Position numbers and translations under genes: made by a program. Positions 1-50,701 of a stretch of 50,701 bases of DNA are shown one piece after another. The DNA is from Lachnospiraceae bacterium (GTDB lineage: Bacteria > Bacillota > Clostridia > Lachnospirales > Lachnospiraceae): NCBI GenBank assembly GCA_017480565.1, contig JAFVAL010000060.1, positions 1 through 50,701 of the forward strand, read 5' to 3'. Under the pieces are notes generated by a model. The model did no database searches. It was not told where the DNA came from and saw only the letters and a list, made by a program, of their open reading frames with translations. Positions within the stretch are counted from its first letter, which is position 1; every line of letters starts with the position of its first letter.

Positions 1-17
1 AAATCCGCTGAATTTAC

Positions 18-94
18 TGGCGTCCCCGATGTGATTCGAACACACGACCTTCCGCTTAGGAGGCGGACGCTCTATCCTGCTGAGCTACGGAGAC
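18..94 (-). tRNA. tRNA-Arg (anticodon CCU)
   Basis: A complete cloverleaf reads from 94 down to 18. The 7-bp acceptor stem is GTCTCCG with CGGGGAC (one G-T pair). The D arm is intact, the anticodon stem TCCGC/GCGGA encloses loop CTCCTAA (anticodon CCU), and the T arm GTGTG-TTCGAAT-CACAT is paired. A CCA end is encoded in the DNA at 20-18. This is the only normal member of a three-unit tandem array and the last one transcribed. Confidence 0.95.
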
Positions 95-251
95 ATCTTC
101 AATTTTTGGCTTATTTACGGGCTTTTTCAGCCTTCCGGAGCCACCCGGTGAAGCTCGGTTCTGTCTAATGGACAGCCGCTTCAGAAGCTATAAAAAGGTA
201 ACAAGTCATGTAACCCGTTTTGGCGTTAGGTGCAAGTTGCTTTTTACTCAA

Positions 252-357
252 GTCCGAGACGATTCGAACTCCGCACTCGTTTGTTTAACGACCCCGAGGC
301 GTTAGGTCCCGCTGAAGCTTAGGAGGCGGTCGCTCTATCCAACTGAGCTACGCAGAC
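252..357 (-). pseudogene. tRNA-Arg(CCU)-like unit 2, interrupted
   Basis: From 357 downward the sequence is a normal tRNA-Arg 5' half: acceptor GTCTGCG, D arm, 5' anticodon stem ACCGC and loop CTCCTAA. After the anticodon loop the expected 3' stem is missing and is replaced by a run shared with unit 3 (about 60 nt, including a GGCGTTAGGT copy at 298-307). A T-loop-like TTCGAAT and a segment CTCGGAC (258-252), which pairs with six of the seven acceptor bases, follow. The RNA would be about 106 nt with a broken T stem. It could be a decayed tRNA, an attachment-site scar or an unusual tRNA-like RNA; I favour non-functional as a tRNA. Confidence 0.6.
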
Positions 358-500
358 ATATTCAATTTTTGGCTTATTTCCGGGCTTTTTGAGCCCTCCG
401 GAGCCACCCGGTGATGTCTCGTTTCTGTCTAATCAACCAGCTGCGAAGGCATCTATTTTGCAAATATCGACCGACGCCATTTTGGCGTTAGGTGATATTG

Positions 501-607
501 GCTTCCGTCACAATTCGAACTCCGCACTCGTTTTTTTAACGACCCCGAGGCGTTAGGTCCTCCCGAAGCTTAGGAGGCGCTTGTTTTATCCGTTAAACTA
601 CGAGGAC
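501..607 (-). pseudogene. tRNA-Arg(CCU)-like unit 3, interrupted
   Basis: This is the promoter-proximal unit of the array. Its 5' half, from 607 down, resembles the E. coli argW type: acceptor GTCCTCG, D arm GTTT...AAAC, anticodon loop CTCCTAA. After the loop come GCTTC and then GGAGGAC, six bases of which pair with the 5' acceptor strand. The same insert as in unit 2 follows (TAACGCC..., a T-loop-like TTCGAAT near 513-519). No paired T stem can be drawn. The 5' half differs from units 1 and 2, so this is not a simple recent duplication. Confidence 0.55.
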
Positions 608-658
608 TTGTTACTTCAGGCAAATGTATGCCTGATCCGCTCATCGCGGACACCTGTT

Positions 659-687
659 ATTATACACAAGAGGGCGTCTCCTTGCAA
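659..687 (-). promoter_or_regulatory. Promoter of the tRNA-Arg array
   Basis: On the minus strand a -35 TTGCAA (687-682) and a perfect -10 TATAAT (664-659) are separated by 17 bp. Transcription would start near 652 and run into unit 3 at 607. The -35 lies inside the loop region of the terminator hairpin at 670-700. Confidence 0.75.
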
Positions 688-700
688 GGAAAACGCCCTC
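670..700 (-). terminator. Terminator of the PAP2 gene
   Basis: Inverted repeat GAGGGCG (670-676) / CGCCCTC (694-700) with an inner CCTTGCAAGG, 24 nt downstream of the stop of the minus-strand PAP2-like gene. The downstream U-tract is weak (TTGTGTAT). Confidence 0.6.
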
Positions 701-723
701 ATTTCTCTCATTCTACGGGAAGA

Positions 724-1419
724 TTACCGATCCTCGCAGGTCTTTTCCCCTCGGAATTTGGGAAGCCAGTAGTCCTTCCCGTAGACCAAAATCTCCGCGA
801 GAAGCCCCACCGGAAGTGCCGCAAAAACATCGATTGCAGAGTGCTGCTTGACGAAGCAGACCGCAAGCGAAATCATGATCACCACAAAGACGAGAAGCAC
901 TTTCAGGATCGCCGGCAGGCGTCTGTCTTTTAAGCCGACCGAGACGATGCCGAGCGAATACGCGATGTGCAGGGACGGGCAGATGCCGGTCGGTGTGTCG
1001 AATGCGTAGATCGCTCCCATCACCATCGTCAGCAGATTTCCCCTCGGGAAGACCTCCGGTCTGAGGTTCTGGTAGGAGGGGTAAATGATATAGCAGGCCA
1101 TCGCTACCGCCTGCGTGATCATGATGAAGATCTGCAGCTTGCGAAACCGCGGCACATCAAAGAACAACGTGTAGGCAAGGGAGCCAAAGACCAGCGCATA
1201 CCATCCGACATAAAAGATGATAAAAAAGTCGTTGAACGGAATGATGTCATCTAACGCACAGTGAATGAGATGACATTTCTCAATCGGGATCAGATTCTCT
1301 GTGATAAAATACAGCGAAAAGTATCCGATCCAGCCGCCCAGCAACAGGATATGCGAGAAGCGTGGATCGGTGAGCTTTTTAAGAGAAAACCCCCGATAAT
1401 CGTATAATTGCTTTTTCAT
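724..1419 (-). CDS. PAP2-superfamily membrane phosphatase / phosphotransferase
   Basis: A 231-residue polytopic membrane protein. It carries the two recognisable halves of the PAP2 active site near its C-terminus: CPSLHIAYS (a PSxH motif) and KQHSAIDVFAALP (H plus D of the HxxxD motif). The pattern is closest to inositol-phosphorylceramide-synthase-like (AUR1-type) PAP2 proteins, so the substrate is probably a lipid phosphate or a phospholipid headgroup; the exact reaction cannot be read from sequence. I chose ATG at 1419, which has a GGGG-rich ribosome site about 11 nt upstream, over a GTG at 1431 that would abut that site. It follows the PlsC-like gene by 15 nt, so the two are almost certainly one lipid-related operon. 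Confidence 0.75.
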   Translation of the reverse strand: MKKQLYDYRGFSLKKLTDPRFSHILLLGGWIGYFSLYFITENLIPIEKCHLIHCALDDIIPFNDFFIIFYVGWYALVFGSLAYTLFFDVPRFRKLQIFIMITQAVAMACYIIYPSYQNLRPEVFPRGNLLTMVMGAIYAFDTPTGICPSLHIAYSLGIVSVGLKDRRLPAILKVLLVFVVIMISLAVCFVKQHSAIDVFAALPVGLLAEILVYGKDYWLPKFRGEKTCEDR

Positions 1420-1434
1420 GTCGTCACCCACCCC

Positions 1435-2208
1435 TTATGAAACATGATTTTTCGTATAATACTTTTTGGAAATGTTCGGATAAGGGATCACTGTGTGCTC
1501 CGGCAGGGACTCTGCCTTCTCCGTGATGGCATCCATAAGCGCCTTGGTAATGCGCGCTTCTTCCTCTTTAAGCGGTGCTTCCGGATTGAAATAAATCGGC
1601 TCACCGTAATAAATTGTGCGCAGCTTCGGTGCCAGATAAGTCGGCACAAAAGCCAGCGGCTTCTTCGTCCTTCGGTAGTAAAGCTGCCCGAGCTCAACGA
1701 AGCCTTCCTGGAACTGATGCACGATGTGGTTGTATTCATCGTAGCATTCCGGAAAGATCACGACACGGTATCCCTTTTGCAGTTTTTTAAGACTCTCGCG
1801 AAATGTCGTAAGCAGTCTTGAGTCATGATAAACCGGGATCGTGCCGGCATTGTTAAAGATAACTACCGATATCGGCACAATGAGGTAACTGAGAATGCGG
1901 TAAAACCACCGGATCCACTTCGGTTTCTTCGACCAGAAGTCCTGGTAGGCATAATCAGCCACTTCTTCTTTGTTCATCATTTCCCCAATGCACCAGACCA
2001 CGTGCTTACCGGGCGTGTAGATCACGCCGGTGATCGGTCCGTACATGTGACAATGATTACAGATGATGACACTGCCGTCTTCCGGCAGGTTTTCCTCGCC
2101 CTCGATGTGAAATTTCGGCGTAAAAAGCCAAACCAACCACTCGATCAGAGGATAAAGTCGGGAGCCAAACTTTTTCTTTTCTTTCATTCCTTCACTCTTT
2201 CGATTCAT
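1435..2208 (-). CDS. PlsC-like 1-acyl-glycerol-3-phosphate acyltransferase
   Basis: A 257-residue LPLAT-family acyltransferase. NHCHMYGP near residue 50 corresponds to the family's first block (normally NHxxxxD). A later FPE block (VVIFPECYDEYN) resembles the FPEGTRS motif. The usual aspartate of the HX4D dyad is not evident (HCHMYGP), so activity may differ from classical PlsC. The start at 2208 is preceded by AGGG with short spacing; an upstream in-frame GTG at 2265 and an internal ATG at 2187 are alternatives. It is the first gene of a two-gene operon with the PAP2 gene and diverges from the acyltransferase-fold gene at 2383. Confidence 0.75.
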   Translation of the reverse strand: MNRKSEGMKEKKKFGSRLYPLIEWLVWLFTPKFHIEGEENLPEDGSVIICNHCHMYGPITGVIYTPGKHVVWCIGEMMNKEEVADYAYQDFWSKKPKWIRWFYRILSYLIVPISVVIFNNAGTIPVYHDSRLLTTFRESLKKLQKGYRVVIFPECYDEYNHIVHQFQEGFVELGQLYYRRTKKPLAFVPTYLAPKLRTIYYGEPIYFNPEAPLKEEEARITKALMDAITEKAESLPEHTVIPYPNISKKYYTKNHVS

Positions 2209-2382
2209 TTGCCCTACAATGAAGTAATCCCCCTTACTCCCACCGAAGATTTTAACACCAACCACTTAGGTATGTAAAATAAAATAATAATGAAATTTCT
2301 CCGCGGGTGTGGTATGATGGCACTGGTTGTTTTTTAAAAATGAATTCCATTTGAGGAAAATGATGGAACAGGAGGGGAAACT

Positions 2383-3273
2383 ATGTTTGGAAGAAGAGCC
2401 GATGGTCGGCGTGTCAAGGGCGTGGATCCGGTCGTACAGATTACCCCGTATCTGATGCCGATGCGTTGTGATGCGCAGGTGCTGCTCAAGCACCGTGCAG
2501 ATATGGAGAAGCTGTCTCGTTTTATCAATCAGCAGAAGGCGGAAAAGGGTGTTGTCTTTACGCATATGCAGATCGTCATTGCAGCATATGTGCGTGCGGT
2601 CAGTCAGAACCCGGAAGTCAACCGTTTTATCATGAATAAACAGCTCTATTCCCGCAACAATTGCTCGGTTGCACTGACTATTTTAAAGGACCCGAACGAT
2701 CCCGATCAGGGCGAAGCGGTTGTCAAGTTTAAGTTTGATCCGACCGATACGATTTATGATGTCAGAGACCGCATCGTGGCAGGTGTCGACGCCAACCGTG
2801 GTCCTGCAGCGCAGCCTGGTCTGGTTGATAAGCTCTTAGGAATTGCCTTTTCGCTTCCCGGCATGCCCAATCTGATCGTCGGTCTGGTTGGTTTGCTGGA
2901 TCGTTACGGACTGATGCCCGGCTCGATGTTGGATGAGCTGCCTTTCTACGTGGGCATGTACATCACAAACACTGCTTCCATCGGTCTGCATGACGTCAAC
3001 CATCACATTTACAATTTCGGAAATGTCAGCCTCTTCCTCGGCATGGGTTTGCCGGAGAAGATTGCGGTTGTGGAAGGCGGAAAGGCGCGCATGAAGCGTT
3101 ATCTGCCGATCGGTATCACCGCGGACGAGCGTGTCTGCCAGGGTGTCCACTACGCGCATTTCTTCCGCGATGTGAAGCATTATCTGGATAAGCCGGAACT
3201 CTTATTAGACCCTCCTGCGAGCGTTCGTTACGACAAAGGTATGGAATATCACGAGCCGAAGCTTGCAAAGTAA
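2383..3273 (+). CDS. 2-oxoacid dehydrogenase acyltransferase-fold (CAT-like) protein
   Basis: A 296-residue protein similar to the catalytic domain of E2 acyltransferases and chloramphenicol acetyltransferase, but with no lipoyl or peripheral-subunit-binding domain. In E2 enzymes the active site is DHRxxDG; here the matching segment is DERVCQGVHYAHFF (about residue 245). The catalytic His is replaced by Glu and the Asp by Gln. It is therefore either non-catalytic or uses a different mechanism. AGGAGGGG lies about 8 nt before the ATG. GtrA follows after 6 nt. The divergent neighbour encodes a PlsC-like acyltransferase, which hints at an envelope or lipid role, but this is inference. Confidence 0.7.
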   Translation: MFGRRADGRRVKGVDPVVQITPYLMPMRCDAQVLLKHRADMEKLSRFINQQKAEKGVVFTHMQIVIAAYVRAVSQNPEVNRFIMNKQLYSRNNCSVALTILKDPNDPDQGEAVVKFKFDPTDTIYDVRDRIVAGVDANRGPAAQPGLVDKLLGIAFSLPGMPNLIVGLVGLLDRYGLMPGSMLDELPFYVGMYITNTASIGLHDVNHHIYNFGNVSLFLGMGLPEKIAVVEGGKARMKRYLPIGITADERVCQGVHYAHFFRDVKHYLDKPELLLDPPASVRYDKGMEYHEPKLAK

Positions 3274-3279
3274 TCGGGG

Positions 3280-3720
3280 ATGGCAAGAATGGATCAAAAA
3301 AAGAAAAAAGAAGTGGTGCGGGCGATCAAGTTCGCCCTGTTCTCCGCGAGTGCGGGCCTCATTCAGGCGGCGACGATCTATCTGTTAGAGACGTTTTCCT
3401 CGCTTCCCAGCTGGGCTTGTTATCTCATCGGTCTGGTGCTCTCGGTGCTCTGGAACTTCACGTTAAACCGCAAGTTTACGTTCCAATCTGCGGCAAATGT
3501 CCCCGTCGCGATGTTAAAAGTCGCAGCGTTCTACGTGGTCTTCACTCCGCTCTCTACCTGGGGTGTGAAGTATCTGACCGAGACCGCACACTGGCTGCCG
3601 CTTTTTGCGGATGCACTCGCTATGGTGACCAATCTTGTGACCGAGTTTCTCTACCAGAGATTCTTCGTCTTTGGCGCCAGCATCGATACCGCGGTCAAGA
3701 AAAAAGAACCGTCAGAATAA
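3280..3720 (+). CDS. GtrA-family membrane protein (polyprenyl-phosphate-sugar flippase type)
   Basis: 146 residues with four predicted membrane segments and the family signature WNFTLNRKFTF between segments 2 and 3. GtrA proteins are associated with flipping or use of undecaprenyl-linked sugars in surface glycosylation. The start at 3280 overlaps its own GGGG; ATG 3289 is better spaced and equally likely. The basic C-terminal tail (KKKEPSE) is encoded by the A-rich stretch that also serves as the U-tract of the terminator for the convergent DUF3881 gene, and the two genes overlap by 9 nt. Confidence 0.8.
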   Translation: MARMDQKKKKEVVRAIKFALFSASAGLIQAATIYLLETFSSLPSWACYLIGLVLSVLWNFTLNRKFTFQSAANVPVAMLKVAAFYVVFTPLSTWGVKYLTETAHWLPLFADALAMVTNLVTEFLYQRFFVFGASIDTAVKKKEPSE

Positions 3721-3728
3721 GACGGTTC
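3695..3728 (-). terminator. Terminator overlapping gtrA and DUF3881 3' ends
   Basis: Perfect stem GAACCGTC (3706-3713) / GACGGTTC (3721-3728) followed on the minus strand by TTTTTT. It contains the stop codons of both convergent genes. Confidence 0.8.
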
Positions 3729-4587
3729 CTTGCATCCAGATATTTCCTTTAAAGCGTCTGCCGATCGCGGGCTCTCCTAAAAGATCCTTTTCGCGGATGC
3801 AGACATCAAAGGTCAGACCATTACACAGCAGTTGCAACTTCCATATGTTTTGGTCTGTATAACGGTTTTTTACCAGTTCAAACCCTTCGATGATGCCGAT
3901 CACGGAGTAGTTGTCCGATTCGGATCCGAACGGAATAAATGTGGTATCGATAATCGAATAAAGGTCTTCATCCATTGCCCGGAGGTGAATTTGCGTGATC
4001 GTGTCGATGTCTTCCATCGTCAGACTGTCAATTGCTTCCGGGTTTCCTTTTTTCGCTTCCGCAATCAGGGAGTCGCGCCGCTTCGTCTCCTGCAGGCGAA
4101 TCTCTTCTTCATCCTCACGCTTCTGTGCACCTAAAAGAATCTTGCCGGACAATGAAAGGCCTGACATTTGTACATTTGTCACAAAGGATTCATTTTCCAA
4201 GATATTGGCGACATCGCGGTATTCCCACGGGTTTTGCAGATAGAAAATGAGCGATACGCCGATGCGCATATCATCGCACATGCCGGTAAATGCTTCCGTA
4301 TCCATACGACGGTTGATCACCGTCTCTTCCGGTCCGATCATGCTGTCGCCGCGAAAATACGGATAATAATAGGAAAGGTGGTACTCGCCCATATCATCTT
4401 CTTCCCCGCAGAACATCACACCGATGCCTGGAGCTACCTCGCCCGCGCAGAAAGACACGATGGTGCCGTCCTCTGCCGTCTGTGACAGACGCCAGTCCGG
4501 ATTCTTGATCAAAACATCCGCAATCCGACGCCACGTTGTGGAACTATTCAATTCGCCAAATCCAACGGCCTGTAAAAAACGATGCAT
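3712..4587 (-). CDS. DUF3881 family protein
   Basis: A 291-residue soluble protein recognisable as DUF3881, a family found mostly in Lachnospiraceae with no assigned biochemical role. The N-terminal part begins MHRFLQAVGFGEL. The middle is acidic and probably helical (about residues 150-190, rich in E, K and R), and the C-terminal part is beta-rich. No signal peptide or membrane segment is seen. The start at 4587 has a near-perfect AAAGGAGG 6 nt upstream. It stands alone on the minus strand and converges with gtrA. Confidence 0.75.
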   Translation of the reverse strand: MHRFLQAVGFGELNSSTTWRRIADVLIKNPDWRLSQTAEDGTIVSFCAGEVAPGIGVMFCGEEDDMGEYHLSYYYPYFRGDSMIGPEETVINRRMDTEAFTGMCDDMRIGVSLIFYLQNPWEYRDVANILENESFVTNVQMSGLSLSGKILLGAQKREDEEEIRLQETKRRDSLIAEAKKGNPEAIDSLTMEDIDTITQIHLRAMDEDLYSIIDTTFIPFGSESDNYSVIGIIEGFELVKNRYTDQNIWKLQLLCNGLTFDVCIREKDLLGEPAIGRRFKGNIWMQGTVLF

Positions 4588-4656
4588 GGCTTGCCTCCTT
4601 TCCGAAAAGTACTATCAAGTTATATCATGGAAGTCTGCAATTGTCCAGAGGCATTC

Positions 4657-4685
4657 TTGACCAGGAACCCTTTTTTGCATATACT
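4657..4685 (+). promoter_or_regulatory. Promoter for small membrane peptide / FUSC operon
   Basis: TTGACC (4657-4662), 17-bp spacer, TATACT (4680-4685), placed 32 nt before the ATG of the 28-residue ORF. Confidence 0.7.
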
Positions 4686-4717
4686 TATGTTATCAAATTC
4701 GATGGGAGGTAGTTATC

Positions 4718-4804
4718 ATGAAACGTATGGTCATCGCAATTGTTGCCTGTGTCTCCATTGTTGCGGTTGCAGTCTCCAGTTTTTGTTTAATCCACGAGAG
4801 ATAA
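4718..4804 (+). CDS. 28-residue hydrophobic membrane peptide
   Basis: MKRM start followed by an uninterrupted hydrophobic stretch (VIAIVACVSIVAVAVSSFCL) and a short polar end IHER. The ATG has a strong GGGAGG 8 nt upstream and a consensus promoter 32 nt upstream, so expression is likely despite the tiny size. It lies 35 nt upstream of the FUSC-HAD gene and would be co-transcribed. The basic N-terminus plus one helix predicts a single-pass peptide. I do not recognise a family. A role as a small partner of the downstream exporter or as a leader peptide is only inferred. Confidence 0.55.
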   Translation: MKRMVIAIVACVSIVAVAVSSFCLIHER

Positions 4805-4839
4805 TTGACATTTGAAAGAAAGACAGAGGATTGCATCTG

Positions 4840-6159
4840 ATGAACCAACATGAGTCGCGAGGAACAAAACATCGGGAATTCCCACATATTGGGCAGCGAA
4901 TCGGGAAGACCGCCATCGCTGTCTTTCTTTGCTTGCTCATTTACCGGATCTTGCTTGGTTATGAAGGGGATGCGATGCCTGCAGAGGCCGGAATCACTGC
5001 GATTATCTGCATGCAGCCATTTGTCAGGGATTCACGTGCTTTTGCCATTAACCGCGTCAAAGGCACGCTGATCGGCGTTGTCTGGGGACTCATCTTTTTG
5101 TGGATCTTCTACGCGTTTCACCTGGAAGATGCGCACTTTATCTTTCTCTACGCGCTCATGGGCGTCGGCGTGCTGTTTTCTTTGTACAGTGCCGTTGTTG
5201 TAGGAAGTCCCGATGCTTCCGGCCTGGCAGCCATCGTATTTCTTTGTATCGTGATTGCCTTTCCGGACATTGATGCGCCGATTAGAAGCGCGTTTTTCCG
5301 CGTCGGGGACGTGTTGATTGGAACCTTTGTCGCGATCGGTGTCAACGTGTTCCGGCTGCCCTACAGGCGCAACCCGAACTATCTGTTTTTTGTTCGCACA
5401 AAAGACCTGATCGCGGACCGTTACGCGCAGGTCGCGCCTTCTATCATGTTTAAACTCAATTATCTGCATGAACACGGCGCGAAAGTCTGCCTGATTTCGG
5501 ATCATGCACCCGCCTTTTTCACGTTGCAAATGAGTTCGACCAAACTTGATGTTCCGCTGATTGTCATGGACGGAGCCGCGGTTTACGACATCAACTCGAA
5601 CCAGTATCTCTATCAGAGGCCGATGGATCCTGCATCCTCCGCCTGGCTGATGCAAAAGTGCGACGAGCTTGGCGCAGGCTATTTCATTTACACCATTCAC
5701 GACAATAAAACCTGCATCTTCCACCACGGAACAATCTCCGAGGAGGAGCAGGTCATTTTCCAGAGCATGAAGCGCTCCCCTTACCGCAGCTATCTGGAAG
5801 GCGAGGATTTCCACCCGGAAGAGATCGTCTATATCAAGATCATCGCGACGGAAGAAGTCCTGCAGCAGTACATGTTCCAGTTATATCCTTCGTTAGAAGA
5901 AATGAAGCTGCGTGCCTCAGTTCGTGACCAGGCCGGAGATCTTGATGTCAGCGGATTGTATCTGTATGCACTGGATGCAACGGTGGAAAATGCAGAGAAT
6001 TTCCTTACCTCACTCATTGGTCAGACCAATCCAAGCGTCAAGCCGATCGAGGTCTTCTCCCGTACCGGTTATCGCTCCGAGCACGATGCTCTGTTGGTGA
6101 TGAACGAGGTGGAAGCCCTCTTTGAGCCAAATATATTTGCAAAACGGGAAGAACTTTAA
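4840..6159 (+). CDS. FUSC/ArAE-type membrane protein fused to a degenerate Cof-like HAD domain
   Basis: 439 residues. The first about 170 form several membrane helices with the layout of aromatic-acid-exporter (ArAE/FUSC) proteins, including ITAIICMQPFVRDS and NRVKGTLIGVVWG. The remaining about 260 residues are soluble and resemble Cof-type HAD phosphatases: LISDHAPAFF where TGR normally sits, then VPLIVMDGAAVYD, and an SEHDALLVMNE segment where the family has GDxxND. Motif I (DxDGTL) is absent (FFVRTKDLI), so the HAD part is probably a sensor or binding domain rather than an enzyme. I chose ATG 4840, which follows AGAGGA by 9 nt; a TTG at 4831 is in frame. A terminator follows at 6182. Confidence 0.7.
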   Translation: MNQHESRGTKHREFPHIGQRIGKTAIAVFLCLLIYRILLGYEGDAMPAEAGITAIICMQPFVRDSRAFAINRVKGTLIGVVWGLIFLWIFYAFHLEDAHFIFLYALMGVGVLFSLYSAVVVGSPDASGLAAIVFLCIVIAFPDIDAPIRSAFFRVGDVLIGTFVAIGVNVFRLPYRRNPNYLFFVRTKDLIADRYAQVAPSIMFKLNYLHEHGAKVCLISDHAPAFFTLQMSSTKLDVPLIVMDGAAVYDINSNQYLYQRPMDPASSAWLMQKCDELGAGYFIYTIHDNKTCIFHHGTISEEEQVIFQSMKRSPYRSYLEGEDFHPEEIVYIKIIATEEVLQQYMFQLYPSLEEMKLRASVRDQAGDLDVSGLYLYALDATVENAENFLTSLIGQTNPSVKPIEVFSRTGYRSEHDALLVMNEVEALFEPNIFAKREEL

Positions 6160-6181
6160 TTCGAATATGGTTAGATAATCG

Positions 6182-6213
6182 CAGAGCCTGTGAAAATTCA
6201 CAGGCTCTGTTTT
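6182..6213 (+). terminator. Terminator after the FUSC-HAD gene
   Basis: A perfect 13-bp inverted repeat (6182-6194 with 6197-6209) whose right arm runs into TTTTC. It lies between the convergent FUSC-HAD gene and serS. Confidence 0.9.
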
Positions 6214-6243
6214 CGTCTCAGTATGTACTTTTTTAGAAATGAA

Positions 6244-7539
<1,296 letters not shown>

Positions 7540-7565
7540 TTAAGGTTACTTTTTACAGTACATCT

Positions 7566-7594
7566 ATGATAGTACAGTGTTTTTCTTTTTGCAA
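7566..7594 (-). promoter_or_regulatory. serS promoter
   Basis: Minus-strand -35 TTGCAA (7594-7589), 17-bp spacer, -10 TATCAT (7571-7566). Confidence 0.6.
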
Positions 7595-7618
7595 GTTCCT
7601 TTTCCTGTAAATCTGTCC

Positions 7619-8146
7619 TTATGCAAACAGATCCTTTTCTCGTAAAATGTTTCCCTTCGCGATCGCTTCCTTCAGCGCCTGCGTCTCCTCCTCTGAGAGT
7701 GGAATCTCACAGTTGCCGAACTTCAGCTCCTTGATGTAGCTGTAACAGCCATCATTTGCATACATGGAATTGAGCAAAATGCCCGAATTGTTGTGGTCTA
7801 ACAAGCAGAGCACAAAACTGATGTTTCCGGTCGCCTCGCGAAAGGCATTGTATTTGACGATGCTACACTTCTGATAAGAAGATCGAACCGCGCGCTCAAT
7901 CGTACGCATATCATTTTGCATCTTATCATACTGTTCTTCCAGCTCGCCAACGCGCGTGATGCGATCCAGCATTCTGCGCTCAAAAGAAGCACCCGCTTCC
8001 TTTGCCATAAACCTCTTGTACTTGCGAATCATTTCCCCGAGTCTGACGCCGAGAACAATCACCGCGACGAGTAAAATGAGGCTGAGCACGAGAAGAATGC
8101 TTACCGCGGTACCGACTTCCAGTCCCAATGCATCCAGTAACTTCAT
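7619..8146 (-). CDS. DUF4446 family protein
   Basis: 175 residues: a single N-terminal membrane helix (about residues 14-35), then a coiled-coil-like region (about 45-85), then a compact domain with SFVLCLLDHNNSGILLNSMY. This is DUF4446, commonly found next to parB in Clostridia. Function is unknown; topology and neighbourhood suggest a membrane-anchored protein near the chromosome segregation genes. I chose ATG 8146 (GGAG 6 nt upstream) over an open frame extending to 8269, whose extra part is encoded by three hairpins and is not conserved-looking. Confidence 0.85.
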   Translation of the reverse strand: MKLLDALGLEVGTAVSILLVLSLILLVAVIVLGVRLGEMIRKYKRFMAKEAGASFERRMLDRITRVGELEEQYDKMQNDMRTIERAVRSSYQKCSIVKYNAFREATGNISFVLCLLDHNNSGILLNSMYANDGCYSYIKELKFGNCEIPLSEEETQALKEAIAKGNILREKDLFA

Positions 8147-8182
8147 ATGATCTCCATTCCGGAGCGCTTTGTGCGACGGGGC

Positions 8183-8285
8183 GACAAGAAATTGCGAAGG
8201 CAATTTCTTGTCTGCCATCAAGTCTATTTGTGGCGCTCCGTCACAAATAGACAGTGATGAAAAATGCATATCGATGCATTTTTCA
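8183..8285 (-). repeat. Three consecutive strong hairpins between parB and DUF4446
   Basis: Perfect stems of 13 bp (8183-8195 / 8200-8212), 11 bp (8222-8232 / 8242-8252) and 12 bp (8258-8269 / 8274-8285) follow each other within about 100 nt. None is followed by a clear U-tract in the minus direction, so simple termination is not obvious. They may limit 3' exonuclease decay or adjust the ratio of parB to DUF4446 mRNA. Confidence 0.75.
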
Positions 8286-8301
8286 CACTTATCACATCCT
8301 C

Positions 8302-9222
8302 TCAGACCCGTCCGAGCAGCTCACACAGCCGCTCCAGCTCATCCATCGAATAGTATTCGATCTCGATCTTGCCCTTTCCGTCCGGATTCCTGCGGATCGC
8401 AACCTTGGAGCCAAGATGCTCTTTCATCTGATTTTCCAGATTGCGGTAGACTAAAGTCACTGCGGGATCTTCCTTTTCAGGTTTTTCTTTGGTTATCTCG
8501 TTGTTCATGCGCTTGATCAGCTGTTCGGTCTCACGGACGCTCATGTTGCGCTCAATCACCTTTTCTGCAACAAGATATTGTGTCTCTTTGTCTTTACAAC
8601 CGAGCAATGTACGTGCGTGTCCGGCACTTAGACGGCCCTGCGACACCATTTCCTGCACACGTGCATCGAGCTTTAACAACCGCAGCGCATTTGCCACCGT
8701 AGTACGGTTTTTCGAAACTCTCTCCGCGATCTCTTCCTGCTTCAGCGAATATTCCTTTACCAATCTCTGGTAAGCAAGTGCTTCCTCGATCGGGTTTAAG
8801 TCCTCTCTCTGCAGATTCTCGATCAGAGAGATTTCAACAATCTCACGCTCAGAATACTCTCGAATGAGAATCGGCACCTTCTTTAGCCCTGCAAGCCTTG
8901 CCGCTCTCCAACGACGCTCTCCGGCAATGATTTCATAGCCCTTCTCTCGCTTCTGTACGAGAATCGGCTCGATCACACCAAATTGCTTGATCGAGTCCGA
9001 AAGCTCTTTCAATGCGGTTTCATCAAAGCTTTTTCTGGGCTGATTTCTGTTTGGCTCGATCTCACGGATACTCACCATCATCTCTGTGAGAACGGGTTCC
9101 GGAGATGTTTCACGTGAAACATTTTTTGTTTTCTTCTCTTCCGGCTTATCGGTCTGCGGTTTTGCGGCTTCCACACCAAGCATTCCGCCAAGGCCTCTGC
9201 CTAATCCTTTTCTTGCAGCCAT
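8302..9222 (-). CDS. parB: Chromosome partitioning protein ParB / Spo0J
   Basis: 306 residues. ParB binds parS, spreads as a CTP-dependent clamp and loads SMC near the origin. The N-terminus MAARKGLGRGLGGMLG is the classical ParB box 1. The CTPase/ParB-N domain includes IAGERRWRAARLAGL, the central HTH includes EEIAERVSKNRTTVANALRLL, and a C-terminal dimerisation region follows. I chose ATG 9222 (GAGG 6 nt upstream). The gene carries a perfect parS site in its own coding sequence at 9106-9121. parA lies 43 nt upstream. Confidence 0.96.
   Translation of the reverse strand: MAARKGLGRGLGGMLGVEAAKPQTDKPEEKKTKNVSRETSPEPVLTEMMVSIREIEPNRNQPRKSFDETALKELSDSIKQFGVIEPILVQKREKGYEIIAGERRWRAARLAGLKKVPILIREYSEREIVEISLIENLQREDLNPIEEALAYQRLVKEYSLKQEEIAERVSKNRTTVANALRLLKLDARVQEMVSQGRLSAGHARTLLGCKDKETQYLVAEKVIERNMSVRETEQLIKRMNNEITKEKPEKEDPAVTLVYRNLENQMKEHLGSKVAIRRNPDGKGKIEIEYYSMDELERLCELLGRV
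9106..9121. promoter_or_regulatory. parS site 1 (inside parB)
   Basis: Exact TGTTTCACGTGAAACA palindrome, the ParB binding consensus, encoding part of NVSRETS in ParB. Confidence 0.95.
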
Positions 9223-9265
9223 CTCTACCTCACTTTTCACAAAACGAAGTCTTTCATTTCATTTG

Positions 9266-10030
9266 TCAAATCAGATGATCCAAGATCTCTCTTGCCACGC
9301 TTCGATAGGCCTGCGCGCCTGGGCATTTACTATCATATTCCGTGATCGGCAAGCCATAGCTGGGCGCTTCGGCGAGTCTCACATTGCGCGGAATGATAGA
9401 TCGGTAAATGTGTTGGTCCAAATTTTCCTTAACATTCTCAACCACCTGCGCAGAAAGATTGGTCCTGGAATCATACATGGTAAATACCACACCATCGATC
9501 GTCAGATTCGGATTCAACCGCTTTTTGATGAGCTCAATGGTGTAAATCAGCTGGCTTAGTCCTTCCAGAGCATAATATTCGCACTGAATCGGTACAAGCA
9601 CGCGGTCCGCCGCAGTGAGTGCATTGATCGTCAGCGTGTTTAGCGAAGGTGGACAATCAATTACGATAAAGTCATAAGTACCCTTCACCTGATCCAGTGC
9701 ATCTTTTAGAATATACTCTTTTCGCTCGATCCCGACAAGCTCAATCTCGACTGCTGCCAGGTCCACGTTCGAAGGGACGATATCCAGATGGTCAAAGACA
9801 TTGGGGATAATCGCCTCTTCAATGGAACTATCACCTAAAAGAAGTCCATAGGTGTTGTCTTCATATTCATCCTTTTCCAGACCCAGACCACTCGTCAGGT
9901 TTCCCTGCGGGTCTGCGTCAACGGCCAGAACCTTCTGGCCAAGCTCCGCCAGCGCAGCTGACAGATTGATGGCGGTCGTTGTCTTTCCGACTCCACCCTT
10001 CTGATTGGCTATTGCCAGTACCATCGCCAT
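9266..10030 (-). CDS. parA: Chromosome partitioning ATPase ParA / Soj
   Basis: 254 residues, standard Soj length. The deviant Walker A motif KGGVGKTTT lies at residues 11-19, with VDADPQGN (A') and FIVIDCPPSLN (Walker B) following. It is a dynamic ATPase that works with ParB in origin positioning and, in Firmicutes, modulates DnaA. ATG 10030 follows AGGAG by about 10 nt. Two parS sites lie upstream at 10133-10189, between parA and rsmG. Confidence 0.96.
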   Translation of the reverse strand: MAMVLAIANQKGGVGKTTTAINLSAALAELGQKVLAVDADPQGNLTSGLGLEKDEYEDNTYGLLLGDSSIEEAIIPNVFDHLDIVPSNVDLAAVEIELVGIERKEYILKDALDQVKGTYDFIVIDCPPSLNTLTINALTAADRVLVPIQCEYYALEGLSQLIYTIELIKKRLNPNLTIDGVVFTMYDSRTNLSAQVVENVKENLDQHIYRSIIPRNVRLAEAPSYGLPITEYDSKCPGAQAYRSVAREILDHLI

Positions 10031-10132
10031 AAATCAGCTTCTCCTATCTATAATCTTATTTTTGCTGACACGCCTCGAATTATACCACATTCTATGCGTT
10101 TCGCCAACACTCATACCATAGATAAAGAAAAA

Positions 10133-10148
10133 TGTTTCACGTGAAACA
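10133..10148. promoter_or_regulatory. parS site 2
   Basis: Exact TGTTTCACGTGAAACA between parA and rsmG. Confidence 0.95.
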
Positions 10149-10173
10149 TTGAACCAGCTTTCTTCTAGTCGAA

Positions 10174-10189
10174 TGTTTCACGTGAAACA
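10174..10189. promoter_or_regulatory. parS site 3
   Basis: Exact TGTTTCACGTGAAACA, 41 bp (about four helical turns) from site 2 and 13 nt before the 3' end of rsmG. Confidence 0.95.
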
Positions 10190-10201
10190 TTATTTAAAAC
10201 A

Positions 10202-10942
10202 TCATCTTAAAGGTTCTTTTGCGGGTTTCCCCGGGTTTCTCGGATACTTTTTACTGATTGGTCCGGTTTTTCGGATCACAATCAGGGAACGACCCATCAC
10301 TTCCGCACCGGTTTCCCCGGGAAGCTCATACGGAATGATCTCTTCCAATTTGCCTGCACAAAGATAGATTGCTTTTTTGGCATCCGCAGCCTCTTCATTT
10401 ACCGCACCGGATTTATAAGGGATAAATGCACCGCCCAGCTTTACAAGCGGCAGGCAATATTCCGAAAGCGTTGCAAGATTAGCGACGGCTCTGGATACAA
10501 CCAGATCCATCTTCTCCCGATACATTGGGTCTCTTCCGACGTCTTCTGCGCGGCCATGAATCGCCGTGATGCCTTTCAGCCCCAGTTCATCAATAACTTC
10601 TTGTAAGAACTTTACGCGCTTGTTTAAGGAATCCACGAGGACGACGTTCAGTGCCGGATACGCGATTTTTAGAGGAATACCTGGAAACCCAGCTCCCGTC
10701 CCTAAGTCCAAGACGTTTAACGGTGTTTGAAGTATCTCCCTGTCAACCGCCTGAAAAAGCATCAAGCTGTCAATAAAGTGTTTTCTGACCACCTCGGTAA
10801 ACTCCGTGATCGCGGTCAGATTCATCACCTGGTTCTTCTCTACGAGCCTTTGATAGTAAGTATAAAGCTGTGCGGCCTGTTCTTCCGAAAGGTCCGGAAC
10901 TGCCAGGCGAACCTGTTCTGTTAGATACGTGATCTCATTCAT
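10202..10942 (-). CDS. rsmG: 16S rRNA (guanine527-N7)-methyltransferase
   Basis: 246 residues. A Rossmann methyltransferase with the SAM-binding motif [20 protein letters not shown] and the family region [19 protein letters not shown]. It methylates G527 of 16S rRNA using SAM. The start overlaps the end of mnmG by 8 nt, so translation is coupled. GGAGAG lies 5 nt before the ATG. Confidence 0.96.
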
Positions 10943-12821
10943 GGATTCTCTCCGATTTCATAAAGACCAGAAGGACCGATACATCTGCCGGTGACACGCC
11001 GGAGATGCGGGAGGCCTGTCCGATGGAATGTGGGCGTACAGACTTTAACTTCTGTCTCGCTTCCAGACGCAGGCTCGGTACCAGATCATAGTCAAAATCC
11101 TCCGGAATCCGCAGTTTTTCCAGCTTCTGGAAAGCTGTCACCTGCTTTTTCTGCCTGGAAATGTATCCTTCATACTTGATTTCAATGTTTACCTGCTGGA
11201 TCACAGCTGCCGGGAGCGGTTTTCTCTCCGGATCGAGCTCTGCTAGATCTTCATAGCAAAGCTCCGGTCTGCGGATCAGTTCCGCAAGTGTTGTTCCAGT
11301 ATTTAAAGGGGTCGATCCCCGCGCCTCCAAAAAGTCATTGACTCTCTGATTGGCACCGAGCAAAATACCGCTGCAGCGCGCAATCTCTGCGGCAATCATT
11401 TCCCGTTTCGCCTCTACCCAAGCATTTCTCTCATCGTCAATGAGTCCGACCTCATGTCCGATCGCGGTTAAGCGCAGATCCGCGTTGTCCTGACGAAGAA
11501 TCAGCCGATACTCCGCACGCGAAGTCATCATACGGTATGGCTCGTGGTTTTCCTTGGTCACAAGATCGTCGATCAACACACCGATGTAGGCCTGGGAACG
11601 ATCCAGAATAATTGGTTCCTTCTCCTGTAAATACCGCGCCGCGTTGATGCCCGCCATCAGGCCTTGCGCAGCCGCTTCTTCATAACCTGAGCTGCCATTG
11701 ATCTGTCCACCGGCAAATAGTCCTGGCACCTTTTTAAACTCCAGGCTTGCCTTCAGCTCATTCGGATTGATGCAATCATATTCAATCGCGTAGGCGTTGC
11801 GAACGATCTTTGCATGTTCCAGCCCAGGCACGGTTCGGTAAAATGCAACCTGCACATCTTCCGGCAGCGAAGATGAAGCCCCGCTGATGTACATCTCGTT
11901 GGTGTAATTGCCTTCCGGCTCCACAAAAAGCTGATGTCGTTCCTTGTCAGGAAATCTCACCACCTTGTCCTCGATGGACGGACAATAACGCGGCCCGATT
12001 CCTTTGATATTTCCGGAATACAACGGAGAACGGTCGATATTTGCACGAATGATCTCGTGCGTCTTTTCATTGGTGTAAGTCAGCCAGCAAGATACTTGCT
12101 CCTTAGTCAGATCTTTGTCCAGGTTCGTGAAAGAAAATGGAACGATCTTCTCATCGCCGAACTGTTCCTCCATCTTGGAAAAATCAATACTTCTCTTGTC
12201 GATTCTCGCAGGTGTTCCGGTTTTGAAGCGCACAATCTCAATACCTTTTTGCTTTAGTGCGTCACTGAGGTAATTTGCCGCAGCAAGCCCGTTTGGTCCC
12301 GTATAATTGCTGACTTCTCCGTAAATGCATCTCGCCTTTAAGTACGTTCCGGTACACAAAACCGCTGTCTTACAAGGATAGATCGCATCCGAATATGTCC
12401 GCACACCACAGACTTTTCCAGTCTCATCCGTGAGAATATCGACCACTTCGCCTTGTTTTAAGGTCAAATGATCTGTATTTTCCAGCGTTTTACGCATCTC
12501 GCGGGAGTATTCCTGCTTGTCCGCCTGTGCGCGCAGCGAGTGCACGGCAGGCCCCTTCGATGCATTTAGCATCTTTGACTGAATAAATGTTTTGTCAATG
12601 TTTTTACCCATCTCCCCGCCAAGTGCATCCAGCTCTCTGACCAAATGTCCCTTTGAGCTTCCACCGATGTTCGGGTTGCAAGGCATCAGAGCAATACTGT
12701 CATTACTGATCGTAAATAACAGGGTCTCAAAGCCAAGCCTCGCACATGCAAGCGCAGCTTCACACCCCGCATGGCCGGCACCGACCACGACCACATCATA
12801 AGATTCATAGGTATATGACAT
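10935..12821 (-). CDS. mnmG: tRNA uridine-34 cmnm5U modification enzyme MnmG (GidA)
   Basis: 628 residues, full length. The FAD-binding motif [15 protein letters not shown] is at the N-terminus, a [17 protein letters not shown] segment is central, and [20 protein letters not shown] is the second conserved FAD region. The C-terminal domain (helical, ending near YISRQKKQ... and beyond) binds MnmE. With MnmE it makes carboxymethylaminomethyluridine at the wobble position. mnmE lies 12 nt upstream. Confidence 0.97.
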
Positions 12822-12833
12822 AAGTTTGCTCCT

Positions 12834-14222
12834 TTACTTCCCCATGCAGAATTCTTTGAAGATTGTGTCGATCATGTCTTCCTGCGCGGTTTCACCGGTG
12901 ATGAGTCCGAGGGCGTCACACGCGGCCATCAGGTCAATCGAATAAAAGTCTTCCGGCATGCCTGAGAGGATGCTTTCTTCCACGCGGTTTAAGCTCTCCA
13001 GTGCTTCTTTCAATGTCTCCCTCTGGCGTACATTTGTGATCGTCACTTCGTCGTTAAAGGAAAGGTCTCCGGCAAAGAACATCTCTTTGATCTTCGCCTC
13101 GATGGCTTCTAAGTTCGCTCCGGTTAGGGCGGAGATCGGAATGACGCATTTGCCTGTTTTTTCTTCCAGGTCTTCTGCGGTGACTTTCATCTCCAGATCG
13201 GTCTTATTCAGGATCACAATCGCTTTGCGGTCCTTGATCATCTGAATGATCTCGGCATCATTTTCATCTAAGTCTTCCGCACCGTCCACCACGTAGATGA
13301 TCAGGTCGCTCTCCGCAGCCATCTCTCTGGCACGGCTCACACCGATGCGTTCTACCAGGTCTTCGGACTGTCTGATGCCTGCGGTGTCGATGATATTTAA
13401 GCACACGCCTCCAAGCGTGATCGTCTCTTCCAGCGTGTCGCGCGTCGTGCCTGCAATCTCGGTCACAATCGCGCGTTCTTCGCCCAAAAGTGCGTTTAAA
13501 AGCGAGGATTTGCCCGCGTTCGGGCGTCCGACGATGACGGTTTTGATGCCTTCCTTGATCAGACGGCCGTTCTTTGCGCTCTCAATCAGCTTGCGAAGCT
13601 CACCCCGGTAATTTGTCAAAGAAACCGATAATTCTTCTCCAAATCCGGTCACGTCGTAGTGTTCCGGGTCATCTAACGCTGCCTCAATAAATGCCAAATC
13701 GTGTAAAATGGCTTCTCTTACGCTCTCAATCTTCCCTAACAAAGAACCGCGCAGCTGGCTGATGGAGGAGGCGAGAGCCATATCGCTCTTTGCCTGGATC
13801 AGATCGGAGACCGCTTCCGCCTGGGAGAGGTCAATTCGGCCGTTTAAAAAGGCGCGTTTGGTAAATTCTCCCGGCGCGGCGAGTCTCGCACCGGCCTTTA
13901 ACACTGCCTCCAGAATGCGTCTTGTCACCAGCACGCCGCCGTGGCAGTCGATCTCAACCACGTCTTCCCTCGTGTACGTCTGCGGCGCACGCATCAACAT
14001 CACAAGCACTTCATCGATCACCTGATCGCCTTCGACGATGTAGCCATAATGAATGGTGTGGCTTTGCTGGTTCACTAGCCTCTTTTTTCCGGTCTTTGAG
14101 CGGTAAATGTCATCGCAGACCTTGATCGCATCCGGTCCGCTGATGCGGATCACACTGATCCCGCCCTGGCTCATAGCCGTCGCAATCGCGGCGATCGTAT
14201 CTCCTTCCAAATAGCTTCCCAT
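12834..14222 (-). CDS. mnmE: tRNA modification GTPase MnmE (TrmE)
   Basis: 462 residues. An N-terminal folate-binding domain (DTIAAIATA...) is followed by a helical domain interrupted by the G domain, with P-loop GRPNAGKSS, switch TTRDT, DTAG and NKTD motifs. The protein ends FCMGK, the CxGK motif with the catalytically important Cys. It is the partner of MnmG. GAGGAG precedes the ATG by 8 nt. A terminator-like hairpin separates it from jag upstream. Confidence 0.97.
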   Translation of the reverse strand: MGSYLEGDTIAAIATAMSQGGISVIRISGPDAIKVCDDIYRSKTGKKRLVNQQSHTIHYGYIVEGDQVIDEVLVMLMRAPQTYTREDVVEIDCHGGVLVTRRILEAVLKAGARLAAPGEFTKRAFLNGRIDLSQAEAVSDLIQAKSDMALASSISQLRGSLLGKIESVREAILHDLAFIEAALDDPEHYDVTGFGEELSVSLTNYRGELRKLIESAKNGRLIKEGIKTVIVGRPNAGKSSLLNALLGEERAIVTEIAGTTRDTLEETITLGGVCLNIIDTAGIRQSEDLVERIGVSRAREMAAESDLIIYVVDGAEDLDENDAEIIQMIKDRKAIVILNKTDLEMKVTAEDLEEKTGKCVIPISALTGANLEAIEAKIKEMFFAGDLSFNDEVTITNVRQRETLKEALESLNRVEESILSGMPEDFYSIDLMAACDALGLITGETAQEDMIDTIFKEFCMGK

Positions 14223-14260
14223 GACATGTACTCCTCAAAAATCGAAAAACATTTCTAGAA

Positions 14261-14293
14261 AAGAAGGGGATGGAACCATCCATCCCCTTTCTT
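14261..14293 (-). terminator. Terminator/attenuator between jag and mnmE
   Basis: GGGGATGG (14266-14273) / CCATCCCC (14280-14287) flanked by pairing A- and T-rich arms and followed on the minus strand by TTCTTTTC. Some read-through into mnmE is probable. Confidence 0.6.
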
Positions 14294-14298
14294 GGTTC

Positions 14299-15300
14299 TT
14301 ATTCTTCCGCAGCCGGTGCAGCTTCCTGATTCTGGTTCTGCTCCTTCTTGTTGTATCTGCGGTTGTTGTTGTAACGGTTGTTCTTGCGGTTACCGTTACG
14401 ATTGTTGTTGTAGCCTTTTCCTCTGCCGCCTCTGCGGTTGTTGAAATCGTAATCTCTGAACTCTTTCTTCAGCGTGACCACAACAGAACGGTTCGGCTCA
14501 TCGCCTTCGCTGTGGGTGTCGACATAGCGGTCACCCTGCAGTGCAGCGTGGATGATGCGTCTCTCGTAAGGATTCATCGGCTCTAATGTCACGGCGCGGT
14601 GCGTCTTCTTGACCTTGGAAGCGATGTTCTTCGCAAGATTCTCAAGCGTCGCTTTGCGTCTCTCGCGGTAATTCTCGGTGTCAACCTTGACCTTCGTGTA
14701 GGACTCCTGGCCCTTGTTGACGATCAGGCTTGCCAGATACTGAAGTGCATCCAATGTCTGGCCTCTCTTACCGATCAAAAGACCCATGTTATCGCCCTGA
14801 ATCTCGATGTTCATGGTCTCATTCTCTTCGTCCATGGTCATCACGACGTCTGCATCGATGCCCATCTGGGAAAGAACGTCCTTTAAGAAATCAACGACAT
14901 TCACTGTAGACGGAAGGGACGGCTTCTTCGGAGCCTCGATGGGTTCTTCTGCCTTGACTTCTTCCTTTACTTCGGTAACCACAGGCTTCTCAGCCTTCTT
15001 AGGCTCCTCTTTCTTCACAGGCTGCGGCTTCTCTTCCTTTACCGGTGTCTTCACTTCCTGCTTCTTCGGCTCTTCCACCTTCTTTGCAGGTGCTTCTGTC
15101 TTGACTTCCTTGACTTCCGGGGCTGCCTTCTTTGCGCGCACCTGGATCTCTGCCTCTTTCTTAAATAAACCCAGAAGTCCGGCAGATTCCTTCTGTGTTA
15201 CCACCATTTCTAATTCACTGCTCGGCAATCCCAGTTCGATGCAGGCTTTGGTAAATGCTTCATCGACTGTCGCGCCGGTATATTTCTTCCAATCTGACAT
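14299..15300 (-). CDS. jag: RNA-binding protein Jag / KhpB (EloR) with charged linker and Arg/Asn-rich tail
   Basis: 333 residues. The Jag_N domain (residues 1-50, GATVDEAFTKACIELGL) is followed by a long Lys/Glu/Pro linker (about 55-140), a KH domain with LIGKRGQTLDALQYL, an R3H domain with RRIIHAALQGD, and a C-terminal tail rich in Arg, Gly and Asn (RRGGRGKGYNNNRNG...). KhpB binds RNA with KhpA and influences cell elongation and division. The length exceeds the usual 205-260 because of linker and tail. The tail looks like an RGG-type RNA-binding extension. It is encoded just downstream of yidC. Confidence 0.93.
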   Translation of the reverse strand: MSDWKKYTGATVDEAFTKACIELGLPSSELEMVVTQKESAGLLGLFKKEAEIQVRAKKAAPEVKEVKTEAPAKKVEEPKKQEVKTPVKEEKPQPVKKEEPKKAEKPVVTEVKEEVKAEEPIEAPKKPSLPSTVNVVDFLKDVLSQMGIDADVVMTMDEENETMNIEIQGDNMGLLIGKRGQTLDALQYLASLIVNKGQESYTKVKVDTENYRERRKATLENLAKNIASKVKKTHRAVTLEPMNPYERRIIHAALQGDRYVDTHSEGDEPNRSVVVTLKKEFRDYDFNNRRGGRGKGYNNNRNGNRKNNRYNNNRRYNKKEQNQNQEAAPAAEE

Positions 15301-15340
15301 AAAAACTTTTTTACCTCATAAATGATTACTGCTTATAGGC

Positions 15341-16630
15341 TCACTCACGATCCAGCATATGCGCGATCGCTGCGATGCTGCCGGAGGCCGCTGCCGCGTT
15401 CTTGGCATCCTTGCTCTTTTCCTGCTTTGACTCGGAGGAATCCTTCTTTGTATCCTTCGCGCCGTCATTCTTCGCATCCTTCGCAGGCTTAGCGGCGTTG
15501 CTGCCCTTTGCATAGTTGCTGATGGTGTTTTTGTTCTCGATGGAACGGGTATTTGCCTGAGAATACTTCTCTACATTCTCATCGCGCTTCTGTCTCTTTG
15601 CGCGCTTTGCTTCCGCCTTCTCGCGGTTCTGCTCAATGATCTCATTCACATCCATCTTGTCCATATGGGCATTGATGATGAGCTGCTGAATGATACGGAA
15701 GACCGCACCGACGATCCAGTATAAGCCGACACCAACCGGGAGAGAGAAGCAGATGACCGCTGAGATAATCCACATGTACTTCATGGAATTATTCATCGTG
15801 TTTAATGCTTCACTTTCGGACTTTTGCTCTACCTGACGGCTCGTCATGGTCTTCTGAGAAAGCCACTGTGTAAAGCCCGCTAAAATCGGGATGATAATCT
15901 GCGGGAAATGGAAGCCCGCACTCTGCGTGATATCCATTGTTAAGAACGAGTTGATCTTTAAGATCTTCGCTGCATTTTCCGCAATGATACCGGAAAGCGC
16001 CGGGAACTGGGTTGCCAGCGTCGTCCACTGATCTGCGGAGAACTTCGCAAGAAGATCGATCGTCTGATTCTCGGTCAGAGCCGTCAGATCTGCGGAGGTC
16101 CAACGGAAGGATGTCACGGAAACAGAGGAACTAAACGTATCCTTTAAAATCTGAAAATATCCAGGGGTTGCAATGATGCGCTCAGCGATCGCGGAATATA
16201 ACTCCTTGACGGGGGAGATATACGCCGGAATTGCATAAAGTACCCGGTACATGGCAAATAAAATCGGCATCGTAATGAGAAGCGGCAGACAACCGCTCGC
16301 CGGGGAAATGCCATACTTATCATACAGAGCCTGCTGCTCTGCCTGCTGCGCACGAAGCGAAGCATCGTCTCTCTTACCCTTATACTTCTCGGTAATCTTG
16401 TTGAGTTCCGGGCTAATTAACTGCGTCAGTCTCGTCGACTTCTGAGACTTGTAGTTGAACGGAATCAGGATTGCATTGATCAAAATTGTGAAAATGATAA
16501 TGCAAAGCGCTACATTCTCGATTCCTGCATTCGCAAGCAGCTTGTAGATAAACTCCAGAACATAGCCCAATAACTTGGAGATCGGGCCCAGAATAAACGA
16601 ATTATTCTGTGTCAAAAAAATAGTAAACAA
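15341..16630 (-). CDS. yidC: Membrane protein insertase YidC/OxaA (SpoIIIJ type)
   Basis: 429 residues. A conserved hydrophobic core contains LCIIIFTILINAILIPFNYKSQKS, the cytoplasmic coiled-coil PELNKITEKYKGK, and SGCLPLLITMPILFAMYRVL. A roughly 100-residue extracellular loop precedes the last helices. The C-terminal about 95 residues are highly charged (Lys/Ala/Asp) and not part of the core. There is no lipobox at the N-terminus. The start is TTG at 16630 with GGGAGG 5 nt upstream. It inserts membrane proteins with or without Sec. yidD lies upstream, jag downstream. Confidence 0.95.
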   Translation of the reverse strand: MFTIFLTQNNSFILGPISKLLGYVLEFIYKLLANAGIENVALCIIIFTILINAILIPFNYKSQKSTRLTQLISPELNKITEKYKGKRDDASLRAQQAEQQALYDKYGISPASGCLPLLITMPILFAMYRVLYAIPAYISPVKELYSAIAERIIATPGYFQILKDTFSSSVSVTSFRWTSADLTALTENQTIDLLAKFSADQWTTLATQFPALSGIIAENAAKILKINSFLTMDITQSAGFHFPQIIIPILAGFTQWLSQKTMTSRQVEQKSESEALNTMNNSMKYMWIISAVICFSLPVGVGLYWIVGAVFRIIQQLIINAHMDKMDVNEIIEQNREKAEAKRAKRQKRDENVEKYSQANTRSIENKNTISNYAKGSNAAKPAKDAKNDGAKDTKKDSSESKQEKSKDAKNAAAASGSIAAIAHMLDRE

Positions 16631-16716
16631 TATTTCCTCCCAGACGTGAAACGTCTACGTCATACGTCTCCGGCACACCCTGTCATAAATCGAAAAATAT
16701 GGATATCGTCCTGCTG

Positions 16717-16941
16717 TTATGGTACCGGGTCATATCCCCCCTTACAGAAGGGATTACATCTCAGGATTCTCCAGATCGCAAGACCACTGCCCTTGACCGG
16801 ACCGTGCTTCTCGATCGCGATGATCGCGTACTCGGAACACGTCGGACAAAACCGGCAGGTCGAACGACCCTTCAAAGGAGAAAGATACTTTCTGTAAAAC
16901 TTAATCGGCGCAATCAGTAACTTCTTGATCATCTTCTTCAC
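16717..16941 (-). CDS. yidD: Membrane protein insertion efficiency factor YidD
   Basis: 74 residues with the family signature: N-terminal amphipathic helix ([17 protein letters not shown]), conserved cysteines in [11 protein letters not shown], and [13 protein letters not shown] at the C-terminus. It assists YidC-dependent membrane insertion. The start overlaps the end of rnpA by 4 nt, so translation is coupled. Confidence 0.95.
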
Positions 16942-17279
16942 TCCGTGACTTTCACAGTTCCTATGCCGTGTGCTCTGACATTTTTAAAAAATGCCTCGGA
17001 CATCTCCTGATATCCGATCCCCTTTGCACCGGCTCTTGCAATTACTACAATATCGTATCCGGGTGAAATGGCGGCTTCGTTTAGACGAAAGCACTCTTTT
17101 ACAAGCCGCTTAATCCGATGTCTTACAACGCTGTTGCCCACCTTCTTGCTCACCGAGACGCCCAGGCGGCTTACCGGCAAGTCATTCGGGGCAATGTACA
17201 TCACCAGGACACGGTTCCCGCGGGAAGCCCCTGTGTGATAGACTCTCTGAAACTCTGCATTCTTCTTCAGTGAAACCAA
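16938..17279 (-). CDS. rnpA: Ribonuclease P protein component
   Basis: 113 residues, usual size. Contains [14 protein letters not shown] at the N-terminus, [24 protein letters not shown] (the RNR-like RNA-binding helix) and a C-terminal VIARAGAK segment. It binds RNase P RNA for tRNA 5' maturation. Translation appears to start at TTG 17279, about 9 nt after AAAGGAG. A hairpin with a U-tract lies between rpmH and this gene. Confidence 0.95.
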
Positions 17280-17345
17280 AGGGATCGCTCCTTTCTGCGC
17301 AAACTGTCAGGGTTTTTCCTCTCAAAAGAAACATTCCTGACTAGC

Positions 17346-17381
17346 AAAAAGAGGCTGCCCCCGCCTTCTGCGTGCAGCCTT
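17346..17381 (-). terminator. Partial terminator between rpmH and rnpA
   Basis: GGCTGC (17353-17358) pairs with GCAGCC (17374-17379), followed on the minus strand by TCTTTTT. A leaky terminator here would reduce rnpA relative to rpmH. Confidence 0.7.
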
Positions 17382-17405
17382 CCTGCAAGAAGAATTACCC
17401 GAGCC

Positions 17406-17540
17406 TTACGCTGATAATTTCTTTCTTCCTTTTGCTCTTCTGTTCGCTAAAACCTTTCTGCCGTTCGCAGTCAGCATTCTCTTACGGAAACCATGCACTC
17501 TTGCGTGGGATTTCTTCTTCGGCTGGAATGTCATCTTCAT
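17406..17540 (-). CDS. rpmH: 50S ribosomal protein L34
   Basis: 44 residues, [20 protein letters not shown]... ending GRKKLSA, an unmistakable L34. The ATG at 17540 follows AAGGAGG by 9 nt. It is the first gene of the leftward origin operon and is driven by a consensus promoter at 17603-17631. L34 is a basic exit-tunnel-proximal component of the large ribosomal subunit. Confidence 0.98.
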
Positions 17541-17602
17541 ACCCAAAACACCTCCTTCTCATTCGTTTTTAAGATACTTCTTTTCAAACGATATCAGCGT
17601 AT

Positions 17603-17631
17603 ATTCTACTATCATTTTTTTAAAGAGTCAA
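17603..17631 (-). promoter_or_regulatory. rpmH promoter
   Basis: Minus-strand -35 TTGACT (17631-17626), 17-bp spacer, -10 TAGAAT (17608-17603). Confidence 0.85.
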
Positions 17632-17737
17632 GCACAAGATGTAGGGGGTATTTTCCGGGGCAGACACATTTTTTATCAAGTCGGGTTTTCACACTTATAA
17701 ATTAAAGTAAGAACTCCGCCAAAAACACGCTTTTTTG

Positions 17738-17766
17738 TTGAAATTACGCCGTTTTTTTGGTAAAAT
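17738..17766 (+). promoter_or_regulatory. dnaA promoter
   Basis: TTGAAA (17738-17743), 17-bp spacer, TAAAAT (17761-17766), 44 nt before the dnaA ATG. It diverges from the rpmH promoter; the stretch between them (17632-17737) holds no exact DnaA box and no gene. Confidence 0.75.
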
Positions 17767-17809
17767 GAAAGGGTATATGTGTTATCAATTTTTGGCAAGG
17801 AAAGTACCT

Positions 17810-19255
17810 ATGAACAGCACAGAAATTAAGGAAAAACTACTCGCGAATTGGGAGGAGATTAAGAACACCTGCCGGGAAGAATTTGATATTTCCTCCGTCA
17901 GCTATGAGATTTTTATCTATCCTCTGGACATCTTAGACGTCAAAGATCATACGATTATGATCTATTTCAATACGAACAAGAAGAAGAATTTCGTCGGCAC
18001 CGTGACGTTGGACCGCAAGGCGAGACCGTCGCTCTCCGCGATCATTCCGTTATATTTGGATCAGAGTGAGGACTATGAGATCGTCTTCTATTCGCCGGAA
18101 GAGGCAGAAGAGTATCTCAACGGGCCGAAGACAGCCGCACTTTCGCAGGAGAACCAAAAGCCTGTCTCCTCCGCGAAGAATTCGAATCTGAATCCTCGCT
18201 ATACCTTCGACACGTTCGTGGTCGGCAACAACAACAGTATGGCACATGCGGCAGCGCTTGCAGTCGCGGAGGCGCCGGGAGAGTTTTACAATCCACTCTA
18301 CATTTACGGCGGCGTCGGCCTTGGAAAGACCCATCTGATGCACGCGATCGCGCACTATGCGATGGAGCAGCATGAGAGAAAGCAGGCAGATCTGCCGGAG
18401 AAGGACCGCGTTCCGTTTAACGTCATGTACGTGACGAGTGAAGTCTTCACGAACGAGCTGATTGAGGCGATCCGTGGCGGTAAGTCAGACATTGCAACGG
18501 CGGAGTTTCGCAACAAGTACCGCAATGTCGATATGCTCTTGATCGATGATATTCAGTTTATCATCGGCAAGGACCGTACCCAGGAAGAGTTCTTCCACAC
18601 CTTTAACAGCTTATTTGGCAAGAACCGCCAGATGATCATTTCCTCGGATAAGCCGCCGAGAGAATTTGCGCAGATCGAAGAGAGGCTTCTTTCCCGGTTT
18701 GAGATGGGACTGACGGTCGATATTCAGATGCCGGATTACGAGACGCGCATGGCAATTTTGAGAAATAAAGCCGAGGCGGATCATTTGCGGTTAGATGATA
18801 AGATCTTTGACTACATTGCAACCAATATCAAGTCGAATATCCGAGAGCTTGAAGGGGCGCTCAATAAGATCAATGTGTATTCGCGCTTAAAGCATGTGGA
18901 GATCACACCGGAACTTGCAGAAGAGGCACTCAAGGATCTGATCTCACCGAATGAGAATGGGGTTGCAATCACGCCGGAACTCATCATGAAGATCGTCTCA
19001 GATTATTACGGAATCACGGTGGAAGATTTGCTCTCTACGAAGAAGAGCCGCGACATCTCGGTGCCGAGACAGATCACGATGTATCTGATCCGTGCCTACA
19101 CGCATGAGAAGTATGATCAGATCGGGATGTTACTTGGCGGGCGCGATCACACGACGGTCATCAGCGGTGTCCGTAAGATTGAGGAAGATATGAGAAATGA
19201 TCCGACCACTGCGAACACCGTAGAAGCACTGAGTAAGCGGATTAAGCCGGAATAA
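17810..19255 (+). CDS. dnaA: Chromosomal replication initiator DnaA
   Basis: 481 residues. Domain I at the N-terminus (MNSTEIKEKLLANWEEIKN). Domain III AAA+ ATPase with Walker A GGVGLGKTHLMHAI and Walker B MLLIDDIQFI. Domain IV DNA binding near the end with the signature GGRDHTTVISGVRKI. It opens oriC after binding DnaA boxes, which lie just downstream. I chose ATG 17810, matching the family start and following AAGGAAAG; the frame is open further upstream to 17735, but that part overlaps the promoter. Confidence 0.98.
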   Translation: MNSTEIKEKLLANWEEIKNTCREEFDISSVSYEIFIYPLDILDVKDHTIMIYFNTNKKKNFVGTVTLDRKARPSLSAIIPLYLDQSEDYEIVFYSPEEAEEYLNGPKTAALSQENQKPVSSAKNSNLNPRYTFDTFVVGNNNSMAHAAALAVAEAPGEFYNPLYIYGGVGLGKTHLMHAIAHYAMEQHERKQADLPEKDRVPFNVMYVTSEVFTNELIEAIRGGKSDIATAEFRNKYRNVDMLLIDDIQFIIGKDRTQEEFFHTFNSLFGKNRQMIISSDKPPREFAQIEERLLSRFEMGLTVDIQMPDYETRMAILRNKAEADHLRLDDKIFDYIATNIKSNIRELEGALNKINVYSRLKHVEITPELAEEALKDLISPNENGVAITPELIMKIVSDYYGITVEDLLSTKKSRDISVPRQITMYLIRAYTHEKYDQIGMLLGGRDHTTVISGVRKIEEDMRNDPTTANTVEALSKRIKPE

Positions 19256-19520
19256 GTCACTTTTTTTGTGAGTTTGTGGATAACTTTGTGGAATTCTCGT
19301 GGATTTTATGTTGATGATACATTTTTCACAATGTACGGTCAAAAGTTATCCACATGCATCCACAAAAAATTCACCGGGATTTCACAGTCAATTCCACAGA
19401 GTATTTTTTTCAGAAATCGACATTTTATAAGGCTTTCGGGAGTTTTCCACAATTCCACCGGCACTTATGATGACGATGACGAATTACTATTATAATTCTA
19501 TTTTTATATAGAGCCGGAGG
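19256..19520. other. oriC: DnaA-box and AT-rich region between dnaA and dnaN
   Basis: Exact DnaA boxes lie at 19275-19283 (TGTGGATAA, reverse) and 19346-19354 (TTATCCACA). Near-matches sit at about 19286, 19356-19364 (CATCCACA) and 19440-19450 (TTTTCCACAA). The last about 40 nt before dnaN (19480-19515) are very AT-rich and could be the unwinding element. Gene direction switches in this area (minus to the left, plus to the right), as expected at a bidirectional origin. Confidence 0.85.
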
Positions 19521-19565
19521 CGGACGATGCTTTTGGTTCCGAAAGAAAGGAGCGTTACCCACATT

Positions 19566-20675
19566 ATGAAGATCATTTGTTCCAAATCGAACTTATCTGC
19601 CGGAGTGAATATTGCCCTAAAGGCCATTCCGGCCAGAACCACAATGCCGATCTTAGAGTGCATCATCTTAAAGGTGACGAACGCAGAGATTGAACTCATT
19701 TCCAATGATATGGAGATCGGGATTGAGACAAAAGTTGACGGTATGATTCTTGAAACCGGTACGGTTGCTCTGGATGCCAAGGTATTTTCTGAGATCGTCA
19801 GAAAGCTTCCGGATGCCGATGTGGAGATCACGGTCGATGAGAATTATCGCGTGTCCATTTCCTGCGAGAAAGCACACTTTAATCTTCTTGGCAGAAGTGC
19901 AGAGGAGTTCCCGGGACTGCCGGCAGTTGAGAAGGATCGCCAGATCGTGCTCTCCCAGTTCACATTAAAGGAGCTGATTCGCCAGACTGTCTTTTCGATT
20001 TCTGACAATGAGAGCAACCGTATCATGAGCGGTGAGCTCTTTGAGATCAGCGGGGATAGCCTGAGAGTGGTATCGCTTGACGGACATCGTATCTCGATTC
20101 GCCGCACACAGCTTAAGAACGAGTACCCGGATGCGAAGGTGATCGTTCCCGGAAAGACCTTATCTGAGATCAGCAAGATCTTATCCGGTGAAGCAGATAA
20201 AGACGTGGTCATCTCCTTTACCGGCAAGCACATTTTATTCGAGATGGAAGATACCCTTGTGGTTTCCCGCCTGATTGAGGGTGATTATTATAAGATCGAT
20301 CAGATGTTATCCTCCGATTATGAGACGAAGATGACGGTCAATAAGAGAGAACTCTTAAGCTGTATCGACCGTGCTTCTCTGTTAATCCGTGAGTCGGAGA
20401 AGAAGCCGATCATCTTAACGATTCAGCCGACAGGACTGGAACTTAAGATCAACACGATGATTGGTTCGATGAAGGAAGACATCGATATCGAGATGGAAGG
20501 CCGCGACATTATGATCGGCTTTAACCCGAAGTTCTTGATGGATGCACTTCGGGTCATCGATGATGAGACTGTGGATATCTATCTGTTTAACCCGAAGGCT
20601 CCTTGTTTTATCAAAGACAAGGATGAGACGTATATTTATCTGATTTTGCCGGTCAATATCAGTGCAGCAAATTAA
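19566..20675 (+). CDS. dnaN: DNA polymerase III beta sliding clamp
   Basis: 369 residues from the family-consistent start MKIICSKSNLSAGVNIALKAI. Three clamp folds; conserved RTTMPILECI near residue 22 and the C-terminal YLILPVNISAAN, equivalent to the canonical YxxMPMR-type end. It forms the processivity ring for the replicase. An in-frame ATG at 19527 has a far better ribosome site (GGAGG 6 nt away) than 19566 (AAGGAG 13 nt away). A 13-residue N-terminal extension, or a translated leader in frame, is therefore possible. Confidence 0.96.
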   Translation: MKIICSKSNLSAGVNIALKAIPARTTMPILECIILKVTNAEIELISNDMEIGIETKVDGMILETGTVALDAKVFSEIVRKLPDADVEITVDENYRVSISCEKAHFNLLGRSAEEFPGLPAVEKDRQIVLSQFTLKELIRQTVFSISDNESNRIMSGELFEISGDSLRVVSLDGHRISIRRTQLKNEYPDAKVIVPGKTLSEISKILSGEADKDVVISFTGKHILFEMEDTLVVSRLIEGDYYKIDQMLSSDYETKMTVNKRELLSCIDRASLLIRESEKKPIILTIQPTGLELKINTMIGSMKEDIDIEMEGRDIMIGFNPKFLMDALRVIDDETVDIYLFNPKAPCFIKDKDETYIYLILPVNISAAN

Positions 20676-20677
20676 TC

Positions 20678-20887
20678 ATGAGAGAGATTAGAATCAAAGA
20701 TGACTTTATCAAGCTTGGCCAGAGCTTAAAGCTTGCGCATCTGGTGGAAAATGGTGCGGAGGCAAAAGAAGTGGTGCAAGCCGGGCTTGTGAAGGTCAAT
20801 GGGGAGACGGACACGCGCCGCGGACGGAAACTTGTCGGTGGTGATGTGGTCGAATATCGTGGGGAATCGTATCAGATTGTTCAATAA
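20678..20887 (+). CDS. rlbA: S4-domain protein RlbA/YaaA
   Basis: 69 residues consisting of one S4 RNA-binding domain (FIKLGQSLKLAHLVENGAEAK, then VKVNGETDTRRGRKL). This small protein sits between dnaN and recF across Firmicutes and is linked to ribosome or RNA function. It starts 2 nt after the dnaN stop, so it is translationally linked. Confidence 0.92.
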   Translation: MREIRIKDDFIKLGQSLKLAHLVENGAEAKEVVQAGLVKVNGETDTRRGRKLVGGDVVEYRGESYQIVQ

Positions 20888-20905
20888 TGGTAATGAGGTC
20901 GCTTT

Positions 20906-22018
20906 ATGGTCATTCGTTCGTTAGAACTGCAGAATTTCCGCAATTATGCGTCGCTTGCGATGGAATTTGATGAGGGGATTAATATCCTCTTTGGAGATAA
21001 TGCACAGGGAAAGACCAACATTTTAGAGGCTCTTTATTTAACCAGTACAACGAAGTCTCACCGGGCAAGCAAAGACCGGGAGATGATTCGGATCGGACAG
21101 GAGGAGGCGCACATTCGTCTGTTCCTTTCTCAGAATGATGTGGATCACCGCATGGATCTGCATTTGAAACAAAGCAAAGCCAAAGGGGCTGCGATCGACG
21201 GGGTTCCCGTCAGAAGATCCGGCGACCTGGTGGGCTTTTTAAAAGTCGTATTTTTCTCGCCGGAGGACCTTTCTATTATCAAGAACGGTCCCGGCGAGCG
21301 AAGACGATTTCTTGACATGGAGCTTTGTCAGCTGGATAAAGTCTATTTAAATCAGCTGGCGAATTATAACCGCGCACTCAATCAGAGAAATAATTTGCTC
21401 AAGCAGATCGGGCAGGATCCTTCGTTAAAAGAGACGTTGGAATTGTGGGAAGAGCAGCTCATTTCCTACGGTACTCAGATCATGAGAGGAAGAGCCTCTT
21501 TTTTGCAGGAGCTGGCACCGATCGTGTCAGAGATTCACGCCCAGCTTTCGGGCGGCAAGGAAGAGCTAAAACTTCTCTATGAGCCAAATGTTTCCGCGGA
21601 CCGCTACCGGGAAGAGCTTTTTTACTCCCGGGACAGGGACATTTACCTAAAAACCACGCACGTCGGGCCGCACCGCGACGATATGGTCTTTGAGATCAAC
21701 GGATCAGATGCGAGAAGATTTGGCTCGCAGGGCCAGCAAAGAACGGCTGCGTTGTCACTTAAGATGGCGGAGATTGAGATTGTGCGAAGAAGAACCGGGC
21801 AGAAGCCGATCTTGCTTTTGGACGATGTACTCTCAGAGCTCGACCGCAGCAGGCAGACATATCTATTGTCCGGCATTTCCGGTACGCAGGTGATTATGAC
21901 CTGCACCGGCTTGGAAGAATTTGTAGAAAACAGAGTCCGGGTCAACCGGGTCTTTGAAGTAATAGAGGGGCAAGTGATGCCCCGCAGTGAGGAAGAAACC
22001 CTCGTCAAAGGAGAGTAG
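20906..22018 (+). CDS. recF: DNA replication and repair protein RecF
   Basis: 370 residues. SMC-like ATPase with Walker A GDNAQGKTNILEALYL, signature region FGSQGQQRTAALSLKMAE and Walker B ILLLDDVLSELD. It loads RecA at gaps together with RecO and RecR. The C-terminal RPEEE-like tail is acidic. The gene is 18 nt after rlbA and 3 nt before gyrB, within the dnaA-gyrA cluster. Confidence 0.97.
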   Translation: MVIRSLELQNFRNYASLAMEFDEGINILFGDNAQGKTNILEALYLTSTTKSHRASKDREMIRIGQEEAHIRLFLSQNDVDHRMDLHLKQSKAKGAAIDGVPVRRSGDLVGFLKVVFFSPEDLSIIKNGPGERRRFLDMELCQLDKVYLNQLANYNRALNQRNNLLKQIGQDPSLKETLELWEEQLISYGTQIMRGRASFLQELAPIVSEIHAQLSGGKEELKLLYEPNVSADRYREELFYSRDRDIYLKTTHVGPHRDDMVFEINGSDARRFGSQGQQRTAALSLKMAEIEIVRRRTGQKPILLLDDVLSELDRSRQTYLLSGISGTQVIMTCTGLEEFVENRVRVNRVFEVIEGQVMPRSEEETLVKGE

Positions 22019-23974
<1,956 letters not shown>

Positions 23975-24003
23975 GGGCTTTTGGTTTTAGGGAGTTATAG
24001 TTT

Positions 24004-26565
24004 ATGGATGAACATATTTTTGATAAAGTACAGGAAGTCGATCTGAAAAAGACGATGGAGACATCGTATATTGATTATGCGATGTCGGTCATTGCGGCGC
24101 GTGCCCTTCCGGATGTGCGGGATGGCTTAAAGCCGGTACAGAGACGAATCCTTTATGCGATGACAGAACTTGGAAACACCCCCGATAAGCCGCATCGTAA
24201 GTGCGCGCGTATCGTCGGTGATACCATGGGTAAATATCACCCCCACGGAGACTCTTCGATCTACGGTGCGTTGGTAAACATGGCGCAGGATTGGTCGATG
24301 AGATATACGCTGGTGGACGGCCACGGCAACTTTGGTTCCGTCGATGGTGACGGTGCCGCGGCAATGCGTTATACCGAGGCGCGTCTGTCCAAGATCGCGA
24401 TGGAGATGCTCTCGGACATCAACAAAGACACGGTTGATTTCGTGCCGAACTTTGATGAGACCGAGAAAGAGCCGACCGTGCTGCCTTCCCGTTTTCCGAA
24501 CCTTTTGGTCAACGGTACCACCGGTATCGCGGTTGGTATGGCAACCAACATTCCGCCGCACAATCTGCGTGAGGTCATTGGTGGTGTGGTGCGCATCATC
24601 GACAACCGTGTCAATGAAAACAGAGAAACCGAGATCGACGAGATTATGACGATCATCAAGGGACCGGATTTCCCGACGGGAGCACAGATCCTTGGTACGA
24701 TGGGCATCGAAGAAGCTTACCGGACCGGCCGGGGCAAGATCCGCGTGCGTGCGGTCACGGAGATTGAGCCGATGCAAAACGGCAAGCACCGCATCGTGGT
24801 CACAGAACTTCCTTATCTGGTCAATAAAGCGCGTCTGATCGAGAAGATCGCAGACCTTGTTAAGGAAAAGAGAGTTGATGGCATCACGGAGCTCAGAGAC
24901 GAATCCAGCCGTGCCGGCATGCGCATTTGCATCGAACTGCGTAAGGACGTCAATCCGAACGTAATGTTAAATACCCTCTTTAAGCATACACAGCTGCAGG
25001 ATACGTTCGGTGTGATTATGCTGGCGCTCGTCGACAACCAACCGAAGGTGTTAAATATCGTCCAGATGCTGAAGTATTACTTAAAGCATCAGGAAGAAGT
25101 GGTCGCGAGAAGAACCCGTTATGATCTGAACAAAGCGGAAGAGCGCGCACACATTTTACAAGGCTTACTGATTGCGCTGGATAACATTGATGAGGTAATC
25201 CAGATTGTAAGAAGCAGCCGTACGACAGCGGACGCGAAGGCGAGACTGATGGAGCGCTTTGGGCTGACGGATCCGCAGGCACAGGCGATCGTGGATATGC
25301 GTCTGCGTGCGCTCACCGGACTGGAGCGGGAGAAGCTTGAGCAGGAATATGCGGAGCTGATGGAGAGAATCGCGTATTACAAAGAGATTCTTGCCGATGA
25401 AAATAAGCTGCTTGGCGTCGTGCGCGATGAGCTGATGGCGATCTCTGAAAAGTACGGAGATGACCGCCGCACGTCGATCGGCAGAGATGAATATGATATC
25501 ACGAACGAAGATCTGATCCCGAAGGAAAATGTCATCATCGCGATGACCAAGCTTGGCTATATCAAGCGTATGTCCGTGGACAATTTCCGCGCACAAAATC
25601 GCGGCGGCAAGGGCATCCGTGGCATGCAGACCTTAGAAGATGACTACACGACGGATCTTTTGATGCCGACGTCACATCATTTCCTGATGTTCTTTACGAA
25701 CCATGGGCGCGTATACCGGCTGAAGGCTTACGAGATTCCGGAAGCATCCAGAACGTCCCGCGGCACCGCGATTGTAAACCTCTTGCAGCTTTTGCCGGAT
25801 GAGAAGATCACCGCGATCATTCCGATCCGGGAGTACCGCGAAGGGGATTACCTGATGATGGCCACCAAGGACGGCACCGTGAAGAAGTCACCGCTCACCG
25901 ATTTTGCGAATATCAGAAAGAGCGGTATCATCGCGATTGATTTGCGGGAAGACGACGAACTCATCGAAGTCAAGCCGACCAATGGCGAGCAGGAAGTGCT
26001 TCTTGTGACCAAGAATGGCCAGTGTATTCGTTTCAAGGAATCCGATGTCAGAAAGACCGGACGCAGTTCGATGGGCGTGCGAGGCATGACACTAACCGGC
26101 GATGACGAAGTTGTTGCGATGCAGCTGGCAAGCCAGGGTGAGTATTTGCTGATGATCACGGAAAATGGCCGCGGCAAGCGCACCCCGATCACAGAGTTCC
26201 ACACGCAGGGACGTTCCGGCAAGGGCGTGATCTGCTACAAACTGACCGACAAGACCGGAAAGCTGATCGGCGCGAAGGCCGTGAAGGATGGACAGGACAT
26301 TCTCTTGATCACCAACCAGGGCATCATCATCCGCACGATGTGCGACCAGATCTCCGTGCAGGGAAGAAGCGCCTCCGGCGTGAAAGTCTTTAACGTAGGC
26401 GATGACGAAGACGTCTTCGTCGCAAGCATCGCGAGGGTCCGGGATGACATCCCGAGAGAAGATTTCGAAACGGTCAGCGAAGAGACGGAAGAAGCAGAAG
26501 AGATCATAGAAGAAGAGGGAATTCTCATAGGAGAAGCTGAAAGCGACGAGACAACGGAAGAATAA
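24004..26565 (+). CDS. gyrA: DNA gyrase subunit A
   Basis: 853 residues. The winged-helix breakage-reunion domain has the catalytic Tyr in [13 protein letters not shown] (Tyr123). The C-terminal pinwheel includes the GyrA box ([10 protein letters not shown], from about residue 534) and ends in an acidic tail rich in Glu. In the quinolone-resistance-determining region the sequence is [15 protein letters not shown]: Ser at the E. coli Ser83 position, Gly at the Asp87 position. The gene is the last of the rightward origin operon and is followed by a hairpin. Confidence 0.98.
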
Positions 26566-26572
26566 ATAACCG

Positions 26573-26616
26573 AGACCCTGTGAGTGATTAGTGCTCTTCA
26601 GGGTCTTGGATTTCTT
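26573..26616 (+). terminator. gyrA terminator
   Basis: AGACCCTG (26573-26580) pairs with CAGGGTCT (26599-26606), then TTGGATTTCTT. Its arm layout (about 27 nt between arms) resembles the inverted-repeat units that follow. Confidence 0.65.
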
Positions 26617-26630
26617 ACATGGTTGATGTG

Positions 26631-26870
26631 TGGACTCAATATTCTCTATCTCAGATGTGCAGAGTCTCGAAAAATGTACTTATGGAAAGATGTGGAGACT
26701 CACAACAGCATAACATTTAGATACTGAGTCTAAAGTAAGTCGATCAATGGAATCCAGTTAGACTCGCAATAGCCAATTTTTAAGATACTGAGTCAGGTAT
26801 CAATCTGATAAAAGGATAAACTCAGACTCACGAAATGTATTTTCTGCAATAGTGAGTCTCAAGAAATATA
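26631..26870. repeat. 64-bp periodic array of GACTC...GAGTC inverted repeats
   Basis: GACTC occurs at 26633, 26697, 26761 and 26825, exactly 64 bp apart. GAGTC occurs at 26662, 26726, 26790 and 26854, again exactly 64 bp apart and always 29 bp after its GACTC. Flanking bases are partly conserved (often AGACTCAC on the left and GATACTGAGTC on the right), giving 5-8 bp stems with 18-24 nt loops; the sequence between the arms is not conserved. The array fills the 309-nt gene-free gap between gyrA and the MFS gene, its last arm ending 16 nt before that gene's ATG. Confidence 0.85.
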
Positions 26871-26874
26871 AAAC

Positions 26875-28128
26875 ATGGGAAGTAATCATACCACACAACC
26901 TCTCTGGACCAGAGACTTTACGATTATCACCCTTGGCTCGGTGGTTTCGATGTTCGGCAATGCGATGTCCGGCTTTGCCTTGAGTCTTCTGGTGCTTGAC
27001 TATACGAACTCCAACTTCCAGTATGCACTGGTGATTGCGCTTTTTACGGTGCCAAACCTGGTCATGCCGATCTTTTCCGGCGCACTCTTAGACCGGTTTT
27101 CGCGCAAGAAGATGATCTATGGCCTGGACTTTCTTTCTGCAGCACTTTACTGTGCGATGGCACTCATTTTCGCCTCAGGAAGATTTTATTACTGGATCTT
27201 GTTAATCTATGCGCTTACGCTCGGTTCGATCCAGAGCATTTACATGGTCGCCTACCAGAGCTTTTACCCTCTCTTGATCTCAGAGGGAAATTTCACCAAA
27301 GCCTACTCGATCTCAGGCGTACTTGAGACACTGACGGTCTTCATGGTACCGATTTCAGCGTTTTTGTATAACAAAATCGGCATCTCTCCGCTGCTTGCGA
27401 TCAATGCGGTCTGCTTTTTCATTGCAGCAGTGATGGAGACACAGATCCGGGCGGAAGAAAAGTATATTGAAGCACAAAAGGGAACCCGCACGGAGAATAA
27501 GACGAGCCGGCAAATGCTCACGGATATCAAGGAAGGCTTCCGCTATATGGCGAGCGAAACCGGTTTGCTTGCGATCGGTGTATATTTTATGTTTTCATCC
27601 TTCGCTGGCGGTGCGTCTTCGGTCATCGTACTTCCTTGGTTTAAAGGCACCTTTGAAAATGGGGAATATATCTACATGACCGTCTTTGGCTTTTCTGTCC
27701 TGGGACGTGCGATCGGTGGCATGATTCATTATCGCAAGAAACTGCCGACCGAGAAAAAGTTCTCGATTGCGATGTTTGTCTATCTTGCGATCTGCTTCTT
27801 AGAGGGTGGATGTCTCTTTATGCCACTCCATGTGATGCGCGTGATGATGTTTTGCTCCGGCATTTTAAGCGTGACGAGCTACACGATCCGCATCGCAGCC
27901 ACCCAGCACTATGTGCCAGATGAGAAAAAAGGACGGTTTAACGGTGCCTTTAACATGATTAACACCGCCGGGAGTCTTTCCGGTGAACTGATCGCAGGAG
28001 CGCTCGCAAGCTTATTTTCTCCGAGGGTCGTTCTCGCAGGATTTATGTTAGTCAATCTCCTTGCAGGGATCTTCATTCTTGGAGGAAAGAAAAAAGAGGT
28101 TTCTGCTATTTACAATGTGGAGACGTAA
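26875..28128 (+). CDS. MFS transporter (MFS_3 / macrolide-efflux-like)
   Basis: 417 residues with about 12 membrane helices. The segment ALLDRFSRKKMIYGLDFLSA matches the loop 2-3 motif of MFS. Overall layout resembles MFS_3 drug or siderophore exporters such as MefA-like proteins. Substrate is not predictable. There is no good ribosome site before ATG 26875; the upstream sequence is the 64-bp periodic array, which may control its transcription or translation. It ends 7 nt before the convergent AraC gene. Confidence 0.8.
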   Translation: MGSNHTTQPLWTRDFTIITLGSVVSMFGNAMSGFALSLLVLDYTNSNFQYALVIALFTVPNLVMPIFSGALLDRFSRKKMIYGLDFLSAALYCAMALIFASGRFYYWILLIYALTLGSIQSIYMVAYQSFYPLLISEGNFTKAYSISGVLETLTVFMVPISAFLYNKIGISPLLAINAVCFFIAAVMETQIRAEEKYIEAQKGTRTENKTSRQMLTDIKEGFRYMASETGLLAIGVYFMFSSFAGGASSVIVLPWFKGTFENGEYIYMTVFGFSVLGRAIGGMIHYRKKLPTEKKFSIAMFVYLAICFLEGGCLFMPLHVMRVMMFCSGILSVTSYTIRIAATQHYVPDEKKGRFNGAFNMINTAGSLSGELIAGALASLFSPRVVLAGFMLVNLLAGIFILGGKKKEVSAIYNVET

Positions 28129-28135
28129 AGCGCGC

Positions 28136-29077
28136 CTACATCACCATCCCCTCTGAAAATGCTTGAAGTTTTTCAGCAACGAGAGGATCGTCGCAGGGGA
28201 TATACTTCATGCTGTGATAGTCCGATTGCGGCGGGGTGAGAAGAACATTTTTCCGGTATTCGGAAGGCAGACACTTTAACAGATCGCGGAAGCGGTTGTT
28301 AAAAGATTTTAAGTCTGCAAATCCATTTGCCAGAGCGATCTCGGTCAGATTTTTGTCTGTCATGACAAGATCTTTGAGCGCATTTTGCAGACGCACCCGC
28401 ATCAGATAATCGTAAAAGCTGATGCCGACCGACTTGTGAAATAACGTAGAGATATACGTGCGGTTATACTGCGTCATCTGCGCAATGTCCTCCAGGCTGA
28501 TTTTTTCAGCAAAATTGTGTTCCACGTAGGACATGATACTGCGCATGGCTTTTTGGGTATCTTCATCGACTTCCGGGATGGAAGGGACGACCTCCGGCGC
28601 GAACTGATGGCAGAGCGTGCCGATGATCATCTCTATGCTGGCCTTGGCCAGATAGTTCGCATAGGGACTGCCGTCTGCGAGCGCGAGAATCAGCTGGGAA
28701 GCGAGACACCGAATCAGCCGGTAACCAGGCTGGTTTCTGGTCGTCTCATCCGAGTGGCAGAGCGGGAAAGATAAGGCTTGGTTTTTCGGCGTCAGCTGTC
28801 TTAATGCGCGCGAAGAAAAATGCAGCACCATCGCGATCGTATTCTGCGTCTGCCCGTAGGAGGCATGTCCAATGTTTGGATCCACCACGAGGACATCGCC
28901 CGCCTGCAGCAGAAAGCTTTCTTTTCCCCTGCAGCAGTACTGTTGTCCTTGTAAAAGAATGTTCATCTCATAGTCATCCGGGTGCCAGTGATAGCGAAAA
29001 TTCATGACTTCGTGGATGTAACAATTGAAATAAATACCATCTTTGGGCCATTGTGCCTCGTAATATGCCTGTTCCAT
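28136..29077 (-). CDS. AraC-family regulator (cupin + HTH) of the adjacent permease operon
   Basis: 313 residues. The N-terminal cupin ligand-binding domain has NFRYHWHPDDYEM and GDVLVVDPNIGH. The C-terminal part has two HTH motifs: ISLEDIAQMTQYNRTYISTLF and NLTEIALANGFADLKSFNNRF. It diverges from the SLC13-like permease gene, and the 376-bp region between them contains three copies of a 15-bp element, so it probably regulates that operon in response to a sugar-acid-like ligand (inference). Confidence 0.85.
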   Translation of the reverse strand: MEQAYYEAQWPKDGIYFNCYIHEVMNFRYHWHPDDYEMNILLQGQQYCCRGKESFLLQAGDVLVVDPNIGHASYGQTQNTIAMVLHFSSRALRQLTPKNQALSFPLCHSDETTRNQPGYRLIRCLASQLILALADGSPYANYLAKASIEMIIGTLCHQFAPEVVPSIPEVDEDTQKAMRSIMSYVEHNFAEKISLEDIAQMTQYNRTYISTLFHKSVGISFYDYLMRVRLQNALKDLVMTDKNLTEIALANGFADLKSFNNRFRDLLKCLPSEYRKNVLLTPPQSDYHSMKYIPCDDPLVAEKLQAFSEGMVM

Positions 29078-29097
29078 AAAAATAATTTCCCCCAGTC

Positions 29098-29129
29098 ATC
29101 CAAATATTTTCCCTGGAAAATGTTTGGAT
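29098..29129. promoter_or_regulatory. Candidate operator: 15-bp inverted repeat
   Basis: ATCCAAATATTTTCC (29098-29112) and GGAAAATGTTTGGAT (29115-29129) are inverted copies with one mismatch and a 2-nt gap. They lie 21 nt upstream of the araC-type start codon. A third, identical half-site occurs at 29256-29270. Confidence 0.75.
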
Positions 29130-29453
29130 GATTTTTAGTTGCGGCCAACTGTATTTAGGTATAATATATAATAAATCAAGGAACAAGTAAAGAAAATGCG
29201 GGTGAATTAAAATAAAAAGAATTTGGAAGGCGGAAGGAATCCGTGATTATTACAGGGAAAATGTTTGGATCATTTGCGAATGAATTTTCCTAAAATCACA
29301 GGCAAGAAGCCCAAAGTAAGGCAAATGTCTTTGCAAAAATCAACAAAGATTTGCAACGACAGTTTTCTCTGTTTTTGTTAGGTTGAAATCATCAATAAGA
29401 CCACGCGGCAGACGTGGCAGAAGGTTACAACCTAATAAGAGAGGAGAATAACT
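29130..29453 (+). other. Intergenic region / structured leader of the permease operon
   Basis: No gene is seen. A TATAAT-like element occurs near 29160. Two nested inverted repeats GCAAA/TTTGC and TTGCAAA/TTTGCAA lie around 29321-29356. TTAGGTTG (29378-29385) pairs with CAACCTAA (29428-29435), enclosing a CCACG/CGTGG hairpin (29401-29417), just before the GAGGAG ribosome site. The leader may fold to influence translation. Confidence 0.5.
29256..29270 (+). promoter_or_regulatory. Third copy of the 15-bp operator half-site
   Basis: GGAAAATGTTTGGAT, identical to 29115-29129 and in the same orientation, 141 bp away. Two far-apart sites fit the DNA looping seen with AraC-type regulators. Confidence 0.7.
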
Positions 29454-30749
29454 ATGACAACTCAGATGATCATTTGTCTGGTGATTTTTGCAATCACTTT
29501 GATCAGCTACATTTTGAACAAGATTCCGATGTGGCTTACCGCTATGATCTCCATGGCAGCGCTTTACTTTACCGGGTGTGTTGCCCAGGCGGATGCGCTG
29601 GCAGGCTTTTCCAACGTCAACACCATCCTGATGGCGACCATGTTTATCGTGGCAGCAGGATTTAGGCGCACCTCTTTGGTCGACAAGATGTGTTCCGGCA
29701 TCATGAAGCTGACCAAGGGAAGCTTCACACTTGCTTATTTTGGCTACATCGTGATTGCGGTTCTTTTGACCAACTTCATTGCAAGCCCGATGGTTGTTTA
29801 CGCGATCGTAAGCCCGCTGCTTGCAGCCCTGCTTGACAATAACGGCAAGAGCCGCAGCCAGTATATGTTCCCGATCATGGTTATCTGCGTTGCCTGCTGC
29901 GGCATTCTTCCGCTGCCGACCGCGATTCAGATGTCCGGACAGTTCACTGGATTTTTACAGACCTATGGATTTGAGAACATGACCTTCGCACCGACTACCT
30001 TCTTTAAGGGTGCATGGCCGATGTTAATCGTGGTTCCGCTCTGGGCACTCTTTATCGGACCGAAGTTTACCCCGAAGGAGCCTGTGGTTCCGATTGAAGC
30101 GCTGGCAAAGAGGAGTGCAGGCAAGGAAGAGAAGAAACTGAGCAAGTTTGTGGATACCGCAGGCATCATCATTTTCTTCGCAACCATCCTTTGCCTGATC
30201 TTCTCCGCACAGTTAAAGCTTCAGACCTGGGCAGTCGCTTTGGTTGGCAGCTTACTGATGGTACTGTTTGGCGTTGTAGATTCTAAGACCGCACTTCGTG
30301 ATATTCCTTGGGATATGCTGATGCTCTTTGTCGGTGCGCTTGCACTTGGCTCTGCGCTGACTAACACCGGTGCCGGCGATCTGATCGGACAGGCTTTGGC
30401 AAATGCAGTCGGCGGTACGCATAACAACTACGTCCTGGGTGCGCTGTTCTTTATCATTCCGTTCGTTTTGACACAGTTTATGTTAAACCGCAGCGTGTCT
30501 GCAGTCTTTGTCCCGATCTGCTTACTGACAAGTGCAGCTCTCGGCGCAAACCCGACAGGTTTGATCTTACTGGTCAATGCAGGTTCTCTGACTGCATTCT
30601 TAACGCCTATGGCAACCCCTGCGGTTCCGATGTGTATGGCTGACGGCGGCTATGATCTGAAGGCGATCTTAAAGAGCGGTTGGCTGATCACCTTGATTTT
30701 ACCTATCATCTACATTTTCTACACCATGAGCGTTCTGCCCGCATTCTGA
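29454..30749 (+). CDS. SLC13/DASS-like anion permease
   Basis: 431 residues, about 11-12 membrane helices, with the inverted-repeat layout of SLC13/ion-transporter-superfamily carriers: NTILMATMFIVAAGFRRTSL in the first half and DMLMLFVGALALGSALTNTG in the second, both resembling hairpin-forming regions; LTPMATPAVPMCMADGGYD is the typical second signature. Such carriers import carboxylates with Na+ or H+. As the first gene of the operon with a dehydratase and an esterase, it probably imports the carboxylated substrate. GAGGAG precedes the ATG by 7 nt. Confidence 0.8.
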   Translation: MTTQMIICLVIFAITLISYILNKIPMWLTAMISMAALYFTGCVAQADALAGFSNVNTILMATMFIVAAGFRRTSLVDKMCSGIMKLTKGSFTLAYFGYIVIAVLLTNFIASPMVVYAIVSPLLAALLDNNGKSRSQYMFPIMVICVACCGILPLPTAIQMSGQFTGFLQTYGFENMTFAPTTFFKGAWPMLIVVPLWALFIGPKFTPKEPVVPIEALAKRSAGKEEKKLSKFVDTAGIIIFFATILCLIFSAQLKLQTWAVALVGSLLMVLFGVVDSKTALRDIPWDMLMLFVGALALGSALTNTGAGDLIGQALANAVGGTHNNYVLGALFFIIPFVLTQFMLNRSVSAVFVPICLLTSAALGANPTGLILLVNAGSLTAFLTPMATPAVPMCMADGGYDLKAILKSGWLITLILPIIYIFYTMSVLPAF

Positions 30750-30763
30750 TGAGCAGATCATCG

Positions 30764-30796
30764 GCGCAGCGCTGGAACTCCGGTGCTGCGCTTTTT
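30764..30796 (+). terminator. Internal terminator between permease and dehydratase
   Basis: GCGCAGC (30764-30770) / GCTGCGC (30785-30791) followed by TTTTT, then AGGAGG of the next gene. It would lower expression of downstream genes unless read through. Confidence 0.8.
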
Positions 30797-30828
30797 GCAA
30801 ATAAGAGAGTATTTAGGAGGATATGCAA

Positions 30829-31977
30829 ATGAAAATTACAGATGTGAAGTTGGTTTTCGCAAAGCATTACCTGTTTGTCCATGTCTATACGGATGCCGGA
30901 ATCGTGGGTCTCGGAGAAGCCGGCAACTGGGGATTTTTAAGCTCCACGGCGGATGCGATCCGCAAGTTCACGCCCTACCTGATCGGAAAAGATCCGTTCC
31001 GTGCAGAAGATATCTCACAAAACCTGTACAGAGCGGTTTATTTCAGAGGTTCCGTTATCATGAGCGCAATCTCTGCGATCGATATTGCTCTCTGGGATAT
31101 CAAAGGCAAAGCGCTTGGGGTTCCGGTCTATCAGCTGCTTGGCGGAAAGACCAGAGAAAAGGTGCGTGCTTACGCATCTGTCATGACAAAGCCAGGCTCT
31201 CCCGCAGAGATGGCCGAGGAGTATAAGAAGCTGCAGGATCTGGGCTTTAACGCTGCGAAAGTTTTCGTCAACGGAAAGCAAAAGAGTGACAACAACGGGT
31301 TCGATGAGTTCTATTCTGGCAGAATCGAGGACGAGCTTGAGAAAGTTCGCGTGGTACGTGAGGCCGTTGGACCGCATTTTGACCTGATTTTAGAGGCGCA
31401 CCGCGGCATGACGCCCCCGGAAGCAATTACATTTGGAAATGAAGTCGCCAAATATCGTCCGATGGTGTTGGAAGATCCGGTCACGCCAGACAATATTGAC
31501 ACGATGGCATGGGTCGCGTCCAAGATTCCGGTACCGATTTCTACCGGAGAACGCTACACAAATATCCGCGAGTATGAGATGTTAATGCAGCGCCACGCCG
31601 CACAGTATGTACGGCCTGATGTCTGCGCCGTCGGCGGCATTACCGCGTCCATGAAGGTTGCTGCGATCGCAGAGGCCAATGATGTTCTCTTAATTCCACA
31701 CAATCCGCTTGGCCCGGTCTCGACGGCTGCTTGTCTGCAGATCTGCGCGGCAATTCCAAATCTAGGCATTCAGGAGCTTCCGACGTTCTGCTTAAATGGT
31801 GCGGAAGATGCGATGGTCGAAGAGCCGATTCGGTTCGAAGATGGCTTCCTTGTCATTCCGGAAGCACCTGGTATTGGCGTAGAACTGAGCGAAAATGCCT
31901 CGGAGCTCTATCCTGCCAAGGAGAGAGGGAGCAACGATGCGTTCCGCTACTTTGACGGATCCGTGAAAGATTGGTAA
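30829..31977 (+). CDS. Enolase-superfamily sugar-acid dehydratase (mandelate racemase / DgoD-like)
   Basis: 382 residues. The N-terminal capping domain begins MKITDVKLVF. The barrel has the metal-ligand segments LILEAHRGM, MVLEDPVTPDN and STGERYTN, and the C-terminal HNPLGPVSTAA holds the His expected in D-galactonate-dehydratase-like enzymes. Members remove water from aldonic acids to give 2-keto-3-deoxy acids using Mg2+. The first metal ligand is Glu (LEAH) where many members have Asp. ATG 30829 is better spaced from AGGAGG than ATG 30823. The exact sugar acid is unknown. Confidence 0.85.
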   Translation: MKITDVKLVFAKHYLFVHVYTDAGIVGLGEAGNWGFLSSTADAIRKFTPYLIGKDPFRAEDISQNLYRAVYFRGSVIMSAISAIDIALWDIKGKALGVPVYQLLGGKTREKVRAYASVMTKPGSPAEMAEEYKKLQDLGFNAAKVFVNGKQKSDNNGFDEFYSGRIEDELEKVRVVREAVGPHFDLILEAHRGMTPPEAITFGNEVAKYRPMVLEDPVTPDNIDTMAWVASKIPVPISTGERYTNIREYEMLMQRHAAQYVRPDVCAVGGITASMKVAAIAEANDVLLIPHNPLGPVSTAACLQICAAIPNLGIQELPTFCLNGAEDAMVEEPIRFEDGFLVIPEAPGIGVELSENASELYPAKERGSNDAFRYFDGSVKDW

Positions 31978-31990
31978 AAGGTAGTCTGAC

Positions 31991-32914
31991 ATGAATAGAG
32001 ATGAGTTTATCAGACAGGCAGAAACGCTAAATGAAGCGGAGCTGCTTGCTATCGCCGAAGAGTCCCGGGTGCGGTCCGGCAGCCGGATTCCGCCGGAGGT
32101 AGCAGCTAAGTTCCGCAGCCTGGACGATGTCACGGAGGCGCACGAATTATTTGTGGAGACGGCCTGGGGCAAGACACATGTCTTTATGATTCGCAATGCA
32201 GGTGTGCAAGAAGATCTGCAGCCCGTCATCGTCAATGTCCATGGCGGCGGATGGTGCCTGCCACACACAGAGAGAGACATCTACTTTTGCAGAAGACTTG
32301 CGCGGCGCACCGGGTGTCTGGTGGTGGACGTGGATTATGTGCTTGCACCTGAGCACCCATACCCTGCGGCGATTGAAGAGATTGAGGCGCTTTTGGATCA
32401 TTTGCCCACACTTCTTAAGGAGTGGGGCGGAGATCCCAACCGCGTAATTTTGTGTGGACAAAGCGCAGGAGGCAATCTTGTTGGTGCGGTCACGCAGAGA
32501 AAACGCTTGCCAAAAGAGTTGGGGATTCTCAAACAGATCCTCTGCTATCTGCCGACGGACAATTATACCAACCGGTTTGGCAATGCAGAACTATCTCCGC
32601 GGGATGAATCCACAGAATATTACGGATTCTTCTATAACCGCGTGTTTGAAGAGAGGAAGAATTCGGACGTCTCCCTGGTGTTTGCAAATGAGGAAGACGT
32701 AAAAGATCTTCCTGAGACCGACATCATCACCGCGGGACTGGACAATCTGATGCCGGAAGCAAAGCAATACGAGGAGATTTTAAGAAAAGCCGGTGTTCCT
32801 GGCATCTATCATTGCTTTTCACAGAGTCGCCACGGCTTCCTGGTCAACCTTTATGATGAGTGGCTGGAGGGCGAAAATCTTTTGACCGATTTGATTCAAA
32901 ATGTGATACAATAA
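31991..32914 (+). CDS. HSL-family alpha/beta hydrolase (esterase/lactonase)
   Basis: 307 residues. Oxyanion motif HGGGW at residues 84-88, nucleophile elbow GQSAG with Ser158, the acid in TAGLDNLMP and the catalytic His in SRHGF near residue 280. This is the hormone-sensitive-lipase branch. Its place 13 nt after the dehydratase suggests that it hydrolyses an ester or lactone of the transported compound, for example an acylated sugar acid; this is inference. No signal peptide is seen, so it acts in the cytoplasm. Confidence 0.85.
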   Translation: MNRDEFIRQAETLNEAELLAIAEESRVRSGSRIPPEVAAKFRSLDDVTEAHELFVETAWGKTHVFMIRNAGVQEDLQPVIVNVHGGGWCLPHTERDIYFCRRLARRTGCLVVDVDYVLAPEHPYPAAIEEIEALLDHLPTLLKEWGGDPNRVILCGQSAGGNLVGAVTQRKRLPKELGILKQILCYLPTDNYTNRFGNAELSPRDESTEYYGFFYNRVFEERKNSDVSLVFANEEDVKDLPETDIITAGLDNLMPEAKQYEEILRKAGVPGIYHCFSQSRHGFLVNLYDEWLEGENLLTDLIQNVIQ

Positions 32915-32921
32915 CAGAAAG

Positions 32922-32954
32922 CTCCCGGCGTCTTCTACGAGGAAGAGCCGGGAG
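32922..32954 (+). terminator. Hairpin between esterase and DUF554 gene
   Basis: CTCCCGGC (32922-32929) / GCCGGGAG (32947-32954). There is only TTATG after the stem, so it may be a weak terminator or a stabilising hairpin. Confidence 0.5.
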
Positions 32955-32979
32955 TTATGTGAGTGAAAGGAGTCATCAT

Positions 32980-33681
32980 ATGCCGACAGGTATCATCATC
33001 AATGTTGCGAGCGTTGTGCTTGGCGGGCTGCTTGGCAGTCTCATCGGGAATCATTTATCAGACAGATTGAAGCGGGAGATGACCACGGTCTTTGGTGTGT
33101 GCGCGATGGCGATGGGCATTTCTTCCATCGTGCTCATGAAGAACATGCCAGCGGTCATTTTCGCAATCATCATCGGGACCCTCATCGGAACGCTTATAAA
33201 CCTCGACGGACTCATCAAAAAAGGAACCGGAAAGCTGCTAAATGGCTTGCATATGGGCGGATCAATCGACGAGCAGCTCATGGTAACCGCGATGGTGCTC
33301 TTCTGCGCGAGCGGAACGGGGATCTACGGCTCTATGACCTCCGGCATGACTGGCGACCACAGTATCCTGATTGCGAAATCGGTGCTCGACTTCTTCACTG
33401 CGATGATCTTTGCCTGTCAGCTGAAGAAAGCAACGATGCTCATCGGCATCCCGCAGGCAGTGATCATGCTGCTTTTATTCTTCGGCGCGAAACTCATTTT
33501 ACCACTCACTACGGATGTGATGATCGCAGACTTTAAGGCGTGCGGAGGGATCGTTCTCCTTGCGACCGGATTTACCATCATGAAGGTCAAAGAGATCCCG
33601 GTAGCGAACATGATCCTCTCGATGGTACTCGTGATGCCGGTAAGCGCATTGTGGGTCAATGTGATCGCACCGCTTTTGTAA
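32980..33681 (+). CDS. DUF554 family membrane protein
   Basis: 233 residues, about seven membrane helices. It starts MPTGIIINVASVVLGGLLGSLIG, the typical DUF554 beginning, and includes CASGTGIYGSMTSGMTGD, a conserved region of the family. The function is unknown; family members are proposed transporters. ATG 32980 has GAAAGGAG 8 nt upstream; the frame is open further upstream but without a good start. Confidence 0.8.
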   Translation: MPTGIIINVASVVLGGLLGSLIGNHLSDRLKREMTTVFGVCAMAMGISSIVLMKNMPAVIFAIIIGTLIGTLINLDGLIKKGTGKLLNGLHMGGSIDEQLMVTAMVLFCASGTGIYGSMTSGMTGDHSILIAKSVLDFFTAMIFACQLKKATMLIGIPQAVIMLLLFFGAKLILPLTTDVMIADFKACGGIVLLATGFTIMKVKEIPVANMILSMVLVMPVSALWVNVIAPLL

Positions 33682-33719
33682 CTTGCTGGTGTAATAGAAA
33701 CGTTCAGAAAACATAAACC

Positions 33720-33748
33720 TTGACAAAGCGAAGATGCTTTGCTACAAT
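33720..33748 (+). promoter_or_regulatory. tRNA-Ser promoter
   Basis: TTGACA (33720-33725), 17-bp spacer, TACAAT (33743-33748), about 70 nt before the tRNA. Confidence 0.85.
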
Positions 33749-33818
33749 CATATTTGCATTTGCGGAAGCGCAAGTGTAACTGAATAAGTGCAGTGAAGTC
33801 TGCAAAGAATTCAGAAGA

Positions 33819-33907
33819 GGAGAAATACTCAAGTGGCTGAAGAGGCGCCCCTGCTAAGGGTGTAGGTCGTTAGACGCGGCGCGAGGGTTCAAATCCCTCT
33901 TTCTCCG
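33819..33907 (+). tRNA. tRNA-Ser (anticodon GCU)
   Basis: Acceptor GGAGAAA (33819-33825) pairs perfectly with TTTCTCC (33900-33906). The anticodon loop contains GCT, a long class II variable arm follows, and the T arm GAGGG-TTCAAAT-CCCTC is intact. No CCA is encoded (the next bases are CGA). Length 89 nt, normal for serine. Confidence 0.96.
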
Positions 33908-33929
33908 CGATATTCGCGATAAACGAGGC

Positions 33930-33989
33930 GAAAGACAAAAGAAAAACAGTCCTGTGCTTGCACAAGGGACTGTTTTTCTTTTGTCTTTC
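33930..33989. terminator. 60-bp near-perfect palindrome (bidirectional terminator)
   Basis: A 23-bp perfect stem (33930-33952 with 33967-33989) encloses a TGTGC/GCACA inner hairpin. The arms contain T-runs on both strands (CTGTTTTTCTTTTG). It lies 23 nt after tRNA-Ser and most likely terminates it. Confidence 0.85.
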
Positions 33990-33996
33990 AGGGCGA

Positions 33997-34228
33997 GCAA
34001 CGCGAGCCGGACGGACATGCGTAGCATGAACGGCGGCCTCGGCTTGCATGAAACCTGTCTTTTTCGTTTGTTCTCTTATGGCGAACAACGCGAGTCGGAC
34101 GTTTTGCGAAGCAAAACGGCGACCTCACGTTGTTCGGGCTCTCTTATCGCGGAGAGTGCCAGACAAAGTTAAAGCGTACAAAGCAACGCGACCCGGACGG
34201 ACATGCGTAGCATGAACGGCGGCCTCGG
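33997..34228. repeat. Three REP-like stem-loop repeats
   Basis: Copy 1 (33997-34042) and copy 3 (34183-34228) are nearly identical 46-mers with an inner CATGC-GTA-GCATG hairpin. Copy 2 (34082-34136) has the same outer frame (CAACGCGAG.CGGACG ... CGGCG.CCTC) but a different inner hairpin, CGTTTTGC-GAA-GCAAAACG, and a longer perfect outer stem CGAACAACG/CGTTGTTCG. No ORF here is credible. Confidence 0.75.
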
Positions 34229-34539
34229 ACAAATCTTACTTTTTGGGGCCTTGCAACCTTTTCGACTTTTTTAATTCATAAGTTTGCTTTTTTTCCGTCT
34301 GTTTTTTTGAGCGTGCCAACCAAAACAATTCTTTTTTCCAAAAGGTTGGCAAATCTTGTGAAACTCGTCTTCTAACAAGCTTATTTTGCAAACCTTTTCG
34401 TCATTTATCTCAAAGAAGTTGGCATCGCAACGAGATTTGTCTGTCTCAATGGGGGACATAAGGCAAACCATGTGGCCAACGCGGCCAACGCAAAACGCAC
34501 GCACAAGAGTGTCTCGGAAAAAAGTCTACTCCTGCAAAC
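34229..34539. other. Gene-free T-rich region with short repeats
   Basis: No gene is supported. It contains T-runs, an inverted repeat GCCAACC (34315-34321) / GGTTGGC (34344-34350), two variants of TTGCAA(A)CCTTTTCG (near 34252 and 34389), and a direct GGCCAACGC duplication near 34473-34490. It may be decayed sequence. Confidence 0.4.
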
Positions 34540-34568
34540 TTGTGATTTCATTTTTCTCATGATAAAAT
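34540..34568 (+). promoter_or_regulatory. MATE gene promoter
   Basis: TTGTGA (34540-34545), 17-bp spacer, TAAAAT (34563-34568), 37 nt before the start codon. Confidence 0.6.
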
Positions 34569-34605
34569 TGTCCATGCAATCAAAATTAAGGGGAGTGAAT
34601 GCCTT

Positions 34606-36021
34606 ATGGCGTCAAAATCACAATCTGACAAAATAGAATTATTTGCGCGCACGCCGGTTAAGAAAGCGCTTCTTACCATGGCGGTTCCGACGATCATCAG
34701 TCAGCTGGTGAACTTAATCTACAATATGGTGGATGCCTTTTTCATCGGGCGGACCGGCAATTCTTACATGATTGCTGCGACGACGGTGACGTTAACTCTG
34801 GTGATGATGAATGTCGCGCTCTCGAACTTGTTCGGCATCGGTGGGGGTAGCCTCATGGCGCGTCTGATGGGTGCGGGAGATGTCAAAGAAGCAAGGCGCG
34901 TCAGCTCGTTTTCGGTGTTCGGAGCGATTGGAATTGCAATTGTCTATGCTGCGCTGGTCGGGCTTTTTACGGATCCGCTGCTGACCTTTTTGGGTGCTTC
35001 TGCACAGACGATCGGCTTTGCGAGAAGCTACACGCAGATCGTCATCGTGCTTGGCTGTCTGCCGTCAGTTCTTTCCCTGGCGCTGGCGCATCTGCTGCGC
35101 AACGCGGGCTATTCGACGCAGGCGAGCATCGGCCTTTCGGGCGGCGGCATCTTAAATGTCTTCCTGGATCCGCTTTTCATGTTTGTCTTGTTGCCAGCGG
35201 GCATGGAAGTGACTGGTGCGGCGATCGCGACTGCGCTTTCCAACCTGATCGCCTGCATTTACCTGCTGATCACGTACGCGAAGGTCGGCAAGGACAGTGC
35301 ACTGAGTCTTTCCCCAGCGGATGCGAGGAAGATTCAAAAAGGCAGTATTGGCAAGCTTTTTGCGGTGGGTATCCCTTCGGCACTGTTAACAGGTCTTTTC
35401 GATCTGGCAAATGTGTGCGTCAACATCATTGCATCCTCGCACAACGATCTTGTCCTTGCGGGGATGGGCATTGTTATGAAGGTGGAGCGTATTCCCAACG
35501 CGGTCAACATAGGTATCTGTCAAGGAATGCTCCCAATCGTTGCGTTTAACTATTCTGCGCGCAACCACGAGCGCATGCGCGAGACAATTCGCACCGGCCG
35601 GACCTTTGGCCTGATTGTCTCTGCGATATCGATTGTGCTGTTGGAAGTCTTCGCAGATCCGGTCTCAAGGGTCTTTTTAAGCACCTCCAAGGGGGATGCC
35701 TCGCTTGCCTTACAGACGATCGCCTACGCCGCGACATTCCTGCGCATTCGCTGCATCGCCTCACCGGTACAATTGATCAATTATCATACCTCTTACTGCA
35801 TGCAGGCGATGGGGCAGGGAAAAGCAACCATGCTGCATGCATTCGTGAGAGAACTCATTTTCTATATTCCGTTTATGTTCTTGCTGGATCATTTCTTTGG
35901 AGAAATTGGTCTGGCCTCTGCACTTCCAGTCGGAGAAGCGTGCGGCGCGGTATTTGCCCTGCTGCTTTTGCGGCATGTGCTGAAAAAGACATCGAAAGAA
36001 TCACAAGAGAAGAATGGATAA
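34606..36021 (+). CDS. MATE-family efflux transporter
   Basis: 471 residues, 12 membrane helices in two homologous halves. The N-terminus KALLTMAVPTIISQLVNLIYNMVDAFFIGR is the typical MATE opening, and FGIGGGSLMARLMGAG and SHNDLVLAGMGIVMKV are conserved regions. It is a Na+ or H+-driven exporter of cationic compounds, closest in style to MepA-type proteins. A GGGGAG site lies 11 nt before the ATG. A hairpin follows the stop. Confidence 0.88.
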   Translation: MASKSQSDKIELFARTPVKKALLTMAVPTIISQLVNLIYNMVDAFFIGRTGNSYMIAATTVTLTLVMMNVALSNLFGIGGGSLMARLMGAGDVKEARRVSSFSVFGAIGIAIVYAALVGLFTDPLLTFLGASAQTIGFARSYTQIVIVLGCLPSVLSLALAHLLRNAGYSTQASIGLSGGGILNVFLDPLFMFVLLPAGMEVTGAAIATALSNLIACIYLLITYAKVGKDSALSLSPADARKIQKGSIGKLFAVGIPSALLTGLFDLANVCVNIIASSHNDLVLAGMGIVMKVERIPNAVNIGICQGMLPIVAFNYSARNHERMRETIRTGRTFGLIVSAISIVLLEVFADPVSRVFLSTSKGDASLALQTIAYAATFLRIRCIASPVQLINYHTSYCMQAMGQGKATMLHAFVRELIFYIPFMFLLDHFFGEIGLASALPVGEACGAVFALLLLRHVLKKTSKESQEKNG

Positions 36022-36029
36022 ACAGAGCG

Positions 36030-36060
36030 GGCCGGATAAAATCATGATCCGGCCTATTCT
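36030..36060 (+). terminator. Terminator after MATE gene
   Basis: GGCCGGAT (36030-36037) / ATCCGGCC (36047-36054), then TATTCT. It overlaps the stop of the convergent Nudix gene. Confidence 0.65.
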
Positions 36061-36521
36061 CTGCCATGTTGCGTTTCTATATACTTGGCTATTACAGGGT
36101 GAGTCGGCGGAGAGATCTTAGAAAGATCGATTTCATCAAGCGTAAAGAAGCGCAGTTCTTCCATTTCTCCGTCAAGGGGATGTGGTTGCCCGTGCCACCG
36201 CCTGCACAGATAAACGATCTCAACATTGGAAACCTCATCTCCGTTGGGATAAATGTAGTGCGTTTCTGGCCCTGAATTCACATAAAAGAATTCAAGTTCA
36301 TCGGCGATCAATCCCATTTCCTCTTGCAATTCTCGCTTTGCGCATTCTTCTACATACTCATCGATCTCCACAGCGCCGCCAGAGTATCCCCAATAATGGT
36401 TGTCTGAGCGTTTGCCCAAAAGAATCCGGCCAGATTCATCTACGCAGATAATACTTGCTGCGCACTGTATGAGCGTTCGATGGCCAACGATTTTTCTCAG
36501 TTCCGATATATAACCAGTCAT
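36054..36521 (-). CDS. Nudix hydrolase
   Basis: 155 residues with a complete Nudix box, G-x5-E-x7-REL-x2-EE-x-G, in GAVEIDEYVEECAKREL and QEEMGL. It hydrolyses nucleoside diphosphate-linked compounds using a divalent cation; the substrate is unknown. It is monocistronic with its own promoter at 36544-36572 and convergent with the MATE gene. Confidence 0.85.
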   Translation of the reverse strand: MTGYISELRKIVGHRTLIQCAASIICVDESGRILLGKRSDNHYWGYSGGAVEIDEYVEECAKRELQEEMGLIADELEFFYVNSGPETHYIYPNGDEVSNVEIVYLCRRWHGQPHPLDGEMEELRFFTLDEIDLSKISPPTHPVIAKYIETQHGRE

Positions 36522-36543
36522 ACGTATCTCCTTTCGCTGATTC

Positions 36544-36572
36544 AGTGTATCATAGGCGGATGCATCTCACAA
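36544..36572 (-). promoter_or_regulatory. Nudix gene promoter
   Basis: Minus-strand -35 TTGTGA (36572-36567), 17-bp spacer, -10 TACACT (36549-36544). Confidence 0.55.
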
Positions 36573-36659
36573 TTATAATCTTACGATTCTAAACAAATTG
36601 TCTTAGGAACCCCAGCGCTGACAAGATATGCAAGAGTGATCATTCGCGTATAAAAGAAA

Positions 36660-36685
36660 GGTGTGTTGACGGTTGCCAACACACC
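36660..36685. terminator. Terminator after the GH106-like gene
   Basis: A perfect 9-bp stem GGTGTGTTG / CAACACACC. It is followed by TTTCTTTT on the minus strand and by TCTTTTCTT on the plus strand, so it could work both ways. Confidence 0.8.
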
Positions 36686-36692
36686 TCTTTTC

Positions 36693-39356
36693 TTATCTCT
36701 GATAAATCTGCACCGTCCCGGTGATGCCCGTCGGGGCAAGGACCTTCGGCTGCATCAGCCGTTCGGTCATGGAGCGGTTCTTTGCGGCTGCCCGCTCTCG
36801 CTCAAGCGTCGTGGAGACTTCAATGACAATCTCGTTGACGCCCTCATTTACAAAAGGTGTCAGGTCAAAGCGGTAGGTCGGAACCACCTGCACGCCGGCG
36901 CTTCTGCCATTTACAAAGACTTCCACGCCTTCGTAGGCATCCGTGATCACGAGGACTGTTTTCTCTGCTTTCTCCAGCTTGACGCGGTTTGTGTAGCGCA
37001 CGAGGCCGGAGAATTTCGGCTGTTCTTTCGCGAGATTGTCCGGGAGAGACACGGTCTTGGCTTCCCTAAAGTTTGGATAAGCTGTGCTCTCGCAGGTCGC
37101 GCGTGTCCAGGCACCGACAAACGGAACGGACTTTCCTTCTGCGACGGTTTTCTGCAAAGGCTCCCGCAGCAGGGAAGAATCAGCTTCGTCAAAGACGAGA
37201 ATGCAGCTCTGATACGGCTCGAGATCCAGCGTTACAGCGCATCCTGCGTCGGTATCCTGCCAGTGCACTCGTTCCAGGACATTGTCCCATGCGTGATAAG
37301 CGTAGACCGGACCTGCCTGCGGCAGCGTGACCGTTCCGTGATAGTCCTCGGTGCCTTCGTTGATAAAGTAATAAAGGTCCTTCTCGTGCCGGTAGTGCAG
37401 GACGCGGATGCGGTTATTTTCCGGCGTGAGCGTAAGCTCTGTCACGCCTGCAGTGCGAAGTGCAGAGACAAGCCCTTCTAATGGCTGCACCTTGCATCCA
37501 TCCAGTTGTGAAGCGTCAAATCCTTTCCCTTCGTAGTACCCCTGCGGCAGCTGATCCACAAAGAAGACCGGCACATCGATGGCCTGAAGTTCCTTGATGG
37601 CCTCTGTCAAGGCGGGGGAAATGTACTGGCAAGCCGGAATCACGAGCGCACGGTACACCTGGGTGTTGACGCGGAATTCCTTCGTCAGATCGGTGTGGTA
37701 AGCATCCCGGTCACGGAAGACATCCGTCGGCACAATATCGAAATCGATCTGAGCATCTAAAAGCTTTCTCGCAGGCTTTTGCATGAGCATCGCCTCGCCG
37801 GCCCACTCCGCCTCTGCATGGTAGAGCAGGGCAACCGGTGCGACATGCGTACCGTCACTGATCAGCGTGCAGACGCGGTTCATGTAGTCCATGAGGCTCT
37901 TAAAGTGCCGGTACTGCGGGTTGTGCCCGTGCGCATAGAAATGCGGCGGGCAGTCCGGATCCGGGAAGGCTTTCGCACTGAAAGCGTGCGGCACAAAATG
38001 ATTGACGCCATTTACCATGAAATGATCTGCCAGGAAGCGCTCGAGGCGCAGGCCTTCGGACCACCCGTAGTTGCCGAAAATCTCGCACATCGTGCGCCCT
38101 TGCTTCTTCGGATCAATGGCCGCGTGGGAAGGTCCAAGCTTTCCTAAAATGTAGTGGTAGAACTCTCCGTCGCGCTTGAGCGCCCGCATGAAGGTATCCG
38201 GTCCGTCCTCACCCTGCGGCATCACCTGGCCGCCGATGTCATCGATGCCCGCCATATCCTGGCCGGAAAGACCGCGGAAATAATGTCCAAGAGAGCCGCC
38301 GGTGCGGCCGTGGCTGTTATTGTCCTCCACGACATGGCCGATATACTGCACCCCGTGTGCACGGCACCAGTCTCCGATCTGCGCGGAAAATGCCTTCGCA
38401 ACCGCCTTCGTCACCGCATCCATGTAGGCGAAGCGGATCTTGGCAGTGCGGTCGGGGTCCAGGTCTGCGTCCCAAAGATAAGGCATGCAGTTTTTCCAGT
38501 CCTCGCCGAGGGTCTCTAAAAGAACCGGCTCTAAGGTGTAGCTCCACGGAAGATCCTGATCAGCGCCAAGCTTTTCGTTGGAGTAGATGACACCGTTGCC
38601 TAGCTCCGGCTCGTCTGAGAAAAAGCCTGCGATGGTCTTGCCAAATTCATCCTGATAATGTGCAAAATGAGGCTCATAAACGGAATCGATCAGAATGCGG
38701 CAGGAGTCCGGATCCATCATGTTGATGTAATTGCGGTGTGCGCCGCAGTTGCGGGAGAGCTTACAAAGCCCGATCCGCCAGGTGCCCTCCGGGGCCTGCC
38801 AGGTCAAAACGCCATCCTTCACAAAGCTTGTCAGATCCAGTTCCTCACCCGGCACGTCCACGCGCAGAGCGGTCACGCTCAGAAGTTCATCGCCTGAGAA
38901 GACACGCTTTTTCACGCCCCACTGTGCAAATGTACCAAACAGGGAAAACTTCTCGTTCTTTTTCTTCAAAAAGCGCGAAACATCGACGGAAACCGGTTTT
39001 TCTCCGCCCTTCACGGTCTTTCCTTCATAGCAGATCCCCTGGCGGCACAGTGCTTCCGGGGCGTCCTCAAGAGCGCCGTTGGCGTACCCGGTTGGGAAAT
39101 GACTGTCGTCTAAGATCCAGACCTTCATGTCTCTTTTTTTGGCTTCATCGAGAATGATGTCCATGTCTCTCCACCACTTCTCGCCGCAGTAATCCGGGTG
39201 CGGACGGCTCTCCACACACACCGCGCCGATGCCCGATTCGTGAATGACATGCATGTACCCGCGCAGCGTCGCTTCATCCTCGCCATGCTGCCAGAAGAAG
39301 GGGAGGATATGGTTGTCTGCGCTGCCATTTAACAATTGAGAGATGACTGAAATCAT
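36693..39356 (-). CDS. Large GH106-like glycoside hydrolase
   Basis: 887 residues with no signal peptide, so probably cytoplasmic. The N-terminal part looks like a TIM barrel (LPFFWQHGEDEATLRGYM..., MKVWILDDSHFPTGYANG). The central region carries EIFGNYGWSEGL and VNGVNHFVPHAFS, patterns I associate with GH106-type (alpha-L-rhamnosidase) proteins. The C-terminal about 170 residues resemble a GH2-type jelly-roll (VLVITDAYEGVEVFVNGRSAG). It is the third gene of the GPH symporter / GH1 operon. A rhamnoside or other plant glycoside substrate is plausible but not proven; the family call is made by pattern recognition. Confidence 0.6.
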   Translation of the reverse strand: MISVISQLLNGSADNHILPFFWQHGEDEATLRGYMHVIHESGIGAVCVESRPHPDYCGEKWWRDMDIILDEAKKRDMKVWILDDSHFPTGYANGALEDAPEALCRQGICYEGKTVKGGEKPVSVDVSRFLKKKNEKFSLFGTFAQWGVKKRVFSGDELLSVTALRVDVPGEELDLTSFVKDGVLTWQAPEGTWRIGLCKLSRNCGAHRNYINMMDPDSCRILIDSVYEPHFAHYQDEFGKTIAGFFSDEPELGNGVIYSNEKLGADQDLPWSYTLEPVLLETLGEDWKNCMPYLWDADLDPDRTAKIRFAYMDAVTKAVAKAFSAQIGDWCRAHGVQYIGHVVEDNNSHGRTGGSLGHYFRGLSGQDMAGIDDIGGQVMPQGEDGPDTFMRALKRDGEFYHYILGKLGPSHAAIDPKKQGRTMCEIFGNYGWSEGLRLERFLADHFMVNGVNHFVPHAFSAKAFPDPDCPPHFYAHGHNPQYRHFKSLMDYMNRVCTLISDGTHVAPVALLYHAEAEWAGEAMLMQKPARKLLDAQIDFDIVPTDVFRDRDAYHTDLTKEFRVNTQVYRALVIPACQYISPALTEAIKELQAIDVPVFFVDQLPQGYYEGKGFDASQLDGCKVQPLEGLVSALRTAGVTELTLTPENNRIRVLHYRHEKDLYYFINEGTEDYHGTVTLPQAGPVYAYHAWDNVLERVHWQDTDAGCAVTLDLEPYQSCILVFDEADSSLLREPLQKTVAEGKSVPFVGAWTRATCESTAYPNFREAKTVSLPDNLAKEQPKFSGLVRYTNRVKLEKAEKTVLVITDAYEGVEVFVNGRSAGVQVVPTYRFDLTPFVNEGVNEIVIEVSTTLERERAAAKNRSMTERLMQPKVLAPTGITGTVQIYQR

Positions 39357-39378
39357 AAGAGGTTCCTTTCTTTGCCTG

Positions 39379-39413
39379 AAAAAAGGCAGATAATCCGTAT
39401 TCGATGATCTGCC
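39379..39413 (-). terminator. Terminator between GH1 and GH106-like genes
   Basis: Minus-strand GGCAGAT / ATCTGCC stem (39407-39413 with 39385-39391) followed by six Ts (39384-39379). It would reduce expression of the large hydrolase relative to the GH1 enzyme. Confidence 0.8.
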
Positions 39414-39428
39414 ATAAAGAGTTCGTGA

Positions 39429-40757
39429 TTACAAGGTTTCTCCGTTTTCCTTGATCAACTGTGCATACCAGTAGGCGGAATCCTTTAAAGTGCGCTTCAG
39501 TGTGCGGTAGTCCACATAAATCAGACCAAAACGTCTGTCATAGCCATCAGCCCACTCAAAGTTATCCAGAATCGACCAATACTGGTAGCCGATGACAGGG
39601 ACGCCTTCCTCGACAGCACGTTTTAAACCTTGCAGATAACATTTTAGAAATTCGATTCTCTGAGGATCATGCACTTTTCCGTCCGACATCACGAAATCAA
39701 TGTTCGCCATACCATTTTCCGTGATGATGATGGGCAGACCGTAACGCTCGTAAATGAACCGGCTCGCCCAATAAAGCGCCTCCGGCGTGATCGGCCAGTC
39801 CATCGCTGTGCGGGGAAGACCGGGATAGAGTGCGGGGTTCGGCCCGAAATGTTCCTCATAGTTAAATGAATTATAGCAGTTATAGCCAAAAAAGTCGAGA
39901 GGCTGGTGGATCTGAGCAAGTTCTTCTTGATTGATGAACGGCTGAAGCATCGCGGGAAGCTCGCCTTTGATCATGGGATCTCCCCAGAGTTGCAGCGCAA
40001 AGAAGCTGGCAAGGTCTGTAAAAGTGGATTCTTTTGCAATGGCGATGTCTTTCTCTGATTCGCTCCAAGGCAAAATCAGGTTTCCATTCAAGGCCATGCC
40101 GATCTTAGGCGTTTTTTTCGCATAGGTGCGAATCGTCTCAACGGCCTTACCGTGGCTTAAAAGGACGTTTTTGCACAACGGCGGAATCACCTCGCCGATC
40201 GCTTCCCAGCTTTGCGCATTTTGTTCAAAAGGCGCGTGCGAACCTGTAATGTAACCGTTTCCGATAAAGGTAGCCGGCTCATTTACGGTCATCCAGTAAG
40301 AGACCCGATCCGAGAGCGCTTCTACGACGACCTTGGTAAAGACAGCAAAGTCATCGCTGATTCCATCATAATGCCAGCCTCCCTTTTCGTTGACCCACAT
40401 GGGCAGGTTCCAGTGGAACAGGGTACACATCGGCTCAATCCCTGCGGATACCAGTTCATGGACAAGATTTTTGTAAAACTGCAGTCCTTTTTCATTGACA
40501 ACCCCTTCCTTCGGCATAATGCGTGGCCAGCTGACAGAGAAACGATAGGATTTTAACCCCAGCTCCTTCATCAAGGCGACATCTTCTTTGTAGCGGTGAT
40601 AGTGATCACAGGCGACATTGCCGGTTTCGCCGTGCTTAATATGGCCGCTTGAGAGGGCATCCCAGATGCCAGGTCCTTTTCCATCTTCGTCATAAGCGCC
40701 TTCCACCTGATATGCTGCGCTTGCTGCACCCCACAAAAAATCTTTCTGAAAACTCAT
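39429..40757 (-). CDS. GH1 beta-glucosidase
   Basis: 442 residues. Acid/base Glu160 in TVNEPATF and nucleophile Glu347 in IITENGM mark family GH1. The C-terminal SILDNFEWADGYDRRFGLIYVD carries the Glu-Trp pair that binds a free (non-phosphorylated) glucose, arguing against a 6-phospho-beta-glucosidase. This fits the neighbouring symporter, which imports without phosphorylation. No signal peptide. I chose ATG 40757 (AAGGAG 9 nt upstream) over an in-frame ATG at 40781. Confidence 0.93.
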   Translation of the reverse strand: MSFQKDFLWGAASAAYQVEGAYDEDGKGPGIWDALSSGHIKHGETGNVACDHYHRYKEDVALMKELGLKSYRFSVSWPRIMPKEGVVNEKGLQFYKNLVHELVSAGIEPMCTLFHWNLPMWVNEKGGWHYDGISDDFAVFTKVVVEALSDRVSYWMTVNEPATFIGNGYITGSHAPFEQNAQSWEAIGEVIPPLCKNVLLSHGKAVETIRTYAKKTPKIGMALNGNLILPWSESEKDIAIAKESTFTDLASFFALQLWGDPMIKGELPAMLQPFINQEELAQIHQPLDFFGYNCYNSFNYEEHFGPNPALYPGLPRTAMDWPITPEALYWASRFIYERYGLPIIITENGMANIDFVMSDGKVHDPQRIEFLKCYLQGLKRAVEEGVPVIGYQYWSILDNFEWADGYDRRFGLIYVDYRTLKRTLKDSAYWYAQLIKENGETL

Positions 40758-40790
40758 CGTGTTACTCTCCTTCCTTTGCATTAGTTCATG

Positions 40791-42158
40791 TCATTCGGTT
40801 TCCTGTGGCTGCAGGGATTTATTTGCCTGTTCGACCTTCAGGAAATGGAACAGTACAATTAAAAGCACACCAAAGAGCAGAGGCAGAACTACCTGAATAA
40901 AATAGATCATATGGATTGCACTGTCGCTTTGTACTGCCAGAAGTCCGTCAAAACCCCCGAGATCCAGCAAAATGCCTACGATTGCACTGCCAAAACCACC
41001 GCCAACCTTGACTCCGATCGCGGAGCAGCTAAAGAAGGTTCCATCAAGACGTTTTCCTTCGACCCGGTAGGTATAGTCTGCCGTTTCCGCAATCAGTGCG
41101 TTGCCGGTACCATTAAAAGGCGCGGTTCCGATGCCGACCAGGAAAGAAGCAGCCAAAAACAGTGGAATATTCTTTTGCAATGCTGCAAAGGCAGCGAGAA
41201 CTCCTGCCGCGAGAGCCAGAAGCCTGCCCACAAGATTTAACTTACGCATGGAGCCGAATTTCTTGACAAGAACCGGTGTCAATGCGGCAACAATGACCAT
41301 CGGCAAAGAGGCTACCAGAGAGAGGATTCCCTGCAGAGAGGGATTTCCCAGGAAATAGGTGCAGAAATAAACGGTTGCCGCAGATAAGCCGCTGCTTGTG
41401 TAAAAAACGATATAAATCGAAAGGATTATAAGGAAATAAGGGTTTTTCAACAGCGTACGAAGAGAGGCCAGCAACCCCAGCGTTTCTGTGCTTTGAGACT
41501 GTGCGGACGAAGCGGAAGAATCGGTCTCTTCATCCGGGAGCTCTTTGACGGAGAGAACACAGAAGGTATTGATGATCAGGGCAAGCAGTGCAAATAAAAT
41601 TGCGACCATGCGCCAGCCCTTCGCACCGCCGCCGAAGGCCTCAACAAGTCCCATCGTGAGGGACATCACAATCAGATAAGTGATGGTTGCGAAAATGCCA
41701 CCGATCGAGCCAAGCTGGACGCGCTCATTGGCATTTCGTGTGATTTTTGCGGAAAGTGCCGAATATGAGATGCCGGTCGCGGTGTAGAAAATGGCGTTTA
41801 AAGCCGTATAGAAGACGAAAAAGTAGACGTATTGCATCGTCTCACTCATGGCTGGAACACAAAATACAAGGATCAGTGCGATGCACACACCGATCTCTCC
41901 AAATAATAGCCAAGGTCTTGCCTTGCCAAGCTTTGTCTTTGTCCGGTCGATCATGGAACCAAAAAAGACATCAGTGACACCGTCAAAGATTCTCGAGACC
42001 AGGATCAAGGTTCCGATCACCGCACTGTTTAGGCCGACCGCGTTGGTAAGGTAAATCATCATGAAGCTTGTGACCAGGGCGTAACCGAGGTTGCTTGAGA
42101 TCTGCCCGGAGGCATAGGCTAGTTTTTGGAAGCCATTTAAATACTTCTTTTCGCTCAT
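40791..42158 (-). CDS. GPH-family sugar:cation symporter (MelB-like)
   Basis: 455 residues, 12 membrane helices. The early region LVSRIFDGVTDVFFGSMIDRTKTKLGKARPWLL is the classical glycoside-pentoside-hexuronide signature with the cation-site Asp residues. It imports a glycoside with Na+ or H+. It is the first gene of the three-gene glycoside operon, and diverges from the AraC regulator at 42325. Confidence 0.9.
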   Translation of the reverse strand: MSEKKYLNGFQKLAYASGQISSNLGYALVTSFMMIYLTNAVGLNSAVIGTLILVSRIFDGVTDVFFGSMIDRTKTKLGKARPWLLFGEIGVCIALILVFCVPAMSETMQYVYFFVFYTALNAIFYTATGISYSALSAKITRNANERVQLGSIGGIFATITYLIVMSLTMGLVEAFGGGAKGWRMVAILFALLALIINTFCVLSVKELPDEETDSSASSAQSQSTETLGLLASLRTLLKNPYFLIILSIYIVFYTSSGLSAATVYFCTYFLGNPSLQGILSLVASLPMVIVAALTPVLVKKFGSMRKLNLVGRLLALAAGVLAAFAALQKNIPLFLAASFLVGIGTAPFNGTGNALIAETADYTYRVEGKRLDGTFFSCSAIGVKVGGGFGSAIVGILLDLGGFDGLLAVQSDSAIHMIYFIQVVLPLLFGVLLIVLFHFLKVEQANKSLQPQETE

Positions 42159-42324
42159 TGTTGTTTCTCCTCTTTGCTTTTTGACAGCTTGCGCTTATAA
42201 TGAGAATAGCTACTATCTACATTTTGCAGGACGAAAAGAAGATCAACAATGTCGTGACAGACCAATACTTGCTGCATTTTTATCATATTCGAACCTCATT
42301 GAAGGATCAGATGGGAGGAAGCTT

Positions 42325-43395
42325 TTGTCCAGATTTGATTTTTTCCAGGCGGCGAACCCGAACCTGACGACGTTGGACGCACCGACGTTTCAAATCTTTA
42401 ATTACAATAGCGATGTCGACAGCTTTTACCGGATGGACGCGCCTTACCAGATCTCGGTGGAACACTGCAGCGGAATGTCCGCCACAGATGTTTTGATGAT
42501 TACAAATGTGACGGAAGAGAAGGCGGTGGATCGAAATGTTCCCATGCATCAATATCTTGCGTTTAACAGCAGCCGTGCCTTACATCATCACGAATTCTTT
42601 GAATTGATGGTTGTTCTAGAAGGAGAGGTGATCAACCGGATCGAAGAGGAAGAGTATCGATATAGCGCAGGAACTTGCTGCCTTTTAAACAGAAATGTGC
42701 GTCACGCAGAAGTTTTTTGCCAGGAAGCAACGCTGTTCTTTATTGATTTGACACCGGAGTTTGTCATAGAACTGCTGGAGTTTTATAAAAGGGCACGTTT
42801 TGCGGGAGAAATGAGCGAGCTCAATGATGTCGTGTTGCGGTTTATGCAGAAAGATTTGCTACATCCTGGCGAGAAAAACTATCTGTTTTTCCTTCCTCTC
42901 GTACAATCCAATGCATTTTCTGAGCAGTTAAAGCAGCTATCCGAACAGTTGCTGCAGACGGCAAGAAACCCGGTTTTCGGCACGTCCTATCTCGTTCGTG
43001 GCTTCATCTGCTCCTTGATCCAATTTGTGTCGTGCGAATCCAAATATCATATCACGAAGATCAACCTGGAGTCTCCGGGAGACTTTTTGTTATTTCTTCA
43101 GATCAGTCATCTGCTGGAAGAAAGCAACGGACGCATGTCCCGGCAGGAGATCGCAAAGACCTGCAGCTACAGCGGAACGCACATCAACCGTGTTGTCAAG
43201 AAATATAGCGGCATGAGCGTGTTTGATTACGGGATGACCTTTTGCATGAAGAAGGCAGCTATGCTTCTGACGCAGACAGACATGACGATCGACGATATCA
43301 TGCGAAGCCTGGGATTTAGCAACGCAACCCATTTTTATCAGCAATTTAAGAAACAGTACAGTGAAACGCCCGCAAAGTATCGAAAGGGCGTATGA
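42325..43395 (+). CDS. AraC-family regulator of the glycoside operon
   Basis: 356 residues from TTG 42325, which has GGGAGG 7 nt upstream; upstream in-frame codons have no ribosome site. The N-terminal half has a cupin-like region (LHHHEFFELMVVLEGEVINRIEEEEYRY, LLNRNVRHAE). The C-terminus has the AraC double HTH: MSRQEIAKTCSYSGTHINRVV and TIDDIMRSLGFSNATHFYQQF. It probably activates the divergent symporter-hydrolase operon on binding a sugar (inference from position). Confidence 0.85.
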   Translation: MSRFDFFQAANPNLTTLDAPTFQIFNYNSDVDSFYRMDAPYQISVEHCSGMSATDVLMITNVTEEKAVDRNVPMHQYLAFNSSRALHHHEFFELMVVLEGEVINRIEEEEYRYSAGTCCLLNRNVRHAEVFCQEATLFFIDLTPEFVIELLEFYKRARFAGEMSELNDVVLRFMQKDLLHPGEKNYLFFLPLVQSNAFSEQLKQLSEQLLQTARNPVFGTSYLVRGFICSLIQFVSCESKYHITKINLESPGDFLLFLQISHLLEESNGRMSRQEIAKTCSYSGTHINRVVKKYSGMSVFDYGMTFCMKKAAMLLTQTDMTIDDIMRSLGFSNATHFYQQFKKQYSETPAKYRKGV

Positions 43396-43397
43396 AA

Positions 43398-43432
43398 AGC
43401 GCCAGCGAACGAAGCGCTGACGCTCTTTTTTT
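43398..43432 (+). terminator. Terminator after the AraC regulator
   Basis: AGCGCCAGCG (43398-43407) / CGCTGACGCT (43415-43424), one mismatch, then seven Ts. Confidence 0.9.
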
Positions 43433-43454
43433 GTACTTCAATTTGCCACTTCAT

Positions 43455-44558
43455 TTATTGGTCTGACATTTGACCCACTAGCTGCGCGACCAGCTCTCTC
43501 TTCTCATAAAGCACACATCCACCGGCATGATTCTCAAGGAGATGGCCATTTTCACGGAGCGTCACGAAGAGTTTCGAGGAGATCGCATCCTTCAGGGACG
43601 TCTCTATGACATTGATGTCAGAGAACGGGGAGAATGGACAAGGCTCTGCACCGCCGTGGGAGTTGATGTGGAAGAAGCCGCGGCCCGCCGCAAGACATCC
43701 GCCGGAGCTCTTCTCGTCGCCCGGGAAGGAAATGAAGACCATCTCCGGGTACTTCTCACGAAGCGCCATGATCTTTTCATTCATGCGTGCGCGCTCTGCA
43801 TCACCGGGCGCGAGGTGGGAGGCCTCGTCGGTGACAGGGACGAACTCCACCAGAATCATCGCACGGCAGCCTTTTTCGCCAAGATCTTCCACAAAGGAAT
43901 CCGAAAGCACTTCCTCGAGGTTCTCGGTCGTTACGGTGATCGAGGTGCCAAAGATGATGCCACGCTTTTTCAGCTCCTCCATGTTCTTAATCAGCTTTTG
44001 ATAGATCCCGGCACCGCGGCGCGCCTCGGTCGTCTCAAATCCACCCTCGAGGCTTACGATCGGGACGAGATTGCGGTTCTGATCCATCAGATCAAAGTAG
44101 CGTTCGTTTAAAAACGTGCCATTCGTGAAGATCGGGAAGAGAATGTTCTTTCTCTTGGCGGCTTCTTCGATGACGTCCTTGCGCAGCGTCGGCTCACCGC
44201 CGGCAAGCAGAATAAAGCTGATGCCCAGATCGTCTGCCTCATCGAAAATGCTGCCCCACTGTTCACCGGTCAGCTGTGCCACGGGCTCGCAATCCTCGGT
44301 CGCACGGTTGACGCGGGAATAACATCCGGCGCAGTGCAGATTACAGTTGGAAGTGATGCTTGCGATCAGGTAGGAAGGCACGTGAAGTCCTGCGGATTCA
44401 TTTGCCTCACGGCGCTTCGTGGCAGCAGTCGTGGCAGCGGCAAACTTGGCCATAAATGCGGCCTCGCGAGGATTCTTAAGGGTTGCCTTTAACACGTCTT
44501 TGATCAGATCTTTGACCCCGTTTGTTAAGTATTCTTGAATATCAAATGTTTCGCTCAT
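43455..44558 (-). CDS. Radical SAM protein
   Basis: 367 residues. The [4Fe-4S] motif CNLHCAGC places Cys at 72, 76 and 79, followed by AGGEPTLR (SAM-binding GGE). The C-terminal region has further cysteines in GGCLAAGRGF and EPCPFSPFSD, resembling a SPASM/twitch-like auxiliary cluster. A roughly 60-residue N-terminal helical extension precedes the core. Radical SAM/SPASM-like proteins act in peptide modification or as anaerobic maturases; no precursor peptide gene is seen nearby. I chose ATG 44558 over GTG 44582. It is monocistronic with a consensus promoter. Confidence 0.82.
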   Translation of the reverse strand: MSETFDIQEYLTNGVKDLIKDVLKATLKNPREAAFMAKFAAATTAATKRREANESAGLHVPSYLIASITSNCNLHCAGCYSRVNRATEDCEPVAQLTGEQWGSIFDEADDLGISFILLAGGEPTLRKDVIEEAAKRKNILFPIFTNGTFLNERYFDLMDQNRNLVPIVSLEGGFETTEARRGAGIYQKLIKNMEELKKRGIIFGTSITVTTENLEEVLSDSFVEDLGEKGCRAMILVEFVPVTDEASHLAPGDAERARMNEKIMALREKYPEMVFISFPGDEKSSGGCLAAGRGFFHINSHGGAEPCPFSPFSDINVIETSLKDAISSKLFVTLRENGHLLENHAGGCVLYEKRELVAQLVGQMSDQ

Positions 44559-44629
44559 AATCAAGCCTTTCGTTGGATTCACTTAGACAGATTCATTTCA
44601 TACTACTTAGATAAATTTTATCAAATCTA

Positions 44630-44658
44630 ATTTTACAAAATCAAATCAATATTGTCAA
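44630..44658 (-). promoter_or_regulatory. Radical SAM gene promoter
   Basis: Minus-strand -35 TTGACA (44658-44653), 17-bp spacer, -10 TAAAAT (44635-44630). Confidence 0.75.
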
Positions 44659-44738
44659 GGATTTCTTTCCTGAAAACTGTACGCGTTAGCCATTTTTATG
44701 CTAATATGAAGAAAGACAAATGTACGGGAGGTTTCAGA

Positions 44739-45632
44739 ATGAAACGATTTCATAAAATGACGGTTGTGGGACCGACAAGATTTACCGAGGCATCCAGGGA
44801 AAAGATGGGCACGATCTATGCGGAGGAGGCGATCTTTATTCCGTATGTGCCGCGCACGGAGGAGGAGCTGATCGAGGTCATCGCAGACAGTGACTGCTTG
44901 CTGGTAGCGCTGCAGGTCAAGGTGACAAAGAAGGTCATCGATGCCTGCCCGAGCCTTCGTTACATCGGCATGTGCTGCAGTTTGTATAACCCGGAGAGTG
45001 CGAACGTGGATTTCCCTGCGGCAAATGAAAAAGGCATCGTGGTGACCGGCATCCGCGATTATGGCGATGAAGGTGTGGTGGAGTTTGTGATCAGTGAGCT
45101 GGTGCAGCTGTTACATGGTTTTGGCGCGCATCAGTGGCGCGAAGTTCCGACCGAGCTGACCGGCCAGAAGATCGGAATTCTCGGCATGGGAACGGTGGGA
45201 CACCGGATCACGGCGGCGCTCAATTTCTTTGGCGCGGACGTTTATTATTACAGCCGCACGAAGAAAGACGATGTGAAGGCAACGTATCTGCCGTTAAATG
45301 AGCTGATGGAGACCGTCGATATCGCGATCGGATGCCTGAACAAGAACGCGGTGATCGTCGGGGAAGAGGCGATGGCACATTTTGGCAATGACAAGATTCT
45401 CATGAACATCGCGATCGGGCCGTTTGTGGAAAATGAAGTCCTCGGCCGCTGGCTTGCCTACTCGGGCAACTGGTACATCTGCGACGAGCTCTGGGGGCTT
45501 GGGGATGAGAGCTTCAACCTCCGGCCGAACGTCATTTGCCCCGCAAAAAGCGCGGGCAATTCGACGCAGTTGGTCGGCAGATATAATAAGAAGATTCTGG
45601 AAAATATCGAAGCATTTTTAAACGAAGCATAA
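44739..45632 (+). CDS. D-2-hydroxyacid-dehydrogenase-like NAD(P)-binding protein
   Basis: 297 residues. Rossmann motif GILGMGTVG at residues 146-154 and the overall two-domain layout of D-2-hydroxyacid dehydrogenases. Two catalytic positions of the family are changed: the Arg of the usual TARG segment is Ile (NIAIGPFV, Ile226), and the His of the PHIAG segment is Lys (CPAKSAGNS, Lys270). Dehydrogenase activity on 2-hydroxyacids is therefore doubtful. ATG 44739 follows GGGAGG by 7 nt. A terminator-like hairpin follows. Confidence 0.75.
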   Translation: MKRFHKMTVVGPTRFTEASREKMGTIYAEEAIFIPYVPRTEEELIEVIADSDCLLVALQVKVTKKVIDACPSLRYIGMCCSLYNPESANVDFPAANEKGIVVTGIRDYGDEGVVEFVISELVQLLHGFGAHQWREVPTELTGQKIGILGMGTVGHRITAALNFFGADVYYYSRTKKDDVKATYLPLNELMETVDIAIGCLNKNAVIVGEEAMAHFGNDKILMNIAIGPFVENEVLGRWLAYSGNWYICDELWGLGDESFNLRPNVICPAKSAGNSTQLVGRYNKKILENIEAFLNEA

Positions 45633-45639
45633 CGATGCA

Positions 45640-45670
45640 AGGGGAGTTGCCTGCGGGTGATTCCTCTTTT
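45640..45670 (+). terminator. Terminator after the dehydrogenase-like gene
   Basis: A 12-position stem including several G-U pairs (45640-45651 with 45656-45667), then TTT. Confidence 0.6.
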
Positions 45671-45764
45671 GATCTTAATACGATCTTTATACCATCTGGG
45701 GAAGTCTTAACACTGTCTTTGCAGGATTTTGGCTACAATCATTGACAAAGAGAGGTTTTAGGAC

Positions 45765-46412
45765 ATGAAGACGGTATTATTGATTGGACTGACAAATTTT
45801 GGCATGCGGATGGGCAGAGAGATGGCCGCGCTGGGGCACCAGATCATGGCAGTGGATTCGGACGAGACACGTGTCAATGAGATTCTGCCCTTTGTGGTCA
45901 ATGCACAGATCGGGGACAGCACGAGGGAAGAATTTCTTTCCTCCCTCGGGGTAAATAACTACGATGTCTGCGTGGTGGCAATCGATCACGATTTCCAGGG
46001 GTCGCTTGAGACAACTTCCTTATTAAAAGAGCTCGGCGCACATTATGTGGTGTCCCTGGCGGAACGGGACGTGCAGGAGAAGTTTCTCTTAGGAAACGGC
46101 GCAGACGAGGTGATCAATCCTGAAAAGCAGATGGCCAAATGGGCCGCGATTCGCTACACTTCCGATCACATTTTAGACTATATCAAACTGGACGAGGAAC
46201 ATGCCATCTTCGAGGTCGAAGTGCCGCGAGAGTGGGTCGGCAGAAGCGTGGGCCAGATCGATATCCGCAAACGGTACGGAATTAACTTGATGGCGGTCAA
46301 AGAAGAGGGTAAGATGGACTTAAACATCACACCGGACACCCTGCTGACCTCCAAAAAGACGATGTTCGTGCTGGGAGATCAGAAGAGACTGCGCAAATGC
46401 TTCCACGTTTAA
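45765..46412 (+). CDS. TrkA/KtrA-type RCK potassium regulatory protein
   Basis: 215 residues. The N-terminal RCK_N Rossmann domain has VLLIGLTNFGMRMGREMA (GxTxxG in place of GxGxxG), the acidic VDSDE that binds the ribose, and IGDSTREEFL. The C-terminal RCK_C domain spans about residues 140-215. Such proteins gate Ktr/Trk potassium channels in response to nucleotides. The usual membrane partner (KtrB/TrkH) is not next to it. It is followed by a small membrane peptide and the KdpDE-like pair, forming a K+-type sensing operon. Confidence 0.88.
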   Translation: MKTVLLIGLTNFGMRMGREMAALGHQIMAVDSDETRVNEILPFVVNAQIGDSTREEFLSSLGVNNYDVCVVAIDHDFQGSLETTSLLKELGAHYVVSLAERDVQEKFLLGNGADEVINPEKQMAKWAAIRYTSDHILDYIKLDEEHAIFEVEVPREWVGRSVGQIDIRKRYGINLMAVKEEGKMDLNITPDTLLTSKKTMFVLGDQKRLRKCFHV

Positions 46413-46436
46413 ACCCGGTGAGGGGAGGCGGCAGGC

Positions 46437-46580
46437 ATGAGTGCTTTTCTCATTGGTGTGGTATTTGTTGCTGCTATCATCGGCGGGTTTTTCCTGATGC
46501 GCCGCGTGGATCTGTGGATCCGTAAGATCAAGAAGGATCGGCTTGATGTGATTGCGTTAAAAGAAAGGGACGATCAATGA
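46437..46580 (+). CDS. 47-residue single-pass membrane protein
   Basis: Starts MSAFLIGVVFVAAIIGGFFLM, one hydrophobic helix, then a basic segment RRVDLWIRKIKKDRLDVIAL. ATG 46437 has GGGGAGG 8 nt upstream. The stop overlaps the start of the kdpD-like gene (ATGA), so they are translationally coupled. It is not KdpF by sequence (KdpF is about 29 residues and lacks the basic tail). Its position between an RCK protein and a K+ sensor kinase suggests a small subunit of this system (inference). Confidence 0.7.
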   Translation: MSAFLIGVVFVAAIIGGFFLMRRVDLWIRKIKKDRLDVIALKERDDQ

Positions 46581-48568
46581 GTTCTCAAGAGAAGGCGGTG
46601 CGACAAGAGAATATTCTGGTTTGTCTTTCTCCGTCTCCGTCCAATCAGAAGGTGATTTTGGCGGCGGTGAAGATGGCGCAGGCGTTTGAAGCACCGCTGG
46701 TCGGGCTTTACATCCGCACGTCTTCCTATGATGCGCTGCCGGAGACTGATAAGGAGAGGCTTAAGAGAAATATCCGGTTGTTGCAGGAAAATCACGGGTC
46801 GGTGACGATCATCGACGGGGACGATATCGCGATGCAGATCGCGGAGTTTGCAATCTTGACAGGCGTGACGAAAATCGTGGTCGGCCGGACCGGGGCGACG
46901 CGGAGTCATTTCTGGGAGAAAAGTTCGCTCACGGAGCAGGTGATTTTAAATGTCCCGGACGTGGATGTCTATATCATCCCGGACTCTGCGGCGGACTTAA
47001 AGCATCGCAATTCGCGGCTTTTGCAGGAGCGCATCGTACCAAGTGCGAAGGAAATGCTCTATGCATTTTTAGTTCTGATCGCGGCGACCTTGGTCGGACT
47101 CTTGTTCCAGCATTTTGGTTTCTCTGAGGCAAATATCATCACGATTTACATTTTAGGCGTTTTGATCCTCTCGATCGTAACGGTCAGCCAGGGTCTTAGC
47201 GCTTTTGGCGCGCTCGCAAGCGTACTTTTGTTCAACTATTTTTTCATCGAGCCGCGCTTCAGTTTTCACGCCTACGAGACCGAGTATTTGGTGACATTTG
47301 CGATCATGCTGATTGCAGGGCTCATCACCGGGTCCCTGGCCAACCGCCTGCAGGCAAATGCAAAGCATTCCGCGCACGAAGCGTTCCGTGCGAAGGTGCT
47401 TTTTGATACGAACCAGCTGTTTCAGAAGGCGGAAAATAAGGACGAGGTGCTCGAGATTCTCGCAAAGCAAGTCACGACGTTATTAAACCGGGACGTAATC
47501 ATTTTCCCGGAAAATGACGGTGCGCTGGGGGAGGGCGTGCTATATGCCGCGGAGCACGCAGAATCGGATGCTTCCGTCAAAGAAGCGAGGGAGATCGCCG
47601 AAGACTTTTTTGCAGAGAAAGAAGCACTTGGGTCTGCGCTTTTAAAGCGTGAGAATGCGCAGTATTACCGGATTCAGAAAAATGCATTCTGCTACGGTGT
47701 GATGGTGATCGAGACCGGAGGCAATTCCCCGGAAGCCTTTGAGAACAGCGTGCTTTTGTCGATGATCGGGGAGTGCGCCTTGACGCTTGAAAACCTGCGA
47801 AATGCACAGGAGAAGGAGCGGGCATCGCTGCGGGCACAGAACGAGACGCTGCGTGCGAACCTTCTGCGAAGCATTTCCCACGACATTCGCACCCCGCTGA
47901 CGTCGATCAGCGGAAATGCGAGCAATCTGCGGTATCATTTTGACCAGCTGGATGCACAGGAGCGGCAGCAGATGTTTACGGACATCCACGAGGATGCGAT
48001 GTGGCTGAGCAATCTTGTGGAAAATATTCTGTCGATTTCCCGCATTGAGGATGGTAAGATGAAGCTGCATCTTTCGGTCAATGCGCTCCGCGAAGTTGTG
48101 GATGAAGCGCTGCTTCACATCGATGAGAAGGGGGCGCAGGACGAGATCACGGTTACCTTTGAGGACGAGCTGCTTCTTGCAGACATGGATGCGAAGTTGA
48201 TCTCGCAGGTGATGATCAACCTGGTCAACAATGCCATCAAGAATTGTCCGCCGGGCGCGAAGATCGAGGTGCACTGTGAGCAGCAGGGAGCGCTTGCGGT
48301 GGTGAGCGTGACCGATGACGGACCGGGCGTTGCGCTTAAGGCGCGCGAACACATTTTTGAGATGTTCTATACCGGGGAAACCGGCGTGGCGGACGGGCGG
48401 CGAGGCCTGGGGCTGGGACTTGCGCTTTGCAAGTCGATTGTTGAGGCTCACGGCGGCAACATTTATTATGAAGAAAATGAACCGAAAGGGAGCCGATTTA
48501 CCTTCACCCTTCCGGTCAAAGAGGTGACGATTCATGAAGAAACCGACGATTTTGGTGGTGGAAGATGA
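46577..48568 (+). CDS. KdpD-like sensor histidine kinase lacking the N-terminal KdpD domain
   Basis: 663 residues. A Usp-like domain at about 12-136, four membrane helices (DUF4118 region) at about 160-255, a GAF-like region at about 270-410, then HisKA with His435 in SISHDIRTPLTS and HATPase with NLVNNAIKNC, DDGPGV and GLGLGLALCKSIVEAHGG. Classical KdpD (about 890 residues) begins with a KdpD/Walker A domain, which is absent here. It probably senses potassium, osmotic or c-di-AMP cues and phosphorylates the downstream KdpE. Its 3' end overlaps kdpE by 35 nt. Confidence 0.9.
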   Translation: MSSQEKAVRQENILVCLSPSPSNQKVILAAVKMAQAFEAPLVGLYIRTSSYDALPETDKERLKRNIRLLQENHGSVTIIDGDDIAMQIAEFAILTGVTKIVVGRTGATRSHFWEKSSLTEQVILNVPDVDVYIIPDSAADLKHRNSRLLQERIVPSAKEMLYAFLVLIAATLVGLLFQHFGFSEANIITIYILGVLILSIVTVSQGLSAFGALASVLLFNYFFIEPRFSFHAYETEYLVTFAIMLIAGLITGSLANRLQANAKHSAHEAFRAKVLFDTNQLFQKAENKDEVLEILAKQVTTLLNRDVIIFPENDGALGEGVLYAAEHAESDASVKEAREIAEDFFAEKEALGSALLKRENAQYYRIQKNAFCYGVMVIETGGNSPEAFENSVLLSMIGECALTLENLRNAQEKERASLRAQNETLRANLLRSISHDIRTPLTSISGNASNLRYHFDQLDAQERQQMFTDIHEDAMWLSNLVENILSISRIEDGKMKLHLSVNALREVVDEALLHIDEKGAQDEITVTFEDELLLADMDAKLISQVMINLVNNAIKNCPPGAKIEVHCEQQGALAVVSVTDDGPGVALKAREHIFEMFYTGETGVADGRRGLGLGLALCKSIVEAHGGNIYYEENEPKGSRFTFTLPVKEVTIHEETDDFGGGR

Positions 48569-49232
48569 TCTGCCGGTGAGAAATCTGATCACGACGACCC
48601 TCAAGACGCAGGAGTACGCCTTTCTCAGTGCGAAAACGGCGGCGGATGCGGTGATGCAGGCCGCAAGCCACAACCCGGATGTCGTCTTTTTAGACCTCGG
48701 GCTGCCGGACATGGACGGGGTGCAGGTGATTCGTCAGATCCGCAGTTGGTCCAACATGCCCATCATCGTTATCAGTGCCAGAACCGAGGACGAAGATAAG
48801 ATTGAGGCACTCGATGCCGGGGCGGATGATTATCTGACGAAACCATTTTCGGTGGAAGAGCTGATGGCAAGGCTTCGGGTTGCGATTCGCAGGCAGTCCC
48901 TGACGCAGCAGGCCGGCGCGGAGACAGCCATTTACGAAAATGGCAACTTAAAGATCGATTATGCGAAAGGACTTGCGACCCTCTGCGGTGAGGAGATGAA
49001 GCTGACGCCGATCGAATACAAGCTGCTTTGCCTGCTCGCGAAAAATACCGGCAAGGTTCTCACGCACCAATACATCACGCAGAGCATTTGGGGCCGGGGC
49101 TGGGAGAGTGATGTGGCCTCCCTGCGCGTATTTATGGTGACGCTCAGGAAGAAACTGGAGGCGGATCCGACGTCCCCAGGCTACATCCAAACGCATGTCG
49201 GCATCGGTTATCGCATGATTAAAGTAGAATAA
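48534..49232 (+). CDS. KdpE-like OmpR-family response regulator
   Basis: 232 residues. The receiver domain has acidic residues at 10-12 and phospho-acceptor Asp54 in VFLDLGLPD. The C-terminal winged helix of OmpR/PhoB type has LTPIEYKLLCLLAKNTGKVL and RVFMVTLRKKLE. It is the partner of the overlapping kinase gene. No kdpFABC genes lie in the window, so its targets are elsewhere or differ from the classical ones. Confidence 0.92.
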   Translation: MKKPTILVVEDDLPVRNLITTTLKTQEYAFLSAKTAADAVMQAASHNPDVVFLDLGLPDMDGVQVIRQIRSWSNMPIIVISARTEDEDKIEALDAGADDYLTKPFSVEELMARLRVAIRRQSLTQQAGAETAIYENGNLKIDYAKGLATLCGEEMKLTPIEYKLLCLLAKNTGKVLTHQYITQSIWGRGWESDVASLRVFMVTLRKKLEADPTSPGYIQTHVGIGYRMIKVE

Positions 49233-49252
49233 GTGAATTTATTTGCAACCAA

Positions 49253-49294
49253 AAGCTGTCTTCCTTTATATTAGAAGTGAAGGCAGCTTATTTT
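49253..49294 (+). terminator. Terminator of the RCK/KdpDE-like operon
   Basis: AAGCTG-T-CTTC pairs with GAAG-G-CAGCTT, followed by ATTTTG. It lies about 20 nt after the kdpE stop. Confidence 0.75.
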
Positions 49295-49353
49295 GCTGCA
49301 AATGTGTGAGCCTCCGGGGCGGGCAGACCCCGGCAGAGGAAAAGGAGAAGAAG

Positions 49354-50382
49354 ATGAAAACAATGAAAATGATGGCGAGACTTGCCGCACTGCTCCTGAT
49401 CGTCGCGCTGCTTGCCGGCTGTGCTGGAAAAAGCACCAGCTACGACGGCGCATATTATAAGGAAGACAGTTTTAACAACGCAGCCTATGACCGCGAAGAG
49501 ACGACATGGGCCGAGGCAGCCGTGCCTGCGGAGATGGCTTTCGAGGGAAAAACCGCGGAGGCAGGGTCTGGTGCAGCCTCGGGAAATGGCGCGGACGTCT
49601 CGCAGAACACCAAAGGGCAGAAAATCATTTACACCACCTACATGGATGTGGAAACAGAGCACTATGACGAGTACCTGGCCGCGGTTTATCAGAAGCTGGC
49701 AGAAGTCGGCGGGCACGAGGACGGTTCCTACATCTACAACCGAGGCGGCGGCTATCGCAGCGCGGAGCTGACCCTGCGTGTGCCGAGCGATCAAAGGCAG
49801 GCATTCATCGAGGGCGTGTCCGGCCTGGCAAATGTGATCTCTGTCAACAATTCCAGCCGCAATATCACCCTGCAGTACGTGGACACCGAATCCCGCATCG
49901 AAGCACTGCGCACCGAACAGGCGAGACTCCTCGAGCTGATGGAGCAGGCAACCGAGATGTCCGATATCATCGCGATCGAAGACAAGCTTACCGACATCCG
50001 CTATGAGGTGCAGAGCTATCAGACCATGAAGAATGGATTCGACTACGATGTAGATTACAGCACCGTTACGATGAATATCTATGAGGTACAGAAGGAAGTT
50101 CCGGCAGGAGACGACACACTCGGCAGCAGAATTTCCAGAGGATTTAAACAGCAGCTCTACCGCGTCGGGGAAGGCGCGAAAGACGTTCTCGTGTGGCTCG
50201 CATCGAACTTCATCGTCGTTCTGATCTGGCTTGCGGTTCTATATGTTGTGGTTAGACTGTTCCTCCTCTTGAAGCGTCGTACAACAGATAGAATGCCAAA
50301 AAAATCGCGCCGCAAAAAAGGCGAACCCGAAGTCACCGAGACCCCGGAAGCGATCTCCGAAAATGAGGATCCAACACGCTAA
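49354..50382 (+). CDS. DUF4349 lipoprotein
   Basis: 342 residues. An N-terminal signal with lipobox LLAGC (Cys at about residue 24) predicts lipid attachment. A low-complexity acidic segment is followed by the DUF4349 domain (about 85-310) with IIYTTYMDVETEHYDEYL, a coiled-coil region (SRIEALRTEQARLLELMEQ) and DYDVDYSTVTMNIYEV. A C-terminal membrane helix (FIVVLIWLAVLYVVVRLFLLL) and a basic tail end the protein. It is anchored at both ends. Function is unknown. ATG 49354 follows AAGGAG by 7 nt. Confidence 0.85.
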   Translation: MKTMKMMARLAALLLIVALLAGCAGKSTSYDGAYYKEDSFNNAAYDREETTWAEAAVPAEMAFEGKTAEAGSGAASGNGADVSQNTKGQKIIYTTYMDVETEHYDEYLAAVYQKLAEVGGHEDGSYIYNRGGGYRSAELTLRVPSDQRQAFIEGVSGLANVISVNNSSRNITLQYVDTESRIEALRTEQARLLELMEQATEMSDIIAIEDKLTDIRYEVQSYQTMKNGFDYDVDYSTVTMNIYEVQKEVPAGDDTLGSRISRGFKQQLYRVGEGAKDVLVWLASNFIVVLIWLAVLYVVVRLFLLLKRRTTDRMPKKSRRKKGEPEVTETPEAISENEDPTR

Positions 50383-50422
50383 AAACCTTGTAAATAAGCC
50401 AAAATTTCAAGAAAAAACAAGG

Positions 50423-50451
50423 TTGACAATCTAGTTAGACCGTGCTATAGT
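50423..50451 (+). promoter_or_regulatory. rRNA operon promoter P1
   Basis: TTGACA (50423-50428), 17-bp spacer, TATAGT (50446-50451). Confidence 0.85.
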
Positions 50452-50517
50452 ATTAAGCACCGACCGGAAAAAAGGTTTGGTTTTCACAAGTTTTTCTAAA
50501 AAATGTGTTGACAATCC

Positions 50518-50546
50518 GATCCGGCGGTGCTATATTAATGTAGTTG
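50518..50546 (+). promoter_or_regulatory. rRNA operon promoter P2
   Basis: TTGACA (50518-50523), 17-bp spacer, TATATT (50541-50546). It shares CGGTGC or CGTGC before the -10 with P1, 95 bp upstream, as in tandem rRNA promoters. Confidence 0.85.
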
Positions 50547-50701
50547 TCGCGCGAGAGCGCCGATGACAAAGAACCTTGATAACTGAACAGTGAGACAACC
50601 TTGAAAGTTCTTTTCAAATCATTTTAGCGAAGGTTTTTTAAAAACCTAAGAAAACCCTGAATCTATAAGATTCGGAACAGTAAACGGAAAGAAGAAGTAA
50701 G
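50547..50701 (+). other. Leader of an rRNA operon (16S outside the window)
   Basis: The transcript leader contains AAAGAACCTTGATAACTGAACAG, split here as AAAGAACCTTG and ATAACTGAACAG, a form typical of the sequence before 16S in Clostridia. An AT-rich stretch and a hairpin GAATC/GATTC (around 50660-50676) follow. The mature 16S 5' end is not reached. Confidence 0.7.

Follow-up and report, generated by a model that had tools for sequence, protein, structure and literature searches.

Regularly spaced hairpins between gyrA and an MFS transporter gene of a Lachnospiraceae bacterium: a candidate REP/BIME-like family of extragenic tandem repeats

The stretch of DNA analysed here, called the window, comprises 50,701 nucleotides of a Lachnospiraceae bacterium and carries a gyrase cluster in which gyrA is preceded by genes that we take to be dnaN, recF, and gyrB, all named from sequence alone. 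Between gyrA and the gene that follows it, an intergenic region is filled by an array of five hairpin units (Table 1).

Table 1. The gyrA-MFS intergenic region, its hairpin units, and its neighbours (positions in the window)
Feature	Position	Strand	Basis or remark
gyrA, upstream neighbour	24004..26565	+	ORF list; name recognised from sequence
gyrA-MFS intergenic region, occupied by all five units	26566..26874	.	folding against shuffles
Unit 0: hairpin GACCC/GGGTC, loop 22	26574..26605	+	-20.0 kcal/mol with 3 nt flanks
Unit 1: hairpin GACTC/GAGTC, loop 24	26633..26666	+	model R1, 28.6 bits
Unit 2: hairpin GACTC/GAGTC, loop 24	26697..26730	+	model R1, 32.1 bits
Unit 3: hairpin GACTC/GAGTC, loop 24, weak (-4.9 kcal/mol)	26761..26794	+	model R1, 39.9 bits
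Unit 4: hairpin GACTC/GAGTC, loop 24; stem of 8 bp including flanks	26825..26858	+	model R1, 36.5 bits
MFS transporter, downstream neighbour	26875..28128	+	PF07690, 113.4 bits; PF05977, 64.8 bits

In units 1-4, GACTC starts at 26633, 26697, 26761, and 26825, and GAGTC at 26662, 26726, 26790, and 26854, with a period of 64 bp and an arm offset of 29 bp in all four, just as an earlier, sequence-only reading of this DNA had described. Unit 0 (GACCC at 26574, GGGTC at 26601) stands 59 bp ahead of unit 1. It had been regarded as a gyrA terminator with a similar arm layout; the layout is indeed alike, but 26574-26605 is another unit of the array, and a consensus scan of 26400-27000 found no intrinsic terminator (a G+C-rich stem with a T run after it). 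On the same result, the proposal of an expanded terminator array is not supported for this region. At the other end, the final GAGTC ends at 26858, 16 nt upstream of the MFS ATG (26875), and no Shine-Dalgarno-like stretch is visible by eye between the two, both in agreement with the earlier description. Identity among units 1-4 is 1.00 in the arms, 0.42 in the loop, and 0.35 outside, and the fixed geometry with free loops, which had been noticed before, is therefore real and points to a constraint on structure and spacing. Because its loops and flanks have diverged, the array is absent from the Tandem Repeats Finder output for the window. With two mismatches allowed, the single pattern occurs 20 times in the window against 22.6 expected, which is chance level; therefore, the signal resides in the exact arms plus the period. 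As RNA of the + strand, the region 26566-26874 has a folding z score of -3.87, none of 100 shuffles folding as stably, and as DNA of the - strand its z score is -1.46, with 9 of 100 shuffles as good. Rfam gives two matches in the window, both tRNA.

The gyrA-MFS array has many counterparts in its own genome (2.78 Mb in 76 contigs, assembly 98.76% complete). GACTC-N24-GAGTC is found 43 times there and the control, the pattern read backwards, once, a difference that chance does not explain. All but about five of the 43 exact matches belong to tandem arrays at separate loci, and four look like coding singletons outside arrays (window position 1791 and three more). A three-arm pattern occurs at 29 forward and 23 reverse places. 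Model R1, for which 48 units with paired arms were used, yielded 118 matches at E up to 10 and added arrays with TACTC/GAGTA and GACCC/GGGTC arms. Model R2, built from 84 units, yielded 136 at E up to 1 and added further arrays, many of them with a 63-bp period; both totals include weak matches and, for some units, matches on both strands. With the limit set at E 0.012, 105 units fall into 33 clusters on 23 contigs, 24 of the clusters holding at least two units, and some one-unit clusters read as full arrays on inspection. The number of arrays is about 33, or 35 if the TTGATC/GATCAA and GCATCC/GGATGC series belong, after contig-end clusters were merged, two single units dropped, and four arrays found by reading added. 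Copy numbers are lower bounds because arrays break the assembly. The sequence-only reading, which had spoken of tandem hairpins and of a repeat-derived element, was right in kind.

A unit consists of a hairpin of 31-35 bases and a linker of about 30 bases. When spacings were chained by a finder that accepts intervals of 58-68 bp only, 85 of 89 were 62-64 bp (62 bp in 7, 63 in 22, and 64 in 56), the others being 59, 60, 65, and 65 bp. A fixed-motif finder returned 27 series of at least three units in 206,725 bases of match-selected loci of this genome, including a CATCC/GGATG series, and none in the reversed sequence or in five shuffles. An arm-agnostic finder, for which reversed sequence is no control since inverted repeats survive reversal, returned eight series in 450,701 bases (the array-holding contigs and the window) and none in four shuffles. 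In four diverged arrays, that of gyrA-MFS among them, the arms are 0.93-1.00 identical and the loops 0.29-0.42, which is near-random. Arms vary between arrays and are mostly homogeneous inside an array. Units within arrays align in one direction, that is, head to tail; the best-scoring strand is uniform within arrays except for one L117 unit under R1, which agrees under R2, and it is weakly defined in some arrays (L057 and L053), whose units are near-palindromic. With regard to a CRISPR array, which would have near-identical repeats, unrelated spacers, and cas genes close by, a comparison of units revealed no invariant or almost invariant column beyond the arms. At 10 array loci searched against Rfam (E up to 0.5), only tRNAs reach the gathering score, and the literature surveyed holds no description of this hairpin array family. 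A second, shorter dispersed repeat, unlike the hairpin arrays, is present at 33953-34225 of the window, L047 3834-3920, and L051 2886-2952, in pieces that are 79-86% identical.

Apart from small overlaps with the ends of neighbouring ORFs (L117, L118, L126, and L127), the arrays are intergenic, and short ORFs across them are taken as spurious. By hand count, 17 of 32 arrays lie between co-directional genes, six between convergent and three between divergent ones, and six are at a contig end or have unclear ORFs beside them. The notion of a constant position upstream of a gene, which was consistent with the absence of convergent sites among the first 11 loci, was refuted by the six convergent cases among the 26 resolved. 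The neighbours include tRNAs, a RelB-type antitoxin, a Transposase_31 gene, an AAA ATPase, a YkuD protein, and what are presumably secY, adk, pth, aroK, and rpsR, judged by their sequences. A multi-site operator local to the MFS gene, as had been proposed, does not survive as the general account, given that the same type of array adjoins unrelated genes at about 33 loci in several intergenic contexts.

Alternatively, the arrays may be selected RNA elements, transcribed as rows of UTR hairpins that govern the decay of the mRNA, its termination, or how the following gene is translated. Such a role would fit the folding of the gyrA-MFS region as RNA beyond its shuffles, an array that sits inside the secY-adk gene pair, and the last arm ending 16 nt before the next start codon at L051 as it does at gyrA-MFS. 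It is, however, unlikely: at the 17 co-directional sites, 5 arrays have the direction of the genes and 12 the opposite one, 3 of the 26 resolved arrays lie between divergent genes (both by hand count), the window region has no terminator-like site, and wobble pairs reveal no significant strand preference (G.T at 13 locus-positions, A.C at 8). Folding energy gives no clear answer as to the strand, the reverse complement being more stable in 67 of 108 units.

Two whole arrays, L139 and L141, are 85.5% identical over 345 columns and have unmatched flanks, which speaks for the copying of whole arrays. Arrays sit at several contig breaks of the assembly. The end of contig C8 and the start of C58 consist of the same 86 array bases, and the end of C31 and the start of C54 lie in near-identical units that share 61 bases exactly. 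At L121 2441-3901 and L122 1-259 (contigs C8 and C58), one 270-aa ORF is flanked in a cassette-like manner by two similar, same-orientation TACTC/GAGTA arrays, the second of which seems to contain the junction of the two contigs; this ORF has no Pfam match at E 0.001. Likewise, the 140 bases with which C5 ends (L123 2913-3052) recur unchanged at the beginning of C37 (L127 1-140), and these contigs probably adjoin. The Transposase_31 (YhgA/Rpn-like) gene (L117 1366-2613) lies beside the L117 array, and DNA beside the L053 array (L053 1-448) is 80% identical over 290 bp to part of that gene.

Whether pairing is kept is judged with the least bias from the 48 units that were picked on arm pattern alone. 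In these, the outer pair just beyond the arms (columns 15/50) is standard in 43 units as against 24.0 expected (T-A 18, A-T 16, G-T 9, and other 5), and when counted by locus (11 loci) the proportion is 0.884 against 0.482, with 5 of 2000 permutations as high. At columns 16/49, a G-A mismatch in four loci is opposed by a compensated T-A in two loci on adjacent contigs. No significant covariation was detected for the inner pair 21/44 (235 of 2000 permutations as high, by locus). Overall, pairing seems to be kept, with the outer pair switching in a compensating way between loci. In the wider sets, arm covariation is biased, as R1, R2, and the unit picker reward paired arms: among 84 units, 114 cells are changed on both sides and still paired compared with 47.6 with shuffled partners, a slide of 1-3 columns leaves no more than 44.3% of cells paired as against 81.6% in register, and two of five measures are not above shuffles (383 of 500 shuffles reach the value for both-side-change pairs and 280 of 500 that for pair types), and with one unit for each of 24 loci 128.0 of 144 cells are Watson-Crick compared with 110.2 shuffled. 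The differing of arms in pairs between arrays, as a sign of pairing, is partly biased by the way in which arrays were found. For two-unit stretches, RNAalifold predicts the same two stems, with 14 pairs, 8 of which have a compensatory change. Many hairpins are weak by folding energy. Pairing between loop and linker (GACAGCC against GGCTGTC) was rejected, the score being 3.99 within and 4.27 across arrays, with 59 of 60 permutations as high.

The arm types are tied together to varying degrees. R3, a sequence-only model, recovers GACTC and GACTC/GAGTA arrays; its matches to those with TACTC/GAGTA arms are weak (best E 0.044), and below E 0.8 it has none to the GACCC/GGGTC type. The kinship of the GACCC arrays, therefore, rests on the 63-bp period, the linker word, hairpin size, and the mixed window array. 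The linker word CAAG/CTTG, common to GACCC-type arrays, is present in 24 of the 44 linkers, as against 6.9 on average and 15 at most after shuffling. The 111 picked units include 48 with GACTC/GAGTC arms, 14 with GACCC/GGGTC, 11 with mismatched GACTC/GAGTA, and none with GACTC/GGGTC or GACCC/GAGTC; mixed-arm units do occur by eye, in L135/L136 and as the first units of L139 and L141.

These results bear on two further explanations. In one, the array would be a cooperative operator with GAGTC half-sites on one helix face, through which a putative dimeric DNA-binding protein controls the neighbours. The identical arms and constant 29/35-bp alternation at gyrA-MFS are as expected from this, as is a period of 64 bp, about six turns and near an integral number of helical turns. 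We nevertheless hold it to be very improbable: the half-sites are not independent, as their outer base pair covaries, the arms switch in pairs if the GACCC arrays belong (mostly concordantly, with a selection bias and with mixed units seen by eye), and the neighbours are unrelated genes in several orientations.

In the other, the repeats would be mutationally maintained without any function, as tandem quasi-palindromes that slippage homogenises and whose arms stay paired through template switching at replication, that is, by arm copying. According to PMC8794818, template switching is able to generate hairpins and to preserve them, with changes that look compensatory. It could also give the compensating pair at the stem foot, and the arms are array-specific and mostly homogeneous within arrays. 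On the other hand, it is the same arm letters that are kept in saturated arrays, along with loop length and period, which argues against arm copying alone, a process that would keep pairing but not letters. In addition, a mismatch stands in every unit of L118 and L119. Mutational upkeep by itself is thus quite unlikely.

Searches with the unit models in 249 other genomes of the family, that of the same genus among them, revealed no repeat family of this kind. The three-arm pattern is confined to the genome itself among 397 genomes of the family, and its 14 matches in viral contigs are approximately the chance expectation. The four matches of a four-arm pattern in genome contigs were discarded, as one is apparently coding and three lie in other repeats. 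R1 at E 0.01 has matches in 2 of 21 genomes, namely, its own and G028, where the match (E 9.9e-4) is a lone place with no unit series and was dismissed. With strict filters, R2 matched only its own genome among 250 genomes of the family (E 1e-4, 21 candidates scored per genome) and among 391 of the class (E 1e-5, 13 candidates per genome), two samples that overlap. A more sensitive R2 run on five relatives gave six lone weak matches in four of the five at E up to 1, the best having E 0.067 and one, in G001, E 0.19. R1 and R2 would miss families with quite different stems. The arm-agnostic scan revealed no array in 400,000 bases of G006 or in 108,279 unmasked bases of G001; one match in 142,566 bases of loci from other relatives was set aside, having A+T-rich arms and no series and lying inside a stretch matched by the MFS gene. 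A distant BLAST search of plasmids with the gyrA-MFS array found no match.

G001, the sole other genome of the genus in the sample (83% complete), has the gyrA-MFS site without an array. The secY-adk gap, which measures 469 nt and holds five units in the array-bearing genome, is 104 nt in G001 and 107, 88, and 67 nt in three others; it was readable at 5 of 10 adk loci, the script finding no secY upstream at the other five. With two array-free syntenic sites in G001, the arrays were either gained in the lineage of the array-bearing genome or lost in G001. The sequence-only reading had held that absence of the spacing from relatives, together with many random matches elsewhere in the genome, would speak against it; the spacing was indeed not found in relatives, but elsewhere in the genome the matches form arrays of the same period and are not random.

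Our preferred explanation, to which we assign a probability of roughly 0.55, is that the gyrA-MFS site belongs to a lineage-specific, REP/BIME-like family of extragenic, hairpin-forming tandem repeats whose structure is recognised by a protein. Arrays would have been copied to new intergenic places, as L139 and L141 suggest, would have grown by slippage or unequal recombination, and would then have diverged while stem and spacing were kept. The single-stranded form, either RNA or DNA at the replication fork, may fold into a row of stem-loops, and recognition of this row by some host or transposon protein would be the reason why stem and spacing are kept. The retention of arm letters where loops are saturated speaks for recognition, and the compensating pair at the stem foot for the folded form. 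At gyrA, where two transcription units adjoin, we infer that the function is that of a stem-loop row lying between them, which would form in any read-through transcript.

A more far-reaching version, which we regard as doubtful, is that the arrays represent a new class of element in which fold and 62-64-bp pitch are inherited while the stems are rewritten in each array (GACTC, GACCC, TACTC, and perhaps TTGATC and GCATCC), with a putative mover other than a RAYT spreading the arrays and a putative host factor reading their structure. REP-type repeats are described mostly in Proteobacteria in PMC3733652, and according to PMC2817692 RAYTs and their REPs appear to coevolve. A family that keeps hairpin and pitch without a RAYT, in a Clostridia-like genome of gut type, would separate two customary explanations, transposase-recognised mobile DNA and host-kept structure. 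Moreover, about 33 arrays of differing divergence in one genome amount to natural replicates, in which selection can be set against template switching in the upkeep of hairpins.

Several known repeat families resemble the arrays in part. REP/BIME sequences are described as extragenic, palindromic, 20-40 bp long, high in copy number, often clustered or regularly spaced, with some families species-specific, and as located mostly between co-directional and convergent genes (PMC3733652, PMC2817692). The arrays match this as extragenic, high-copy palindromes (105 units in 33 clusters, with a hairpin core of 31-35 bases). Unlike REP/BIME, their units run head to tail instead of alternating in orientation, their arms differ between arrays, and the tag is rare: in the 12 nt next to the foot, on both sides and both strands, 3 of 108 units carry GTAG and 1 of 108 carries CGTC. 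The tops of 21-25 bases over a five-pair stem also differ from the loops of 2-20 listed for GTAG REPs in Table 1 of PMC3733652. A search of the genome for RAYTs (PF01797) gave one match only, a 53-aa frame at 22.3 bits, below the cut-off of 23; this frame (L085 1474-1600, contig C48) looks like a truncated remnant of an IS200-type transposase. With no tag, no RAYT, and head-to-tail units, the family resembles REP yet cannot be filed as REP. BOX elements of Streptococcus pneumoniae are intergenic modular repeats whose inner module is tandemly multiplied with a period of 45 bp, whereas the arrays show no fixed end modules by eye and have a period of 62-64 bp. In a REPIN, two inverted REPs form a pair that a RAYT moves; the arrays differ in being direct tandem units and in that no RAYT was found. 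They share with REPINs the dispersal of short palindromic units within one genome (PMC3116915). The Efa repeats of Enterococcus faecalis and the Bor repeats of Bordetella are likewise intergenic stem-loops that recur within a single species or genus, in one case in Firmicutes, but by their description in PMC1590033, on which this comparison is based, they are families of repeated sequence near gene 3' ends. Taken together, the arrays are read as a REP-like variant with a layout of its own, for which REP/BIME palindromes are the closest known kind.
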